Source of the DNA: an uncultured bacterium
GTDB lineage: Bacteria; UBP6; UBA1177
Reading direction: 5' to 3'
Assembly (NCBI GenBank): GCA_905233945.1
Contig: CAJOFY010000003.1
Location: 57,868-121,867, forward strand
DNA: 64,000 nt
The position numbers and the translations under genes are program-made. This document shows positions 1 through 64,000 of this stretch, piece after piece (positions within the stretch are counted from its first letter, which is position 1; each line of letters starts with the position of its first letter). The notes beneath the pieces were generated by a model, which saw only the letters and a program-made list of their open reading frames with translations, was not told the origin of the DNA and made no database searches.

Positions 1-1977
1 CGGAAAATATGTGCCGTCTACTGCAGGATGTCTGCCGCTGTCAACAATAGTTAAAAGTTCCTGCGGTGTCGGCAGACGCCAGCCTGTATATCCGTTGTAT
101 GCAAGGTTGCGGCAGTATTCGTTTGCTTTTTCCCAGGTTATGTTTTGAGCAAACGTAAGATTCCTTTGCCATTCAAGCCCGGTATTGTTGTCATAAACGA
201 TTTTTTCAGAAATAGAGAAACTTTGCGGAGTGCAGGTTCCGAGTTCGGCATATTGGGCATCCTGACCGAAAAAGTCTGCTTCGGGAGATCCGGGGCAAAC
301 TGTTTCGTTTTCGCCGTCATAGCACTTTTTCTGACCGGTACAGATGTTTCCTAAATGGAGAGGTTTTTTATCTATACATACCGAATTATTCCACCAATAG
401 AACCCCGGATTACATTCACAGACAAACTTGTTTGCAGCTTTTGATATACAGAGCCCTGTTGCGTTATGTGTCGCGCAGATTTTGGATTCGCATGAAGAAA
501 GGCCTTCCGGACAGCCGCACGGATTCTCAAGACAGGAAGTTCCGTCCCAAAAATAATTTTCATCACAGTCGAACCGGCACTCGGTATCGCTGGGAACCGG
601 ATTGTAGCGTCCGATTTCGCTCGGAATCCATTCGTATTCGTCCCAAGTCTGTTCCACTTTGTCGATAGAGTTCCAGTGTGCTTTAGCCGGCGGTAATCCG
701 GAACAATCCACGGTTCTTTTGTTGTATATGCACTTGTTGAAGTCATTCCAGTGATAGTCGGCTTTACACTTGAATACGCACTCCGTTTCACTTGAAGTTT
801 CACTGAAGCTCCCATTCTGACTCGGAAACCATTCGTTGCCGTTCCAGGTCTGTGTTATGTGATCGACTGTATTCCATTCGGCGTTTTCCGGAAGCCCTTT
901 GCAGGGGACGTCATATTTCGTCTTGAGATCACAACTTTTTGTCGAAGTGTTAAAGAAGTAGTCGTCTTCGCACTCGCAAAGATAAGCATGAGCATTGGTC
1001 GCTTCGCACACACCGGTTGAATAGGGAATGTCGCATTTGCACGGATCTACGCACTTCTTGATGTTTGAGTCATAGAAAAAACCCGGGTCGCACTTGAACC
1101 GGCACTCGGTGTCGCTCGGATCTTCGTTATATTTCGCTGTCGAAGCAGGATCCCAGGAATATTCATTCCAGATTTGAACAATTGTCGAAACAGTGTTCCA
1201 GACTGCATGGTCAGGAAGCCCGGTACATTCTGTTGTTCTGCTGTCGGCATTACATACTGAGCCGTCCCAAGTGTAATTTTCTTTGCATTTATAACGACAT
1301 TCTTTAGAACTCGGTTCCTCATTGTAAGTTCCGATTTCACTTGGAACCCATTCAGAACCGTTCCACTCCTGATTGATGGAAGATTTGGTATTCCATTTGG
1401 CATGGTCAGGAAGTCCGATACATTTCACGCCGTACAAACTGTCCGGTTCGCAGATTCTGTCCCACCAGTTCCAGCTATAGTTTTCTTCGCAGTCGCAGAC
1501 ATATTCTTGTTTGTCCACTACAGTACAGTATCCAGAGGAGTTTTCTGTCTCCAGACAAGGATTTGAAATGCACGGCGATTCATCATCACTGTCCTCGTCA
1601 TTTTCCGGCTCAGTATTTGTGCCGCCGCCGCCTCCACCACCGCCGCCGCCGCTGTATCCGGGTTGGTCTTCATCGCTGTTGTCTTCATCGCTGTTGTCTT
1701 CATCATTATCATTATCTTCTTTATTACCTTCTTCATCTTTGCCGTCATCATATTCTTCCGCTTTTTCATCTTCTTTCTCTGTGCAGATATTGGTTTTAGC
1801 GTCGCAGACCAACCCGTCTTCACATGTTTTTAAAAAACAGCAAGGAGCATTAAGTTTTCCGCATTCTTTATCGCTTTCCTGATATTTGTCATAGACAGAT
1901 TTGTCCCTGCCGCAGCTGCAACTTTCGATTAAAAACAACAAAACAAAACTAAGAAAGCTCAAGAAAAATCTGTTCAT
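1..1977 (-). CDS. Large Cys-rich surface lipoprotein, 3' end outside the window; repeated C-x-GLP...WN...Q-WN...EW-PS modules, EGF-like Cys segments, and a C-terminal DUF1566/Lcl_C-like domain
   Basis: Reading the minus strand from ATG at 1977 gives MNRFFLSFLSFVLLFLIESCSCGRDK... (signal peptide plus lipobox), an acidic linker, an 11-Gly tract, four CxGLPxxAxWN-type modules, then NNTGLEWQRNLTFAQNITWEKANEYCRNLAYNGYTGWRLPTPQELLTIVDSGRHP. The frame stays open for exactly 659 codons to base 1. The ORF track shows only internal or antisense fragments. Confidence 0.9.
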   Translation of the reverse strand, partial: MNRFFLSFLSFVLLFLIESCSCGRDKSVYDKYQESDKECGKLNAPCCFLKTCEDGLVCDAKTNICTEKEDEKAEEYDDGKDEEGNKEDNDNDEDNSDEDNSDEDQPGYSGGGGGGGGGGTNTEPENDEDSDDESPCISNPCLETENSSGYCTVVDKQEYVCDCEENYSWNWWDRICEPDSLYGVKCIGLPDHAKWNTKSSINQEWNGSEWVPSEIGTYNEEPSSKECRYKCKENYTWDGSVCNADSRTTECTGLPDHAVWNTVSTIVQIWNEYSWDPASTAKYNEDPSDTECRFKCDPGFFYDSNIKKCVDPCKCDIPYSTGVCEATNAHAYLCECEDDYFFNTSTKSCDLKTKYDVPCKGLPENAEWNTVDHITQTWNGNEWFPSQNGSFSETSSETECVFKCKADYHWNDFNKCIYNKRTVDCSGLPPAKAHWNSIDKVEQTWDEYEWIPSEIGRYNPVPSDTECRFDCDENYFWDGTSCLENPCGCPEGLSSCESKICATHNATGLCISKAANKFVCECNPGFYWWNNSVCIDKKPLHLGNICTGQKKCYDGENETVCPGSPEADFFGQDAQYAELGTCTPQSFSISEKIVYDNNTGLEWQRNLTFAQNITWEKANEYCRNLAYNGYTGWRLPTPQELLTIVDSGRHPAVDGTYFP

Positions 1978-2074
1978 TGGTCACCTCTCTTGCCGAATTT
2001 ATAAACCAGCAACACTTTATAATACAATTTTAAAACAATAATACAATTTCAAGCAAAGAGGGTTTTGTGAAATT

Positions 2075-2533
2075 TTATTTGTTTTCTTCGCGGACCTCGT
2101 TCACCTTGGCAATGAAGTCTTCCGGATCAACAAACTCTTTGTAGACTGATGCGAAGCGGATGAACGCGACTTTATCGACTTCTTTCAGTACGTTCATGAC
2201 GATATCGCCGATGACGCTCGTCTCAATTTCCTTCTTTTCGTAGGACTGAAGCTCTTTTTCGATTTTATCGATCATAAGGTCGATGGTTTCAGCCGAAACG
2301 GGGCGTTTCTGACACGAAATCATGAGCCCTTTTTTGATTTTGTTGCGGTCGTAAGGCTCCCTTTCGCCGTTTTTCTTTTTTACGACGGGCATGATTTCTT
2401 CGATTCTTTCATAAGTCGTGAATCTGCCGCCGCACTCCTCGCATTCGCGTCTTCTTCTGATTTCGCAGTCATCTTTCGTGGAACGGGAATCAATAACTTT
2501 ATCTCTGATGGAACCGCAGAATGGACATCTCAT
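2075..2533 (-). CDS. nrdR: Transcriptional repressor NrdR (Zn ribbon plus ATP-cone)
   Basis: MRCPFCGSIRDKVIDSR...RRRRECEECGGRFTTYER; 152 aa; classic NrdR layout. Confidence 0.96.
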   Translation of the reverse strand: MRCPFCGSIRDKVIDSRSTKDDCEIRRRRECEECGGRFTTYERIEEIMPVVKKKNGEREPYDRNKIKKGLMISCQKRPVSAETIDLMIDKIEKELQSYEKKEIETSVIGDIVMNVLKEVDKVAFIRFASVYKEFVDPEDFIAKVNEVREENK

Positions 2534-2565
2534 TTGACTACTCTGAAAAAGTTTATGAAAAAGGA

Positions 2566-3858
2566 CTATCTGTTGATAAGCGGGTATTTTTTGCAGATTT
2601 CGACAACTTCATTGTGTACTTCTTCAATGATCTTGCTGTCGATGATGCTGTCGTCGATACCGATCTTCGGGTTGAACTCGTTGCTCTTGATGTTCATGAT
2701 GACTTTGTCCATAAGTCTTGCGACGTGGCGGACATCGTCTTCATTGAGACCTCTTGTGGTGAGGAAAGGAGTTCCTACGCGGATACCGCTCGTGATGAAA
2801 GGCGACTGGTCGTCGAACGGAACCATGTTCTTGTTGACGGTGATGTGTGCCTTGTCAAGAGCTTTCTCGACGATTTTGCCGGTTTTGCCTTTGTTTCTGA
2901 GGTCGATGAGCATAAGGTGGTTGTCGGTGCCGCCCGAAACAAGGTTGTAGCCCATTTTGTTGAATTCGTCAGCCATTGCAGCTGCGTTTTTGACGACCTG
3001 GGTCATGTAAACTTTGAAACTCGGGTCAAGTGCTTCCTTGAAGCATACAGCCTTTGCAGCGATGACGTGCATAAGCGGACCGCCCTGCATTCCGGGGAAT
3101 ACAGCGGAGTTGAGGTCTTTTTCGTATTCTTTCTTTGCGAGAACAAGACCGCTTCTCGGGCCTCTGAGTGTTTTGTGAGTCGTTGAAGTTACGAAATCGC
3201 AGTAAGGAACTGGACTCGGATGAAGTCCTGCAGCTACAAGACCGGCGATGTGAGCCATGTCAACCCACATGATAGCGCCGACTTTGTCGCAGATTTCGCG
3301 GATTCTTTTGAAGTCGATGATTCTCGGGTAAGCCGAAGCGCCTGCAAGAATCATTCTCGGTTTATGTTCAACTGCAAGTCTTTCCATTTCGTCGTAGTCG
3401 ATCCTGCCGGTCTCTTTTGCAACGCCGTAGGGAACGATGTTGTAAAGTTTTCCGGAGAAGTTTACAGGGCTGCCGTGAGTGAGGTGGCCGCCGTGGTTGA
3501 GGTTCATCGCGAGAACCGTGTCGCCCGGTTTGCAGACGGTGAAGTAAACGCTCATATTTGCCTGGGAGCCGCTGTGGGGCTGAACGTTAGCACACTCAGC
3601 GCCGAAAAGTTCGCAAGCTCTCTCTTTCGCAAGTTTTTCGACCTGGTCAACAACTTCGCAGCCGCCGTAGTATCTCTTTTTCGGATAACCTTCGGCATAT
3701 TTGTTGGTAAGCAGCGAACCCTGTGCTTCCATAACAGCGTTGCTTGTAAAGTTTTCGCTGGCGATAAGCTCAAGACCGCCTTCCTGTCTCTCTGCTTCTT
3801 TTTCGATGATAGCTGCAACTTCCGGGTCAACGCTCGGGATGTACTTCAAATTCAACAT
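2566..3858 (-). CDS. glyA: Serine hydroxymethyltransferase
   Basis: [36 protein letters not shown] motifs. ORF-track start 3870 is a TTG that reads through the GGAGG ribosome site; ATG at 3858 has GGAGGATAAA just upstream. Confidence 0.96.
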
Positions 3859-3994
3859 TTTATCCTCCAAAAAAAGTTAAAAAACCAAAAAACCGCAAGA
3901 GTTTAATAATAATAAATTATTTTGCAAATTTGCGGTTGTCACGACCGGTAAAAAAGAATTTACACGGTTATTTGTTGATTTTGTAGTGAAAGAT

Positions 3995-5059
3995 TTAAAT
4001 GTTCCCTAAAGTTCTAAGAATATTTAAAGTCCTTTCAATCCCTTCTTTAATCGCGTAACGAGGTTCCCATCCCAGTTTCTTAAGTTTGCTGCCGTCAAGC
4101 AGAGCTTTTGTGGCTTTGCTGTATCCGACCGCTTCGACTGCATCAGGAATCTCGAACACGACGTTTTTCCCTGCATGCTCCGCAATTATTCCGGCAAGAT
4201 CCTTAAGCATGATGTCGGATGCTTTGTCGGCAATGTTATATGCCTCTCCGTTTTCGCCTTTCAAAAGCAGGAACAGGAATCCGGATATTGCATCAGCCAT
4301 ATATGTGTAGGAATAATTCTGAGTGCCGGCCGACTTCAAAACGATATCTTCACCGGCAACACCTTTCTTTATGAACTGGCTTATCGCTTTTGTATCGCTC
4401 ATAAGCATTGTCGGCCCGTAAGAACGCGTGAAGCGCGCAATTACAACATCAAGACCTTTCTGAAGTTTATATGCCTGACAAAGAGCTTCACCGCAGCGTT
4501 TGCTTTCAGGATAACCCGCTCTAAGCGTGTTGGAATCGATATATCCGCAGTAGTGCTCGTCAAACATTTCAACATCACCGCGGTTTTCACCATAAACTTC
4601 ATTGGAAGATGCAAAAACAAATCTGGCGGCATTGTGAGCAACTGCAAAATCAAGCATATTCTGAAGCCCGAGGATATTTGTGATTATAGTTCCGACAGGA
4701 TCTGTCGCATACTGCACAGGATGAGTGTTTGAAGCAAGATGAAGGAGATAATCAACATTTCCGAGATCATCTCTGACAAAAGGTTTATTGATGTCATGTG
4801 GAATAAAAACCAGATTTTTGTCGCCCCACCATTTGGAAAAACGCTCTTTAGCCTTTTCCTGCGTGCGGCCTAAAGCATAAACAGTGCAGTTGAGCCCTTC
4901 AGTATTTTTCTGCATGACAACATCAACAAAAAAACTGCCGAGAAGACCGGTAGCACCTGACAAAAGAACAGACTTGTTCTGAAGTTTTTCCCAAGGTAAT
5001 GGTAAAATCGAAGCATTTTTAACATCATCAAGATATAATTTATTTGCATAGAGAGACAT
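3995..5059 (-). CDS. NAD-dependent epimerase/dehydratase (extended SDR) of nucleotide-sugar type
   Basis: SGATGLLGSFF Rossmann motif, YPESKRCGE (YxxxK) catalytic motif. Confidence 0.85.
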   Translation of the reverse strand: MSLYANKLYLDDVKNASILPLPWEKLQNKSVLLSGATGLLGSFFVDVVMQKNTEGLNCTVYALGRTQEKAKERFSKWWGDKNLVFIPHDINKPFVRDDLGNVDYLLHLASNTHPVQYATDPVGTIITNILGLQNMLDFAVAHNAARFVFASSNEVYGENRGDVEMFDEHYCGYIDSNTLRAGYPESKRCGEALCQAYKLQKGLDVVIARFTRSYGPTMLMSDTKAISQFIKKGVAGEDIVLKSAGTQNYSYTYMADAISGFLFLLLKGENGEAYNIADKASDIMLKDLAGIIAEHAGKNVVFEIPDAVEAVGYSKATKALLDGSKLKKLGWEPRYAIKEGIERTLNILRTLGNI

Positions 5060-5069
5060 TAGGACCTCG

Positions 5070-5786
5070 TTATTTCAACCAATTATCCTTATCCGACTTA
5101 AGATATGCTTTGAACATTTCCAAATCGTCTTTCGTAGTCAGCTTTATGTTTTTGTCAGACCCTGCCGCGAAATAGAGACGCTCGCCCAATTCGACCATCA
5201 TGGTGTTGGTATAAGATGAACCGTAAATACCGACACCTTCAGCAAACGCTTTTTTGTAACCCCAAAGCAGTTTTCCAAACTTGTATGCCTGAGGTGTTGA
5301 GACTCTGCGCAATGTTTCACGCGGAATATATTTCACCGTGCTGATTTCATCGTCAACCACAAAAATCTGCTCATTGTAAGGCAGTGAAGTGACAGCATTC
5401 CCATATTGCTGAGCTTTTAAAATAACATCAGTGAGGACGGTTTCATCAACAAGAGGTCTGATTCCGTCATGAATAATAACAATATCATCTGCAGAATATT
5501 TGCATTCAAGGTTGTACACACCGTTACGGATTGATTCCTGACCAGTATTTCCACCGGAAACTACCCATTTCAGCTTGGAGATATTGAATTGTTTGGCATA
5601 AGCCCAAAGAACATCGTGCCAGCCGTCAATACAGACAACTTCTATTGCATCTATCTGCGGATGTTTCTGAAAACCTTCCAAAGTGTAGATAAGAACAGGT
5701 TTGTCGTACACATTAATAAACTGTTTGGGAATATCCTGCCCCATTCTGCTCCCAGAACCACCGGCAATAATTATTGCGACATTCAT
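5070..5786 (-). CDS. IspD/TarI-family cytidylyltransferase
   Basis: IIAGGSGSRMGQDIPKQF, HDGIRPLVD, TPQAYKF motifs; sits in a polysaccharide cluster beside a LicD-like gene. Confidence 0.85.
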   Translation of the reverse strand: MNVAIIIAGGSGSRMGQDIPKQFINVYDKPVLIYTLEGFQKHPQIDAIEVVCIDGWHDVLWAYAKQFNISKLKWVVSGGNTGQESIRNGVYNLECKYSADDIVIIHDGIRPLVDETVLTDVILKAQQYGNAVTSLPYNEQIFVVDDEISTVKYIPRETLRRVSTPQAYKFGKLLWGYKKAFAEGVGIYGSSYTNTMMVELGERLYFAAGSDKNIKLTTKDDLEMFKAYLKSDKDNWLK

Positions 5787-5801
5787 TTTTTTACAGTCTC
5801 C

Positions 5802-6461
5802 TTATTTATTCAAACCAAGTAAACTTTTGATAAAATTCCGAAATTTTTTAGGAATCATGTGAATCAATATCTGCATATAATCCCTTCGCAAAATCAAAGG
5901 AAAATAAGCCGCCTTGTTTTGAGGGATCCTCCAGTCTTTTCCGTACAACATTATTAAAATTTTTTCATATTCTTGCGGAACGGAAAAGGATTCTCCAATA
6001 AAATTAATGACTTTCAAGTCATCGACAAATGAATTCGGGATTTTTGCTCCTGCCAAATAATATTTATTTTTTCCGGCACTTTGCACAATATCGACATCTA
6101 TGTAAACTCCTTGGCGTAAAAAAGAATATAAAACTCTTTTTTCCCCGGCATAATAACGGATAAACAAAAAACCTTCCTCTTGTAAATTCGGAATCATGTT
6201 CAACAATTCTTTTTCACACTTGGATATTATATCAATATCTGTATCATTTTTGATAAAATTTTGTTCCCTTATTGCTCCCAATAAAGTTCCAAAAAAAAGA
6301 ATAAATTTGAAATCATATGATTTGGCGATTCTATTGAAAATCTGCAGGTTGGACTTCGCAATATTGGAATCAATTGCAGTATCTGTTTCGCGATCAAGTT
6401 TTTGAGGATTATATACAAATTCCCTGCCTTTGATTGTAATTTTCTGTTTTGTGTCAGACAT
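5802..6461 (-). CDS. LicD/fukutin-like phosphotransferase (nucleotidyltransferase fold)
   Basis: FILFFGTLLGAIREQNFIKNDTDIDI (G-T-LLGA-R plus DxDxD pattern). Confidence 0.72.
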   Translation of the reverse strand: MSDTKQKITIKGREFVYNPQKLDRETDTAIDSNIAKSNLQIFNRIAKSYDFKFILFFGTLLGAIREQNFIKNDTDIDIISKCEKELLNMIPNLQEEGFLFIRYYAGEKRVLYSFLRQGVYIDVDIVQSAGKNKYYLAGAKIPNSFVDDLKVINFIGESFSVPQEYEKILIMLYGKDWRIPQNKAAYFPLILRRDYMQILIHMIPKKFRNFIKSLLGLNK

Positions 6462-7401
6462 GCAGTTTACCTCTTATTTTTCCGATAAAATTAAAGACTC
6501 TTATTAAAAATGAAAAATGGGCAGCCATAATTTTTTGTTCAAAATCTTTGTCTAGAGCGATATATTTCGGATGATGTAATGGAAAATTTATTTCGTGCGA
6601 GGTTAAGTTGTTGAATTTGCTGTAAATATTTAAAGTGTGCGTCGCATCTTCGCCGAATCCTATGTTGCTTACCAGATTTTTTGCGGGAACAATTGAAAGA
6701 CCGTTGTTGATGTCTTTTGCGAAACCCCACTGATAATCCCACCATGAAACTTCCGGATTTTTAAAAGTTTTATCGAGAATCCGGCTGATAAATTTGAAAT
6801 ATATAGGTTTGTCGAAAAGTTGTCGGATGATTTTCCTGACATTCTTGTTTTCCCAAGCCGAAATCTCAAAATCGTAAAGATTCCAAGCTCTTCGCCATGT
6901 TCCCCAGCCCCATTCCGAGGCATATTTTGCAAAATAGTAACTCTGGCTTGAATCCTGATACTGATATTGCCCCAACCGGTTTGTGCCGCTTATCTGCATT
7001 ATCCGGTTATCGTCTTTGTATTTTACAAGAAGTTCTTCCATAAATTTGAAGAAACTGCCGTTAGGAACACAGTCATCTTCCAGAATTATTCCCATTTCGA
7101 CCTGATCAAAAAACCACGATATCGCTTCGGCAGGACCTTTTCCACAGCCTAAATTTTTTTCTCTGATGAGAGTGTGCAGCTCGCAATCCCAATCAATCTG
7201 GGAAAGAACCCAGTTCCTGACATTTTCGCATTTTTCGGCTTCGCCTTGAACATTTTTCCTCGGGCCGTCCATCGCGATAAACAGCTGCCTGGGTGCGACC
7301 TCTTTTATTTTTGCAAAAACCTGTTTCGTCGGTTCGATTCGATTGAAAACTATAAATAAAATCGGAATGTTATATGTTTTTATCGGCGCAAGGTCTGTCA
7401 T
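6454..7401 (-). CDS. GT-A fold glycosyltransferase (HlpA/GNT-I-like)
   Basis: PILFIVFNRIEPTKQVF, REKNLGCGKGPAEAISWFF, GIILEDDCVPN. Confidence 0.75.
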   Translation of the reverse strand: MTDLAPIKTYNIPILFIVFNRIEPTKQVFAKIKEVAPRQLFIAMDGPRKNVQGEAEKCENVRNWVLSQIDWDCELHTLIREKNLGCGKGPAEAISWFFDQVEMGIILEDDCVPNGSFFKFMEELLVKYKDDNRIMQISGTNRLGQYQYQDSSQSYYFAKYASEWGWGTWRRAWNLYDFEISAWENKNVRKIIRQLFDKPIYFKFISRILDKTFKNPEVSWWDYQWGFAKDINNGLSIVPAKNLVSNIGFGEDATHTLNIYSKFNNLTSHEINFPLHHPKYIALDKDFEQKIMAAHFSFLIRVFNFIGKIRGKLHV

Positions 7402-8320
7402 TTAGCGGCTCCTTTGATAAGATTGCTGCGATATATCCGGCGAAATATCCGAATTTTTTCAGTTTTTTATAAATAAAAGCTCTTGAAAAAAATCCTGGAA
7501 CAATAAAAATTGCCAATTCAAAAAATGAGACACCCAACATGCAGAATTTTTTAATAAAATCGATACTTAAAAGTTCCGCTTTTCTGATTTGTGCTATGGT
7601 TTTTCCGCTTTGAACAGATCTTTTGAAGACATTTTTTGGAGAATAACTTTTTTCAGATACCAAGTGATAAACGAATAAATCCGGGGAATATTGAACATTT
7701 TCATTGTTTTTCAGCATTTTGTTGAAGAGCAGCGATTCTTCGCCGAAAGCGATTTTGTTCCCTACCATTCCATATTCAGCAGAAAAACCACCATATTTTA
7801 TTAAAACATCTTTATTAAAAATCATGTTTGATCCGCTAAGTCCGAAAGGATAATTTTGCAAATTTAACTGTAAATGTTTGTCTCCCCATGAGTGAGTTCC
7901 GAACTCATCTTTGAACCATTTTGGTTTTTCAATGTTGTACCAAGGGAGGATTTTCCCGCCGAAAGCCGCAATATCTTTATTGTTTTGAATCACAGAAATG
8001 ATTTTTTCGATCCACTCTTTGTCAGCGATAGCATCATCGTCGATATAGGCAATATATTTTCCTTTCGCTTCATCTATCGCTCTGTTGCGAGCCTGGCTAA
8101 GGCCTTGTTTTTCTTCAAAAATATATCTGAAATTCAGATTCTCTTTGCAGAAATCCGTAGCAATTTCTTTTGTGCCGTCGGTCGAATTGTTGTCGATGAT
8201 CAAGACTTCAAACAATTCTTTGTCTACTGTTTGATTTGCCAGTGATTCAAGGCATTTTGGCAGAACATCCGCCCGGTTGTATGTGCATACTGCGACCGAG
8301 ATTTCAGGTTGGTTTGTCAT
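7370..8320 (-). CDS. Glycosyltransferase family 2
   Basis: ISVAVCTYNRADVLPKCLESL, IDNNSTDGT, AYIDDDAIADKEW. Confidence 0.9.
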   Translation of the reverse strand: MTNQPEISVAVCTYNRADVLPKCLESLANQTVDKELFEVLIIDNNSTDGTKEIATDFCKENLNFRYIFEEKQGLSQARNRAIDEAKGKYIAYIDDDAIADKEWIEKIISVIQNNKDIAAFGGKILPWYNIEKPKWFKDEFGTHSWGDKHLQLNLQNYPFGLSGSNMIFNKDVLIKYGGFSAEYGMVGNKIAFGEESLLFNKMLKNNENVQYSPDLFVYHLVSEKSYSPKNVFKRSVQSGKTIAQIRKAELLSIDFIKKFCMLGVSFFELAIFIVPGFFSRAFIYKKLKKFGYFAGYIAAILSKEPLNDRPCADKNI

Positions 8321-9133
8321 TCACCCTTCCTTTTTATGACCCGTCACCAAATTTCGCATTTTTATTAACAATTTGGCAAAAAACCTCAATAATGATTTAC
8401 GCTTTTTGCTTGGCAACACAATATACTTTGTCTTAATCTTAGCGATTTCTTCTTCCGTAAAGAATTGCTCTTGAAAAATCTTTCTTTCCGCCAAATCAAG
8501 TTTGCTGTTTGTTGAACTGATTCCGTCACACACAAAAACCGAAATAATTTGGTCAACATGTTTTGCAGAAACATTGTATTCGCACAAAAGTTTTTTATTG
8601 AGAATATTGTCCGAAATAATTCTGAAATTTTCCTCGTAACCGCCGAATTTTTCAAAGACTTCTTTTTTATAGAATGTTGCCTGATGCGGTAAGGTGTCCA
8701 AATAGAAGAAATCGGCTTCCGGTCTTTTTTCAATTATTTTTACCGAATATTTCCCGTTTGTCGGATCTATGCAAAAAGTGTTTCCGTAAATCACACCAAA
8801 TTCATCGCTTTCAAACAAATTCATTAATGATTTTATGATATTGTAGTGAACCAGATAATCGCCGGCATTCAAAAACAGCAAATAGCCTCCTGTTGCCGTT
8901 TTTATTCCTTTATTCATGGCGTTATATATTCCTGAATCAGGCTCGCTTATCCATTTTATAGGATATCTGTCTGCATATTGTTTAATAATTTCAAGTGTTT
9001 TGTCGGTGGAAGCTCCGTCCACAATAATATATTCAATGTTTTCGTTGAAACAGTTCTGCGCTACAACGCTGAGCATCGTTCTTTCAATCGCATTTTCCGC
9101 ATTTTTACAGACTGTGATGATTGAAATTTTCAT
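8321..9133 (-). CDS. Glycosyltransferase family 2 (WcaA-like)
   Basis: ISIITVCKNAENAIERTMLSV, IIVDGASTDKT, PDSGIYNAMNKGI. Confidence 0.9.
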   Translation of the reverse strand: MKISIITVCKNAENAIERTMLSVVAQNCFNENIEYIIVDGASTDKTLEIIKQYADRYPIKWISEPDSGIYNAMNKGIKTATGGYLLFLNAGDYLVHYNIIKSLMNLFESDEFGVIYGNTFCIDPTNGKYSVKIIEKRPEADFFYLDTLPHQATFYKKEVFEKFGGYEENFRIISDNILNKKLLCEYNVSAKHVDQIISVFVCDGISSTNSKLDLAERKIFQEQFFTEEEIAKIKTKYIVLPSKKRKSLLRFFAKLLIKMRNLVTGHKKEG

Positions 9134-9164
9134 TTCAAAAGTTCCTCATAAAGCCGTAGATATT
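9131..9164 (-). other. Remnant of a GT4 gene 3' end (EYLRLYEELLK-stop) in the intergenic gap
   Basis: catttcaaaagttcctcataaagccgtagatatt matches 10688-10721 (3' end of the GT4 gene 10687-11901) at 32 of 34 positions by eye. Confidence 0.7.
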
Positions 9165-9169
9165 ATAAA

Positions 9170-10690
9170 CTATTTCTTGCATTTGCCAACTCTGAACAGA
9201 GAAGCGTTTGTTGTTTCAAGCATGGTTTCCATATGGCATATACTCCGCAACTCAGCTAATGTGAAAGATTCCGGGATATTGCTCTCATTGAAATAAGCTA
9301 AATAACTGTTTTCAAAATCAGGAAGTTTGGTTGCTAAATTTTCCAAAGTAATACCTGTAAAGTCGCTGGAATTCCTGGCTTTTTTTAAAGGTATGTTTCG
9401 GGGTTTTAGCGTTCTGTCAATTAGAAAAAATGAATAAGTATCGTTGGTATAAACAACCCCTGAAAAAATATCCTGATGTTTCTTAAAATAATTTAAAAGC
9501 TCGTTTTCTTGCCACAAAGCAGAAGCGTAATCTCCGGCGCCGTTGTTTTTTCTAGAATTAATATCCTTGAATGTTGTTTTAGCAAAAGACATGATGAAAC
9601 AAATAAAAAATATTGCAAGAATACTGTATTTGAGAATTTTATTATTGCTTTGTAAATTGAAGTCAAAAACAATAAAATAGGCAACAAGCAAAAACGTAGA
9701 CAAAAACACGGGAGACATTAGCCTGTCATTTATTAAATCATAAGCTGTAGTTGTAGATGTTACTGTGATAAAAATGAAATAGATCAGAAAATAGCAAGCT
9801 GAAAATTTTATGATTTGGGGAGAATCAAAAACATATTTTTTTAATTCTTGCCGATAATTCCAAACAAAAGCTCCTAACACAAAAAAAGCGGCAAAAATTA
9901 CGAAATAATAGGAATTGGATAACCACAAGACAACGGTTAAAACAGCTCGGTCACAGTTTGAAATAAATCCTGTTATTGAAGATGCCCTTTTGCCCATCAA
10001 AGTTCCGGTAAAATAATAATTTCTGGCAAGGTAAAGAATATAGATCAAAGTCGGAATAGTTGAATAGCAAAAACATTTTTTGATTTTTTCGGATATTTCA
10101 CTTTCTTGAATCAAAATGTAGAGACACACTGAAGGAACAATTGCGACTCCGGCATAGCGCGTAAGAATTGCTAATGAAGTCAAAAATCCAGACAAAATTA
10201 ATCGTTTATAAGTTGTTTTTTCAATAGAAAAAGTAATAAGGAGAATAATAAATGTAAATAACGGTTCACTCCATGCAAAAGAAAAAACAAGGTTTGTTGG
10301 CTTTGAAAAAACAATAAAAAGACCAAAAACAAGTAATATCAAAAGGTTTTTTGTCAATTTACGGCATAAAAGCAAAGATAAAAAAGAGAAAATGAAAATC
10401 AGCACAATGTTGAAATAACGTGCCGCAACTAAACTGTCGGTGTTAAACAGTGTGGAAACAAAAGAAATCAAGGTCGGATAAAACGGAGGAAAAGTTGCAC
10501 TTGGGTTGTTTAATATAAAAGCAAGACCTTCTTCGGAAATAGTATCTGCCAGCTTTAAATATGTAATTGAATCAGGAGATAATCCTATTCCGTATTTTGA
10601 TGTCTGCAACCAAATCAACAATGCAGAAAAAAGTGAAATCAAAGAAGCTGCAATATAAAAGAAAATCAAGTTTTGTATTTCATTTTTCAT
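9170..10690 (-). CDS. Polytopic membrane protein, ArnT/GT39-like glycosyltransferase
   Basis: 506 aa, many hydrophobic segments, loop LSPDSITYLKLADTI resembling GT-C acidic first loops. Confidence 0.65.
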   Translation of the reverse strand: MKNEIQNLIFFYIAASLISLFSALLIWLQTSKYGIGLSPDSITYLKLADTISEEGLAFILNNPSATFPPFYPTLISFVSTLFNTDSLVAARYFNIVLIFIFSFLSLLLCRKLTKNLLILLVFGLFIVFSKPTNLVFSFAWSEPLFTFIILLITFSIEKTTYKRLILSGFLTSLAILTRYAGVAIVPSVCLYILIQESEISEKIKKCFCYSTIPTLIYILYLARNYYFTGTLMGKRASSITGFISNCDRAVLTVVLWLSNSYYFVIFAAFFVLGAFVWNYRQELKKYVFDSPQIIKFSACYFLIYFIFITVTSTTTAYDLINDRLMSPVFLSTFLLVAYFIVFDFNLQSNNKILKYSILAIFFICFIMSFAKTTFKDINSRKNNGAGDYASALWQENELLNYFKKHQDIFSGVVYTNDTYSFFLIDRTLKPRNIPLKKARNSSDFTGITLENLATKLPDFENSYLAYFNESNIPESFTLAELRSICHMETMLETTNASLFRVGKCKK

Positions 10691-11901
10691 TTCAAAAGCT
10701 CCTCATAAAGCCGCAGATATTCTAGAGCCATTCTTTCTGAAGAGAATTTTTTACTTGCGTTCACGGCATTTTCTGCCATTTTTTCTCTCAATTCATAGTC
10801 GTCAAGCAGTTTTTCCAAGGCTTCAACTAATTTCTCTCCGTTTTTGTATTCAACGACAAAACCCGATTTGCCGTTTTCGACAATTTCAGGCACTCCGCCG
10901 GTTTCAAATGTGACAACCGGAAGTCCGCATGACATTGCCTCGACAATGGTCATACCGAATGTTTCAGCCAAAGTCGGAAAAAGATAAATATCCGCTGCAG
11001 AATAAAGTTTTGCCATGGTTTTAGAATCATTGACATATCCGTAGTCCTGCCAGTTTTCCGATTTTTGTCCGCTGTCGCCACCGATATTTAAGAAGAGAAT
11101 ATCGTTTCGGTTTTTCAACTTTTCAAAAGCCTCAAAAACAAATTCTCCGCCCTTAAAAGGATTTTTAACTCCGCCGTCTGATGAAAAAAGGATAATTTTC
11201 TTGTTGTCAGGAAGTCCAAGTTCTTTTCTTGCTTCGGATTTATCGGTCTTTGTGAAATTTTTGAGGTCGATTCCGTTATAAATCAAGCGTATATCTTTAT
11301 TTTTCAGAAAACTTTCTTCAACACATTTTTTGAGCCAGATTGACGGCGTGACAATAGTAAAATCGGCGGAATTGAAGATTTTATTTTTATAATTCCACAA
11401 GACTCTTGTTCTGTCTTTTTTGATTGAAGGGTAAATATCCAGTCTTTCACAGTTTTCGCAGCCGCTTTTCCATTTTTCACACTCAAATGAGTGGGCGCAG
11501 TGTCCGGTGATTGGGAACATATCATGGAAAGTCCAGACAGTGGGAGCAATTTTTGAAAGTTTTGGCAGAAGATTAGTCTGGAAGAATCCGCCGTGAATAT
11601 TGTGAATGTGAATTATATCTGGAGCGATTTGATAAGTCTTTTTCAGTATGAAATGAGATTCTATAGGCAAGAATTTGTAAAGATATCCGTATTCGGAAAA
11701 TATTCTTGAAAGTTTCTTATATCCGAAAACCGAAGTTTTTTCGCTTATCTGGAAAATGTTTTTTGTCTCTGTATTACAATTTTTCCTGACGATGAAATAT
11801 TGCTCAATGTTTTTATCTTGTTTTAGGCGGTCAGCCAGAAGTTGCATTAAAATTGCAGCGCCGCCTTGTGAAAAAGTTGAATTAATGTAAAGAATCTTCA
11901 T
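10687..11901 (-). CDS. Glycosyltransferase family 4
   Basis: FPTLAETFGMTIVEAMSCGLPVVTFETGGVPEIV. Confidence 0.93.
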   Translation of the reverse strand: MKILYINSTFSQGGAAILMQLLADRLKQDKNIEQYFIVRKNCNTETKNIFQISEKTSVFGYKKLSRIFSEYGYLYKFLPIESHFILKKTYQIAPDIIHIHNIHGGFFQTNLLPKLSKIAPTVWTFHDMFPITGHCAHSFECEKWKSGCENCERLDIYPSIKKDRTRVLWNYKNKIFNSADFTIVTPSIWLKKCVEESFLKNKDIRLIYNGIDLKNFTKTDKSEARKELGLPDNKKIILFSSDGGVKNPFKGGEFVFEAFEKLKNRNDILFLNIGGDSGQKSENWQDYGYVNDSKTMAKLYSAADIYLFPTLAETFGMTIVEAMSCGLPVVTFETGGVPEIVENGKSGFVVEYKNGEKLVEALEKLLDDYELREKMAENAVNASKKFSSERMALEYLRLYEELLK

Positions 11902-12833
11902 TAAAACAACCTCTTAAAAATCTTTCCGATAAAACGTTTAAGTGAATATTTTGGTAAGCGATACTTGTTTTTTAATTTTAAAAATTCTTCAAAATTATCA
12001 GCATTTATTTCTGGATTTGATTTACATATATTAAAAATATGTTGCACCATCCAGCCGGAATAACGGCATAAAAAATGTCCTTTTTTTATTTTGTTGTCTT
12101 TTATGAAGCTGTCCAAAGATTCCAGTGCTTTGATCAGATCTTCCAGCCTTTTTTTGGATATTGATGTTTGAGTAGTCGATTTAGGATTTGCTCTATAAAA
12201 ATAAGCAGTGTATGGGATATAACAGAACGAATCTACAGAAGCCAGTAAAATCGGAGTAAAATCAGCATCTTCATGCCAGACTCTTTCTCTAAATTTTAAA
12301 TTCTGAACAGCTGTTTTCTTTGATAAATAAGCCCAAGGAACAACATTTAAATTAAAAAAACTAATTTCTCTCCAATTGAGTTTTGGATAGTAAACTTTAT
12401 TGATTTGAACACCTTGAAAATAGTAAGAATAATAAAAACGGCGTTTTGTATCTATATCTACAAATTGCAATGCACTGAAACACAGCATATCAACATCGAA
12501 CTCTTTGATGGCATCATAAAGGATCTGGCAGGCTTTCGTATCAATATAGTCATCACTGTCAACGAACCAGATATATTCTCCTATAGCATTTTCTAAACCG
12601 GTGTTGCGAGCTGCGCCTTGTTTTTTATTTTCTTTCTGACGGAATATTTTGATTCTTGAATCCTTTTTACTGTATTCTTCAAGTATTGTATATGAATTAT
12701 CTGTTGAACAGTCATCGACACAGATGATTTCGATATCTTTTAAAGTCTGGTTTATACAGGAATCAAGGCATTCTGCGATATATTTCTCAACATTATAAAC
12801 CGGAATTATTATTGAAATTTTTGGTTCAGACAT
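11901..12833 (-). CDS. Glycosyltransferase family 2
   Basis: ISIIIPVYNVEKYIAECLDSCINQTLKDIEIICVDDCSTDNS, FVDSDDYI. Confidence 0.92.
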   Translation of the reverse strand: MSEPKISIIIPVYNVEKYIAECLDSCINQTLKDIEIICVDDCSTDNSYTILEEYSKKDSRIKIFRQKENKKQGAARNTGLENAIGEYIWFVDSDDYIDTKACQILYDAIKEFDVDMLCFSALQFVDIDTKRRFYYSYYFQGVQINKVYYPKLNWREISFFNLNVVPWAYLSKKTAVQNLKFRERVWHEDADFTPILLASVDSFCYIPYTAYFYRANPKSTTQTSISKKRLEDLIKALESLDSFIKDNKIKKGHFLCRYSGWMVQHIFNICKSNPEINADNFEEFLKLKNKYRLPKYSLKRFIGKIFKRLF

Positions 12834-13836
12834 GAAGCAAATTCCTCAAACAATGATAAATATACCTCAAATGCGCTCTCGAATTGTCAAATGCTTTGGA
12901 TTTTCTAAAGAGTGTAAAATACAGTTTTAGTGAAGTGATATTGTTAATAATTCCTGTATCTAAAGCTTTTTTTTGAAAAAAACTAATGAGCTCCTGAAAC
13001 TTTATACCGTAACCGAAATTTTTACCTGCAGCAGAAATTTTTTCAAAAACATCCACTAATGCTGCTATTTCATCGATATTGTTAGGAATAAATTGATTGA
13101 ATAACAGGTCAAAATAAATTTTCTGTGTTTCAGGCATTAAACTTATTCCGATGTTTTGCAAGTTTGTCAGTCTTGTCCTGTTACCGTTGGCACTCTGTTC
13201 CTTTTTTGCCGCAGTACTGATTTGTTTTTCATGAACCCGGTAGAGTAGCAGCACTTCTGGTACGTTGGCAAATTTCCAATCATTGATTTTTCTGCAAAAC
13301 AATTCGTAATCCTGAGCCGATGCATATTCTTCGGAATAATAAAAAATTTGATCCGGAATCCTATAAATCACAGTTTGGTGGGGTATTGCACACGAAAAAA
13401 ACATAATATCGTGAATTTCTTCATGAGTTGCAGGTACTTGAATCACTTGTTCTTCCGCTCCGAAAGATTTCAACCAGCTTCCGCAAATATCAATATCGGG
13501 ATTTTGTTCCATAAAGTCGAATTGTCTTTGAAGTCGTTCCGGTAGAGCGATATCATCGGAATCCATCACGGCGAGATATTTTCCTTTAGCCAATCTATGT
13601 CCGTAATTTCTGGCAGAGTAGCATCCTTTTTTTCCGTTATTTTTAACAGCCACAATTCTCGAGTCTTTTGCGGCATAATCCTGAATTATCTGCCATGAAG
13701 AATCCGTTGACTGGTCATCAACGATAATGAACTCAAAATCGGTAAAAGTCTGATTTAATATGCTTTCTATTGATTCTTTCAAATATTGTTCTCGGTTATA
13801 AACCGGCATGACTACGGAAATTGCAGGATTATTCAT
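12826..13836 (-). CDS. Glycosyltransferase family 2
   Basis: ISVVMPVYNREQYLKESIESILNQTFTDFEFIIVDDQSTDSS, AVMDSDDIA. Confidence 0.92.
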   Translation of the reverse strand: MNNPAISVVMPVYNREQYLKESIESILNQTFTDFEFIIVDDQSTDSSWQIIQDYAAKDSRIVAVKNNGKKGCYSARNYGHRLAKGKYLAVMDSDDIALPERLQRQFDFMEQNPDIDICGSWLKSFGAEEQVIQVPATHEEIHDIMFFSCAIPHQTVIYRIPDQIFYYSEEYASAQDYELFCRKINDWKFANVPEVLLLYRVHEKQISTAAKKEQSANGNRTRLTNLQNIGISLMPETQKIYFDLLFNQFIPNNIDEIAALVDVFEKISAAGKNFGYGIKFQELISFFQKKALDTGIINNITSLKLYFTLFRKSKAFDNSRAHLRYIYHCLRNLLHV

Positions 13837-13858
13837 CTATTTACACTGTACACATTCC

Positions 13859-14620
13859 TTAAGCTTTATAACACACAAACAAATTCTCGTTGCAATTCAA
13901 TCCATATTTGGCAGGATAATTTTTGGAGATTTCGCTTGCCTTCACTCTAAATCCTGCCGATTCCAAACGATCCTTATAATCCATACCGTAAAGTCTGACA
14001 TGGTCATTCTGTCCGTATGCTTCAAAACGAGCATCTGGAGTGATTATTGTTTTATCTTCAAAAGTTGTTTCTAACTTTAATGCATACGGCACCTGCAAAA
14101 CAGCAAAGCCGGCAGGTTTTATTACCCGCCGTAATTCTTTCATTGCAACAATGTCATCCGGCACATGCTCCAATACATGATTGCAAATAACGACATCGTA
14201 AGTATTGTCTGCAATATCATGTAAATCCATAATATCAATATCTCGAACATAATCCGGGTACGAATATCCTTCACATCTTTTATCCCCGGCAGCGTATTCT
14301 ACATTCGGATGTTTCATTAAATATTTCGACAAATTAGATTCAGGAGCGATGTGCAGCAACTTGATATGTCTATCTTTATTTTCCGCGAAATAATAATCTT
14401 TAAAAAACAAATAAACCAAACGCTCTCTGTCAGTGCTATGACATACGGGGCACACTGCTTTACGGACTCCTGCTCCCACTCCGACATATTGTTTCCAGAC
14501 TTTTGCCGTGGTACCTATCGGTAAATATTCGTCAAAATGGGTGCGACATATTGGGCACTTATATTTTTTGAAAATTCCACAGATTTTGTTCTTTGCTTCC
14601 TTTAACAATCTTATTATCAT
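13859..14620 (-). CDS. Class I SAM-dependent methyltransferase with N-terminal Zn-ribbon-like Cys pairs
   Basis: CPICRTHF...CPVCHSTDRERL, then VICNHVLEHVPDDIVAMKELRRVIKPAGFAVLQVP. Confidence 0.85.
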   Translation of the reverse strand: MIIRLLKEAKNKICGIFKKYKCPICRTHFDEYLPIGTTAKVWKQYVGVGAGVRKAVCPVCHSTDRERLVYLFFKDYYFAENKDRHIKLLHIAPESNLSKYLMKHPNVEYAAGDKRCEGYSYPDYVRDIDIMDLHDIADNTYDVVICNHVLEHVPDDIVAMKELRRVIKPAGFAVLQVPYALKLETTFEDKTIITPDARFEAYGQNDHVRLYGMDYKDRLESAGFRVKASEISKNYPAKYGLNCNENLFVCYKA

Positions 14621-14626
14621 TTTACA

Positions 14627-15682
14627 TCATTTATTTAGTGACAGATAATAATTGTACAATCGCTCTGATATAATGGCAGTTGAAAAATTATCCAGTGCGT
14701 ATTTACGATTTTTTTCTCCATAATTTTCTTTTGCCAGATCGAACCCCGTTTTTACTGCATTAAAAATAGAAGAATCATCATCGGCATCAAATGTCGGATT
14801 GCCTGTTTCCTTCAATAACAACCCCACATTCCCGACATTCGGTCCTGCAACTACTTTGCCCATTAGAAATGCCAGCAATACATTTCCGGAATTTAGAATT
14901 TTTTTTCTTTGAATCAATGCTAAATCCGATGCTCCATAATAATATGGCGTCAATTCATTGGGAATTGTGTAGTTTGCATAACCATTATATATAATATGCC
15001 CATATATTTTGCGTAACTTATTTTTTATCAAATATTTATATCGCTTTAGAATTTTACCAGGCATTCCTGTGTCATAAGATGGTGCCAATACATAAACATT
15101 GGTTTTCCTATATGATTCACCCACTTTCGAAGCCAAAATACGTTCTTCCTCGTCTCTAAATGCCCCGTAACATACTATGTATTTATTCTTTGAACTCAAA
15201 TTCAATTTATTACAACTATCATATTTGCTTGGGAAAAGAGTGTAAAATGTGTCATATACATGATGCGGCAATATTACATTAAGAGCATTGGGATATCTGT
15301 CTTCAAACAAATTTTTACTATAGGGTCCTAAATGAAATATCATATCACTTGCTGAATATACGGTTTTATATGTCGACACAATATTAACATCGGAACAATA
15401 ATGGGGCTCTAAATTGTGACAAGTTGCAACAATTATAATATTTTTTCTTTTCAAATCATTCAATCGTTTATCAATGTCATCAGAAGACTTTCCTGCATGT
15501 AGCAACATATTGGGCCATTGGATATGTATTATATCATATTTAAAAATTTCATCAGACCAGAAAATATCTATTCCATATCCCCAGTGTATTTCCGGATGAT
15601 TTTTGCTTATTCCCTCCATCAATGTTACAACATACTGATTAACAGTAGCATATGGGTCAGGTACGGCTTGATATATTTTCAT
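14627..15682 (-). CDS. Glycosyltransferase (GT-B-like) of the polysaccharide cluster
   Basis: IIHIQWPNMLLHAGKS, LALIQRKKILNSGNVLLAFLMGKVVAGPNVGNVG. Confidence 0.7.
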   Translation of the reverse strand: MKIYQAVPDPYATVNQYVVTLMEGISKNHPEIHWGYGIDIFWSDEIFKYDIIHIQWPNMLLHAGKSSDDIDKRLNDLKRKNIIIVATCHNLEPHYCSDVNIVSTYKTVYSASDMIFHLGPYSKNLFEDRYPNALNVILPHHVYDTFYTLFPSKYDSCNKLNLSSKNKYIVCYGAFRDEEERILASKVGESYRKTNVYVLAPSYDTGMPGKILKRYKYLIKNKLRKIYGHIIYNGYANYTIPNELTPYYYGASDLALIQRKKILNSGNVLLAFLMGKVVAGPNVGNVGLLLKETGNPTFDADDDSSIFNAVKTGFDLAKENYGEKNRKYALDNFSTAIISERLYNYYLSLNK

Positions 15683-15688
15683 TTTTTT

Positions 15689-16672
15689 CTATTTAATAAA
15701 TTTTGCATAAAAATTACGAAAATACACTGCTCCAAATCTATATGGTAAATATCTATGTAAATGGAAAAAAATCATGCGGATGCTTTTTGTAAACTTATAA
15801 ATTTGTAATAAATTCCAATATCTATGTCTGCGTAATTGAATGTAAAACCAAATTAAATCCTGTTTGTTCCCAAAAGCTAGCAACTCTGTATATTTCAAAT
15901 GAATCCTGTGAAAAATGTAATTGTAGACTTCTTTTTTTTTATGCGCACCTGACTCAAAACAGTCATCAAGCATCTTCATATAAGCTAACCAATAATTGTA
16001 TATGTGCTTCAATCTATCTGTTCCTGATTGTATTGAATTGTTTCTGATATTGTAATAGTATGTAATGTCCTCTAAAATCACCATCTTTTTCATGTAACAT
16101 GAACACTTGAAGCTCCATGGAATATCTTCATGCAACAAACCTTCTTCAAACTGTATTTTGTTATCAACAAGGAATGATTTCCTACACAACTTATTCCAAG
16201 CCATCATGTATATCTTTTCTTCTGCATATAAATTTAATATATCATTATCATATGCTCCTTTGCATAATTTCAACCTGGGATAATTTGCGTTGGAATTGTG
16301 ACTATATTGCCCGATTACCATATCTACATCTTTATAAGTAGCAGCAGCTTCCACCATTTTTGATATGCAGTCTTTCGAAATTTCGTCATCACTATCCAAA
16401 TAATAGATGTATTCACCTGTTGCAGCATTCGTTCCTGTATTTCTTGCGGCAGACAACCCTCTATTGCTTTTATGGTGTAGAATCTTAAAACCTATCGGCC
16501 CAGAGTAATTTGATATGATTTCTTGGCACTTTTCTATGCTGTCATCAGGCGAACAATCGTCAACCAATATACATTCTATGTTCGGATATGATTGTGCAAT
16601 AATGGATTTAAGGCATCGCTCAATATATTGAGAAACATTATAAACAGGAATGATTATTGAGATTTTCGGCAT
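15689..16672 (-). CDS. Glycosyltransferase family 2
   Basis: ISIIIPVYNVSQYIERCLKSIIAQSYPNIECILVDDCSPDDS, YLDSDDEIS. Confidence 0.92.
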   Translation of the reverse strand: MPKISIIIPVYNVSQYIERCLKSIIAQSYPNIECILVDDCSPDDSIEKCQEIISNYSGPIGFKILHHKSNRGLSAARNTGTNAATGEYIYYLDSDDEISKDCISKMVEAAATYKDVDMVIGQYSHNSNANYPRLKLCKGAYDNDILNLYAEEKIYMMAWNKLCRKSFLVDNKIQFEEGLLHEDIPWSFKCSCYMKKMVILEDITYYYNIRNNSIQSGTDRLKHIYNYWLAYMKMLDDCFESGAHKKKEVYNYIFHRIHLKYTELLAFGNKQDLIWFYIQLRRHRYWNLLQIYKFTKSIRMIFFHLHRYLPYRFGAVYFRNFYAKFIK

Positions 16673-18939
16673 TTCGCCTTTACCTCTTCCGCCAATAAAT
16701 CAAAATACGATGACAATGCGGAATTGTCATAGGTACAATCTTGTATTTTTAACATTTCCGGTATTTCAGTCAAGACCTCGTCGATAGAATCGGCAAATTT
16801 GATATAAGGCAAAGATTTTATCCATTCAAAACTGCCGCTTATTTTATGATTATAATTCCCAATGATAATGGCTGGGGTTTCACTTACTGTTGCAAAAATC
16901 ATGCCGTGAAGTCTGTCTGTGATTACAAGTTTTGCTCCGCAGAATTCCTGCATTTTATTTCTGACGCACTCTGCCCGGTTTTCTTTAGTAACTTCACAGT
17001 CTGAATACATATCTGTTTCCCGAAATGGCAGATTCTGACTGTTTAAATATTCAATGATTTTAGCCGCTTCTGTGTCGTTGATTTTGCGTTCGGCATCACT
17101 TCTGAGGCAAAGAAGAACATCTTTTTGTTCGGAAGCTGTAACTCCGAAATCATTCTTGGAAGATGATAAAACGATGTCGGGAACCATCAGAACTTTGCAG
17201 TTCGGGTAAAGTTCCTTCATTATTTCGAAAGACTTTTGTTCGCGAGCAACTAAAGTTAAATTCGGATGGCCGTTGTAAAGTTTTATCGATTCCTCTTTGA
17301 TTCCGTCGTTTTTGTTATCCAGATAATAAATTGTCTGTGGAAAGATAATTATCTGGTTGTTGGGGAAATCTTTAATCAATTCGTGGCGAAAAAGTTCTTC
17401 TTCCGGCCATTGGTTTCCCATGTTTCCACCGCCCAAACCACAGATAACACTTTTGTGTGAAATCGCTTTTTTATAGAGCTCTCGATCTTTGTTATACTCT
17501 GAGAAAGTCAGTTCTTCTGTACTGCTGAGACCAGGATCAATTTTTTTTAAAAAATTTATTTGAGAGATTGTTATTGCACTATCTCCGAGATTTTTGTGAG
17601 TAGGAGAGCCGATAAGTATAAATTCAGGTTTTGCGGCTACTCTGAAATGCAGCCATGTTTTAAGGAATTTCTTTTTGAGGAACAAATGGTGATGAATATT
17701 GTTGTAGATTTTTCGAATTGAAAAATGTTGCAATTTAAACAAGAAAGATTGTTCATATTTTAACGGATGATTGAAGTCTAAACATAACAGCCATTTGATG
17801 TTTTTCCAATGTTTGTTGTGTTTTAATTCACTCATGTTTGCATTTAGCTTTTCATAAATATAGCGCCAATATGTTTTTAGAGCAAACGGCTCTTTTTGCT
17901 GCACAACAACATCTCTCATTTTATCAATATACAGCTCATAATTATTAAAGCCGAAATCTGTGGGATCAGCTTCTTCAACTATTAAGGCCGCGATGGTTCT
18001 GTAACATTTTTCACATTTACAACAATTATCTCCAGTTTGTGTTTCCCAGCACACATGAAGTGGTAAACATTTGCTTGAATTGTTATTGTGATATGTAACA
18101 ATGTTATGAATTTTGTCTTGTCTGTTGCATTCAAAACCATCATGAATAATTTGACAGTTGGCAAATCTGACAAAATTATCTATGGACGGATCTGAAGCGC
18201 ATCTTACATTTTGATCTGTTGTGCAAAAAGACGACGCTATATAAAGCTTTGAATATCCTAATATATAAGCTAACGGTGCCGCGTGCCCTATTAATCCTAT
18301 ACCATGTTTAACACCATGCCACCAATTATCATTTAGTTGTTTTTGATAGATGTTTGTCAGAATATCTTCCCTGTCAAATCGGCGAAAAGAGCTGCGAATC
18401 ATATATGTTTTAACTGAAAAGGACTCGGCAACTTTAGAAATAGCTTTTTGCACATGATTCCAGCCTTTTTCATTATAATAATCAAAATCAGAACCCCATA
18501 TAGATATAAAATCGAGATTTTCTTTTATGTGACGAATGAATGTATCAACAGAATCTACGCCACCTGAAAAAAACATGGCACAAAGATCGGATATATTTGA
18601 AGAGTTCGAAGAACTAATGTTGTTGACGATAATTTCTCCCCTAAATGAACAGGCGGGATACATATTGATATAACCTTTTTTAAATTCGGGGATTGAATTA
18701 AAAAATTTTTCATCTAATTCCGAAAGAATCAATTTGCTGTCAGTCACCCAGACTATAGGCAAAATATTTGACACAAAAGGTATGGCAAGAACAGAAAAAG
18801 GAACAGATTTAATAGAAATAGGATATTCAATGATAAAAGGATGATCTGAAAAGAAAATCTTTAAATCATCAGATACTTCGAAAATATATTGAAGTTTAGT
18901 GTTTTGAACATAAATTTCTTTTAAAGTTATTGTTCCCAT
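16654..18939 (-). CDS. Fusion protein: N-terminal PP-loop ATPase-like domain plus C-terminal polysaccharide pyruvyltransferase-like domain
   Basis: N-terminal MFFSGGVDSVDTF (PP-loop SGGxDS) and CWETQTGDNCCKCEKC Cys cluster. C-terminal THKNLGDSAITISQ, VICGLGGGNMGNQWPEEE, VITDRLHGMIFATVSETPAII. Confidence 0.83.
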   Translation of the reverse strand: MGTITLKEIYVQNTKLQYIFEVSDDLKIFFSDHPFIIEYPISIKSVPFSVLAIPFVSNILPIVWVTDSKLILSELDEKFFNSIPEFKKGYINMYPACSFRGEIIVNNISSSNSSNISDLCAMFFSGGVDSVDTFIRHIKENLDFISIWGSDFDYYNEKGWNHVQKAISKVAESFSVKTYMIRSSFRRFDREDILTNIYQKQLNDNWWHGVKHGIGLIGHAAPLAYILGYSKLYIASSFCTTDQNVRCASDPSIDNFVRFANCQIIHDGFECNRQDKIHNIVTYHNNNSSKCLPLHVCWETQTGDNCCKCEKCYRTIAALIVEEADPTDFGFNNYELYIDKMRDVVVQQKEPFALKTYWRYIYEKLNANMSELKHNKHWKNIKWLLCLDFNHPLKYEQSFLFKLQHFSIRKIYNNIHHHLFLKKKFLKTWLHFRVAAKPEFILIGSPTHKNLGDSAITISQINFLKKIDPGLSSTEELTFSEYNKDRELYKKAISHKSVICGLGGGNMGNQWPEEELFRHELIKDFPNNQIIIFPQTIYYLDNKNDGIKEESIKLYNGHPNLTLVAREQKSFEIMKELYPNCKVLMVPDIVLSSSKNDFGVTASEQKDVLLCLRSDAERKINDTEAAKIIEYLNSQNLPFRETDMYSDCEVTKENRAECVRNKMQEFCGAKLVITDRLHGMIFATVSETPAIIIGNYNHKISGSFEWIKSLPYIKFADSIDEVLTEIPEMLKIQDCTYDNSALSSYFDLLAEEVKAKCRKSQ

Positions 18940-18945
18940 TTTTTT

Positions 18946-20181
18946 CTAAAAATTATTAACCAATTCAAATTCTTCCTGTAAATGCTCATATTCAATTCCA
19001 GAAAAGATTTTTGCAACAGTCAGAGACTCTTTTATGATTATATTTTTTTCTGACAAATTGCGTTCTTGTATTAAATTAAACGCTGGATTTGCAACAAGCT
19101 TTCCGTCTGGTTGAGCAGTAGTTACTAAAACTGAAAATGTTATCTTTTCTATTCTGGTTGGAACAGATGCTTTTATGTAACAGTGAATTAAGATTGAATA
19201 ATTTGCGTATCTATCGAATGGAGCAGAAACTATTCCTGCACTCGAAATCAAATTTCCGAGGGCATATGCGGCAAACTTATTGTTATGAGGTTCATATTTG
19301 CAACCATGTACAACATGTTCGTGATTAGCTATTACAATGTTTACCCCATGTTTCCAGAGAAATTCTGCAGTTTTTAAAGTATATACTGCCGGAGCAGAAC
19401 CATACTGGCTTCCGACATGAATTAGAGAGACAATAATATCACTTTTTTTCCGCAAGGTTTTTAGTTCGTTTGTTAAAAGTATTTTTCTATAAATGGAAAA
19501 TGACCTTTTCTCATACGGCATCTTATTTTGGTTTGAAGGGAAAAAAATTCTATCGATTAATTTACAGAATCTATCGGCAATTCTTGACAGCTTTTTGCTA
19601 CGTCTGATTAGTTTGCAACTCATGAGTTTATGCTGCAAAAATTCTTCCTGTGCCTGCAGAAGGTTTACCGTTTTTCGGTTTTGGTAGGACAAATAATTGT
19701 GGTTTGAGAAAGCATTCGTTCCATAAGTATAGGATATGACTCCAATTTTAAGAGCTCCAACAGTCAGAATCATTGGTTCTCGCAAGGCATTCTGTTTATA
19801 TGTCCCGCAGTGTTGAAGCCCTATTCTGTCTAACGCATCAATAGTCGCCGAAATTCCCTCAATTCCTCTGTCAAGACAATGGTTGTTGGCGGTGCTTACA
19901 AAATTAATGCCTATTTTTTTTAACGCTTCTGCAAAATCTGAAGGAGTATTGAAACACCACTGCGTATTAGTTAAATCGTCATTATTGTCAGATATAGGTG
20001 TTTCAAGATTTGCAAAGACATAATCTGATTTGCTTAGCAGAGATTTCAAACCAACAAAACATTGGAAAAAATTATATTTATCATTTTCATCTAAATATAG
20101 ATTTAAATTATTGCACATTTCCCAATCGCAAAGAGCGTCACCAAAAAAAGAAAGTTTAATAATTTGGTTTATGCTATTCAT
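18946..20181 (-). CDS. CapA-family (PGA_cap) metallophosphatase-like protein
   Basis: LSFFGDALCDWE, YVFANLETPIS, FVSTANNHCLDRG, IANHEHVVHG. Confidence 0.88.
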   Translation of the reverse strand: MNSINQIIKLSFFGDALCDWEMCNNLNLYLDENDKYNFFQCFVGLKSLLSKSDYVFANLETPISDNNDDLTNTQWCFNTPSDFAEALKKIGINFVSTANNHCLDRGIEGISATIDALDRIGLQHCGTYKQNALREPMILTVGALKIGVISYTYGTNAFSNHNYLSYQNRKTVNLLQAQEEFLQHKLMSCKLIRRSKKLSRIADRFCKLIDRIFFPSNQNKMPYEKRSFSIYRKILLTNELKTLRKKSDIIVSLIHVGSQYGSAPAVYTLKTAEFLWKHGVNIVIANHEHVVHGCKYEPHNNKFAAYALGNLISSAGIVSAPFDRYANYSILIHCYIKASVPTRIEKITFSVLVTTAQPDGKLVANPAFNLIQERNLSEKNIIIKESLTVAKIFSGIEYEHLQEEFELVNNF

Positions 20182-21478
20182 CGTCAGAAAATGAACTTTG
20201 TGATATTATAGAAATTGCATTACCTGTCAAAAATCCATTATAGATAGGATTCCATTTGTGGTTATGCCAGAAATTTGCTGGTTGTTCTACAGAGAATGAA
20301 CATATCTCAGATAAAACATCCAAATATTCCACATTTCCTAGTTTATCATGTCTGCTTAATGTCAACTTTATTGAATAACTTGCAGGAGCCAATCTTGCCA
20401 AATCAACTTCAAAAACAATATTTTTTGTTTCGCCGGCTTTTAATATAATAATAGGATCACTCCGCATGCTTGTAACAGCAATACCTTGGTAAAGTAAAAA
20501 GAAGCCAATAGCAACATCGTTTGCGCTAATTTTTGACTGTACATCAAGGGATAAAATCAGTTTTGCATCATTACTGCTTTTAAAACTTGTGCTGTTTAAA
20601 GTGATTTTGGTCATCAACGCATTTCCATTTTTGAAATACAGCTCCCTCTCTAGTGTCTTTAAATCAATAACATCTCCTGGAATCTTATTTTTACCCAAAT
20701 AAATCTCTATTCCCTCTTCAATGTCACCATTAAATACAATTTCTCCGTTCCCAAGCAAAACACCGCTCTTGCAAAGTTGCCTCACAACCCCCATGTTGTG
20801 GCTGACGAAGAGCACGGTTCGCCCTTCTTTTTTGCTGACATCATTTATTTTTTTAAGACATTTTTTTTGGAATGTCATATCTCCAACTGCAAGAACCTCA
20901 TCCATAATCATTATTTCAGCATCGAGGTGTGCTGCGACTGCGAATGCGAGGCGGACATACATTCCGCTGGAATAGCGTTTTACTGGTGTGTCAATGAACT
21001 TTTCGACTCCGGAAAAGTCAATGATTTCATCAAGTTTTCTATCGATTTCATGTTTTCTCATGCCGAGGATGGCACCGTTGAGATAGATGTTCTCGCGCCC
21101 TGTGAGCTCGGGGTGAAAGCCTGTTCCGACTTCGAGGAGCGACCCGATGCGACCTTTGATTTTGATGCAGCCGCTTGTTGGGGAGGTGACTCGCGACAAA
21201 ATTTTGAGCAGGGTCGATTTGCCGGCACCGTTTGCACCTATTATCCCCAGAACTTCGCCCTGCTTGACCTCGAAAGAGACATCTTTCAGGGCATAGATGA
21301 AATCGTTGTCGGAGTTGTTTTTTGCGGATGAAATCAAAGAAACACGGGAATTCGGGTCTTCCTTGCCGCGGATTTTTGCCCACCATCCCTGCAGATCCTT
21401 TGCGAGAGTGCCGTGGTTGATAAGCCCCAGCTGATAAAACTTTGAAATATTTTCAACTTTTATGACTGTGTCACTCAT
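20174..21478 (-). CDS. wzt: ABC transporter ATP-binding protein of O-antigen/teichoic acid type (Wzt-like) with C-terminal Wzt_C-like domain
   Basis: GIIGANGAGKSTLLKILSRV, YSSGMYVRLAFAVAAHLDAEIMIMDEVLAVGD. The ~170-aa C-terminal extension fits a Wzt_C domain. ATG at 21478 (MSDTVIK) preferred over the track start 21487. Confidence 0.92.
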   Translation of the reverse strand: MSDTVIKVENISKFYQLGLINHGTLAKDLQGWWAKIRGKEDPNSRVSLISSAKNNSDNDFIYALKDVSFEVKQGEVLGIIGANGAGKSTLLKILSRVTSPTSGCIKIKGRIGSLLEVGTGFHPELTGRENIYLNGAILGMRKHEIDRKLDEIIDFSGVEKFIDTPVKRYSSGMYVRLAFAVAAHLDAEIMIMDEVLAVGDMTFQKKCLKKINDVSKKEGRTVLFVSHNMGVVRQLCKSGVLLGNGEIVFNGDIEEGIEIYLGKNKIPGDVIDLKTLERELYFKNGNALMTKITLNSTSFKSSNDAKLILSLDVQSKISANDVAIGFFLLYQGIAVTSMRSDPIIILKAGETKNIVFEVDLARLAPASYSIKLTLSRHDKLGNVEYLDVLSEICSFSVEQPANFWHNHKWNPIYNGFLTGNAISIISQSSFSDDE

Positions 21479-21497
21479 AAGCATCAACGTTCAAACA

Positions 21498-21538
21498 AAA
21501 ACGCTATAAAATCCCACAAGTTGCGTTTGTTGTCAAGA
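21498..21538 (-). promoter_or_regulatory. Promoter/5'-UTR element upstream of wzt, near-identical to 25059-25099
   Basis: 37 of 41 bases match between the two copies by eye; minus strand has TTGACA at the distal end. Confidence 0.65.
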
Positions 21539-21551
21539 ATTAAAGTAATTT

Positions 21552-22619
21552 CTATAGTATTTTGCGGCAATTAAATTCAATCTTTATTTTATCTAAGATT
21601 CCGGAAATATATTTTTCAAACGGTTGTCTGCACAATTCTACAAATATTCCGGCAAGCATTAGGAGCACAACGGCGAACAAAATTCTGGCAAAAAAGAGCG
21701 TGTCGTTTTCGTGTTCTGCCAAAACGAATACTTTGTGCCATATATTGCCCGAGAACGGCCCGTCATGCAACAAATATATTCCCAAAACGCATGTTGCGAC
21801 ACGATTGATTTTCGGGCAAGATTCAATACTCAGGTTTTTGAATATGCAGAAAAGCGAAAGGCTCAGAATAACCTGAAACAACGAATTGGCTCCCCAAAAT
21901 TTAATTGCTGTCTTGGTATCATGAAAGAGAATTTCAATTAAAAAAATATAAGAAAACAGGATAAATGATGTCGTCACAAAGATTAAAATGCTCTTTTTTG
22001 CGGTACCGAAAACCGACAATCCGTAAATTCTGATATATGCACCGACAAAATATAATAAAATCATCCAGATATATCTATTGTAGAAATTCATAGATTCTGT
22101 CATTCTGCCGACGGCTGTCAGAAATATTGTGGGAAAGGCACTCCAAATCAAAAACTGCGAGCAAATCAGTATTTCAAACTCTTTTTTACTCGTTTGAGAA
22201 ATAAGTTTTTGCAAAAAAGGAGTTAATATATAGACCAGAATATATGCCGAAAGAAACCAATATCTGCCCTGCAGTACCGGAAAAAACCAGCTCGACAAAT
22301 TATAGGAATCAACAGGCGCTTTTGTAAAAAGTATCGTTGCAATTCTGCAACCATAAAAATAGAAATAAATCTGCAAAATGATCAAAGCAAGCTTTTTCCA
22401 CTTGAAAGTTGCTACAGGAAGAAAATATCCGCCAATCAAAATAAAGCAGTTAACACCCAATTCTCCGCAGTAATACAGAACATCATACAATAACTTGTTG
22501 GCAGAAATCTCATTGTCAAATGAGAATTTTGTAAAATAAATGGAGTGGAAGGCAACAATCATTGCTATTGATAAAATCCTGAGAAACTCGAAATTGCTTT
22601 GTCTTGGTTGCTTTTCCAT
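21552..22619 (-). CDS. Acyltransferase family 3 membrane protein (OafA-like)
   Basis: QSNFEFLRILSIAMIVAFHSIYF and ~10 hydrophobic segments; ATG at 22619 has an AGGA ribosome site (track start 22685 upstream). Confidence 0.85.
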   Translation of the reverse strand: MEKQPRQSNFEFLRILSIAMIVAFHSIYFTKFSFDNEISANKLLYDVLYYCGELGVNCFILIGGYFLPVATFKWKKLALIILQIYFYFYGCRIATILFTKAPVDSYNLSSWFFPVLQGRYWFLSAYILVYILTPFLQKLISQTSKKEFEILICSQFLIWSAFPTIFLTAVGRMTESMNFYNRYIWMILLYFVGAYIRIYGLSVFGTAKKSILIFVTTSFILFSYIFLIEILFHDTKTAIKFWGANSLFQVILSLSLFCIFKNLSIESCPKINRVATCVLGIYLLHDGPFSGNIWHKVFVLAEHENDTLFFARILFAVVLLMLAGIFVELCRQPFEKYISGILDKIKIEFNCRKIL

Positions 22620-22767
22620 ATTTTTTCCTAAATTCAACAAAATCAAGAAACTGTAAAAATTCTCATAAACAATGCTTGTTGTCAAGGTTCTTCAATAATT
22701 TGCAGAAACAACTGAAAAATGTTAAAAAACTGTCCGGTGGAACTGTTTTTATATTTGCGGGCAACCC

Positions 22768-24183
22768 ATGACTAAAACAGCAAAAACTTTTTTGATTTTA
22801 GAAATCATTTCTTTTATCTCGCTGATAATACTCAGTTTTTTTGCCCAACCGCAGGCCGACGACTTTGGGTTTGCGAATTCGCTCAATAAGTTCGACTGGC
22901 TAGGCTCTCAAATAAATTGGTATAAAACTTGGTTCGGCAGATTTTCTTCAACGATGCTGATAATTTCGGGGCTATATGTTGATTTCACGATTCTATGCAA
23001 AGTTTTTCCGATTTTGATTCTTTCCGGGTATCTTTTTGCATTTTATCTTATTTCCGGGAAGTTGTTTGTTGAGATTCCAAACTTACTCAGATGGATTTTG
23101 GCATTTTCGTTTATGTTTTTGTTTGTTAGCGAAATGCCGTCTCTCTCTCAAGGAGTTTATTGGTTTACAGCTGCAGCTACTTATGCCGTTGCCAATATTC
23201 TGATGATAATTTTTTTTGCATTATTTGATTCATTTCACAAGACTACCGGCTATATTGCACTGATTTTATCAGGTGTTTTTATAATCGGCTCTAATGAAAC
23301 CGCAATGCTTGTTCTTATGGTCTTTGTCTGCGCCGAACTTCTGATAAATATCAAAGAAAAAAAACTTTGGCTTATACTGGCAATTTTCGCCGCATGTTCT
23401 CTTATAGTTGCCCTTTCTCCCGGCAACACTCTTCGTTCACAGATGTTTGAACAAAATCATAATTTATTGGTTGCAGTGCTTAAATCAAGCAAAACCATGA
23501 TACTTCTCATAACAAAGTGGCTGTGCAACCCTTTGCTTTGGATAGTAATGGCACTGTTTATTTATCTCAGAGCAAAGTTTAAACTGAAAATCGTTACCAC
23601 GAATATAAAATCAGGTATAATAATTTTTTTCATGCTGTTTTTGATCTTCTGCACCTTGTTTCCTGCGTTCTGGTCTGTCAACGGAAGACCTCCGGAAAGA
23701 GCATTAAACACTTCCTACCTTATATTCCTGTTTTTAGTTGTCTATAGTGTGTGTTTCGGGAAAATCGGCGGTTTTATGGAAAAAGCAATGAATAAAAAGT
23801 TATTTCTGTCTGTTTTATCCGGATGGCTGATTGTAAATATATATATCGGCAGTCTAGATCTGCCGCAACGAAAAGATTTTTCCTTTTACCTGAAACATCC
23901 ACGTGAAGCAGCTCATTTTATTTTGATCAGCACCAATCAAAACAACTGGATCGATGTCTATGCCGATCTGTTTTCCGGTAAAGCCGCAAATTACCGTAAA
24001 ACCATGCTTGAGCGCGAAGAAAAAATCAAAAATTACAAAGGAGGCCTGATTTGTCTGCCGAAAGCAGAAAAGATTCCGCGTTCCATTATTTATCAAGATC
24101 TGACTGAAGATAGCGGACAGTGGATAAACAAAGTTTTTGCGGAATACCACCATCTTGAAAAAGTCGCGCTATGCGAGAAATAA
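22768..24183 (+). CDS. Polytopic membrane protein, probably DUF6056-like or a GT-C glycosyltransferase
   Basis: PQADDFGFANSL...WFGRFSSTMLI, GSNETAMLVL, SPGNTLRSQMF. Confidence 0.65.
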   Translation: MTKTAKTFLILEIISFISLIILSFFAQPQADDFGFANSLNKFDWLGSQINWYKTWFGRFSSTMLIISGLYVDFTILCKVFPILILSGYLFAFYLISGKLFVEIPNLLRWILAFSFMFLFVSEMPSLSQGVYWFTAAATYAVANILMIIFFALFDSFHKTTGYIALILSGVFIIGSNETAMLVLMVFVCAELLINIKEKKLWLILAIFAACSLIVALSPGNTLRSQMFEQNHNLLVAVLKSSKTMILLITKWLCNPLLWIVMALFIYLRAKFKLKIVTTNIKSGIIIFFMLFLIFCTLFPAFWSVNGRPPERALNTSYLIFLFLVVYSVCFGKIGGFMEKAMNKKLFLSVLSGWLIVNIYIGSLDLPQRKDFSFYLKHPREAAHFILISTNQNNWIDVYADLFSGKAANYRKTMLEREEKIKNYKGGLICLPKAEKIPRSIIYQDLTEDSGQWINKVFAEYHHLEKVALCEK

Positions 24184-24186
24184 CAT

Positions 24187-25038
24187 TTACACCGTATCCA
24201 CAAAATTTTTCTCGACAAAATTGAAGACAAAAATTCCGGCAAAAAGAAGGAAAACAGTTACCGCGATACTGATTCCGTATTCAGTCGCCGACGGCATTCC
24301 TGTCGAGAAGAAAGCGTGCTTGAAGCTTTCGAGAATCGGAACAACGGGATTGAGCACATAAAGCGAGCGCCATTTTGCAGGCACCATCGAAAGCGGGTAA
24401 ACTATCGGCGTTGCGTACATCCAAAGCTGAACCGAAAATCCGACTAGATATGTCAGATCCCGGTATTTTGTGGTCAAAGATGTGATGATAAGTCCGATCC
24501 CTAGTCCTAAAACAGCCATTTGGAGCACAAAAAGTGGAATTGCAAAAATTGCGACACTTAAATTGCAATCTGCACCGTGAATTTTGTAAGCAATCAAAAT
24601 TATTATGAAAAGAGCAAACTGAATAATGAATTGAACTAAAGCTGATATCACTTTTGAAACCGGAATAGTCAACCTTGAAAAATAAACTTTTTTGAAAATT
24701 CCGGCGTTTCCTACAAAAGTGTTTGAGGTCGAAAGCAGGCACTTTGAAAAATAATTCCAAAGAATTATGCCGTTCATGTAGAAAAGAACCTGCGGAACGC
24801 CGTCGGTCGGAATTTTTGCGATGTTTCCGAAAACTATGAGGAACATGATCGTCGTGAAAATCGGCTGGATAAAAAACCAGAGCGGTCCCAGAATCGTCTG
24901 TTTGTAAGTCGAAGCGATGTCTCTTTTTACAAAAGATGTAATCAAATCGCGGTATTGCCAGAGTTCCTTCAGATTCAGCCTGAAAAATTTATTTTTCGGA
25001 GTGATTATCGTTGTCCAGTTTTCTTTTTCTACACTCAC
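24187..25038 (-). CDS. wzm: ABC-2 type polysaccharide/polyol phosphate export permease (Wzm/TagG-like)
   Basis: LWQYRDLITSFVKRDIASTYKQTILGPLWFFIQPIFTTIMFLIVFGNIAKI...VPQVLFYMNGIILWNYF. Confidence 0.94.
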   Translation of the reverse strand: MSVEKENWTTIITPKNKFFRLNLKELWQYRDLITSFVKRDIASTYKQTILGPLWFFIQPIFTTIMFLIVFGNIAKIPTDGVPQVLFYMNGIILWNYFSKCLLSTSNTFVGNAGIFKKVYFSRLTIPVSKVISALVQFIIQFALFIIILIAYKIHGADCNLSVAIFAIPLFVLQMAVLGLGIGLIITSLTTKYRDLTYLVGFSVQLWMYATPIVYPLSMVPAKWRSLYVLNPVVPILESFKHAFFSTGMPSATEYGISIAVTVFLLFAGIFVFNFVEKNFVDTV

Positions 25039-25058
25039 AATCGACCTCTCAGAGTCTC

Positions 25059-25099
25059 AAAACGCTGTAAAATCCCACAAGTTGCGCCAGTTGTCAAGA
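25059..25099 (-). promoter_or_regulatory. Second copy of the shared upstream element, 21 nt before the wzm start
   Basis: aaaacgctgtaaaatcccacaagttgcgccagttgtcaaga compared with 21498-21538. Confidence 0.65.
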
Positions 25100-25178
25100 T
25101 AGAATCAATCTATTTTATTGCAAATATTTATGGTTAAGGTAATAGATTTATTTGGAATGTTTGAGGTCAGAGGAAACA

Positions 25179-26165
25179 ATGACAAAAATTGTGTTCTACG
25201 GAGCAAGTGTAACCCAGCAGCGAAACGGTTATGTCGATCATTTTGCAAAATTGTCAAAGGCGCAAGTGATGAAACTTGGTTTCGGCGGAATGCATCTTAA
25301 CGATGCTGGTATATGCTTTGTTGATAAAGCTGTGCAAACCCGTCCCGATATTTGTTTTATTGATTGGTTTTCCACTGCGTACACCGGATTAGACAGTAAA
25401 TCTGATCTTTACATAGACGCAATAGCTGAAAAATTTTTGAAAATAAATTGCCGAGTTATTTTTCTGTTTTTGCCAAACCTAAGAGATTTGAAAACTTGTC
25501 CATGGAAACAATTTTATGCATTTGCTAAAAATCATATTATAAAACAAGGCCTTGAACACATTTCTCTTGATGAAATTTTGTCAGAATATCCGATTGAAGA
25601 AATTTTAAGAGATGAAATTCACACTACAAAAAATGGTAGTCAGCTTTATGCGGAAATCATTTATGATTATGTGCAAAATCATCCGCAGTTGCCGAAAGCA
25701 CAGATTAAACCGAATATTTATTCATCACTTTTCGTTTTGCCCGTAAAACGCTGTTTTGATAAAGAGCTTGTTTTGGAAGGTGACTGCTACATTCAAGGTT
25801 TTTTCCTGAAAATCGGGCCGTGGAGCGGTATAGTTGACATTTCAACAAGTAACCTGTCGAAGAAAGAAAATACCTGGGATCGGTGGTGCTATTACGGAAG
25901 AGATCACTTCAGTTTCAATTTGCCGATAGACGGCAGGGCGACTTTTACTATTTCCGACGAAGCTTTTGACACATCGGAATGCCGGGATAAATTCGATTTT
26001 TCAAAATATCAGAAAAAACTGGTGGTTCACGAGATTTATTATTACGGCGGTTCATTGAAATTATGCACGAAAGGAAGCCGTTTTTCATATCTTTATGCTC
26101 TCTTGATGTCGAAAGTTTTTGCGGCGAAACACCGCTTGAAGGTGATTTTTGGAATTAATTCCTAA
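25179..26165 (+). CDS. SGNH/GDSL-hydrolase-like protein
   Basis: KIVFYGASVTQQRNGYVDHF...GFGGMHLND...IDWFST...LRDEIHTTKNGSQLYAEII; ATG at 25179 follows AGAGGAAACA, so the track start (TTG 25152) is too early. Confidence 0.65.
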   Translation: MTKIVFYGASVTQQRNGYVDHFAKLSKAQVMKLGFGGMHLNDAGICFVDKAVQTRPDICFIDWFSTAYTGLDSKSDLYIDAIAEKFLKINCRVIFLFLPNLRDLKTCPWKQFYAFAKNHIIKQGLEHISLDEILSEYPIEEILRDEIHTTKNGSQLYAEIIYDYVQNHPQLPKAQIKPNIYSSLFVLPVKRCFDKELVLEGDCYIQGFFLKIGPWSGIVDISTSNLSKKENTWDRWCYYGRDHFSFNLPIDGRATFTISDEAFDTSECRDKFDFSKYQKKLVVHEIYYYGGSLKLCTKGSRFSYLYALLMSKVFAAKHRLKVIFGINS

Positions 26166-26266
26166 TGATAGAGTTTTTCAACTTCCATATGCGTTCTTGA
26201 AAAATAAAACATTGACTTTTACCGGCAAAACTTTAAAATAGTTTCGTTTTGTGTAGTCGGGGTAAT

Positions 26267-26452
26267 ATGAAATTTGCTTTGGTTGTCGTTTCAGCGGCTT
26301 TTTTAGCGGTTTTTTCAATCAGTGATTTCGGTGGTTTGCGTTCTTCGCAGCAAATTTATGCTGTTGCTGACGCATACGATCCGCCGCCTTCACCTCCCGG
26401 CAATCCCGATCCGCCGCCGCCTCTTCCTCCCGATCCTTTCAAAAAGGCTTGA
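26267..26452 (+). CDS. Small secreted Pro-rich peptide
   Basis: MKFALVVVSAAFLAVFSISDFGGLRSSQQIYAVADAYDPPPSPPGNPDPPPPLPPDPFKKA; signal-peptide-like N-terminus and a GGGG ribosome-site-like stretch. Confidence 0.55.
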   Translation: MKFALVVVSAAFLAVFSISDFGGLRSSQQIYAVADAYDPPPSPPGNPDPPPPLPPDPFKKA

Positions 26453-26491
26453 TTCTTGAACATTTTTATTTTGGATAATTCGGAGTTTTAG

Positions 26492-27103
26492 ATGAGTAAA
26501 TTGTTGAAGGGAAATGTTTCTTTTACGGTGTTCAAACCGGAAAAAACGCCAGAAAATATTGAAAAAGCGAGGGAGGCTCTTGCTGAATACGCTTTCCAGA
26601 GGCTTGATCCGACTGATCTGCGTGACGAGTCTGTCGGCTGGGTCGATGCGGTCCTCTGCTTCGACAACGAAAATTTTTCGTCTCTCCTTCACGACAGTTT
26701 TTTTGTGTTCGCCCTCCGCGAGGACAAATATTCTTTCACGGCGGCACAGCTCAGGCCGTATATCGAGGAAGCCGAATTCGTTTTCAAACGCGAAAACAAC
26801 CTTGAATACATCGCGGCACAGCAGAAAAAAGAGATAAAAGAGCAGGTCGTCCGCCGCATGAGGACCAATTCCTACCCGAAAACGACAATCACGGAAGCCG
26901 CATGGGACATGGATTCGGGGCTTGTTTATTTGTTTTCGCAGTCGGGAGCGACTGTTGCTAAATTCACTGATGTTTTTGAGAAAAGTTTTCAGATTTCCCT
27001 TGAGCAGGTTTCTCTTTTCGACTCTGTGAAAGAGCTCGGCGGAGCTGACAAAATGGAGCCGGTACTCACGAAAATCTGGGGAGGTGAAAATGAAAAAAGA
27101 TAA
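26492..27103 (+). CDS. RdgC-like protein, N-terminal part
   Basis: YAFQRLDPTDLRDESVGWVDA...FFVFALREDKYSFTAAQLRPYIEEAEFVFKRE...KKEIKEQVVRR; pattern recalled from delta-type RdgC proteins. Confidence 0.6.
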   Translation: MSKLLKGNVSFTVFKPEKTPENIEKAREALAEYAFQRLDPTDLRDESVGWVDAVLCFDNENFSSLLHDSFFVFALREDKYSFTAAQLRPYIEEAEFVFKRENNLEYIAAQQKKEIKEQVVRRMRTNSYPKTTITEAAWDMDSGLVYLFSQSGATVAKFTDVFEKSFQISLEQVSLFDSVKELGGADKMEPVLTKIWGGENEKR

Positions 27104-27587
27104 TGGAATCGGATACTTGGGTTCTGAATTTCTTCTCTGGATCTTCTGGAAAAGCGCAACGGAAGAAACGATGTCTCTCAACAATCTGGGGCTGGGTGAG
27201 ATAAAAATTTCGGTTGAAGATTCAATCACTCTCGTTTCGGTTACCGGTGACGGATACTGCGAAACGGTAAAATCGCCAGAAATTCTTAAACTTCCTTCTG
27301 TACGCGAGTCGATAAAGAAAGGGAGACTGCCGGAAGCAGCGAAAATCAAAATCGCTTCCAAAGACCTCGATTGGAGTTTTCAGATCAAGGCGCTGCCGTT
27401 CAAAATCAGCTCGGTAAAGCTGCCGATCACCGGTGAGAAGAACGAAAACGAGATGATTTCAGTCCGCCTGATTGCGATGACCAAGCTCGAACTTATCATG
27501 AAAGCTCTCTTCAACACATTCCTTCTGGAACGAGAAATGACTGATTTTGTTGATAATATCAAAGATTTCTTAGGGATTGCGGAGTGA
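27090..27587 (+). CDS. RdgC-like protein, C-terminal part
   Basis: GYLGSEFLLWIFWKSA matches the (W/Y)LG-xFLLWL-W segment I recall mid-protein in delta-type RdgC; overlaps the previous ORF in another frame. Confidence 0.55.
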   Translation: MKKDNGIGYLGSEFLLWIFWKSATEETMSLNNLGLGEIKISVEDSITLVSVTGDGYCETVKSPEILKLPSVRESIKKGRLPEAAKIKIASKDLDWSFQIKALPFKISSVKLPITGEKNENEMISVRLIAMTKLELIMKALFNTFLLEREMTDFVDNIKDFLGIAE

Positions 27588-28363
27588 ACAGGATTCACAT
27601 TCTTGCAAGCGGCTCAAAGGCTAACGCCTACATCATCGAAGCCGAAAATTCCATGATTCTCATTGACCAGGGTTTGAGTTTTAAGGAGTTCTCGAGCCGC
27701 GCAGAAAAGCTTGGCATCGATATTTTCCGCATTAAGGCGATTCTGCTGACTCACGAGCACGAAGACCACATAAAAGGGGTCGCATACACCGCATACAAAC
27801 TTGACGCACCAGTTTTTTCAACGGCGCAAACTCTTGAAATTCTTAACGAAAACGCAAAAAAGCCGATACACTCGCGGATAGTTGAAAAAGACCGTAAAAT
27901 CAAACTCGGAGCTTTTGAAATCACTCCTTTCGGGATAATGCACGACGCTGTTGATCCTGTCGGCTATCTCGTTTCGACTCCGTGCGGTGAAACTGTCTGC
28001 TTCGCGACCGATACCGGCAAAATCACAAACAGGATGATGACTTACATAAATCAGGGAACAAACATTATTCTCGAGGCGAACCACGATCCGGCGATGCTTT
28101 ACCAGAACAGAAAGTATCCGCCGGTTCTGAAAGAGCGCATCCGCGGTCCCTACGGTCATCTTTCAAACGATCAGAGCCTCGAAGCACTTGACAGAATGGG
28201 GGAAAATCATCCGAAAACCGTGATTTTCAGCCATCTCAGCGAAGAAAACAACTCTCCGGAAATGCTGAAAAATCTAGTCATCGACTTTAAAAAGGCGCAC
28301 AGCCTTGATTTCAAGGCTTTTATCGCGAACCAGAACAACCCTAAATCAATTCTTCTTTCATGA
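27584..28363 (+). CDS. MBL-fold metallohydrolase (YycJ/WalJ-like)
   Basis: HILASGSKANAYII, ILLTHEHEDHIKGV, TDTGKITNRM. Confidence 0.9.
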   Translation: MNRIHILASGSKANAYIIEAENSMILIDQGLSFKEFSSRAEKLGIDIFRIKAILLTHEHEDHIKGVAYTAYKLDAPVFSTAQTLEILNENAKKPIHSRIVEKDRKIKLGAFEITPFGIMHDAVDPVGYLVSTPCGETVCFATDTGKITNRMMTYINQGTNIILEANHDPAMLYQNRKYPPVLKERIRGPYGHLSNDQSLEALDRMGENHPKTVIFSHLSEENNSPEMLKNLVIDFKKAHSLDFKAFIANQNNPKSILLS

Positions 28364-29091
28364 TTTCCGACGCCCATTTTCATTTGAAGCAGCTTTTTGA
28401 AATTTCACCTGAACAAGCTGATTTTATTAAAGAAAATGACTTTTGGGGACTCTGCTCATGCCGCAAAGTTGAAGAGGTTGAATTCGTCGAAAATTTTATC
28501 GCGGAAAATCCGGAAACTGCTCAAAAATTGAAAATTTCGTTCGGAATCCATCCGCAGGCTCCCGAGGAAAAAGAGCTGAAAACATTGGAAAAACTTATTT
28601 CAGAAAACCGCATCGCGGCAGTGGGGGAAATCGGGCTCGACCGCTTTAATGAAGAGTTTGCAGGAACCTTCGGCTTGCAGAAAAAACTTTTTTCGGCACA
28701 GCTTGAAATCGCTAAAAATGCGGAACTTCCGGTGATTCTTCACATCCGCAAGGCAATCCCTGAAGTTTTTGAGCAAATTCAGGAACTTAGAAAAATAAAG
28801 AAAGTTGTTTTCCACTCTTTTTCAGGCACAGCCGAAGAGGCTCTGAGCATATTGAACCACGGCGTAAACGCATTTTTCAGTTTCGGCAACGCTCTCTTGA
28901 ACGGGCATAAAAAAGCGGTTGAAACTGTGAAAATTCTGCCGGAAGGTCGTATTTTGACTGAAACAGATGCGCCTTATCAGCCGAAAAAGGGTGAGACTTT
29001 TTCAAAACCGGCTGATATTCTGCTGATTCAGGCGAAGATAAAAGAAATCCTGACAGCGGATGTTTCACGTGAAACCTTTGAGGAAAAGTGA
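28360..29091 (+). CDS. TatD-family metal-dependent hydrolase
   Basis: ISDAHFHLKQLF, SFGIHPQ, AVGEIGLDR, VILHIRKA, VFHSFSGTAEEA, TETDAPY. Confidence 0.9.
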   Translation: MISDAHFHLKQLFEISPEQADFIKENDFWGLCSCRKVEEVEFVENFIAENPETAQKLKISFGIHPQAPEEKELKTLEKLISENRIAAVGEIGLDRFNEEFAGTFGLQKKLFSAQLEIAKNAELPVILHIRKAIPEVFEQIQELRKIKKVVFHSFSGTAEEALSILNHGVNAFFSFGNALLNGHKKAVETVKILPEGRILTETDAPYQPKKGETFSKPADILLIQAKIKEILTADVSRETFEEK

Positions 29092-30590
29092 TGAATTTGA
29101 AGAAAATAGCAAACAATTCCGAATTGTTACCGTTCCTGGCAATTTTTGCTCTCTCGTTTTTGGTTCGGATTTATGCTTCGTCAACAAGTCTGGCGCAGAT
29201 TTTTCCCGACGAAATTTTCCAGACACTTGAGCCTGCCCACAAACTCGTTTTCGGGCGGGGAATAACCTACTGGGAGTTCAAAGTCGGGGCGAGAAGCTGG
29301 TTTTTGCCGGGAATTATCGCCGGAATCTACAAAATTCTGGATATTTTCGGGATAAAAGATCCGCTTTACATAAATATTGGAGTAAAAATTTTCTTCAGTA
29401 TTTTCAACAGTCTGGCTGTTTCGACTGTCTATCTTCTTTTTCGCAGACACGGGCTTGACAAAAAAGAGGCGTTTCTTTTCTCGCTGCCGCTGGCTGCAAG
29501 CTATCTTCTTTCTTATATTTCGGTAAGGACAATTTCGGAATCGGCGGCTCTGCCGTTCATGGTTTTTGCCGTTTATTTTGCATCGAACTATGTTGAAAAA
29601 GAAACAAAAAAAGAACTGTTTTTCTCAATCCTGACTGTCGGTATCGCATATATAATCCGTTTTCAGACCTGCATTTTTGCTTTCGGCTTGTGTATCGCGC
29701 TCTTTCTGACTGCGAAAAAACGCTTTAGTGCGGCTCTGATTTTCGGTTTCGGATACATCGGAATGATGCTTATCCAGGGAATCATGGACATTTTCACATG
29801 GGGGAAATTCGCCCAGTCGCTCATCACCTATCTCGATTACAATATTATCCGCAAGGTCAGCGACAATTTCAGCGTTTCTCCGTGGTATTTTTTTCTTAAG
29901 GAATTTGCTGCGACATTTCATCCGCTGACTTATATCTCGGCAATTTTAATGATGATTTTTGCAACTATAAATTTCAGAAAAAACAAAAGTCTCGTTCTTT
30001 TCTTCTTTCCTTTTCTCTTCTTTTTCGTAATTCATTCGGCGATTGCGCACAAGCAGCCCCGCTTTGTTTTTGCCTGCTGTTTCGCGCTTCTGGCGCTTTC
30101 AGCCGAATTTTTTGCATTTTTATACCGGAAATACGGGCAGAAGAGGGAAAAAGCGGCACTTTTTCTTTCGGTTTTCCTTCTTTTCTCGCTTGATGCCTTT
30201 CCTCACATGAAATACGCGCCGCTCTGGAATCATTCGGTCACTTCAGTTGACAATTTTTACGGTCACGACAAAGGAAAGGAAAAAATTTTCGGCGGAGTTC
30301 TGGAAACCGAAGCAGAACTCGGCAGGATCGATGACCTGAAGCGGGCTTATCTTTTCGGTATTCCGCAGATCTGGAGCGGAGGATACGCTTATTTTCACAA
30401 AAACGCCCAGATTTCTTTTGCATCAAAACCGGACGATGTCAGAAAAATGATGAAAAAAGCGGTCGAATCAAGACAATCGAACACTTACTGTGCTTTCAGA
30501 AACAGTATCGAAATTCCGGAAGAATACCGTGAAAATCTTGAAAAAATCAGTGATAACGGCGAATTTACGATTTACAGGCTTAAAATTTGA
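29088..30590 (+). CDS. GT22-like membrane mannosyltransferase (PIG-B/Alg9-like)
   Basis: IFPDEIFQTLEPAHKLVFGRGITYWEFKVGARSWFLPG and HKQPRF; polytopic. Confidence 0.75.
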   Translation: MMNLKKIANNSELLPFLAIFALSFLVRIYASSTSLAQIFPDEIFQTLEPAHKLVFGRGITYWEFKVGARSWFLPGIIAGIYKILDIFGIKDPLYINIGVKIFFSIFNSLAVSTVYLLFRRHGLDKKEAFLFSLPLAASYLLSYISVRTISESAALPFMVFAVYFASNYVEKETKKELFFSILTVGIAYIIRFQTCIFAFGLCIALFLTAKKRFSAALIFGFGYIGMMLIQGIMDIFTWGKFAQSLITYLDYNIIRKVSDNFSVSPWYFFLKEFAATFHPLTYISAILMMIFATINFRKNKSLVLFFFPFLFFFVIHSAIAHKQPRFVFACCFALLALSAEFFAFLYRKYGQKREKAALFLSVFLLFSLDAFPHMKYAPLWNHSVTSVDNFYGHDKGKEKIFGGVLETEAELGRIDDLKRAYLFGIPQIWSGGYAYFHKNAQISFASKPDDVRKMMKKAVESRQSNTYCAFRNSIEIPEEYRENLEKISDNGEFTIYRLKI

Positions 30591-31146
30591 CCGTTTTCGG
30601 TTCGCCGCCGCCGAAGCTGGTGAATACCGCAGTTGCGTTTTTGAAGTATAAAACCTGAGTGTTGTCGTCGTTTTCGTTGTACATTCCGCGAAGATTAGGA
30701 TAGTTGTCAAGCATATGTTTTTTCGCCTCGATGCGGTCGTCGTTTACGAGTTCGCCCGAAAGTCTGAGCCATTTTTTGCCGTCGAAGCAGCAGAGTTCCG
30801 CTTTGGGATTGGCTGCAAGCTGTTTCGAGACGTTTTTCTTCTTACCTGTCTGGATGTAGAGTTTTCCGTCGAAAATATCGATTGTTCCGAACGGGCGTAC
30901 TCTCGGCTGACCGTCTGCTTCGACTGTTGCAAGGTAGTAGGTTTTGCACTCTTTGATGAATTCATAAACTGACTGCATAGTTAATTCCTCCTTTTCTTCG
31001 GTTTTTGCCGGCTTTGCCGGACTGATAGTCGCAACTTCTTCCGGTTTTGCGCTGTTTTCTTTCGGATTTTCCTTCCCGTCGCCGTCCTGGCACGAAAAAA
31101 GAAGAAAAACCGAGACTAAAATCCCTAAAATCGCATTTTTTTTCAT
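30580..31146 (-). CDS. Lipoprotein-signal form of a PNPOx-like flavin split-barrel protein, with a strong internal start at 30978
   Basis: MKKNAILGILVSVFLLFSCQDG, then MQSVYEFIKECKTYYLATVEADGQPRVRPFG...LYIQTGKKKNVSKQL; internal AAGGAGGAATTAACT-ATG. Confidence 0.8.
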   Translation of the reverse strand: MKKNAILGILVSVFLLFSCQDGDGKENPKENSAKPEEVATISPAKPAKTEEKEELTMQSVYEFIKECKTYYLATVEADGQPRVRPFGTIDIFDGKLYIQTGKKKNVSKQLAANPKAELCCFDGKKWLRLSGELVNDDRIEAKKHMLDNYPNLRGMYNENDDNTQVLYFKNATAVFTSFGGGEPKTVKF

Positions 31147-31157
31147 AGATTCCTCTT

Positions 31158-33101
31158 TTAGTATTGAGTAAGAATATTAAGGTCAAGTCCGCCGGGATAC
31201 ATGTAGCTTACATCCATTCCCCAGCCGTAGACGAGTATTCCGCATGATCCGGTGCAGCTCAGATGATGGCGCATGAACCATGAATCGAGCTCGAAGATAT
31301 AGTAAACTTTGCTGCTGCCGTAGACTGTGCCCTGCATTTCGCCGTCCATCGCGGGTTCCGGGGTTTCGCCGTCGAGAGTTATTTCGACTCCCGGATCGGT
31401 AATGACTTCGACAAAATTCGCGTTTCCGCCGTCGGTTTCGGTATCTTCGACCGAGTAAGCAAAGAAGTAATATTCGTTTCGGAACTGCTCTACCGGCGGG
31501 ATTATGGTCATTGCCGGATCGCCGAAGCAGTATGAGTGGGAAGAACCCGGCGAATCGTCACGGCAGTCGGAGCTGATGTCTTCAGAACCGCTGAGATACT
31601 GCGTTAACTGCACAGGTTTGTCAGCTTCGATGAACGATGTTCCTGAAGTAAACCAGCTTCCGCCCTCGTCAATGTAGTTGAGTTCGTATTCATAAAACTC
31701 ACCGGCATTAAGCATAACAGTTTTTTCGGTGCCGTTTGAGTATTCCTCGTCCCTGATTTTGATTGAGACATTCGTTTCGTCAGCCGCTGCCACGACACGG
31801 ACAAAATCGCGGGCATAGCTTCTCGGTTTGGTTTTTACGACCGCATAGTGGGTTCCCCAGCGGGTTACGGGAAGAAGCTGGTGCTCAATGTGATCGCAGT
31901 AGCCTCTGTCTTTCGGAATATCAGCGCATCCGTGGCCTCCGAAAACAGCGACCGGAGCACATTTCGAATACGGGTTTTTGCACGCTATCTTCGTGCCTGT
32001 GAAATCGGCTCCGCCGGTTGTCGTAACAATGTTAAGCACTTCGCCCTGAGCGACTTCGACGGTCATTGGAACGCCTTTTGTGGTTCCGGGAATCTTGCCG
32101 CTTGCCGCAATATCGGCAGTAGGCGTGATTTCAAGCTCGACCGGCATGTCGTAAGCTCCTATAATCGTGAAATAACCGGGGCCGTCACTGCCGACATTCG
32201 TTTCGTCGGGATAAGTTGCCACAATGTAGTCTGCTCCGAGTTTTGTCGACGGCAGAACCAGAGAAGCGTCGTTCGAATGAAGGTTGTAGAACGGGTTAAA
32301 CTGGTAAACGATTATCGGAAAATCCGATTTTATGTGGTAGCTGAGAAAACTTGCCGCCGTGCCGATGAGCATTCTGTCCTCTTGTCTCGGTGTAACGACG
32401 ATGGTTTCCTGAGGATTTACCGTGATAACAAAAGAGGAATCGTGGTTATTGCACTCCATATCGTCGTATTCGCTGCCCAAAAATGATTTCGTCACCTTGT
32501 AGCAGTATTCAAAACTCTCGATTTTTGTCTCTGTTCCGTCTTCAAGGGTTTTGAAGAATTCAATTGTTGCGGTTTCTGTCGGATGCGAGTTGGCAAGAGC
32601 AACCGAAAAAGACTCCTTTGAAGTGATTTTTTCGGTTTTTCTGCCGTTATAGAGTTTTGCTGTGTAGAAATCACAACCGAGATAACTTGCTCCTGCCGAA
32701 GCACAGGCCAGTGTTTCGCACTTTCCGAATGAGCAGAACAAGCCTTCGCCGCACTTTTCTATAGCCGGAGTTTCGACTCCCGATCCGTCTTCCTTGCACC
32801 GAAAAATGCTATTGGGATCACTCGCGTCGCAAACTTTCATTCCTGGATTACAGCTGGTTGTCACCGGAGTTGTATCATGATCGGGCTGTTCATTGCTGTC
32901 TGAATCGGTAGCGGTGCTGTCGTCATCCTGCACCGGATTATTATCTGAATCACCGGTTTCGGAACTCTCTTCGTCCGAAACAATGCCGCTAGTGTCATTG
33001 TCCGGGATCGGCAGAGTTTCTTCGTCATCATCCGAAGCGGCGCAGCCGGAAAGTATAAAAATCAGAATAAAAAGATAAAAAACAAAATCCGGTTTTTTCA
33101 T
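31158..33101 (-). CDS. Lipoprotein with Asp/Ser-rich linker and IgGFc-binding N-terminal-like domain
   Basis: LFILIFILSGCAASDDDEE (lipobox), KLGADYIVATYPDE, VAVFGGHGCADIP...DHIEHQLLPVTRWGTHYAV. Confidence 0.82.
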   Translation of the reverse strand: MKKPDFVFYLFILIFILSGCAASDDDEETLPIPDNDTSGIVSDEESSETGDSDNNPVQDDDSTATDSDSNEQPDHDTTPVTTSCNPGMKVCDASDPNSIFRCKEDGSGVETPAIEKCGEGLFCSFGKCETLACASAGASYLGCDFYTAKLYNGRKTEKITSKESFSVALANSHPTETATIEFFKTLEDGTETKIESFEYCYKVTKSFLGSEYDDMECNNHDSSFVITVNPQETIVVTPRQEDRMLIGTAASFLSYHIKSDFPIIVYQFNPFYNLHSNDASLVLPSTKLGADYIVATYPDETNVGSDGPGYFTIIGAYDMPVELEITPTADIAASGKIPGTTKGVPMTVEVAQGEVLNIVTTTGGADFTGTKIACKNPYSKCAPVAVFGGHGCADIPKDRGYCDHIEHQLLPVTRWGTHYAVVKTKPRSYARDFVRVVAAADETNVSIKIRDEEYSNGTEKTVMLNAGEFYEYELNYIDEGGSWFTSGTSFIEADKPVQLTQYLSGSEDISSDCRDDSPGSSHSYCFGDPAMTIIPPVEQFRNEYYFFAYSVEDTETDGGNANFVEVITDPGVEITLDGETPEPAMDGEMQGTVYGSSKVYYIFELDSWFMRHHLSCTGSCGILVYGWGMDVSYMYPGGLDLNILTQY

Positions 33102-33136
33102 AAAATCACCTCAAATATCTGATTTTTAATAAGAAG

Positions 33137-33223
33137 TGGTGCCGAGAACAGGACTTGAACCTGCACGGAGTTGCCCCCACTAGAACCTGAATCTAGCGTG
33201 TCTGCCAATTCCACCATCCCGGC
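33137..33223 (-). tRNA. tRNA-Leu(CAG), CCA encoded
   Basis: Minus strand GCCGGGATGGTGGAATTGGCAGACACGCTAGATTCAGGTTCTAGTGGGGGCAACTCCGTGCAGGTTCAAGTCCTGTTCTCGGCACCA; anticodon loop TTCAGGT; long variable arm. Confidence 0.97.
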
Positions 33224-33276
33224 ACAAAAAGCGCGGTAATTATACTCAAAATGCGTTATAGTCAAGATTTTTAGTG

Positions 33277-35121
33277 TTATTTCGATTCAAAATCGCCGGC
33301 CAAGTGCTTGAGCTGAGCCTTGAGAGCATCGAATTTTTCCGCTTCTTTCTTCATTCTTTCGATTTCTGCGGCAAGATTTTCAGCTTTTGAAGCCAATTCA
33401 GTTTTTTCTTTTTCTGTTTCCGCAAGTTTTTGTGCTGTTTGCTCGTTTTCCTTTTTCAATGTTTCGATTTCAGAAGAAGCGGAATCCAATGCTTCCTTTG
33501 TTTCCATGAGTTTGTCGATTTGTGCGTTAAGTTCTTTGATTCTCTCGATTTTTTCGCTGTTTTTGCTTTTCAGCGACTCGTTTTCCTTGACAAGCTCGTC
33601 GTTCTGGTCGGTGATTTCGGCAGCTTTTGCGATAGCTTCGCCGAGTTCATCGATTTCGTTTTTCTGAATTGTGCAGACTTTTTCAAGTTCCGCCTTTTCC
33701 TGGCGTACTTTTTCAAATTCATCGGCAATTATCGTGAGGTTGGCGATAGTGTCCTTGAGTTCCGCCGCTTCAGTTTCTGCTTTTTTGAAAAGAGCTTCTT
33801 TTTCTTCGACAGTGCGGGCTTTTTCAGCAGTTGCCTCTTCGGCTTTTTTCAGCGAATTTTTAAGAGCCTCCTTTTCGGAGTCCGCTGCTGCCGCCGCTTT
33901 TTTCAGCTCGGCTATTTCGGCTGCACCCTTTTCAACTTTTGCTGTTTCAGCTTTCAGTTTTTCTTTTGCAGCATCAAGTTCCTTTTTGTGCGACTCGGCG
34001 AGTTTTTCCTTTTCAGCAGCATCAGCTTTTTTTGTTTCTTCCAGCGATTTCAGCAGCTTGTCTTTTTCTGCGGTCGTGTTTTTCGCTTCGTTTTCAGCTT
34101 TTTTAACCCGTTCTTTCATCTCTTTGTTGTAAACCGAAAGGACATCGTTCTGGTCTTTGAGCTCGGCTATTTTCTTGTTCAGTTCATCAATATCTTTCTG
34201 GCTGAACGAATTTTTGAGTGAAGTTTCAAGTTCCTGAACGGATTTTTCGAGAGCTGCGGTTTTTTTGTTTGCTTCATCAAGAGTTTTTTCAAAACCTGAT
34301 TTGAGTTCCGCGGTTTTCTTATCAGCTTCCGAAGTAAGGTCTTTAACGGTTTTTGCATGATTTTCTTCAGCTTTTTTGAGATTTTCCTCAAGATTTTTCT
34401 TGTCTGAGGAAAGAGTTTCGAGCTGTTTTTTCAACTCTTTGCATTCCGCGGCGGCTTTTTCTGAAGCGGCAAGTTTTTCTTCCAGTTCAGCAGTTTTTTC
34501 TTCTAGATTTTTTATTCTGAGCCCTTTCTGAACGATGGCATCCTTCAATTCGCCGGTTTCTTCCTCGATTTTTGAATTTTCGGAAATATTTTTTTCCAGT
34601 TCCGCAATTTTTTCGTTCTGTTTAGCGATAATTCCGTCTTTTTCCGAAATTTGTTTGTTCAGGGAGCCTATTTCTTCATCCTCTTTTGCAAGTTTTCCCT
34701 TCAAAGCATCTAGTTCCGCTGCACTTTCTTCTGCAGCAAGAGCGTCAAGGAATGGGTATATCGCATTCATTGATGCGAGGATTGTCTCGTCGTCAGCCGG
34801 AATTTTGAGATAATAATCGGCATGATAATCAAACTCTCTGTGCCTTTCGAAAGTTTTTTCATCGGCGTTGCTCGAAAGAAGAAGAATCGGTCTTGATGCA
34901 TAAAGACTCAACGCCCTGATTTTCTTGCAGAGCATAAAACCTTGCATTCCCGGGTTTTCGGCACGGATTATAAATGCGTTGATCTTCGTTTTGTCGAGAA
35001 TTTCCTGAACTTTTGCCTCGGAATCCGCAACCAGAACGGAAAAGCCGAATTGTTCAAAAAGAGCCGTAAGATTTCCGGCGTTTGCCTGATCAGACTCATA
35101 AATAAGAAGGTTTTTGCTCAT
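33277..35121 (-). CDS. FrzS-like protein: degenerate receiver domain plus long coiled coil
   Basis: N-terminal KNLLIYESDQANAGNLTALFEQFGF...FERHREFDYHADYYLKIPADDE, then ~450 aa of Ala/Glu/Lys heptads. Confidence 0.7.
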   Translation of the reverse strand: MSKNLLIYESDQANAGNLTALFEQFGFSVLVADSEAKVQEILDKTKINAFIIRAENPGMQGFMLCKKIRALSLYASRPILLLSSNADEKTFERHREFDYHADYYLKIPADDETILASMNAIYPFLDALAAEESAAELDALKGKLAKEDEEIGSLNKQISEKDGIIAKQNEKIAELEKNISENSKIEEETGELKDAIVQKGLRIKNLEEKTAELEEKLAASEKAAAECKELKKQLETLSSDKKNLEENLKKAEENHAKTVKDLTSEADKKTAELKSGFEKTLDEANKKTAALEKSVQELETSLKNSFSQKDIDELNKKIAELKDQNDVLSVYNKEMKERVKKAENEAKNTTAEKDKLLKSLEETKKADAAEKEKLAESHKKELDAAKEKLKAETAKVEKGAAEIAELKKAAAAADSEKEALKNSLKKAEEATAEKARTVEEKEALFKKAETEAAELKDTIANLTIIADEFEKVRQEKAELEKVCTIQKNEIDELGEAIAKAAEITDQNDELVKENESLKSKNSEKIERIKELNAQIDKLMETKEALDSASSEIETLKKENEQTAQKLAETEKEKTELASKAENLAAEIERMKKEAEKFDALKAQLKHLAGDFESK

Positions 35122-35133
35122 AATAGACCTCTG

Positions 35134-35589
35134 CTATTTGTTTTTAAAAGCTGTAAGTTTTTTTTCTATCGCAAAAATCGAACCGAGACCGAGATCCTTC
35201 CGCACTTTCAAAAATGCCGTTCCTCCGAGAGGAAGAATCTTGGGATAACCGTGAAGAGTAAGTTTCAGAAAATTCGCGTAAATAACCAGATTTATTTTTT
35301 CCTTTTCTTCCGCAAGGAGTTTTGCCGAAAAAACCAGAAAATCTTCAACACTTAAAGTTGAGGTGTGTTCAGAGAACAGTTCCTTGAAAACTTCTTCCTG
35401 CATACTTACGACAAAATCGGGTTTGTCGTTTTCAGACAGCGGTCTGAAGACAATCCCGTTTTTTTCACGGAACACAAGAATTTTTTCAGCGTTTTCAACG
35501 ACGACGCCGAACGAGGCTCCTTTTGACAATGATTCCAAAATCTTCATTACTGCATTGTTTTTTCTGACTGTTTCTTCTACAGAAAACAT
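35134..35589 (-). CDS. Hypothetical protein adjacent to the FrzS-like gene
   Basis: 151-aa ORF, same strand, 12-nt gap; no family recognised. Confidence 0.55.
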   Translation of the reverse strand: MFSVEETVRKNNAVMKILESLSKGASFGVVVENAEKILVFREKNGIVFRPLSENDKPDFVVSMQEEVFKELFSEHTSTLSVEDFLVFSAKLLAEEKEKINLVIYANFLKLTLHGYPKILPLGGTAFLKVRKDLGLGSIFAIEKKLTAFKNK

Positions 35590-35705
35590 ACACTGAACCT
35601 CTCAATCAAAGAGCTTGTTTTTGTATCACAACCGCTTTTCTTTTGCAAGAAATTAAATTTACTCTCGTTTTTTATGGAAATTTAAATATAATACGCGCCG
35701 GTTTT

Positions 35706-35733
35706 GTAGAGACGTCATATATGGCGTCTCTAC
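35706..35733. repeat. 28-bp near-perfect palindrome GTAGAGACGTCATATATGGCGTCTCTAC
   Basis: Arms GTAGAGACG/CGTCTCTAC perfect, core CATATATG palindromic, one T-G mismatch. Confidence 0.85.
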
Positions 35734-35762
35734 GTGATTTATAGGTGTTGATTGGAGATTTT

Positions 35763-36593
35763 ATGAAATTCTCGATCGTGATTCCGAGTTACAACCAGGG
35801 TGAATTTCTGGAAAGAACGCTGCTTTCGGTCATCAATCAGGATGCTGACACTGAAATCATCGTGATCGACGGGGGTTCGACCGACAATTCAGTCGAAATC
35901 ATCAAAAAATATGAGGATAAAATCGCCTACTGGGTTTCCGAAAAGGACCGCGGACAGAGCCACGCGCTGAACAAAGGTTTTGCAAAAGCCACCGGCGATA
36001 TTTTCGGCTGGCAGAACAGCGACGATGTCTACATGCCGGGCGCGTTCAGGAAAGTTCAGGAAGTTTTTGAAAAATTTCCCGACAAGAAAATCGTTTACGG
36101 CAACTGGTACGAAATTGACGAGAACGACAACGTAATTGACAAAACCTATTCTGCGCCGAAGCCGAGGATCCCGCATTTTTCGTATGAAGGGTTTGACTGC
36201 TACAACCAGACTATGTTCTGGCGCAGGAGTGTCCACGAAAAATTCGGTCAGCACGATGAAAGGCTGCATATGCTGATGGACGGCGACATGATTTTCCGGT
36301 TTATTTTTCAGGAAGGAGTGGATTCGTTCTATAAAATCAATGACTTTCTTGCCGCTTTCAGGCGCACTTCAACCCAGAAAAGTCCCGACGATCATCTGAA
36401 TGAAACAACGATCCTGAATGAAAAAATGCTCGCTGAAAAATTCGGTTTTCCGCCAGAAAACTCTTTTGCCGGAAAATATTACCGCGTTCGTCATAGATTC
36501 GCCAAACTCTGGTGGCATCTGACTCAGGGCGGTATCCGATATACTTGGCGCAAATTCCGGCGCGGTTACAGAAAAAGAGGAAAAATCTTCTGA
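35763..36593 (+). CDS. Glycosyltransferase family 2
   Basis: MKFSIVIPSYNQGEFLERTLLSVINQ, IDGGSTDNS, GWQNSDD; ATG 35763 follows TTGGAGATTTT. Confidence 0.92.
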   Translation: MKFSIVIPSYNQGEFLERTLLSVINQDADTEIIVIDGGSTDNSVEIIKKYEDKIAYWVSEKDRGQSHALNKGFAKATGDIFGWQNSDDVYMPGAFRKVQEVFEKFPDKKIVYGNWYEIDENDNVIDKTYSAPKPRIPHFSYEGFDCYNQTMFWRRSVHEKFGQHDERLHMLMDGDMIFRFIFQEGVDSFYKINDFLAAFRRTSTQKSPDDHLNETTILNEKMLAEKFGFPPENSFAGKYYRVRHRFAKLWWHLTQGGIRYTWRKFRRGYRKRGKIF

Positions 36594-37762
36594 TGAAAGT
36601 TGTTTCGATTACGACCGCGTTTCCCAGAAACGAAAACGATGTTCTCATTCCGTGGATCATAAAACTCATAAATTTGCTGAAAGATAAAAATGTAGAAACA
36701 GAAATTTTTACCTCGTCATACTGCGGAAGAAAAAACGAAATCAGCAATAATATCCATGTGTTCCGTTTCCGTTATTTTTTAAAAAAATGGGAAAAGCTAA
36801 GCCATGACATGTCTGTTCCCGAAAAGCTGAAAAGCAATAAACTCTATTTTTTTGTTCTGCCGTTTTTCATGATTTTCGGAATGATTTCAGCCAGAAAATT
36901 CGCAAAAAACAACGATTTTGACCTGATTCATGTCCATTTTCCGTTTCCTCTCGCCCTTTTCGGCATTGCAATGAAACGCGTTTCAAAAAAACCGCTTATT
37001 ATGACCTGTCACGGAAGCGAAGTGAACATGGCTAAAAAGAATCCTGTTTTCCGCAGAATTTTCAAATGGATGCTGGGGTTTGCCGATTTTGTCACGGTTA
37101 ATTCGACTTTCATGAAAAACGAAGTCGAAAAAATAACCTTAGACAAAAATATCGAAATAATTCCTATGGGTTCAGGTATCGGCGAAATTTCTGAAAAATC
37201 AGTAAAAAAAGAGCGGAAAACAAAAACAAACCTTCTTTTTGTCGGACGTTTGATCGAAGTGAAAGGAACAAAGTATCTTATCGAAGCGGTAAAGCTGCTG
37301 GAAGCAGAAAAATTCGAACTCCACATCGCGGGAGACGGCTCCGAAAGAGAAAATCTGGAAAAAATTGCTCCCCCAAACGTGATTTTTCACGGTTATCAGA
37401 CTGGGAAAAATCTTGAAGAACTTTATCGGAATGCCGATATTTTCATTCTTCCTTCAATTGTGGACGATGCCGGATACACTGAAGGTCTGGGAACTGTTCT
37501 CCTCGAAGCTGCGGATTTTTCCATTCCTTTGATCGGGACAAATGTCGGCGGAATTCCCGATATAATCAAGGACGGCGAAACCGGGATTTTAGTTCCGCAG
37601 AAAGATCCTGAAGCTATAAGCGAGGCGGTAAAAAGGCTTGTTGAAAATTCTCAGCTTTGTGAAAATCTTGTTGAAAATGCCAGAAAGCATCTGGAAAAAT
37701 CATTTTCGTGGGAATCTATCACGGAAAAATTTTTCGAAATTTATGTTTCTTTGACAAAATAA
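36593..37762 (+). CDS. Glycosyltransferase family 4
   Basis: LLFVGRLIEVKGTKYLIEAV, GLGTVLLEAADFSIPLIGTNVGGIPDII; ATG overlaps the previous stop (TGATG). Confidence 0.92.
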   Translation: MKVVSITTAFPRNENDVLIPWIIKLINLLKDKNVETEIFTSSYCGRKNEISNNIHVFRFRYFLKKWEKLSHDMSVPEKLKSNKLYFFVLPFFMIFGMISARKFAKNNDFDLIHVHFPFPLALFGIAMKRVSKKPLIMTCHGSEVNMAKKNPVFRRIFKWMLGFADFVTVNSTFMKNEVEKITLDKNIEIIPMGSGIGEISEKSVKKERKTKTNLLFVGRLIEVKGTKYLIEAVKLLEAEKFELHIAGDGSERENLEKIAPPNVIFHGYQTGKNLEELYRNADIFILPSIVDDAGYTEGLGTVLLEAADFSIPLIGTNVGGIPDIIKDGETGILVPQKDPEAISEAVKRLVENSQLCENLVENARKHLEKSFSWESITEKFFEIYVSLTK

Positions 37763-37878
37763 AAAAAATGCGGAATCCCACACATGGATTTTCCTGCGAA
37801 ACAAGAAACAATATTTAATTTTATTGATGTTTTTTTAATATATGGTAAAACTCTCCGTTTTTTGGAAAAGGAGTGCTG

Positions 37879-39621
37879 ATGAAAATAGAGCTTACCGTTC
37901 CGATTCTTCTTGATATGCTTGAAGAATATTCGGTGATAGACAAAAACCTGAAAGAGCTGATAGTTGCGCGGCGCGATTATTATGAATCAATGTTTCAGGG
38001 GAAATTCCGCCGGGAACCTTTCGTGACGGAACTAGTCTCTTTTGCCTGCGAAAACGAAGGGGTGAAATGTGACGAAGAACAGATTCTGAAGCTGATTGCT
38101 GCACGCAGCGGCTGCGAATATGTAGTTATAGATCCGCTTAAAATTGATTCCCAGCTTGCTGTCAAAACAATAAGCGCGAAATACGGCAGACTCAACCGCC
38201 TGATTCCGCTTTACAAAGAGGGTGACGCTATTGTTGTCGCGATGGCCGATCCGTTCAGGATGGATGTCATTGACCAGCTTTCGACAAGCAGCGGCTGCGA
38301 AATAATTCCTGTTGTCTCTTCGGCAAAAGAAATTGAAAAAACTCTTGACGACCTTTTCGGTTTCAAAAAGTCGATAAAGGCTGCGGCTGACGATAACGCA
38401 AAAGAAAACTTCAATAATCTTGAGAACTTAACTGGTCTCGGTCAGGCAAAGAATATGGACGACAAGCACATCATAAATGCTGTCGACTATATGCTGAAAT
38501 ACGCAATTGAGCAGGAGGCTAGCGACATCCACATAGAGCCGAAACCGACCGAAACCCTCATCCGTTTCAGGCTTGACGGCATTCTCCACACGATTTATTC
38601 GTTTCCGGCGGAAGCCCATCTTCCGTTTCTGAGCCGTCTTAAAATGCTTGCAAAAATGGATATTGCCGAAAAAAGAAGACCTCAGGACGGGCGGATCAAG
38701 GTTCTTACCGAAACGGGCCAGACTGTCGAGCTCCGTGCCAGCACTATTCCCGTAGTCAGCGGCGAAAAGATGGTTCTAAGAATTTTGGAATCCGGGAATT
38801 TCATCAAAGATATCAGCAATATAGGTTTTACTGACGAGCAGAAGAAATCGTTCGAGGAAGCGATGAAAAAATCCTACGGAATGGTGCTTGTCACAGGACC
38901 TACTGGAAGCGGTAAGTCGACGACGCTCTACTCGACTTTGAAAACAATGGCTTCTCCCGATATCAACATAATTTCGGTCGAAGACCCGATAGAAATTGTG
39001 ATTGACGAAATCAACCAGATGGGCGTCAACGTCAAGGCGGGAATCACGTTCTCAAGCGCGCTGCGCCATATTCTGAGACAGGACCCTGACATCGTAATGA
39101 TAGGCGAAATCCGTGACAAGGAAACCGCTGCAAATGCAGTTCAGGCCGCATTGACAGGACACCTGGTACTTTCGACGCTTCACACTAACGACACAGCGAC
39201 AGCAGTTGAAAGACTCGGCGATTTAGGGGTTGAGCCTTTCCTGATTGCAAGCGTTCTCAACGCCGTAGTCGCGCAGAGACTTGTAAGAAAAGTCTGTCCG
39301 CACTGCGCCTTCACACGTGAAATGACCGAAGAAGAGAAAATCACGCTTCACCTTCCGCTTGAACACACCTACAAAATCCGCGATTCGGAAGGCTGCGTGA
39401 AATGCCGTTTCACGGGATACAAAGGAAGAACCGCCATTGTCGAATACATGCCGGTAACGGCAAAAATGCGTTCGCTCATTTCGAGCGGTGCGACAACCGA
39501 AGAAATCCGCAACAATGCGGTTATGGACGGAATGATGACTTTGAAGGAAGCGGCAATCCGTAAACTTGCCGACGGAGTCACGACTTTCGCCGAAATAGTA
39601 AAAGCGCTTTATTATGATTGA
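37879..39621 (+). CDS. GspE/PilB-type secretion/pilus assembly ATPase
   Basis: VTGPTGSGKSTTLYSTL, ISVEDPIEI, RHILRQDPDIVMIGEIRD, ALTGHLVLSTLHTNDT, CPHC...GCVKCRFTGYKGR. Confidence 0.95.
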   Translation: MKIELTVPILLDMLEEYSVIDKNLKELIVARRDYYESMFQGKFRREPFVTELVSFACENEGVKCDEEQILKLIAARSGCEYVVIDPLKIDSQLAVKTISAKYGRLNRLIPLYKEGDAIVVAMADPFRMDVIDQLSTSSGCEIIPVVSSAKEIEKTLDDLFGFKKSIKAAADDNAKENFNNLENLTGLGQAKNMDDKHIINAVDYMLKYAIEQEASDIHIEPKPTETLIRFRLDGILHTIYSFPAEAHLPFLSRLKMLAKMDIAEKRRPQDGRIKVLTETGQTVELRASTIPVVSGEKMVLRILESGNFIKDISNIGFTDEQKKSFEEAMKKSYGMVLVTGPTGSGKSTTLYSTLKTMASPDINIISVEDPIEIVIDEINQMGVNVKAGITFSSALRHILRQDPDIVMIGEIRDKETAANAVQAALTGHLVLSTLHTNDTATAVERLGDLGVEPFLIASVLNAVVAQRLVRKVCPHCAFTREMTEEEKITLHLPLEHTYKIRDSEGCVKCRFTGYKGRTAIVEYMPVTAKMRSLISSGATTEEIRNNAVMDGMMTLKEAAIRKLADGVTTFAEIVKALYYD

Positions 39622-39630
39622 GGTGATAAA

Positions 39631-40845
39631 ATGGAAAAAACTCTTAAAATCTGCACATTTGCGGTTTTGCTTGCCGTATTTGCGCTGGTTTCGTGCAGTA
39701 ACAGCATCGAAGGTTTTGAGAAGAGCGACAATATGCTTTCGCTTACAACTTTCAACGCGAAAATGACCGACGACCTGGGATTTAAAGTCAAAAGATTCAA
39801 AAAAATGAAGACTGTTTTAGCCGAAAACAACAGTGAAATTCTCTGCATTCAGGATCTTTACGGCAATAAAGTGCTTGATGAAGTCCGGAATATGCTGAAA
39901 AATACCTACGGCTACGACTACGCACTTTACGCAAAGACGACAAACGAGGATGAAAATCTTGAATTTACAGAGGCCCAGACAATTCCGGCATCGTGCACGA
40001 TGGAAGATCTTTCGCCAATAATTTCATGCGTTATGACGAACTGCTCCGATTACGACGCGACCTGCATTGTGCAGAACTGCTGGCAGTCGTTCCTTGAACT
40101 TTCGGGAGAGTGCCGGAACTGCATGCTGGGGAACGGAGTTGAAGCTATTGCGAACGGCAATTATCAGGAGATCCTTGAAACATGCCTGCAGGATACAAGA
40201 ATCCCGGCAAAAAAACTTGAATATGAATTTAACGGAAACAGCGGGGTCCTTCTTGCCTCAAAACTTCCTATGTCAAACAAACAGCCTGTAAAATTAAGAT
40301 CTTACGGCAGACTGCGCACTGCTGTTGCGGCAAATGTAGAGAAAGACGGAATAGGCAAAATACAGATTGTCTGCACAGGTCTTTCGCCTTTGAGCGAAAC
40401 TGAATACGACGGTTTCGGTGAAAGCTGGGAAGACGAACAGATGACTCAGATTGAACAGATTCTTGCGATTCCGGTTGATGATGATGTGGTCCAGCGCGTC
40501 ATTCTTGGTGATTTTAACGGAAATATTTCGGCCGGAAGTATGCGCGAAAGCAATCCCGGCCCTGTCGCTTTTCTCGAGGACCAGGGCTGGTACGATCCGT
40601 ATTTTGATGTCGATTCTAAAGAAGAACCGGACTGCACGCTCTGCCCTGAAAATCCGTTTGTTCCGGATGAAGCGGCGGAATCAGTTCCCGACCACATCTT
40701 CTTCATGGAAAGAAAAGGCTACGAATTTTCGTCAAGCCGCATATTCCTCAACGAATTCACCGAATTCAACACGGAAAAACAGACAAAAACCAGATATTCC
40801 GTTTCCGACCACTACGGCATAACCGCCACAATGACCGTGGAATAA
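39631..40845 (+). CDS. Endonuclease/exonuclease/phosphatase-fold lipoprotein with a Cys-rich insertion
   Basis: FALVSCSNS lipobox, LTTFNAKM, ILCIQDLYG, VILGDFNGNIS, VSDHYGITATM; CVMTNCSDYDATCIVQNCW...CRNCM insert. Confidence 0.78.
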   Translation: MEKTLKICTFAVLLAVFALVSCSNSIEGFEKSDNMLSLTTFNAKMTDDLGFKVKRFKKMKTVLAENNSEILCIQDLYGNKVLDEVRNMLKNTYGYDYALYAKTTNEDENLEFTEAQTIPASCTMEDLSPIISCVMTNCSDYDATCIVQNCWQSFLELSGECRNCMLGNGVEAIANGNYQEILETCLQDTRIPAKKLEYEFNGNSGVLLASKLPMSNKQPVKLRSYGRLRTAVAANVEKDGIGKIQIVCTGLSPLSETEYDGFGESWEDEQMTQIEQILAIPVDDDVVQRVILGDFNGNISAGSMRESNPGPVAFLEDQGWYDPYFDVDSKEEPDCTLCPENPFVPDEAAESVPDHIFFMERKGYEFSSSRIFLNEFTEFNTEKQTKTRYSVSDHYGITATMTVE

Positions 40846-40946
40846 TCCGCGATCCCCATCCTTTTTGACTTAAATTTGACAATTTTGGTATATCGGTTAA
40901 AAACAGCGCGTCGTTTTTTGAGTATTATGAAATTTGGGGGATACAA

Positions 40947-41195
40947 ATGGAAAGAAACGAAGTTCTGGAAAAGGTTATAAAACTGACCAAAGAGAAACTT
41001 GTTGTAAAAAAGAATATCGAAGTAACTGAAAACACATCGTTCCAGGATGACCTTAATGCCGATTCGATCGACATCACTGATTTTGTAATGGAGCTTGAAA
41101 GTGTTTTTGAAATAAAAATTTCCGACAAAGATATTGAAAATATAAAGACTGTGCGCGACGCCGTTGACCTTATCTACGAGAAAAAATCGAAATAA
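40947..41195 (+). CDS. acpP: Acyl carrier protein
   Basis: DDLNADSIDITDFVMELESVFEIKISD (DS phosphopantetheine site). Confidence 0.92.
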   Translation: MERNEVLEKVIKLTKEKLVVKKNIEVTENTSFQDDLNADSIDITDFVMELESVFEIKISDKDIENIKTVRDAVDLIYEKKSK

Positions 41196-41253
41196 TTTTT
41201 TCACTCACATTTCTTTAAATTAAATAAAAATCTTATATAATGCCGCCGGTTTT

Positions 41254-41904
41254 ATGAAAATTGACGCGGAGTTTGCTTTGAACGACTCAAATTATCTCAA
41301 CCACGGCAGAATTTTCGTTATTTCGGCTCCTTCGGGCGCAGGAAAAACAACTTTGGTCGGATTGCTGAAAGAACGCTTTCCTCTTCTCGCGGAATCAATT
41401 TCATGCACGACAAGAAAGCCGCGCGGACATGAAGTTAATGGCACCGACTACTTTTTTCTCACAAAAGACGAGTTTTTCGCAAAAAGAGACGCCGGGCTTT
41501 TCGCCGAATGGGCTGAAGTCCACGGAAACTTTTACGGAACACCTCTCGACTTCCTGCAGAAACAGCTTGATGCAGGCAGGGATGTTATCTGCGACATCGA
41601 TTACCAGGGAGCGATAAATATCAAAAAAGCCTTTCCGGATGAGGCTGTTCTCATTCTCGTGCTTCCGCCTTCGATGGAAGAACTCGAATCGCGCCTCCGT
41701 CTGAGAGCGACCGATGATCCCGAAGTGATAAAAACGCGGCTTCACAACGCGAAAAACGAAATTCAGCACTATACTTATTTTGATTTTGTGGTTGTGAACA
41801 ACGATCTCGATACTGCGGCAGGACAGCTTTCCGCCATAATTTCAGCATACACCGACTCCTCGATTTTCCACAATTCGGAAACCATAAAGAAACTTACGGA
41901 GTAA
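41254..41904 (+). CDS. gmk: Guanylate kinase
   Basis: GRIFVISAPSGAGKTTLV, SISCTTRKPRGHEVNGTDYFF. Confidence 0.95.
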   Translation: MKIDAEFALNDSNYLNHGRIFVISAPSGAGKTTLVGLLKERFPLLAESISCTTRKPRGHEVNGTDYFFLTKDEFFAKRDAGLFAEWAEVHGNFYGTPLDFLQKQLDAGRDVICDIDYQGAINIKKAFPDEAVLILVLPPSMEELESRLRLRATDDPEVIKTRLHNAKNEIQHYTYFDFVVVNNDLDTAAGQLSAIISAYTDSSIFHNSETIKKLTE

Positions 41905-41905
41905 A

Positions 41906-44224
41906 ATGGATAAAAAGACCCTGCTTTCTATTCTAAAAAGCGAACCCTACATCAATATTCCGAAAGTTGTCAGGCCCGATTCGATAATCCGGGAAGTCGA
42001 AAAGCACTCTGGAATAAGCGATCCCGACGAACTTGCCGCGATCACAGGAAGGATCCACCAGGCGATCGCAATGGCCTCCGCAGCACACAGCGGAATCGTG
42101 AGAAAAAGCGGTGAGCCTTACATCTTCCACCCGTACACCGTCGCATACCTGCTGGCTGTGAGCGGAATGGATGACGACTGCGTTATCGCCGGGCTTCTCC
42201 ACGACACGGTCGAAGACACGACGATGACAGTTGAAGAAATCGAGAACGCTTTCGGAAAGAATGTCGCAAACCTTGTCGACGGCGTCACGAAACTCACCGA
42301 AATCAGGGAAAAAATCGAAAACGAGGAGATCTGCCGCAAACTTTCCCGCGAGGAAAAGCAGGCGACCGCGATAAAAAAACTTCTCACTTTCGCGCAGAAC
42401 GATTCACGAATAATCATAATCAAGCTTTTCGACCGTCTGCACAACATGATGACGCTTGATGCGATGATCCCCGAAAAGCAGAAACGGATCGCGCTTGAAA
42501 CTCTCAACCTCTACGTTCCGCTTGCCCACAGACTCGGCATCTACTGGCTGAAAGAGGCTTTGGAATCGCTTTCATTCTACTTCGGATTTCCCGAAGAATG
42601 GGCGCAGATCGACCGCAGCGTAAACGAAACTTACCCGAATCTGGCGGCGACCGCGGAATCGCTCGACGAGAAGACGAAAAACGTTTTCAAGGACTTCGCA
42701 CCCTTCATGGCGAAGAAAATTTCGCGCGTTTACTGCAAAACGAAGTCTTACTACTACATCTACAACAAAACTTTGAAGAAAAGCCTCGAAGTCGGCGACC
42801 TCAAAAACATCCTTTCGGTCAGGATCGTCCTCAAAACCGACGATGTTTTCGACTGCTACACAGTCCTCGGGATGCTCCATCTTTTCCCGGGATTTTCACT
42901 TGTCCAGCGCTATCTCAAGGACTACATCTCGACTCCGAAAGTGAACGGATACCAGTCGCTCCACACGCTGATAAGGTTCAAAGAATACTTCGTCGAGTTC
43001 CAGATCTGCACAGAACAGATGGAGAGAGTCGCGCAGGAAGGACAGCTTTCAAAATGGAAAATCAAGGACGATCCGGCATACAAGGACACGCTTGCGGAGT
43101 GGCTCAAAACGATATTCAGCGAGCTTATCGACTCGTCATCAAAGCCCGAAGCTTTCGTCAGCGACATCGAAAACCTTCTTCCGCTTGACAAAATGATAGT
43201 TTTCACTCCGAACGGCGAAGAGATTCCGCTTCCCGAAGGTGCGACTCTGCTTGATTTTGCCTACGCGATCCACAGTGATCTCGGTGAAAGGTGCATCGGC
43301 GGAACAGTCAACGGAAAGCGCGCGACGATAAGCCAGGTTCTGCAGAACAAGGACGAAGTGAAGGTCGAAACCGCGGAAAACCAGAATCCGCGCGAGGACT
43401 GGCTCGATTTCGTAAAAACCCAGCGTGCGAAACAGTTCATCAAAAAATACATCCAGAAAGAGCAGGACAAAATCCTCGAAAACAAAGGTCGCGAGATTTT
43501 GAAACCGCTCTTCGTATCGCAGGAAAGAGGCGAATTTTTCGACACACTCGGCAAACAGCGCGCTTTCACAAGTTTCGCGAAAAAATATTCTCTGCCCAAA
43601 CAGAACACTTTAAGCGCGTTTTTCATCAAAATTGCTTCGGGCGAACTTAAACTTGCATCGGTAATCGAAGCCTTTTTCTCATCTGACGAAATTTCACGTC
43701 TCATAAACGCATTCCCGCGCAGGGTCGCACCTCTTTTCGTGCTTCAGGACGAGCGTGCTGCAGATCTTTCGCCGATATTCATCAAAGGGATTGGCATGAT
43801 AAGCGACTACAAAATCGCTCGCTGCTGCCAGCCGGTCGAAGGAGACTGCGTCGTCGCTTCGGTCTCGTCTGATGAAGGCTACATTCTCCACAAGCAGAAA
43901 TGTCCGAAAATTTCAAGGATCGATGCGGAACATCTGGAAGAAAACGTCTATTGGTTCGAGTATCCGAAATATGAAATTTCTTTCATCATCAGCCTGCAGA
44001 ACAGGAAAGGGGCGCTCATGGAGCTTGCGAACGAACTCAACGACAAGAATTTCAACATTTCGAGCCTTCATCTTAATGCCGACGACGCCGATGAATACTC
44101 CGGCAAGGTCTATGTCACGGTCCAGGGCTCCGACATCCAGGCTGTAGAAAATCTCAGGGAATCACTGAAAGACAAGGAAGTTATTATAGATTTCAAAATC
44201 AACAACATTCATTACAGAGGTTAA
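41906..44224 (+). CDS. RelA/SpoT-family (p)ppGpp synthetase/hydrolase (HD, synthetase, TGS, ACT)
   Basis: GLLHDTVEDTTMT (HD), KVNGYQSLHTLI (synthetase), FTPNGEEIPLPEGATLLDFAYAIHSDLG (TGS), C-terminal ACT. Confidence 0.95.
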   Translation: MDKKTLLSILKSEPYINIPKVVRPDSIIREVEKHSGISDPDELAAITGRIHQAIAMASAAHSGIVRKSGEPYIFHPYTVAYLLAVSGMDDDCVIAGLLHDTVEDTTMTVEEIENAFGKNVANLVDGVTKLTEIREKIENEEICRKLSREEKQATAIKKLLTFAQNDSRIIIIKLFDRLHNMMTLDAMIPEKQKRIALETLNLYVPLAHRLGIYWLKEALESLSFYFGFPEEWAQIDRSVNETYPNLAATAESLDEKTKNVFKDFAPFMAKKISRVYCKTKSYYYIYNKTLKKSLEVGDLKNILSVRIVLKTDDVFDCYTVLGMLHLFPGFSLVQRYLKDYISTPKVNGYQSLHTLIRFKEYFVEFQICTEQMERVAQEGQLSKWKIKDDPAYKDTLAEWLKTIFSELIDSSSKPEAFVSDIENLLPLDKMIVFTPNGEEIPLPEGATLLDFAYAIHSDLGERCIGGTVNGKRATISQVLQNKDEVKVETAENQNPREDWLDFVKTQRAKQFIKKYIQKEQDKILENKGREILKPLFVSQERGEFFDTLGKQRAFTSFAKKYSLPKQNTLSAFFIKIASGELKLASVIEAFFSSDEISRLINAFPRRVAPLFVLQDERAADLSPIFIKGIGMISDYKIARCCQPVEGDCVVASVSSDEGYILHKQKCPKISRIDAEHLEENVYWFEYPKYEISFIISLQNRKGALMELANELNDKNFNISSLHLNADDADEYSGKVYVTVQGSDIQAVENLRESLKDKEVIIDFKINNIHYRG

Positions 44225-44225
44225 A

Positions 44226-45098
44226 ATGAAAGGTGTTTACACGGCGATAGTCACCCCTTTCAAAAAGTCGGGTGAAATCGATTTCAATGCATTCGGAAAA
44301 CTGCTTGACGAGCAGGTCGAAGCCAAGGTTTCAGGCGTTGTCGTAGCAGGAACGACAGGCGAAGGGGCAACTTTGAGCCTTGCAGAAAAAGAGGAACTTT
44401 TCTGCTTCACGAAGGAAAAATGCCCGAAACTCGACCTTGTTGCGGGAACTGGAACAAACAATACGGCAGACAGCGTAAAACAGACGGAAGCCGCTCTCAA
44501 AGCAGGGATCGACAAAGTCCTCATTGTCACTCCATACTACAACAAACCCACTCCGAAAGGGCTTTTCGCGCACTACAGTTCCATTGCGAAAACCGGCGCA
44601 AAAATTGTCCTTTACAACGTTCCGGGAAGGACCGGTCTCAACATTGCTCCGGCTGCACTCAAACTGGTTTCTAAAATCAAAAAAGTCGTCGCGGTAAAAG
44701 AGGCAACAGGCGATCTCGGAAGACTTGCGGACTATCTCGACAGCGTAGGAACAGAGCGTTTTGACTTCCTTTCCGGTGATGATTTCACGGTCGTTCCCTT
44801 CATTTCGATGGGCGGAAAAGGAGTCATCAGCGTTCTTTCAAACATCTACCCCGAAATCTGCGTAAAAATGGTTGACGCCGCGCTTAAAGGCGACTTTGCA
44901 ACAGCGGCAAAAATCCAGCTTGCGACAAACAAAATCAACCACGCGATGTTCATGGAATCAAATCCGATCCCTGTAAAAACGGCTCTCGCGATGAAGAAAA
45001 AATGCACAGATAAGTTCCGCGAGCCGCTTGCGAACATGGAAGAAGCAAACATCGAAAAACTTGCGGAAATAATCAAGGATTTCGAAAAAACTCTTTAA
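44226..45098 (+). CDS. dapA: 4-hydroxy-tetrahydrodipicolinate synthase
   Basis: GVYTAIVTPFKKSGEID, VAGTTGEGATLSLAEKEEL, YNVPGRTGLNI, AVKEATGD. Confidence 0.96.
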   Translation: MKGVYTAIVTPFKKSGEIDFNAFGKLLDEQVEAKVSGVVVAGTTGEGATLSLAEKEELFCFTKEKCPKLDLVAGTGTNNTADSVKQTEAALKAGIDKVLIVTPYYNKPTPKGLFAHYSSIAKTGAKIVLYNVPGRTGLNIAPAALKLVSKIKKVVAVKEATGDLGRLADYLDSVGTERFDFLSGDDFTVVPFISMGGKGVISVLSNIYPEICVKMVDAALKGDFATAAKIQLATNKINHAMFMESNPIPVKTALAMKKKCTDKFREPLANMEEANIEKLAEIIKDFEKTL

Positions 45099-45233
45099 TA
45101 GAAATTTTTCAAATTATGGATTGAAAATATAAACGGATCTTTTTCACAATATTTCAAATAATTTTGCAAAAAATTGATAAATTCGCATTCTTATGATAAT
45201 TAAATTTGTAAAATTTGTTTGTTAGATAAAAAC

Positions 45234-46418
45234 ATGGAAGACAAAGCAATCATTTGCGATGAAAGTGATTTGAGATCCAAAATCTACATTATTCGCGGAA
45301 AACAGGTGATGCTGGACTTTGATCTGGCTGAAATTTATGGGTATACGGTCAAGGCATTTAATCAACAAGTTAAGAATAATATTGAGAAATTTGATGATGA
45401 TTTCAGGTTTCAGCTGATTTGGGAAGAGATGCTCGAAATTTCTAAATGTTCAAGGTCAAAATTTTTGACCTTGAACGAAAAAGGCACTCGAGGGAGTAAT
45501 ATTAAATACCTTCCTTACGCTTTCACAGAACAGGGAATCTATATGCTGATGACTGTTCTTCGCGGCGATTTGGCGATTAAACAGAGCAAAATTCTGGTTA
45601 TCAGAAGCCGACAAGTGATGATTGACCGCGATCTTGCTGAGCTTTACGGTGTCGAAACCAAACGGCTTAACGAGCAGGTGCGCAGAAACATTGAAAGATT
45701 CCCGAAAGATTTTTGTTTTCAGCTTAATGACGGTGAAACAAAAGAACTGGTCGCATTTTGCGACCGGTTCGCCAGTATGAAACATTCCACGGTGAATCCT
45801 TACGCTTTTACTGAGCAGGGAATAGCAATGCTTTCGTCGGTTTTGAGAAGTCCGAACGCAGTCGAAGTAAACATTCAAATTATGCGTGCCTTTATCGCAA
45901 TGCGCCGCTTTATGCAGACAAACGCACAGGTCTTTCAAAGACTGGAGAGAGTTGAAAAACATCAGTTGGATTCTGATAAAAAAATCGATGAACTTTTCGA
46001 CAAAATGGACCGATACAAAATTGAAGACAAACAGGGAATTTTTTTCCAAGGTCAGATTTTCGATGCTTATGCGAAATTCGAGTCATTTATTGCCGAGGCT
46101 GAAAAAGAGATCATTCTGATTGACAATTATGTCGATTTAACGGTTCTGGAACGCTTGGCGAAGAAGAAAAACGGCGTCCAAGTCACGATTTTTACTTGTC
46201 CTAAGACTAAAATTACTCCTTTGGATATCCAAAAATTCAATGAACAATATCCAGTGCTTGAACTGAACCATACAGAAAAAATCCATGACCGGTTTTTGAT
46301 AATCGACAACAAAATCCTTTACCATATCGGGGCATCACTAAAAGATTTAGGCAAAAAATGCTTTGCTTTCGAAATCTTGGATTCATCGTGGATTCAAGAA
46401 ATTATGGGGAATATGTGA
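45234..46418 (+). CDS. Double ORF6N-domain protein with C-terminal PLD-like region
   Basis: Two related units: IYIIRGKQVMLDFDLAEIYGY...PYAFTEQGIYMLMTVLR and ILVIRSRQVMIDRDLAELYGVETKRLNEQVRRNIERFP...PYAFTEQGIAMLSSVLR; C-terminal IHDRFLIIDNKILYHIGASLKDLG. Confidence 0.85.
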   Translation: MEDKAIICDESDLRSKIYIIRGKQVMLDFDLAEIYGYTVKAFNQQVKNNIEKFDDDFRFQLIWEEMLEISKCSRSKFLTLNEKGTRGSNIKYLPYAFTEQGIYMLMTVLRGDLAIKQSKILVIRSRQVMIDRDLAELYGVETKRLNEQVRRNIERFPKDFCFQLNDGETKELVAFCDRFASMKHSTVNPYAFTEQGIAMLSSVLRSPNAVEVNIQIMRAFIAMRRFMQTNAQVFQRLERVEKHQLDSDKKIDELFDKMDRYKIEDKQGIFFQGQIFDAYAKFESFIAEAEKEIILIDNYVDLTVLERLAKKKNGVQVTIFTCPKTKITPLDIQKFNEQYPVLELNHTEKIHDRFLIIDNKILYHIGASLKDLGKKCFAFEILDSSWIQEIMGNM

Positions 46419-46422
46419 AAAC

Positions 46423-47301
46423 CTAAAAACTGAATCCTACCAACGCATAAGCACCACCTTTTGTCGGCAGAACTGAAACATTGTTGAGTTCAAGATATTC
46501 GCCTTCTCTTTGCATTTTGCGTCCTTTGACTACAAGATATGTTCCACCGGCTATTGATCCAACGGTCAAGATTATACCAATACTCAACATTGTTTTTGAA
46601 GTGGTTGTTGGTTTATCATAGATACCTTCATTATTAGGATTTTCATCCATAGCTATAAAACTTAGACCGGTTAAAAGGACACCCGCAGTAGTTCCTATAA
46701 CCAAAACCGAAATTCCTGCATCGCGGTACATTTTCCCGTCATCTTTCAGTCTTGCGGCGGTTATTTTTCTGTCGGTTTCGGATTTTTCTCCTATTTCGCT
46801 TTGTTCTTTGTTCATGGCTGAATCATAAGCGTGGATCACTTTTTCGGCGATATTGTCAAGAGCTGTACTGAGCGATTCTTCTGAGCCGTCGTATTTCTCT
46901 CTTGCTCCGACAATTGTTGCTTCTTTGGCAAGATCGATAAGTTCAGAGGCAATAATAAAAGTTTTGCCGAGACGTGTGATTGTTGTCCGCAAAATTGTGT
47001 CTGCTGAAAGAGCCTGACCGAGCGGAATCTGGCAGTTTTTGTCGTTACATTCTTTGTAGGATTCCTTTTTCATCTCTTTTATCATCGCCTGTTCCTGCCG
47101 CTCTTTTGCGATAACCGTGTATTTGTTAGCGCTTGTTAGGGCACTGCGGAGATATTCTGTCGCATCGGAAAGGAGCTGCTTAGACAAAGTGCCGCTTCTG
47201 TCTTCAAATTCCATAACAGCGAGCCGGAGTTTTTCATCATCTTCGGCAAACATTTTGAAAAAAGCGCAGAAAAGCACGAAAACAATCAAAATTTTCTTCA
47301 T
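46423..47301 (-). CDS. Exported CsgG/TolB-N-like protein with two C-terminal transmembrane segments
   Basis: MKKILIVFVLFCAFFKMFA signal; LRLAVMEFEDRSGTLSKQLLSDATEYLRSALTSANKYTVIAKER. Confidence 0.6.
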   Translation of the reverse strand: MKKILIVFVLFCAFFKMFAEDDEKLRLAVMEFEDRSGTLSKQLLSDATEYLRSALTSANKYTVIAKERQEQAMIKEMKKESYKECNDKNCQIPLGQALSADTILRTTITRLGKTFIIASELIDLAKEATIVGAREKYDGSEESLSTALDNIAEKVIHAYDSAMNKEQSEIGEKSETDRKITAARLKDDGKMYRDAGISVLVIGTTAGVLLTGLSFIAMDENPNNEGIYDKPTTTSKTMLSIGIILTVGSIAGGTYLVVKGRKMQREGEYLELNNVSVLPTKGGAYALVGFSF

Positions 47302-47430
47302 TTTTCCATCCTATAAAACAATCAAAAACAAAAAATTTTAGAGAATTTCAAGTGGATGACAAGTTTTCGTCCTTGTTTTCAAACCGTTTTTCACTATAAT
47401 TCGCCGGTGCAACTTCAATTTGGAGGCAAG

Positions 47431-48469
47431 ATGACACTGAATTTCGCCCTTGTCGGCTGCGGCAGAATTGTCAAAAAGCATATTGACGCACTTTTGAATA
47501 TTCCGAAAGCGCGTCTTGTCGCGGTCTGCGATATTGTTCCCGAAAAAGCTGAAAAAGCGGGAAAAACAGCGGGTGTTCCGTGGTATACGAGCTATGACGA
47601 AATGCTTACGGCTCATCCTGAAACCGATGTTGTGAACATTCTGACCCCGAGTGGACTTCACCCGAAACACACAATCGACATCGTGAAAAAGTATAAAAAA
47701 CACATCGTCTGCGAAAAGCCTATGGCCTTGAAATTAAGCGACGCCTGTGCGCCTTTTCATTGTGAAGCAGAACCGCTTCAACCTGCCGGTTCAGATTCTG
47801 AGAAAAAAACTCGAAAACGGCGGTTTCGGGAGGCTTGTGATGGGAACAGTGCGCGTCAGATGGTGCCGGAAGCAGGAATACTATGATTCCGACCCGTGGC
47901 GCGGAACATGGGCTTACGACGGCGGAGTCATCACCAACCAGGCAAGCCATCACATCGACCTGCTTGAATGGATGCTGGGTGAACCTGTGAGCGTAATGGC
48001 AATGAACGGAACTTATCTCGTAAACATCGAAGCAGACGACACATGCGCCGCGATAATCAGGTTCAGAAACGGCGCTCTCGGAATAGTAGAAGCGACAACA
48101 GCGACGCGTCCAGCCGACCTCGAAGGTTCTCTTTCGATACTCGGTGAAAAAGGAAACTGCGTAATCGGCGGCTTTGCGGTAAACAAAATGCAGGAGTGGA
48201 ATTTCGAAGGCGAAACACCTGACGAAAGGAAGGAAATTCTTGAAAAATACAGCGAGAACCCGCCCAACGTCTACGGTTTCGGGCACATCCGCTACCTTGA
48301 AAGCGTCATCGACTGCATCGAAAACGGCAAACACGCACTTGTTGACGGCCTTGAGGGGCGCAAGTCGCTCGAACTTATAAACGCAATCTACGAATCGGTC
48401 GAAACGGGCAAGGAAGTCCATCTCGTTTTCGAGCCTAAAGAATCAAAACTCGGAAGAACAAATTTTTGA
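47431..48469 (+). pseudogene. Gfo/Idh/MocA oxidoreductase (WlbA/WbpB-like), frameshifted at ~47745
   Basis: N-terminal LNFALVGCGRIVKKHIDALL...CEKPMALKLSDA in one frame; VRLFIVKQNRFNLPVQ...GGVITNQASHHIDLLEW continues from 47747 in another frame. Confidence 0.82.
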
Positions 48470-48475
48470 GGAAAA

Positions 48476-49228
48476 ATGACTGTAAACAGCATCTGTTCAA
48501 TAGTTTCAAATGAATTTGTCACGAAAGACACCTTCTTGATGAATATCGCCTTTGACGAAGTTCCGCAGCCGGGACAGTTTCTCATGCTTTCAAAGCCTGA
48601 CGGCCTCATGGACCCTTTTCTGCCGCGCCCGATCTCGGTTTTCGACTGGAATGACGGCGTGCTTTCGCTTCTCATCAAGGTTGTCGGCAAAGGAACGAAG
48701 ATGCTTTCCGAAATGAGATCCGGAGAAAAACTGAGAATCACAGGATACCTGGGAAACAGTTTCCCCGATACGACTGAAAAACTTCTCTGCATCGGCGGAG
48801 GGATCGGCGTGGCGCCGCTTTTATACACGGCAAAAAAATCAAAAGCTGCTGACAAACGCTTTATCTTCGGCTTCAGAGATAAGGACTCCATTCTTTTGAA
48901 AGAAAAATTTGAAAAATTAGGCGAAGTAACAATTACAACCGATGACGGAAGCTACGGCCTTAAAAAATATCCGCACGAAGTGCTTGAAACCCTTATGGAT
49001 AAGGGGCTTGAGCCCAGTTTGATATGCACCTGCGGGCCTGTAATCATGATGGACTGCGTTGAAAAAGTTTTCGCAAGATATGGAAGAGGCGAGCTTTACA
49101 AATCCTACGAATCGACAATGGGCTGCGGCATAGGAGCGTGCCTCGGCTGCAGGATAGAAACTCCCGGCGGCAGCTTTTTAGTCTGCAAGGAAGGCCCTGT
49201 ATTTAAGACAAACCGGAGGGAAAAATGA
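48476..49228 (+). CDS. pyrK: Dihydroorotate dehydrogenase electron-transfer subunit-like flavoprotein
   Basis: PQPGQFLMLSKP, PRPISVFDW, CIGGGIGVAPLL, CTCGPVIMM, ESTMGCGIGACLGCRI. Confidence 0.88.
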   Translation: MTVNSICSIVSNEFVTKDTFLMNIAFDEVPQPGQFLMLSKPDGLMDPFLPRPISVFDWNDGVLSLLIKVVGKGTKMLSEMRSGEKLRITGYLGNSFPDTTEKLLCIGGGIGVAPLLYTAKKSKAADKRFIFGFRDKDSILLKEKFEKLGEVTITTDDGSYGLKKYPHEVLETLMDKGLEPSLICTCGPVIMMDCVEKVFARYGRGELYKSYESTMGCGIGACLGCRIETPGGSFLVCKEGPVFKTNRREK

Positions 49229-50238
49229 AAAAGACGACGATAATTTTTGTTCTTATTGCTTTCTGCGCTCTGATTTTCGGCTGCGGCAGCGTTGACAAAA
49301 AAGGAAACGACGAAAAAGAGGCGAACCTCAAACTTCTTGAAGAGGAGAGCAAAGACGCAGCGTTCAACGAAGGACAGGAGTTTTTAAAGAAAAACGAATT
49401 CGAGAAAGCGATCGAATCTTTCAAAAAAAGCACGGTCAAAGACGCCGAGTTTTATATCGCCTACGCTTTGAACGCGCTTGGCCGCACCGAAGAAGCGAAA
49501 AAAGCCTTTGAGACCTGTGTTGAAAAAGGAGTTCAGAAGGTTGAATCATTTTACAACCTTGCTTTGATTTCCTATGATTCAAAAAATCCTGAATCGGCAA
49601 TAATTTATGCTGAAAAAGCTTTAAGTCTTAATCCGAAGCATATTGCAACTCTTTTTTTCTATGGAAATATGTTTTTTGTCGGAAATAATATGGACGAAGC
49701 TCTGAAATATTACAAAGAAGCGGAAAAAATTGATCCTGGATCGAGCGATATACAAACTGCGATTTTTGTGGTTTATCTACAGACAGAACAGTATGAAAAC
49801 GCATGGAAAATCAGAGAAAAGGTCGATAAGGACGCACCGGAAACAGTTTTGGCTGTTATGCAGCTTGCAGAAATGACGGGCAATTTCCTTGAAGGGGCAA
49901 AATTTGCGAAAAAGGAGCTCCTGAATGTTTCGCAGATAAGAAATCTGGCGAAAATCCTTTTCACAAAGGGCGGTGATTTGATTGAAGCCATCGAACTTGC
50001 GGAAAAAGAGGAGATCGCGGAAGGCAAATATTCGGTTCTCGACCGTTCCACAACAAAAGGAAGTGCCTACATTCTGGCTCTTAATTCTGAAAAAAATCTT
50101 TTTGTTTCATGTGAAACAAATCCGTCAAACCTTCTTCCGACCGAGGTTTCAGAGCAGGGGATCAAAGTTGAAGGCGTTGAAAACATCATACCGTTCAAAG
50201 AGATTTCAACCAAGCTTTCTGAGATCTGCAAAAACTGA
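49225..50238 (+). CDS. TPR-repeat lipoprotein
   Basis: FCALIFGCGSV lipobox; repeated AEK-ALSLNPKH-ATLFFYGN-F-type units. Confidence 0.8.
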   Translation: MKKTTIIFVLIAFCALIFGCGSVDKKGNDEKEANLKLLEEESKDAAFNEGQEFLKKNEFEKAIESFKKSTVKDAEFYIAYALNALGRTEEAKKAFETCVEKGVQKVESFYNLALISYDSKNPESAIIYAEKALSLNPKHIATLFFYGNMFFVGNNMDEALKYYKEAEKIDPGSSDIQTAIFVVYLQTEQYENAWKIREKVDKDAPETVLAVMQLAEMTGNFLEGAKFAKKELLNVSQIRNLAKILFTKGGDLIEAIELAEKEEIAEGKYSVLDRSTTKGSAYILALNSEKNLFVSCETNPSNLLPTEVSEQGIKVEGVENIIPFKEISTKLSEICKN

Positions 50239-50242
50239 ATTT

Positions 50243-51061
50243 TTAAATCCCCTCTTTAAACATCTTCATCATTTCGTTGGTTAAGCTGATACTGTCCGGC
50301 TGCAGCTCGATCTCATCACGTTTGAGCCACTGCGCGAACTTCAGTTCGTTTTCGTCAAGGCGGATCTCGTTGTCACCATCAGCTTCGCAGAAAAAACCGA
50401 CTAAAATATCCTGCGCGATCCCCCACGGCTGCGATTTGTAGTAGCTGATGTTTGTGACCTTTATGCCGGTTTCTTCCATCACTTCGCGCGCCACGGTCTG
50501 CTCCAGAGTTTCACCGATCTCAGTAAAACCTGCGACAAGGGCATTGTGGTTATAACCGTTGCGATACCTCGTGACCAAAAGGGAGTCGCCTTTCGTGACA
50601 GCCACGATGACAGCGGGATTTATGCGGGGATAGACGGTGTTTCCGCATTTTTTGCAGACAAGAGCACGCTCGGTTTCGGAAAAGGAAAGTTCTGCCGCGC
50701 ATCTTCCGCAAAAGCGGTTATCCATGTACCAGCGCCACAAGTGATATGCCGTGAATGCGACAAGAAGATCAGCATTTCCGCAGTTTCCGCGCAGCTCACG
50801 CAAGCCCTGATAGCTAAAGCCTGCGAGCGAAATTTCATCCTGGGTGACGGCAAGAAAATAGCGTTTTTCATCCACTGAAAAGAGGTAAATTATTTTTTTT
50901 GTTGCCGGCGAATTTTTTGCAACCGGAAACAAAATGTGTCCGCTTTCCGCTTTAACGAGGATCTTGCCGTTTTTGTTAAAATAGAGAATGAAATCAGTCT
51001 CTTGAAGCTTTAGATTTTTAAAAGCGATATCGAATTTACTTGGACCAATGTCCTGGATCAT
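50243..51061 (-). CDS. nudC: NADH pyrophosphatase (Nudix)
   Basis: FCGRCAAELSFSETERALVCKKCGNTVYPRINPAVI, GFTEIGETLEQTVAREVMEETGI, YYKSQPWGIAQD. Confidence 0.95.
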   Translation of the reverse strand: MIQDIGPSKFDIAFKNLKLQETDFILYFNKNGKILVKAESGHILFPVAKNSPATKKIIYLFSVDEKRYFLAVTQDEISLAGFSYQGLRELRGNCGNADLLVAFTAYHLWRWYMDNRFCGRCAAELSFSETERALVCKKCGNTVYPRINPAVIVAVTKGDSLLVTRYRNGYNHNALVAGFTEIGETLEQTVAREVMEETGIKVTNISYYKSQPWGIAQDILVGFFCEADGDNEIRLDENELKFAQWLKRDEIELQPDSISLTNEMMKMFKEGI

Positions 51062-51687
51062 GATTTTATCCTCAAACCTTCTATCTCTTTCTGCAGCTGT
51101 TCAAGAAATCTTGCCGCGTCCCCGCCGTCCATCTGGACATGATGGAACTGGAAAGAGACCGGCAGCGTGGTTTTGAAGAAGCCTTTGCGGTATTTTCCCC
51201 ACATCACCATCGGATTGCTGAATTTATCGGTGTATTGATTTATGATGTAGTCGAGTTCCGTCTGTATCATCGCCGATGTTCCGATGATCATACACCCTTC
51301 AAGATAACTGCTTCTGCACTCGTCAGCCGTTTTGACTGTAAGTTTCATATAGTCGCTGTTAAACTGCCGCAGATCATCCGAAAACGGAATGTCGCAGGAG
51401 TTGATTCCGCCTTTGACGTTTCTTACGACGACATTGACTGCGAGCGTGTCATACCGGAAGAGTTTTCCTCCTTCCGGCAGCGTGTAGAATTCCTTCATTC
51501 CGCTTGCAGCTCTGACTATGCACCAGCACATCAGCGTATTGAACTTTATACCGCTCTTTCCGCTCACTTTGAGCAGACGGCTCACATCCATCGTTTTTAC
51601 CAAAGTCACCATCGGCACAGGTGCCGTCATCCAGAGCCTGAAGGCTTCGGAACGGCTGCTTTCCTTGGGATCTATTTCTGTTTTCAT
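51058..51687 (-). CDS. CatA-like (chloramphenicol acetyltransferase-family) protein
   Basis: KFNTLMCWCIVRAASGMKEF, FQFHHVQMDGGDAARFLEQLQ (HHxxxDG catalytic motif with Gln-Met). Confidence 0.82.
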   Translation of the reverse strand: MKTEIDPKESSRSEAFRLWMTAPVPMVTLVKTMDVSRLLKVSGKSGIKFNTLMCWCIVRAASGMKEFYTLPEGGKLFRYDTLAVNVVVRNVKGGINSCDIPFSDDLRQFNSDYMKLTVKTADECRSSYLEGCMIIGTSAMIQTELDYIINQYTDKFSNPMVMWGKYRKGFFKTTLPVSFQFHHVQMDGGDAARFLEQLQKEIEGLRIKS

Positions 51688-51783
51688 TGGAACCCCTGAA
51701 TAAAACATCCGAAAAACGACCGATATTTTAACGATTTTTCAGCTGATTGGAATGTTTCCCTGCGGCTTGTATGCAGAACGAAA

Positions 51784-53352
51784 TTATTCTGAAAAGCATT
51801 GTTGCTTTGCTTTAGATAATTTTTGAATTGACCGGATTCTTTCTTTTGTTTCTTCCGACAGATTGTCGCAGCCATAGAATGCAAAATCACCGATTTTTTT
51901 AACAGAATCCGGAATGACGACAGAAACAAGACTGCTGCAGCCAGAAAAAGCACTTTCATTGATTTCTGTAACGGATTCAGGAATAACTAGGGAAACAAGG
52001 CCGGAGCACTCTCCAAATGCGCTGGAACCGATTCTTTTTACGGAATTCGGAATAACTATGGAAGTAAGAGAAGTCTGACCATGAAATGCAAGCCAATCGA
52101 TCACATTAACGGAATCCGGTATTACTGTGTTCGCGCAGCCGCAGATCAGTTTGTTGGTTTTTGTTTCAATTATAGCATTACAGTCGTTTCTGGAATCGTA
52201 TTTCGGATTGTTTTTGTCTACAATTATAGAAGTCAGTTTTCTGCAATTACAAAATTGGCCGGGACCGATTTTTTTAACTGAATCCGGAATGACGACAGAA
52301 ACAAGACTGCTGCAGCCTAAAAAAGCATAACCATTAATTCTCTTAACGGAATTCGGGATAACTATTGAAGTGAGGTTTGTACAGTTGCTAAATGCACTCC
52401 AATCGATTTCCGTAACGGAATTTGAGATATTTACCGAGGTAAGACTTGTGCACCCCCAAAATGCATTTTCACCGATTTTCGTAACGGAGTTTGGAATAAC
52501 TATTGAAGTGAGTCCGGAACATTTAACGAATGCATTATCACCGATTTTTTTAACTGAATCCGGTATGACAGTGCCTGCGCAGCCGCAGATCAATTTTTTG
52601 CTTTTTGTTTCAATTACTGCATTACAGTTGTCTCTGGAATCATATTTCGGGTTATTTTTATCTACGGTGATCGATGTCAGGTTTACACAATTGCTGAAAG
52701 CATCTTCGCCGATTTCTGTAACGGAATCAGAAAATACAACAGAGGTGAGACTAGTACAGCCGGAAAAAGCATACTCGCCAATCTCCTTAACTGATTCCGG
52801 GATAACTACGGAAGTGAGACTTGTGCAGCCCATAAATGCATAGTTACCGATTTTTGTTGCACACTTCGAAATAACAACGGAAGCAAGAGTTGTGCTGTCC
52901 TTAAAGGCCGAATCATCAATTATCTTTACGGAATCGGGAATAACTATTGAAGTAAGCCCGATGCAGTCACCGAATGCTCTGGAACCGATTTCTGTAACGG
53001 AATTAGGGATATCTATGGAAGTGAGTCTAGCACAGCCTGTAAATGCAAAATCGTTGATTTTCGTAACGGAGTTTGGAATAACGACGGATGAGAGTGTTTT
53101 ACACAAAGTAAATGCACGTTCTCCGATTTCTGTTAAAGAATCAGGAAGAACGATTGAAGTGAGTGTTTCGCTGTCGCGAAAACCATTTTTATCAATAATT
53201 CTTTCCACTGGTTTTTTTAGTTTTATAACTCCTTTGCCGTCCGCAAAATCGTGGGAAAAGGCTTCTTTCGCAATCCAATTGTTAAATTTTTTATTGGATA
53301 ATTTTTTGGAACTTTCATAACAAATAGTTATCGACAATGTTTCTGTTTCCAT
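51784..53352 (-). CDS. BspA-type leucine-rich repeat (LRR_5) protein without obvious signal peptide
   Basis: About 17 copies of SVxxIGxxAFxGCxSLTSVVIPxSV-type repeats. Confidence 0.92.
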   Translation of the reverse strand: METETLSITICYESSKKLSNKKFNNWIAKEAFSHDFADGKGVIKLKKPVERIIDKNGFRDSETLTSIVLPDSLTEIGERAFTLCKTLSSVVIPNSVTKINDFAFTGCARLTSIDIPNSVTEIGSRAFGDCIGLTSIVIPDSVKIIDDSAFKDSTTLASVVISKCATKIGNYAFMGCTSLTSVVIPESVKEIGEYAFSGCTSLTSVVFSDSVTEIGEDAFSNCVNLTSITVDKNNPKYDSRDNCNAVIETKSKKLICGCAGTVIPDSVKKIGDNAFVKCSGLTSIVIPNSVTKIGENAFWGCTSLTSVNISNSVTEIDWSAFSNCTNLTSIVIPNSVKRINGYAFLGCSSLVSVVIPDSVKKIGPGQFCNCRKLTSIIVDKNNPKYDSRNDCNAIIETKTNKLICGCANTVIPDSVNVIDWLAFHGQTSLTSIVIPNSVKRIGSSAFGECSGLVSLVIPESVTEINESAFSGCSSLVSVVIPDSVKKIGDFAFYGCDNLSEETKERIRSIQKLSKAKQQCFSE

Positions 53353-53712
53353 TCTGATCTCCTAAAAAATTAAAAATAAAAAGGCATTTTTTCTGTTTTT
53401 CTACCATTTTTTACATAGCGGAAGCATCGTAGTAAAATTTTAGAAAAAGTCCAGAAAATCAGATGAGTTGGTTTCAGCAGATTGCGTTTTTTGCAGTAAC
53501 CGCGCTTGCTTCGACCAAGATTGGCAACCAATATAACAAATGCAGAATTCTTATGCTGTGATTTTAAAATAAGAAGCACTTTTTATCTTTTAAGCTACAA
53601 TAATTTCTTCTATAATTTTATTTTTAATTTCAAAAATCTTTATTATAATATTTACCGTTCCTTTGTTGATTGCAAACAGAATAAAAACCAATATTTTTGC
53701 GACAAGTAAAAA

Positions 53713-53816
53713 CTGTTGGGGGTAAAAAAGCGACTGCCACGGTCCCTGGCACTGCCGAAACAGGAGAAGGGATACCGTGGCTTACAAGGAGAATGTTATA
53801 AGAAATTTTTTGTAAG
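53713..53816 (+). ncRNA. Candidate structured RNA upstream of the AbiF-like gene
   Basis: Inverted repeats GCCACGGT(53736-53743)/ACCGTGGC(53774-53781) with CCC/GGG extension, and CTTACAA(53781-53787)/TTGTAAG(53810-53816); possible pseudoknot CTGTT(53713-53717)/AACAG(53759-53763). Confidence 0.5.
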
Positions 53817-53829
53817 TCAAGGATAAATT

Positions 53830-54501
53830 ATGGATAAATCAACATTTGCAAACATAGAAAAATCAATTTCACCGGAACGTCTCGCTATCTACAAAACGGA
53901 CGGTGCAAATAACGAGGTGGCGCTTTCGAGGTATATTTACAACATAGAATTGTGTAAGAACCTTTATCCGCTCATAAATATTTTTGAAGTGACATTGCGA
54001 AATTCAATAGACTGTGCTCTTACAGAATTTTTCGATGTGCCGGATTGGAACGATGTAATCCCGCTCATGCAGACAGAACAGATAATGGTCAACGAAGTAA
54101 AAAACAAAATTAAAAAGAAAGGCAAAGAATACTCTCACCCTCGTCTTGTCTCTGAACTTACACTTGGATTCTGGGTCGCTCTCATGGGGAAAAAATACAA
54201 CTCTCAGAAATTCAGATCTTTCATGATAAAAAATATGTTTTATGATTGCCCTTCAGAACAGAAAAATTCCGCTGTATTACAGAAAAATCTTGCTGAAATA
54301 CGGTTTCTGCGAAACAGGATTGCTCACCATGAGCGCATATCGCACTGGAAGGATTTGAATCAAAAACATGATTTGATTCTGGATTTTATCCGTTGGATGT
54401 CGCAGGATATGCACAAAATAGCGGTAAACAATGACACATTCGAAGCAGTTTACAAAAACGGGATCGCTCCCTTTGAACGATTTGTGAAGGAAAAACTGTA
54501 A
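53830..54501 (+). CDS. Abi_2/AbiF-family HEPN protein
   Basis: ALSRYIYNIELCKNLYPLINIFEVTLRNSID; RFLRNRIAHHERI matches R-x4-H HEPN RNase motif. Confidence 0.82.
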   Translation: MDKSTFANIEKSISPERLAIYKTDGANNEVALSRYIYNIELCKNLYPLINIFEVTLRNSIDCALTEFFDVPDWNDVIPLMQTEQIMVNEVKNKIKKKGKEYSHPRLVSELTLGFWVALMGKKYNSQKFRSFMIKNMFYDCPSEQKNSAVLQKNLAEIRFLRNRIAHHERISHWKDLNQKHDLILDFIRWMSQDMHKIAVNNDTFEAVYKNGIAPFERFVKEKL

Positions 54502-54542
54502 AAACTTTATGCCAATAAAACCGACTTGGGTTGAAAGATTTC

Positions 54543-55373
54543 TTAAAACTTCACTGTCAAACTTAATCCGTTTCCCGTCACGGCTACGCTCATGTCGTTT
54601 TTGGTTTTGAGAGTGTGGAAAAAAGGCACCATGACTCCGACGACAGTTCCGATTGCGGCACCGGCTAAAACATCGCTCAGGAAGTGCTTTCCGCTTGAAA
54701 TACGCAGCGCCGCAACTCCGGTTGCAATGGCGTAACTGCCTATGGAAACAGGGATACGCCACGGTGAATCGGGGAAATATTTACAGAAAGTGTAGGTCAG
54801 GAAAGCCGCACTCGCAAAGGCAAAAGTGGTGTGTCCCGAAGGCATTGATTTTGCCCAGTCGCCGTTATTGATCTCGTCCTGCGGCAGATCACGGTCGGAA
54901 TACATGTAGGGCCGTTTGCGGTTCACGGCGAGTTTTGCCAGTTCTTTCAAGCCGTTGGCGATTAGAAGAGTTTCGAGATACATTACGCCGTTTGTGAACC
55001 ACTCTTCTTTATCGGTTGAAAGCAGAATAACCGGAGTCGTCAGCGATGCTATCAGCAGAAAGTCGGTCGCTCCGTCATGGATTTTTGAATAAGGCTGCAT
55101 CAGTTTGCGGTCGAACGGGTTGACATCGCTTTTGTCGTAAATACTTCCGTCATATTTTTTGCGGTTGAGTTCCAGCATATCGTCCAGAATTATTTCGCTT
55201 CCAGTGAGAAGAACGCCGGTTCCGAGCAGGATCCCGTCTGTGAGAGAGTCGAGGGCAAAAACTTTTCCGTTTCCCCGGATATTGAAATTTTTATCCGCCT
55301 TTTCGCTGTTTTCCTCTGCAAAAATCGGCAGCATCGCCAGAATCAGAAAAAATATGCAGACAATTTTTTTCAT
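54543..55373 (-). CDS. PAP2-superfamily phosphatase
   Basis: KLAVNRKRPY, SMPSGHTTFAFASAAF, RISSGKHFLSDVLAGAAIG. Confidence 0.92.
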   Translation of the reverse strand: MKKIVCIFFLILAMLPIFAEENSEKADKNFNIRGNGKVFALDSLTDGILLGTGVLLTGSEIILDDMLELNRKKYDGSIYDKSDVNPFDRKLMQPYSKIHDGATDFLLIASLTTPVILLSTDKEEWFTNGVMYLETLLIANGLKELAKLAVNRKRPYMYSDRDLPQDEINNGDWAKSMPSGHTTFAFASAAFLTYTFCKYFPDSPWRIPVSIGSYAIATGVAALRISSGKHFLSDVLAGAAIGTVVGVMVPFFHTLKTKNDMSVAVTGNGLSLTVKF

Positions 55374-55381
55374 TTCTCCAC

Positions 55382-56524
55382 CTAAAAGATTTCCTTTGCT
55401 GCTTTTTTCATAATTTTTCCAAGCCGACTGTTTACTGTTTCCTGAACTTTTTCAGCTGTTTCTCTCGCAAGAGATTCTTTGATGCCGGCTTTTTTTGCGA
55501 CAGAAAGGATGTCATTCATTGCTGGATTTTTTCCTTCACCGGCGACTGTGGTTGCGTGTTCTCCACCGACAGAGTTCGAATAAGTCAAGTCGTAAGCCGG
55601 AGAGAGGCGCCAGCTGCTGTCATAAACAAAAGAGAAATTGTTGGAATGGTCGTCTCTGTTGTGTGCAAAAACATTGAAACACATGAGAGTGAACATTTTT
55701 TCCACTTCTTCCGCCTGTTTTGTAAGCTGCCAAGTCAAGGCAAGCAGAGAGCAGTAGTCAAGCGACGGGATTCTGTGGGAAGTTTCCAGCAGAGCCGATA
55801 CGGAGGCAGTATGGATTTTTTTCTCTCCAAGCGTGGTTTTCACTCTGTCGAAGCGTTTGCAGCCGAAATATCCCTTGCACACAGCCGATGGAAAGAGTTT
55901 TATTTCGGGAATTTCGATGCCGCAGGCTTTCGCGCAGAGATTGTATTCATATTCCATAAAACCGATATCTGCCGGATCGCCCGACGACGGAAATTTCACG
56001 ATCCAATCTTCGTTATTCAGCCTGATCGTCACTTTCGGCCTCGCTCCGCCGGAAGAGCCGCCCATGGCAAAGAGAGTGTCAAGATCTCCGGAATCTTCAG
56101 TTTGAATGATTTTCCGGCATTCTTCGGCAAGACGGTCAAGGTCGTCGGTTTGTTCCGCGGTTTGCAAGTTGTAAACCGGTTTGTATTCCAAAGCTCCTTT
56201 TCCCGAGGCTCCGACAATGGAGAGACGAGAAAAAGGATCAATTTCTTCCGGACGTTCTCCAGCTTTCCTGAGCATCCGGTCGACAAGCAGTCTGCCCCAG
56301 CCGTCGGGAAGCGAATCGGCAAATATTCCGAAGATTCCATCGAAAGGATCAGTTTTTGCGATTTTTACACCTGCTTGCAGAGGCAGCGAGAAGGGACTGA
56401 TTGAAAATCCGTTTCTAAGCCATTCGTCTGAATATTCAAAAGCGGTCAGCCGTTTCTGGTAGGGAACCATTGTGCCGACTTTTGTCCCGTCTAAAAAAAC
56501 TTCGATCCTATCTGCGGTTTTCAC
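55382..56524 (-). CDS. hipA: HipA-family toxin kinase
   Basis: FADSLPDGWGRLLVDRML, MGGSSGGARPKVTI, FNVFAHNRDDHSNNFSF, LSPAYDLTYS. Confidence 0.93.
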   Translation of the reverse strand: MKTADRIEVFLDGTKVGTMVPYQKRLTAFEYSDEWLRNGFSISPFSLPLQAGVKIAKTDPFDGIFGIFADSLPDGWGRLLVDRMLRKAGERPEEIDPFSRLSIVGASGKGALEYKPVYNLQTAEQTDDLDRLAEECRKIIQTEDSGDLDTLFAMGGSSGGARPKVTIRLNNEDWIVKFPSSGDPADIGFMEYEYNLCAKACGIEIPEIKLFPSAVCKGYFGCKRFDRVKTTLGEKKIHTASVSALLETSHRIPSLDYCSLLALTWQLTKQAEEVEKMFTLMCFNVFAHNRDDHSNNFSFVYDSSWRLSPAYDLTYSNSVGGEHATTVAGEGKNPAMNDILSVAKKAGIKESLARETAEKVQETVNSRLGKIMKKAAKEIF

Positions 56525-56783
56525 GGATAATCTCCTCTATTGATGCAGGTATACGCCGGGTAAACAGGTTCGTGATCTCTTCGTCTTCGCCGACAGTAGA
56601 AACGATTTTAACGAGCGAAAGAAAAGATATTTCGCCGCTGCTTTCAAAGCGTCTGATCGTGGAATAGGGAACGCCGCTGTTCCTGCTTAAATCTTTTATA
56701 GTGATTTTTTTTGCCTTTCTCATTTCTTTAAAGCGTGTCGCGGCATCGACCGCCATTTCCTGCGGAGTTTTCAGCACTATCAT
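56508..56783 (-). CDS. hipB: HipB-like HTH antitoxin
   Basis: MRKAKKITIKDLSRNSGVPYSTIRRFESSGEISFLSLVKI; overlaps hipA by 17 nt. Confidence 0.88.
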   Translation of the reverse strand: MIVLKTPQEMAVDAATRFKEMRKAKKITIKDLSRNSGVPYSTIRRFESSGEISFLSLVKIVSTVGEDEEITNLFTRRIPASIEEIIRENRR

Positions 56784-56915
56784 TCTTGCACCTCAAAATC
56801 GCCAATATATTAGCGTTTGATGATCAAAAAGTCAATTCTTTGACAAAATATTAGCAAACAAAAAACAAGCAACACTATATGAGTCTCTCAGATTTGAAGA
56901 GAAAAGTATAAAAAC

Positions 56916-56953
56916 TTCGACCAAAACAGCATCGCGATGTTGATTTGGTCGAA
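56916..56953. repeat. 38-bp near-perfect palindrome upstream of the AAA/DUF4143 gene
   Basis: TTCGACCAAAaCAgCATCG|CGATGtTGaTTTGGTCGAA; only A-A and G-T mismatches. Confidence 0.85.
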
Positions 56954-56995
56954 AAACTATGATATTTAAAGTTGTATTTTGTTTCGGAGGAGAGC

Positions 56996-58252
56996 GTGTA
57001 TATCAAAAGAACTGTTGAAAAAAACATTGAAAAAGTTGCGGAATCTTTCCCGTGCATCGTGGTTTACGGGCCGCGTCAGGTCGGGAAATCTACTACGGTC
57101 GATCATCTTTTCGGTGAAAAATACAGGCGTGTCACGCTGGATGACACTGATGACCGTGCACTGGCGGAGAGCAACCCGAAACTGTTCCTGGAAACTTACG
57201 GAACGCCTCTGGTTATCGATGAAATCCAGAAAGTTCCTAAACTGCTTGACGAAATAAAAAAGATAATTGATGAAGAGCGCCTGCGCATTATCAAAAACGG
57301 AGGCGAGCGGAAACTCATGTATATTCTGACAGGTTCGAACAGATTTGAGCTTCAGCAGGGAATTTCGGAATCACTCGCCGGAAGATGCGGCATAGTTGAA
57401 ATGCTTTCGTTTTCTCAGGCTGAAAAACATAGTGCAGAAGGTGCAGAATTCACGCCGGAAATTGCGGAACTTCTCAAAAGAGAGCGCGAAAATTCGTTCA
57501 AATACCGCACAAAAAAGGAGATTTTCGAGGATATTTTTACCGGCGGAATGCCGGATGTCTGCCTTGGGAACTCGGAACATGACATTTATTTCAAGTCATA
57601 CATCGCAACTTACATAGAAAAGGATGTGAGAAAACTGATTTCTGCCGGAAACGAGACGACTTTCAGAAATTTTATGTCGCTCATTGCCCTGAGAACTGCC
57701 TGCGAGCTGCATTATGACGAGATTTCAAACAGCGTCGGCATCGATGTCAGAACCTGTAAAAAATGGCTTTCCGTGCTTGAGACTTCAGGCATAATTTATT
57801 TGCTTCAGCCTTTTGCGGCAAAGGCTTCGAACAGAATAATCAAAGCTCCGAAACTTTATTTCACCGATACCGGTCTCTGTGCTTACTTGTGTAAGTGGCC
57901 GAATGCCGAAATGCTTGAAAACTGCGCGATGAGCGGCGCTTTTTTCGAGACTTATGTTGTGAGCGAGCTTCTCAAAAATCTGCTTTCGCACGGTGCAGAT
58001 CCAAAGAAATTGCTTTTTTACTACCGCGATAAGGATCAGAAGGAAATTGATATAATTTATCTGTCGCAGAACAAAGTTTATCCTATAGAAATCAAGACAA
58101 ACGCTTCACCGAAAAATGCGGCTAAAAACTTCGGGGTTTTGGACAAATACGGTCTCGATATCCAGACAGGTCTGATAATCGATTCATGCGACAAAATAAG
58201 GCCGCTTAATGAAAAAGTTTACTACTATCCGGTATTTATGCTGGGACTTTGA
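56996..58252 (+). CDS. AAA+ ATPase with C-terminal DUF4143
   Basis: VVYGPRQVGKSTTVDHL, PLVIDEIQKVPKLLDEIK, YFTDTGLCAYL, KEIDIIYLSQNKVYPIEIK; GTG 56996 follows GGAGGAGAGC. Confidence 0.93.
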   Translation: MYIKRTVEKNIEKVAESFPCIVVYGPRQVGKSTTVDHLFGEKYRRVTLDDTDDRALAESNPKLFLETYGTPLVIDEIQKVPKLLDEIKKIIDEERLRIIKNGGERKLMYILTGSNRFELQQGISESLAGRCGIVEMLSFSQAEKHSAEGAEFTPEIAELLKRERENSFKYRTKKEIFEDIFTGGMPDVCLGNSEHDIYFKSYIATYIEKDVRKLISAGNETTFRNFMSLIALRTACELHYDEISNSVGIDVRTCKKWLSVLETSGIIYLLQPFAAKASNRIIKAPKLYFTDTGLCAYLCKWPNAEMLENCAMSGAFFETYVVSELLKNLLSHGADPKKLLFYYRDKDQKEIDIIYLSQNKVYPIEIKTNASPKNAAKNFGVLDKYGLDIQTGLIIDSCDKIRPLNEKVYYYPVFMLGL

Positions 58253-58271
58253 TTTTTTTGAGGAGGAAGCT

Positions 58272-60767
58272 ATGCAAAACGAGGGAAAGATCGCGATTCT
58301 GGATGTTAGTTCATATATTTTCAGGGCTTTTCATGCGCTGCCGCCGATGACTTCGCCTGACGGAAAGCCGGTGAATGCTATTTACGGTTTCATAAATATG
58401 TTTCTGCGGACGATTTCAAAGTTTGAAGGTTTCGCCGCAGTCGCCGCGCTGGACAGCAAGACCGAGACTTTCAGAAAAAAAGCTTACCCTGAATACAAGG
58501 CAAACAGAAAGGAGGTCGATCCTGACCTGAAATCGCAGTTCGAGCTGATTGAACCTATGCTTCACGCGCTCAATATCCCGGTTTTTGCTTCAAACGGTTT
58601 TGAGGCGGATGATGTTATTGCCTCAATCGTCGCGAACAATCCTGAAAAAGAAATCATCATCGTCTCTTCCGACAAGGATCTGATGCAGCTTGTGGGCGGA
58701 AACGTCAGAATGTATGACAGTATGAAGGATAAAATCATCGATACCGAGGGCGTTAAAGAAAAATACGGCGTTCTGCCAGGTCAGATGCTCGATTTTCTCG
58801 CACTTTTAGGCGACAGTTCCGACAATGTTCCGGGAATGCCGAAAGTCGGGCTTAAAACTGCTGCCGAACTTCTCAACAAATACGGTTCCGCTGACAATAT
58901 CTATCAGCATTTGGGTGAGCTGAAACCTGCATTGCAAAAGGGTTTTACGGAAAATAAGAAGCAGTTTGAATTTTCGAAATTTCTTATAAAACTCGATTCG
59001 TCGGTAAATTTGGACGGCTGCAGAAAATGTTTCGATCCCTGGGAAAAACCGGATGTCGAAAAACTCGCTAAACTCTGTTCGGAACTGGGTTTCAGGTCGA
59101 TCATGAAAAAAATCGAAAGCGATTTTCCCGCTGAACCGAAAGCAGCTCCCGAACCGAAAAAAGTTTTTGAGCTTCACGAAAAATGGGAAGCTATCGATTT
59201 TGAGCTTAAAAGCGCTGAAACCCTTTACGGATGCACCTTTTACGGTATTTTCTATGCCGCAAAAGAGGGCAGATTTATGCCTTGCGAGATAAAAAATTTC
59301 CCCGAAGGCTCGACAGTTTATTCTTTCGATGTGAAAGAGTTTCTGGACGCGCCGTTTCCAGCCGGAATCAAATTCATAGATTTACAGATATACTACTTTT
59401 GCCACGACAGCGGAAGACACGGATACAGTCCTGAAGAAATCGCCGAAGCACTTGGTTTTGAGCAGGTAAACAGAGAGTCTCCAGAATCATTTTTCGCGTT
59501 TCTGGAAAAACTCCGCGCCGAGATCGAGCAGAAAGAATCCGACAAATCATTTCTGATAAACGGGATCGAAATGCCGCATCTTGAAGTTGTCAGGGCGATG
59601 GAGCAGAGCGGAATAAAAGTCGATCTTGCCAAAACAGCCGCTTTGAAAGCCGAGTTCGTAAGTAAAATAAATGAATTGACCAGGCAGATCTACGAGGCTG
59701 CGGGAACTGTTTTCAACCCCAATTCGCCGAAACAGCTTGCCGAAATTCTGTTCGACAAACTTCAGCTCAAAGGGGGCAAAAAGACGAAAACAGGCTACAG
59801 CACAGGACACGATGTTCTTGAAAAAGTTGCGGAGGAAAACGATCATCCGCTCCCTAAACTGATCATCGAGAACAGAAAATATTCCAAACTCGTTTCGACT
59901 TACCTTGAGCCGATCGCCGCAAAAACGGCATCCGACGGAAGGCTCCACACTTCATACATCGTTACTTTCGCAGCTACAGGCCGCCTTGCAAGCAGGGAAC
60001 CGAATTTGCAGAATATCCCGACAAGAACCGAAGACGGGCAGAAAATCCGCTCACTTTTTGTTGCTGAAAAAGGATTTAAACTTTTATCTCTGGATTACAG
60101 TCAGATCGAACTCAGAATTCTGGCGGCGCTCAGTCAGGAGCCTGAATTTATCGAAGCTTTCAAACACGGCGAGGACATTCACACGCGCACCGCAGCCGCT
60201 ATTTTCGGCACGGTTCCCGAATTTGTGGACAAGGAGATGCGCCGCAACGCAAAGGCTGTAAACTTTGGAATAATCTACGGAATGCAGGCATACAAACTTT
60301 CGGTCGATACGGGCGTGGATATCGCGTTTGCGAAAAAATACATCGACAACTACTTTGCGTGTTACCCGAAAATCAAGCAGTTTATCGACGGCACGATCCG
60401 CGAGGCGAGGGAAAACGGATACGTCGAAACTTACTTCGGGCGCAGGCGCTACATCCCGGAACTGGCCGAGAGCAACAAAAATATCGCGAAATCGGGCGAA
60501 AGAATGGCTGTCAACACCGTGATCCAGGGAACTGCCGCCGATATCATCAAGCAGGGAACAGTCCTTGTTTACAAAATGCTGCAGCAGGAATGCCCGGAAG
60601 CGCGGATTTTACTCCAGATCCACGATGAACTTATAATTGAGATCCCCGAAAACAGGCTCGATATAGCAGAAAAATGCGCCGGAAAAATGCGCGAAGCGGG
60701 CAAAGTTTTCGATGTTCCGCTCGATGTCAACTACGAAACCGGTGAAAGCTGGGCTGATTTGAAGTAG
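58272..60767 (+). CDS. polA: DNA polymerase I with 5'-3' exonuclease domain; 3'-5' exonuclease region apparently degenerate
   Basis: DVSSYIFRAFHALPPMTSPDGKPVNAIYGF, DYSQIELRILAALSQEPEFIEAF, RRNAKAVNFGIIYGMQ, QIHDELIIEIPE; ATG 58272 follows GAGGAGGAAGCT. Confidence 0.97.
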   Translation: MQNEGKIAILDVSSYIFRAFHALPPMTSPDGKPVNAIYGFINMFLRTISKFEGFAAVAALDSKTETFRKKAYPEYKANRKEVDPDLKSQFELIEPMLHALNIPVFASNGFEADDVIASIVANNPEKEIIIVSSDKDLMQLVGGNVRMYDSMKDKIIDTEGVKEKYGVLPGQMLDFLALLGDSSDNVPGMPKVGLKTAAELLNKYGSADNIYQHLGELKPALQKGFTENKKQFEFSKFLIKLDSSVNLDGCRKCFDPWEKPDVEKLAKLCSELGFRSIMKKIESDFPAEPKAAPEPKKVFELHEKWEAIDFELKSAETLYGCTFYGIFYAAKEGRFMPCEIKNFPEGSTVYSFDVKEFLDAPFPAGIKFIDLQIYYFCHDSGRHGYSPEEIAEALGFEQVNRESPESFFAFLEKLRAEIEQKESDKSFLINGIEMPHLEVVRAMEQSGIKVDLAKTAALKAEFVSKINELTRQIYEAAGTVFNPNSPKQLAEILFDKLQLKGGKKTKTGYSTGHDVLEKVAEENDHPLPKLIIENRKYSKLVSTYLEPIAAKTASDGRLHTSYIVTFAATGRLASREPNLQNIPTRTEDGQKIRSLFVAEKGFKLLSLDYSQIELRILAALSQEPEFIEAFKHGEDIHTRTAAAIFGTVPEFVDKEMRRNAKAVNFGIIYGMQAYKLSVDTGVDIAFAKKYIDNYFACYPKIKQFIDGTIREARENGYVETYFGRRRYIPELAESNKNIAKSGERMAVNTVIQGTAADIIKQGTVLVYKMLQQECPEARILLQIHDELIIEIPENRLDIAEKCAGKMREAGKVFDVPLDVNYETGESWADLK

Positions 60768-60770
60768 GCA

Positions 60771-60854
60771 AAAAATCTTGATTTGGTGCGAAAAACGCTT
60801 CTAAAAAATCTTGATTTGGTGCAAAATCGATGATATAAAAATCTTGATTTGGTG
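60771..60854 (+). repeat. Three copies of AAAAATCTTGATTTGGTG, exact 33-bp period
   Basis: Copies at 60771-60788, 60804-60821, 60837-60854, all identical; 15-bp spacers. Confidence 0.95.
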
Positions 60855-60878
60855 AAAATTTGCTCTTTAAGGAAAAAT

Positions 60879-62231
60879 ATGAAGAGAAAAATTACTGAAA
60901 AAATGCTCGAATGGAAGCAGAAAAGCTGCGGTAAAACAGCACTTTTGATTGACGGCGCAAGGCGTGTCGGCAAAAGCTACGCTGTGAAAGAATTTGCCAA
61001 AAGCCAGTATAAATCCTGCATTTTGATCGATTTCAACGAAGCCGAGCCTGAAATCCGGGAATTGTTTAGTAGCGGTCTTAGAGATCTGGATTCGTTTTTC
61101 TCGTTTTTGTCCGCAGCCTACAATGTTAAGCTTTATGAGCGCAACTCTTTGATAATATTAGATGAAGTCCAACTTTGCCCGAGAGCACGCGCCGCTATAA
61201 AATTTTTGGTTGCAGACGGACGGTACGACTATATTGAAACCGGATCGCTCGTCTCTATCAAAAAAAATGTGAAAGACATCGTGATTCCTTCCGAAGAACG
61301 CCATTTGAGGATGTATCCGATGGATTTCGAGGAATTTTTGTGGGCGGCACAGGAAGAAAACCTTCTTGAATTTATAAAAACCTGCTTTGAGAGAAAAACG
61401 CCGATGGAACCGCTTCTGCACCGGAAAGCGATGACTCTTTTCCGCGAATATCTGATAATAGGCGGTATGCCGCAGGCGGTTGCCAAATATTTTAAACACA
61501 AGGATTTTCATGCGGTTGATGCGGTAAAAAGGGATATTCTTTCTCTTTACCGGGCTGATATATCGAAACATGCCAAAGGTTACGAGCATAAAGTTGCGGC
61601 TGTTTTTGACGAAATTCCTTCCCAGCTTTCAAAACATGAAAAGAAATTTTCTCTTGCCGCATTGGAAAAAGGTGCTAAGTCGAGAGATTACGAAAATGCG
61701 TTTTTTTGGCTGGAAGATTCAATGATTGTCAATATCTGCTACAATTCGACAGAGCCTAATATCGGACTGAAACTGAACCGCGACAACTCTTCCTTGAAAA
61801 TGTATATGGCCGATACCGGACTTCTGATCAGCCACGCTTTTGACGAAAACGGACTTGTTTCGGAAGAAATCTACAAAAAGCTGCTTTTAGGCAATCTTGA
61901 AGTCAACGAAGGGATGATTTTTGAGAATATTGTCGCACAGATGCTGACTGCGGCCGGGCACAAACTCTATTTTTATTCAAATTCGTCGAGGACTGACAGA
62001 AATTCGAGAATGGAGATCGATTTTCTTATCGCGAAATCGAAGGTGACAAACAGACACAACATTTCTCCTATCGAAGTTAAGTCGGGAAAAAACTACACTC
62101 TTTCTTCAATCAACAAGTTTCTCGGCAAGTATGCGGAACAGCTGAATACTGCTTTTGTGCTTCATACAAAAGACCTACAGGAAAAAAACGGGATCGTTTA
62201 TCTGCCGGTCTATATGGCTTGGCTGCTTTAA
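60879..62231 (+). CDS. AAA+ ATPase with DUF4143-like C-terminus (second copy of the family)
   Basis: LLIDGARRVGKSYAVKEFA, SLIILDEVQLCPRARAAIK, MYMADTGLLISHAF, RMEIDFLIAKS...ISPIEVKSGK. Confidence 0.92.
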   Translation: MKRKITEKMLEWKQKSCGKTALLIDGARRVGKSYAVKEFAKSQYKSCILIDFNEAEPEIRELFSSGLRDLDSFFSFLSAAYNVKLYERNSLIILDEVQLCPRARAAIKFLVADGRYDYIETGSLVSIKKNVKDIVIPSEERHLRMYPMDFEEFLWAAQEENLLEFIKTCFERKTPMEPLLHRKAMTLFREYLIIGGMPQAVAKYFKHKDFHAVDAVKRDILSLYRADISKHAKGYEHKVAAVFDEIPSQLSKHEKKFSLAALEKGAKSRDYENAFFWLEDSMIVNICYNSTEPNIGLKLNRDNSSLKMYMADTGLLISHAFDENGLVSEEIYKKLLLGNLEVNEGMIFENIVAQMLTAAGHKLYFYSNSSRTDRNSRMEIDFLIAKSKVTNRHNISPIEVKSGKNYTLSSINKFLGKYAEQLNTAFVLHTKDLQEKNGIVYLPVYMAWLL

Positions 62232-62253
62232 ATGGGTAAGAGGAGATAACAAA

Positions 62254-63552
62254 ATGAAAACCAGAACATTGATTTTAGGTGCCGGGCTCACCGGTTTGTC
62301 GGCTGCGTATTATGCAAAAGGGACCGATTTTATTGTCGTCGAGAAGAGTGATCATGTCGGCGGGATCTGCACGAGCGAGCATAAAAACGGCTTCATTTTT
62401 GATCAGACCGGGCATTGGTTTCACGTGAAAACATCCGAGGTTCGTTCACTGATGACGCGGCTTTTCGGGCAAAATACCGTTGAAATAGAGCGCAAAACTT
62501 TTGTTTTTTCGCACAATGTTTTTACCCAGTATCCTTTCCAGTCGAATACTTTCGGTCTGCCGCCGCAGGTGATTAAGGAGTGTGTTTTGGGTTTTGTCAA
62601 AGCATACTACGAAAACGACAAGTCGAAGGCGAAGGAAAACTTTTACGAATGGTGCATGGCCTATCTCGGAGAGGGGATTTCCAAACATTTCATGATTCCA
62701 TACAACACGAAAATCTACACTGTCCACCCTAAGGATTACGCGAGCCACTGGTGCGATTACTACGTGCCGAAACCCACGCTGGAGCAGGTGATCGAAGGTG
62801 CCGTGACTGCGCCTGAGCAGAAAAATATCGGCTACAACGCGAAATTTTTCTATCCCAAAGAAAACGGTATCGGCGAACTCCCGAAAAAGCTTTTTGACCT
62901 CTGTGAAAAAGAGAAATTCATTTTCAATGCCGAGCCTGTTTCAATCGACACTTCAAAGAAAGTTGCCAAACTCTCTAACGGTACGGAAATCGGGTATGAA
63001 ACGCTCATTAACACGATTCCGCTCAACAAATTTCTGAAACTTTTAAATAATGCGGCAGAACTTCCGGCAGGCGAAATTGCGGACAGAATGAAGATCGCGC
63101 ACGTGAGCTATTTCAATGCCGCTTTCAAAAAGCCGTGCGGACACAAGGGGCACTGGTTCTACATTCCCGAAGAAAAATTTATGCCTTACAGAGTCGGATC
63201 TTTTTCCAATATTTACAGTAAGTTAGCGCCTGTTGGCAAAGGAAGTGCATATATCGAATTTACTCATCAGGAAGAAAATATCGACACTGAACTTTTCTAC
63301 AAAAAAAGTGTTGAACTCCTCCTTGCGATGGGGCTCATTTCATCCGAAAACGACATCGAATTCATGGATTACCGCAAAATCGACGCCGGATACGTCATTT
63401 ACCACAAAGAATATTTCGACGACATGACACTCATCGAAAAGTGGTGCGCTCAAAACTCCGTCAAACTCGCCGGAAGATACGGAAAATGGACCTATTCCGC
63501 GATGGAAGACGCGATTCTCGACGGAATGAAGGCGGTGAAAGGCAACATCTAA
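62254..63552 (+). CDS. FAD-dependent protoporphyrinogen oxidase/UDP-galactopyranose mutase-like protein
   Basis: TLILGAGLTGLSAAYYAKGTDFIVVEKSDHVGGICTSEHKNGFIFDQTGHWFH; ATG 62254 follows GAGGAGATAACAAA. Confidence 0.82.
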   Translation: MKTRTLILGAGLTGLSAAYYAKGTDFIVVEKSDHVGGICTSEHKNGFIFDQTGHWFHVKTSEVRSLMTRLFGQNTVEIERKTFVFSHNVFTQYPFQSNTFGLPPQVIKECVLGFVKAYYENDKSKAKENFYEWCMAYLGEGISKHFMIPYNTKIYTVHPKDYASHWCDYYVPKPTLEQVIEGAVTAPEQKNIGYNAKFFYPKENGIGELPKKLFDLCEKEKFIFNAEPVSIDTSKKVAKLSNGTEIGYETLINTIPLNKFLKLLNNAAELPAGEIADRMKIAHVSYFNAAFKKPCGHKGHWFYIPEEKFMPYRVGSFSNIYSKLAPVGKGSAYIEFTHQEENIDTELFYKKSVELLLAMGLISSENDIEFMDYRKIDAGYVIYHKEYFDDMTLIEKWCAQNSVKLAGRYGKWTYSAMEDAILDGMKAVKGNI

Positions 63553-63592
63553 TTATTAATATAAAAGCGCCGCCTTGTAACACTGTTATAAT

Positions 63593-63637
63593 CGGTTAAG
63601 TTCGACGCCGCCTGATTTTGTCGGTTAAGTTCGACGC
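63593..63637. repeat. Direct repeat CGGTTAAGTTCGACGC x2, 29-bp period
   Basis: Identical 16-mers at 63593-63608 and 63622-63637. Confidence 0.9.
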
Positions 63638-63684
63638 GCCGAAGTGAACGATTCAAATCGATAATAACGATTCGCGCCGTCGGA

Positions 63685-63714
63685 ATAACGTTATAACGGA
63701 ATAACGGTATAACG
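63685..63714. repeat. Octamer tandem (ATAACGNN)x4
   Basis: ATAACG at 63685, 63693, 63701, 63709; one further copy at 63664. Confidence 0.92.
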
Positions 63715-63807
63715 ATCCCGATTTCCGGCGCGCCGTAAAAAACTGTAAAAATTTCTCAATAAAATTGGCTGGTTATGCAAAAAGATGAAAAAAGTGAAAA
63801 AAATAAT

Positions 63808-63835
63808 TTGACATTTGTTTCGGAATCTCTAAGAT
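63808..63835 (+). promoter_or_regulatory. Probable sigma70-type rRNA promoter
   Basis: TTGACA (63808-63813), 16-nt spacer, TAAGAT (63830-63835), ~107 nt before 16S. Confidence 0.75.
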
Positions 63836-63941
63836 ACGCGACGCTTTTTTGAGAGGTCATTGAAAACTGAGCAGCAGGAAATGAGACACACAGCGAAAAA
63901 ATGGGTCTTTAAATAGACCTTTGAGAAATGAGAAAAGGATT

Positions 63942-64000
63942 TAACTGGAGAGTTTGATCCTGGCTCAGGACGAACGCTGGCGGCGTGCTTAATACATGCA
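63942..64000 (+). rRNA. rrs: 16S ribosomal RNA, 5' end (continues beyond the window)
   Basis: GAGAGTTTGATCCTGGCTCAGGACGAACGCTGGCGGCGTGCTTAATACATGCA. Confidence 0.98.

Follow-up and report, generated by a model that had tools for sequence, protein, structure and literature searches.

A conserved leader hairpin before a short AbiF-like HEPN gene, a candidate RNA antitoxin outside the Rfam abiF family

The AbiF protein of C. difficile is toxic, and its toxicity requires R202 and H207. A hairpin RNA bound to the protein, RCd22, neutralizes it both in cis and in trans, and the stem structure of this RNA is needed, not the stem sequence (PMC12373285). In the complex of PbAbiF with its ncRNA, the RNase is inhibited by a single-stranded bulge of the RNA (PMC12737573). 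AbiF with its RNA is proposed as the ancestor of Cas13 (PMC12373285, PMC12737573). Rfam knows one AbiF-linked RNA, the abiF RNA (RF03085). PD-T4-5 is a plasmid-borne abortive-infection gene of E. coli found by functional selection (Vassallo et al. 2022); the passages of that report covered here describe it as a single-gene system and 'a distant relative of AbiF/D' and mention neither an antitoxin nor an RNA (PMC9519451).

The locus described here lies in a stretch of 64,000 nt (hereafter the window) of a 2.65-Mb genome (G000) from a rumen genus, and its features are listed in Table 1. An earlier note on this DNA had described a 223-aa Abi_2-type protein with RNRIAHHE (HEPN R-x4-H), and the open reading frame, the Pfam match, and the invariant motif were all found. 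The match to Pfam Abi_2 (PF07751) is marginal (E 4.7e-6; 27.5 bits versus a gathering cut-off of 25.6), and the Abi_2 stretch of 53830-54501 scored 22.3 in a six-frame search. The protein has a single HEPN motif, in which R161, N162, and H166 do not vary across 19 diverse homologues. In PADLOC, the PD-T4-5 model (E 7.9e-14, with the best stretch at positions 6-102 of 309) was closer to the protein than AbiD (3e-5). Searching the PDB with a sequence profile told little about the short family (8VZ6 at E 0.036, versus 6e-45 for the canonical AbiF of the same genome), and a fold search was therefore used. The AlphaFold2 model, made from the window protein and 22 homologues, had a pLDDT of 92.3 and a pTM of 0.87. 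Its sole confident match in the PDB was 8VZ6, the PbAbiF dimer bound to ncRNA (prob 1.00, TM 0.60, E 0.021), which shows an AbiF-like fold, in line with the AbiF-like protein of the earlier note. A HipBA-type toxin-antitoxin pair is located 0.9 kb downstream of the Abi_2 gene, where a HipA-like kinase (Couple_hipA and HipA_C) lies with an HTH gene at 55382-56783 on the minus strand.

Table 1. Features of the leader and the HEPN gene in the window, and related PBECR3-linked loci
Feature	Position	Strand	Basis
TATAAT, -10-like hexamer, candidate promoter of the leader RNA	53644-53649	+	direct reading; ~85 nt 5' of the hairpin
Conserved leader unit (candidate ncRNA and linker up to the start codon)	about 53693-53828	+	segment common to Abi_2- and PBECR3-linked loci
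A-rich leader TAAAAAAG before the hairpin	53723-53730	+	kept in genus copies
Helix H1, 5' arm GCCACGGT	53736-53743	+	compensatory changes; 90% of cells paired in 14 homologues
Helix H2, 5' arm CCC	53744-53746	+	covariation, hand-parsed comparison, folding
Internal loop, 5' side TGGCA (conserved ...CA)	53747-53751	+	homologue comparison
Inner hairpin H3 CTG-CCGAAA-CAG	53752-53763	+	compensatory U-A/C-G change among genus copies
Internal loop, 3' side GAGAA (conserved GAGA)	53764-53768	+	invariant in the genus
Helix H2, 3' arm GGG	53769-53771	+	covariation, folding
2-nt bulge AT	53772-53773	+	bulge TA or GA in most alphaproteobacterial copies
Helix H1, 3' arm ACCGTGGC	53774-53781	+	covariation, pairing count
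TCAAG element	53817-53821	+	no variation in the genus alignment; shares bases with the likely Shine-Dalgarno AAGGA (53819-53823)
Short Abi_2/HEPN protein, 223 aa, predicted RNase toxin	53830-54501	+	Pfam Abi_2, AlphaFold2 model, PDB fold match
HEPN catalytic motif RNRIAHH (R161 ... H166)	54310-54330	+	R161, N162, H166 invariant
PBECR3-linked loci	L145, L146, L147, L154 (G007:C52, G014:C10, G001:C22, G012:C28)		

The leader carries an imperfect hairpin of ~45 nt (53736-53781) with the arrangement GCCACGGT-CCC-TGGCA-CTG-CCGAAA-CAG-GAGAA-GGG-AT-ACCGTGGC. Its 50-nt core has a folding energy of -24.6 kcal/mol (z -4.4), and none of 200 shuffles was as stable. The hairpin is found upstream of all 17 genus Abi_2 genes for which upstream sequence is available, and the genus alignment shows one per locus. 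The upstream elements form two sequence clades in the genus, the second having the form CCGCAGG-CCC-TGRCA-CYGC-...-GCRG-GAGAA-GGA-TC-WCTGCGG. Compensatory changes of the types A-U/G-C, G-C/A-U, U-A/G-U, and U-A/C-G occur in two helices, and the pairs 24/63, 26/61, 28/59, and 38/47 of alignment A2 are altered on both sides. Among 13 genus sequences, 18 cells have double changes, as compared with 6.1 ± 2.6 in shuffles (0 of 500 as high), and the pairing of the proposed helices is 88.5%, versus 31-49% in shifted registers. The earlier note had said that a lack of covariation in homologous upstream regions would speak against its reading; covariation is present, and the inverted repeat that it had pointed out, GCCACGGT/ACCGTGGC with CCC/GGG, is confirmed as a stable and conserved fold with compensatory changes.

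The other pairings suggested there fared differently. The second inverted repeat, CTTACAA/TTGTAAG, is paired in only 55% of cells in 14 homologues. Full pairing (7/7) is confined to the window and three near relatives, and the fold is not more stable than those of shuffled sequences (z -0.75). The CTGTT/AACAG pseudoknot pairs completely in no more than three copies, all of them close (53% of cells across all copies), and its AACAG shares bases with the inner helix. The alignment shows that the second clade of the genus lacks the ACTGCC direct repeat as well as the GCCA/TGGC alternative stem. The candidate RNA had been placed from 53713 on; the structured RNA holds, but this start falls inside the conserved unit, whose extent by homology is about 53693-53828.

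The same evidence bears on the reading of the hairpin as a chance inverted repeat or as the intrinsic terminator of an upstream or opposite-strand gene. The minus strand does have a weak terminator at 53751-53735, but no terminator-like site was found on the plus strand, and neither the compensatory changes nor the matches across phyla upstream of Abi_2 genes, on the plus strand, agree with such an origin. This reading is refuted by the covariation and by the matches of the covariance models R1 and R2 described below, and its probability is negligible.

An Rfam search of 53640-53860 left RF03085 unmatched even at E ≤ 10, and a search of 13 related loci gave zero RF03085 matches at E ≤ 1. Afu_254 and other weak Rfam matches in 53640-53860 were far below their gathering scores and were dismissed. 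As a positive control, the same genome contains a canonical AbiF gene (G000:C17:69293-70037; L032) with a true RF03085 RNA upstream (40.9 bits). In a 30-protein tree, the RF03085-linked AbiF proteins stand apart from the short and PD-T4-5-like proteins, across a long branch with full support. Because the model misses the window locus and the proteins lie a long branch apart, the locus has an AbiF-like fold and layout and is not RF03085. The earlier note had assigned it to the abiF RNA class and had taken the lack of a covariance-model hit as a sign against that assignment. The AbiF-like HEPN protein and the structured RNA stand, and membership of the RF03085 family, whose model gave no match, does not. 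The window RNA is a different RNA family in the same positional role, and it probably plays the same functional role as the abiF RNA. The same place before Abi_2 genes, a similar size, a hairpin with an asymmetric internal loop, and a protein fold related to AbiF would also suit a true RF03085 member that has diverged too far for detection. However, the model is silent here and in the 13 relatives, yet strong in the same genome, the loops differ (CCUCUYAAC...AUGC versus CA/GAGA), and the proteins are deeply separated, so that such a diverged member is very improbable. In another genome (G005, L031:2169-2275), an Rfam drum RNA (RF02958, 49.5 bits) is located near an abiF RNA and an AbiF remnant.

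The occurrence of the RNA beyond the genus was examined with a covariance model, R1, made from 13 genus sequences only. The test set was 165 kb of loci that had been gathered without reference to the RNA, nearly all via protein similarity. R1 gave four matches at E < 0.01, each just upstream of an Abi_2 gene on the same strand: two on Agrobacterium plasmids (L052, E 6e-6; L041, E 1e-5), one in a metagenome-assembled genome outside the phylum of the window (L012, E 0.002), and one in Azospirillum (L045, E 0.007). A second model, R2, was made from the R1 sequences, these four loci, and L044. It gave 13 matches at E < 0.01 in 51 other loci (175 kb), three of which are near copies of the training set, and all 13 lie just upstream of the gene on its strand. 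R2 also matches L176 (3.5e-6), from a different genus of the class of L012. In 61 genomes, R1 gave 24 matches at E < 1e-14, all within the genus: 17 before Abi_2 genes, 4 before PBECR3 genes, 2 before broken Abi_2 genes, and 1 at a contig end. This distribution establishes the linkage of the RNA to the protein. The matches outside the genus at E 0.001-0.03 that were examined (L133, L149, and L134) had no link to Abi_2 and were regarded as chance.

Several parts of the unit recur in the distant copies. The A-rich leader is present in L176 as GGATAAAAAAGG; the last two bases on the 5' side of the internal loop are CA in every Abi_2-linked copy of the genus and in most distant ones; GAGA or GAGAG is found in alphaproteobacterial, gammaproteobacterial, cyanobacterial, and other copies; and TCAAG also precedes the start codon in L041, L051, L052, L159, and L170, several alphaproteobacterial copies among them. 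R2 misses the gammaproteobacterial subtype, CCTAG-T-GTC-ATCA-CCAG...CTGG-GAGAG-GAC...CTAGG, whose like plan was recognized by eye only. In this subtype and in the cyanobacterial and phage copies, all compared by eye, the helix letters change together and the ...CA/GAGA loop is retained in most. The parsing in this wide comparison was manual; the percentage of paired positions obtained from it therefore does not count as an independent statistic, and the wider reach of the CA/GAGA loop depends partly on it. One DNA pattern matched two viral contigs; the match inspected lies inside a long phage ORF, neither contig matches the model, and both were ascribed to chance. Two further DNA patterns gave no matches on viral contigs, and no locus of the L046 type was found among complete E. 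coli genomes.

The neighborhoods of the distant copies vary. In Klebsiella p12CC2_GES-4 (L046:403-1284), an AbiTii (PF18864) gene is directly upstream of the RNA/Abi_2 module. On alphaproteobacterial and Xanthomonas plasmids (L041, L042, L044, L045, L052, and L167), that place is taken by a gene for an HTH protein of ~165 aa (HTH_36/DnaD_N-like by Pfam in L041), a possible third component. Other hairpin types precede phage and prophage Abi_2 genes: the CACCAGGTG type of L090, L092, and L093, the CCCCCGGAGGGCC... architecture of L081, L083, L085, L095, and L096, and those of L099 and L102. All of these hairpins are unlike both RF03085 and the window RNA, and several kinds of RNA seem to accompany the Abi_2 superfamily.

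In four genomes of the genus (G014, G001, G007, and G012), the same ~135-nt leader precedes the gene of a PBECR3-type nuclease (171-172 aa; PF18812 at E 4e-15 and 1e-15 for two of the four) instead of Abi_2. The genus has four intact PBECR3 copies, each of them with this leader. The homology between the Abi_2- and PBECR3-linked loci covers about 53693-53828 of the window and ends at the start codon; for example, L153 and L001 are 84.7% identical over 137 nt up to that codon. The loop of the PBECR3-linked leader has GCA where the Abi_2-linked one has GGCA. Since the PBECR3 loci share parts of their flanks, the link may be one event inherited by descent. No viral or plasmid relatives of the PBECR3 protein were found. 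The link could be a new RNA-toxin pairing or simply a borrowed leader. At two other loci (L124:1501-1700 and L144:1501-1700), an intact RNA stands beside an Abi_2 gene broken after about 20-35 codons, a pattern that fits a costly protein and a harmless RNA. More Abi_2 fragments occur on the contigs of these loci (L014 and L020). A bolder reading of the PBECR3 link is that the leader is a portable RNA antitoxin able to partner RNases of two unrelated folds, HEPN (Abi_2) and BECR-type (PBECR3). The RNA would have stayed in place, with a small loop change (GGCA to GCA), when one toxin gene replaced the other with the junction precisely at the start codon. We consider this doubtful. If it were true, RNA antitoxins could swap toxins, and PD-T4-5 and other 'single-gene' Abi_2 defenses would be RNA-controlled systems whose antidote has been overlooked.

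The reading that we prefer, with a probability of roughly 0.66, is that the locus is a two-part RNA-protein module in which the RNA is an antitoxin for the HEPN RNase (type III-like). It is drawn from the covariation, the cross-phylum R1 and R2 matches, the linkage at all 17 genus loci, the RNA beside broken toxins, the leader before a second predicted RNase, the fold match to 8VZ6, and the precedent of AbiF. The protein would be a HEPN-fold RNase related to AbiF and PD-T4-5, and the leader would present, within its ~135-nt unit, a ~45-nt imperfect hairpin made of an outer helix, a short second helix, the CA/GAGA loop, and an inner hairpin. The hairpin would be cut or transcribed out of the leader and bind the HEPN dimer, and its conserved internal loop would block the RNase site and keep the protein inactive; by analogy with the AbiF systems, it is probably through the CA/GAGA loop that the RNA touches and silences the HEPN site. 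If phage infect the cell or the carrying element is lost, the supply of the short-lived RNA would cease, and the freed RNase would cut cellular RNA and arrest growth (abortive infection). We infer transcription as a separate RNA, binding, toxicity, neutralization, the trigger, and the role in defense. The AT-rich stretch ATTATAAT or a near variant aligns around TATAAT in 7 of 7 clade-1 copies. The consensus promoter scan called no full sigma-70 site at 53644-53649 on the plus strand, and for this reason we only infer a promoter role for the hexamer. Since the plus strand scan found no terminator between the hairpin and the gene, unlike in RCd22, a separate stable RNA would need processing.

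The closeness of the RNA to the start codon and the overlap of TCAAG with the likely Shine-Dalgarno sequence leave room for a cis-regulatory role, and a leader acting in cis only is the strongest rival. It would regulate downstream translation or transcription, for example through autoregulation by the bound protein or a stress response, and would not be a trans antitoxin. It agrees with a hairpin that lies in the 5' leader and is followed by no terminator ahead of the gene, and with a unit that stops right at the start codon and also stands before the unrelated PBECR3 gene, as an expression cassette would. However, the hairpin, at 48-94 nt from the start codon, leaves the Shine-Dalgarno sequence itself uncovered, the AT-rich stem closest to the start lacks conservation, and the conserved loop is tied to one protein family across several phyla. 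Moreover, the well-studied AbiF RNAs bind the protein and act in trans (PMC12373285). A cis-only leader is a possible explanation, but not a probable one.

The proposed ancestry of Cas13 also raises the reading that the hairpin is a crRNA-like scaffold and the protein an RNA-guided RNase. Cas13 has two HEPN domains and a variable guide, whereas the 223-aa protein has one motif; the genus alignment shows a single-copy RNA with conserved flanks, and nothing in it resembles a variable spacer. AbiF, for its part, has been reported to be a toxin with nonspecific RNase activity and an RNA antitoxin (PMC12737573). A guide function is thus extremely unlikely.

The window RNA and its relatives form a second, separately conserved RNA architecture, linked to the large short-protein/PD-T4-5 side of the superfamily and ranging over spirochaete-like rumen bacteria, alphaproteobacteria and gammaproteobacteria, cyanobacteria, and phage or prophage contigs. 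It can now be tested whether 'single-protein' defense genes rely on an RNA that has escaped notice, and whether an RNA antitoxin can move from one toxin to another. The RNA is absent from Rfam 15 and falls within the known AbiF kind of RNA antitoxin; the primary work leading from AbiF to Cas13, by Zilberzwige-Tal et al., which PMC12373285 and PMC12737573 cite, may already include RNAs of this clade.

Compared with known systems, PBECR3 (PF18812), a phage-associated BECR-fold nuclease, shares the RNA leader in four genus genomes, but its protein family is unrelated to Abi_2. We know of no RNA partner of PBECR3. PD-T4-5 is the nearest PADLOC defense model for the window protein and most of its relatives and shares the tree side of the short proteins; it is longer (309 model positions), and PD-T4-5-like genes have a different conserved block upstream. 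This non-coding block, seen on Klebsiella and E. coli plasmids (L164, L174, and L175), comprises a terminator-like hairpin, a second hairpin with TCCGAAGAAG, and TGACG...CGTCA, and the hairpin sequence CGCnCGGGTCCGAAGAAGTCnGnGCC occurs in it in both Klebsiella and E. coli. Because of this conserved hairpin block, a so far unrecognized RNA partner of PD-T4-5 is plausible.

In the type III systems ToxIN, TenpIN, and CptIN, the RNase toxin gene also directly follows an RNA, which here is probably the antidote, and the window locus likewise has a structured RNA directly upstream of a predicted RNase gene. Those systems have tandem RNA repeats and a terminator before the gene, whereas one motif and no terminator were found here (genus alignment and plus strand scan). 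They also differ in having the ToxN fold, as opposed to HEPN, and the window RNA has no conserved pseudoknot.

With the AbiF RNA systems (RCd22/AbiFCd of C. difficile and PbAbiF-AbiFr, 8VZ6), the differences lie in the RNA sequence, loops, and helix plan, with no sequence kinship to RF03085, and in the protein, which has ~220 aa in the window versus ~300 aa and is distant in sequence. RCd22 has two motifs and a terminator after the hairpin, whereas the window RNA has a single motif and no terminator. In common with these systems, the locus has a HEPN protein of the Abi_2 superfamily with R-x4-H and a related fold, encoded by one gene after a conserved ~35-45-nt hairpin with an unpaired internal segment.
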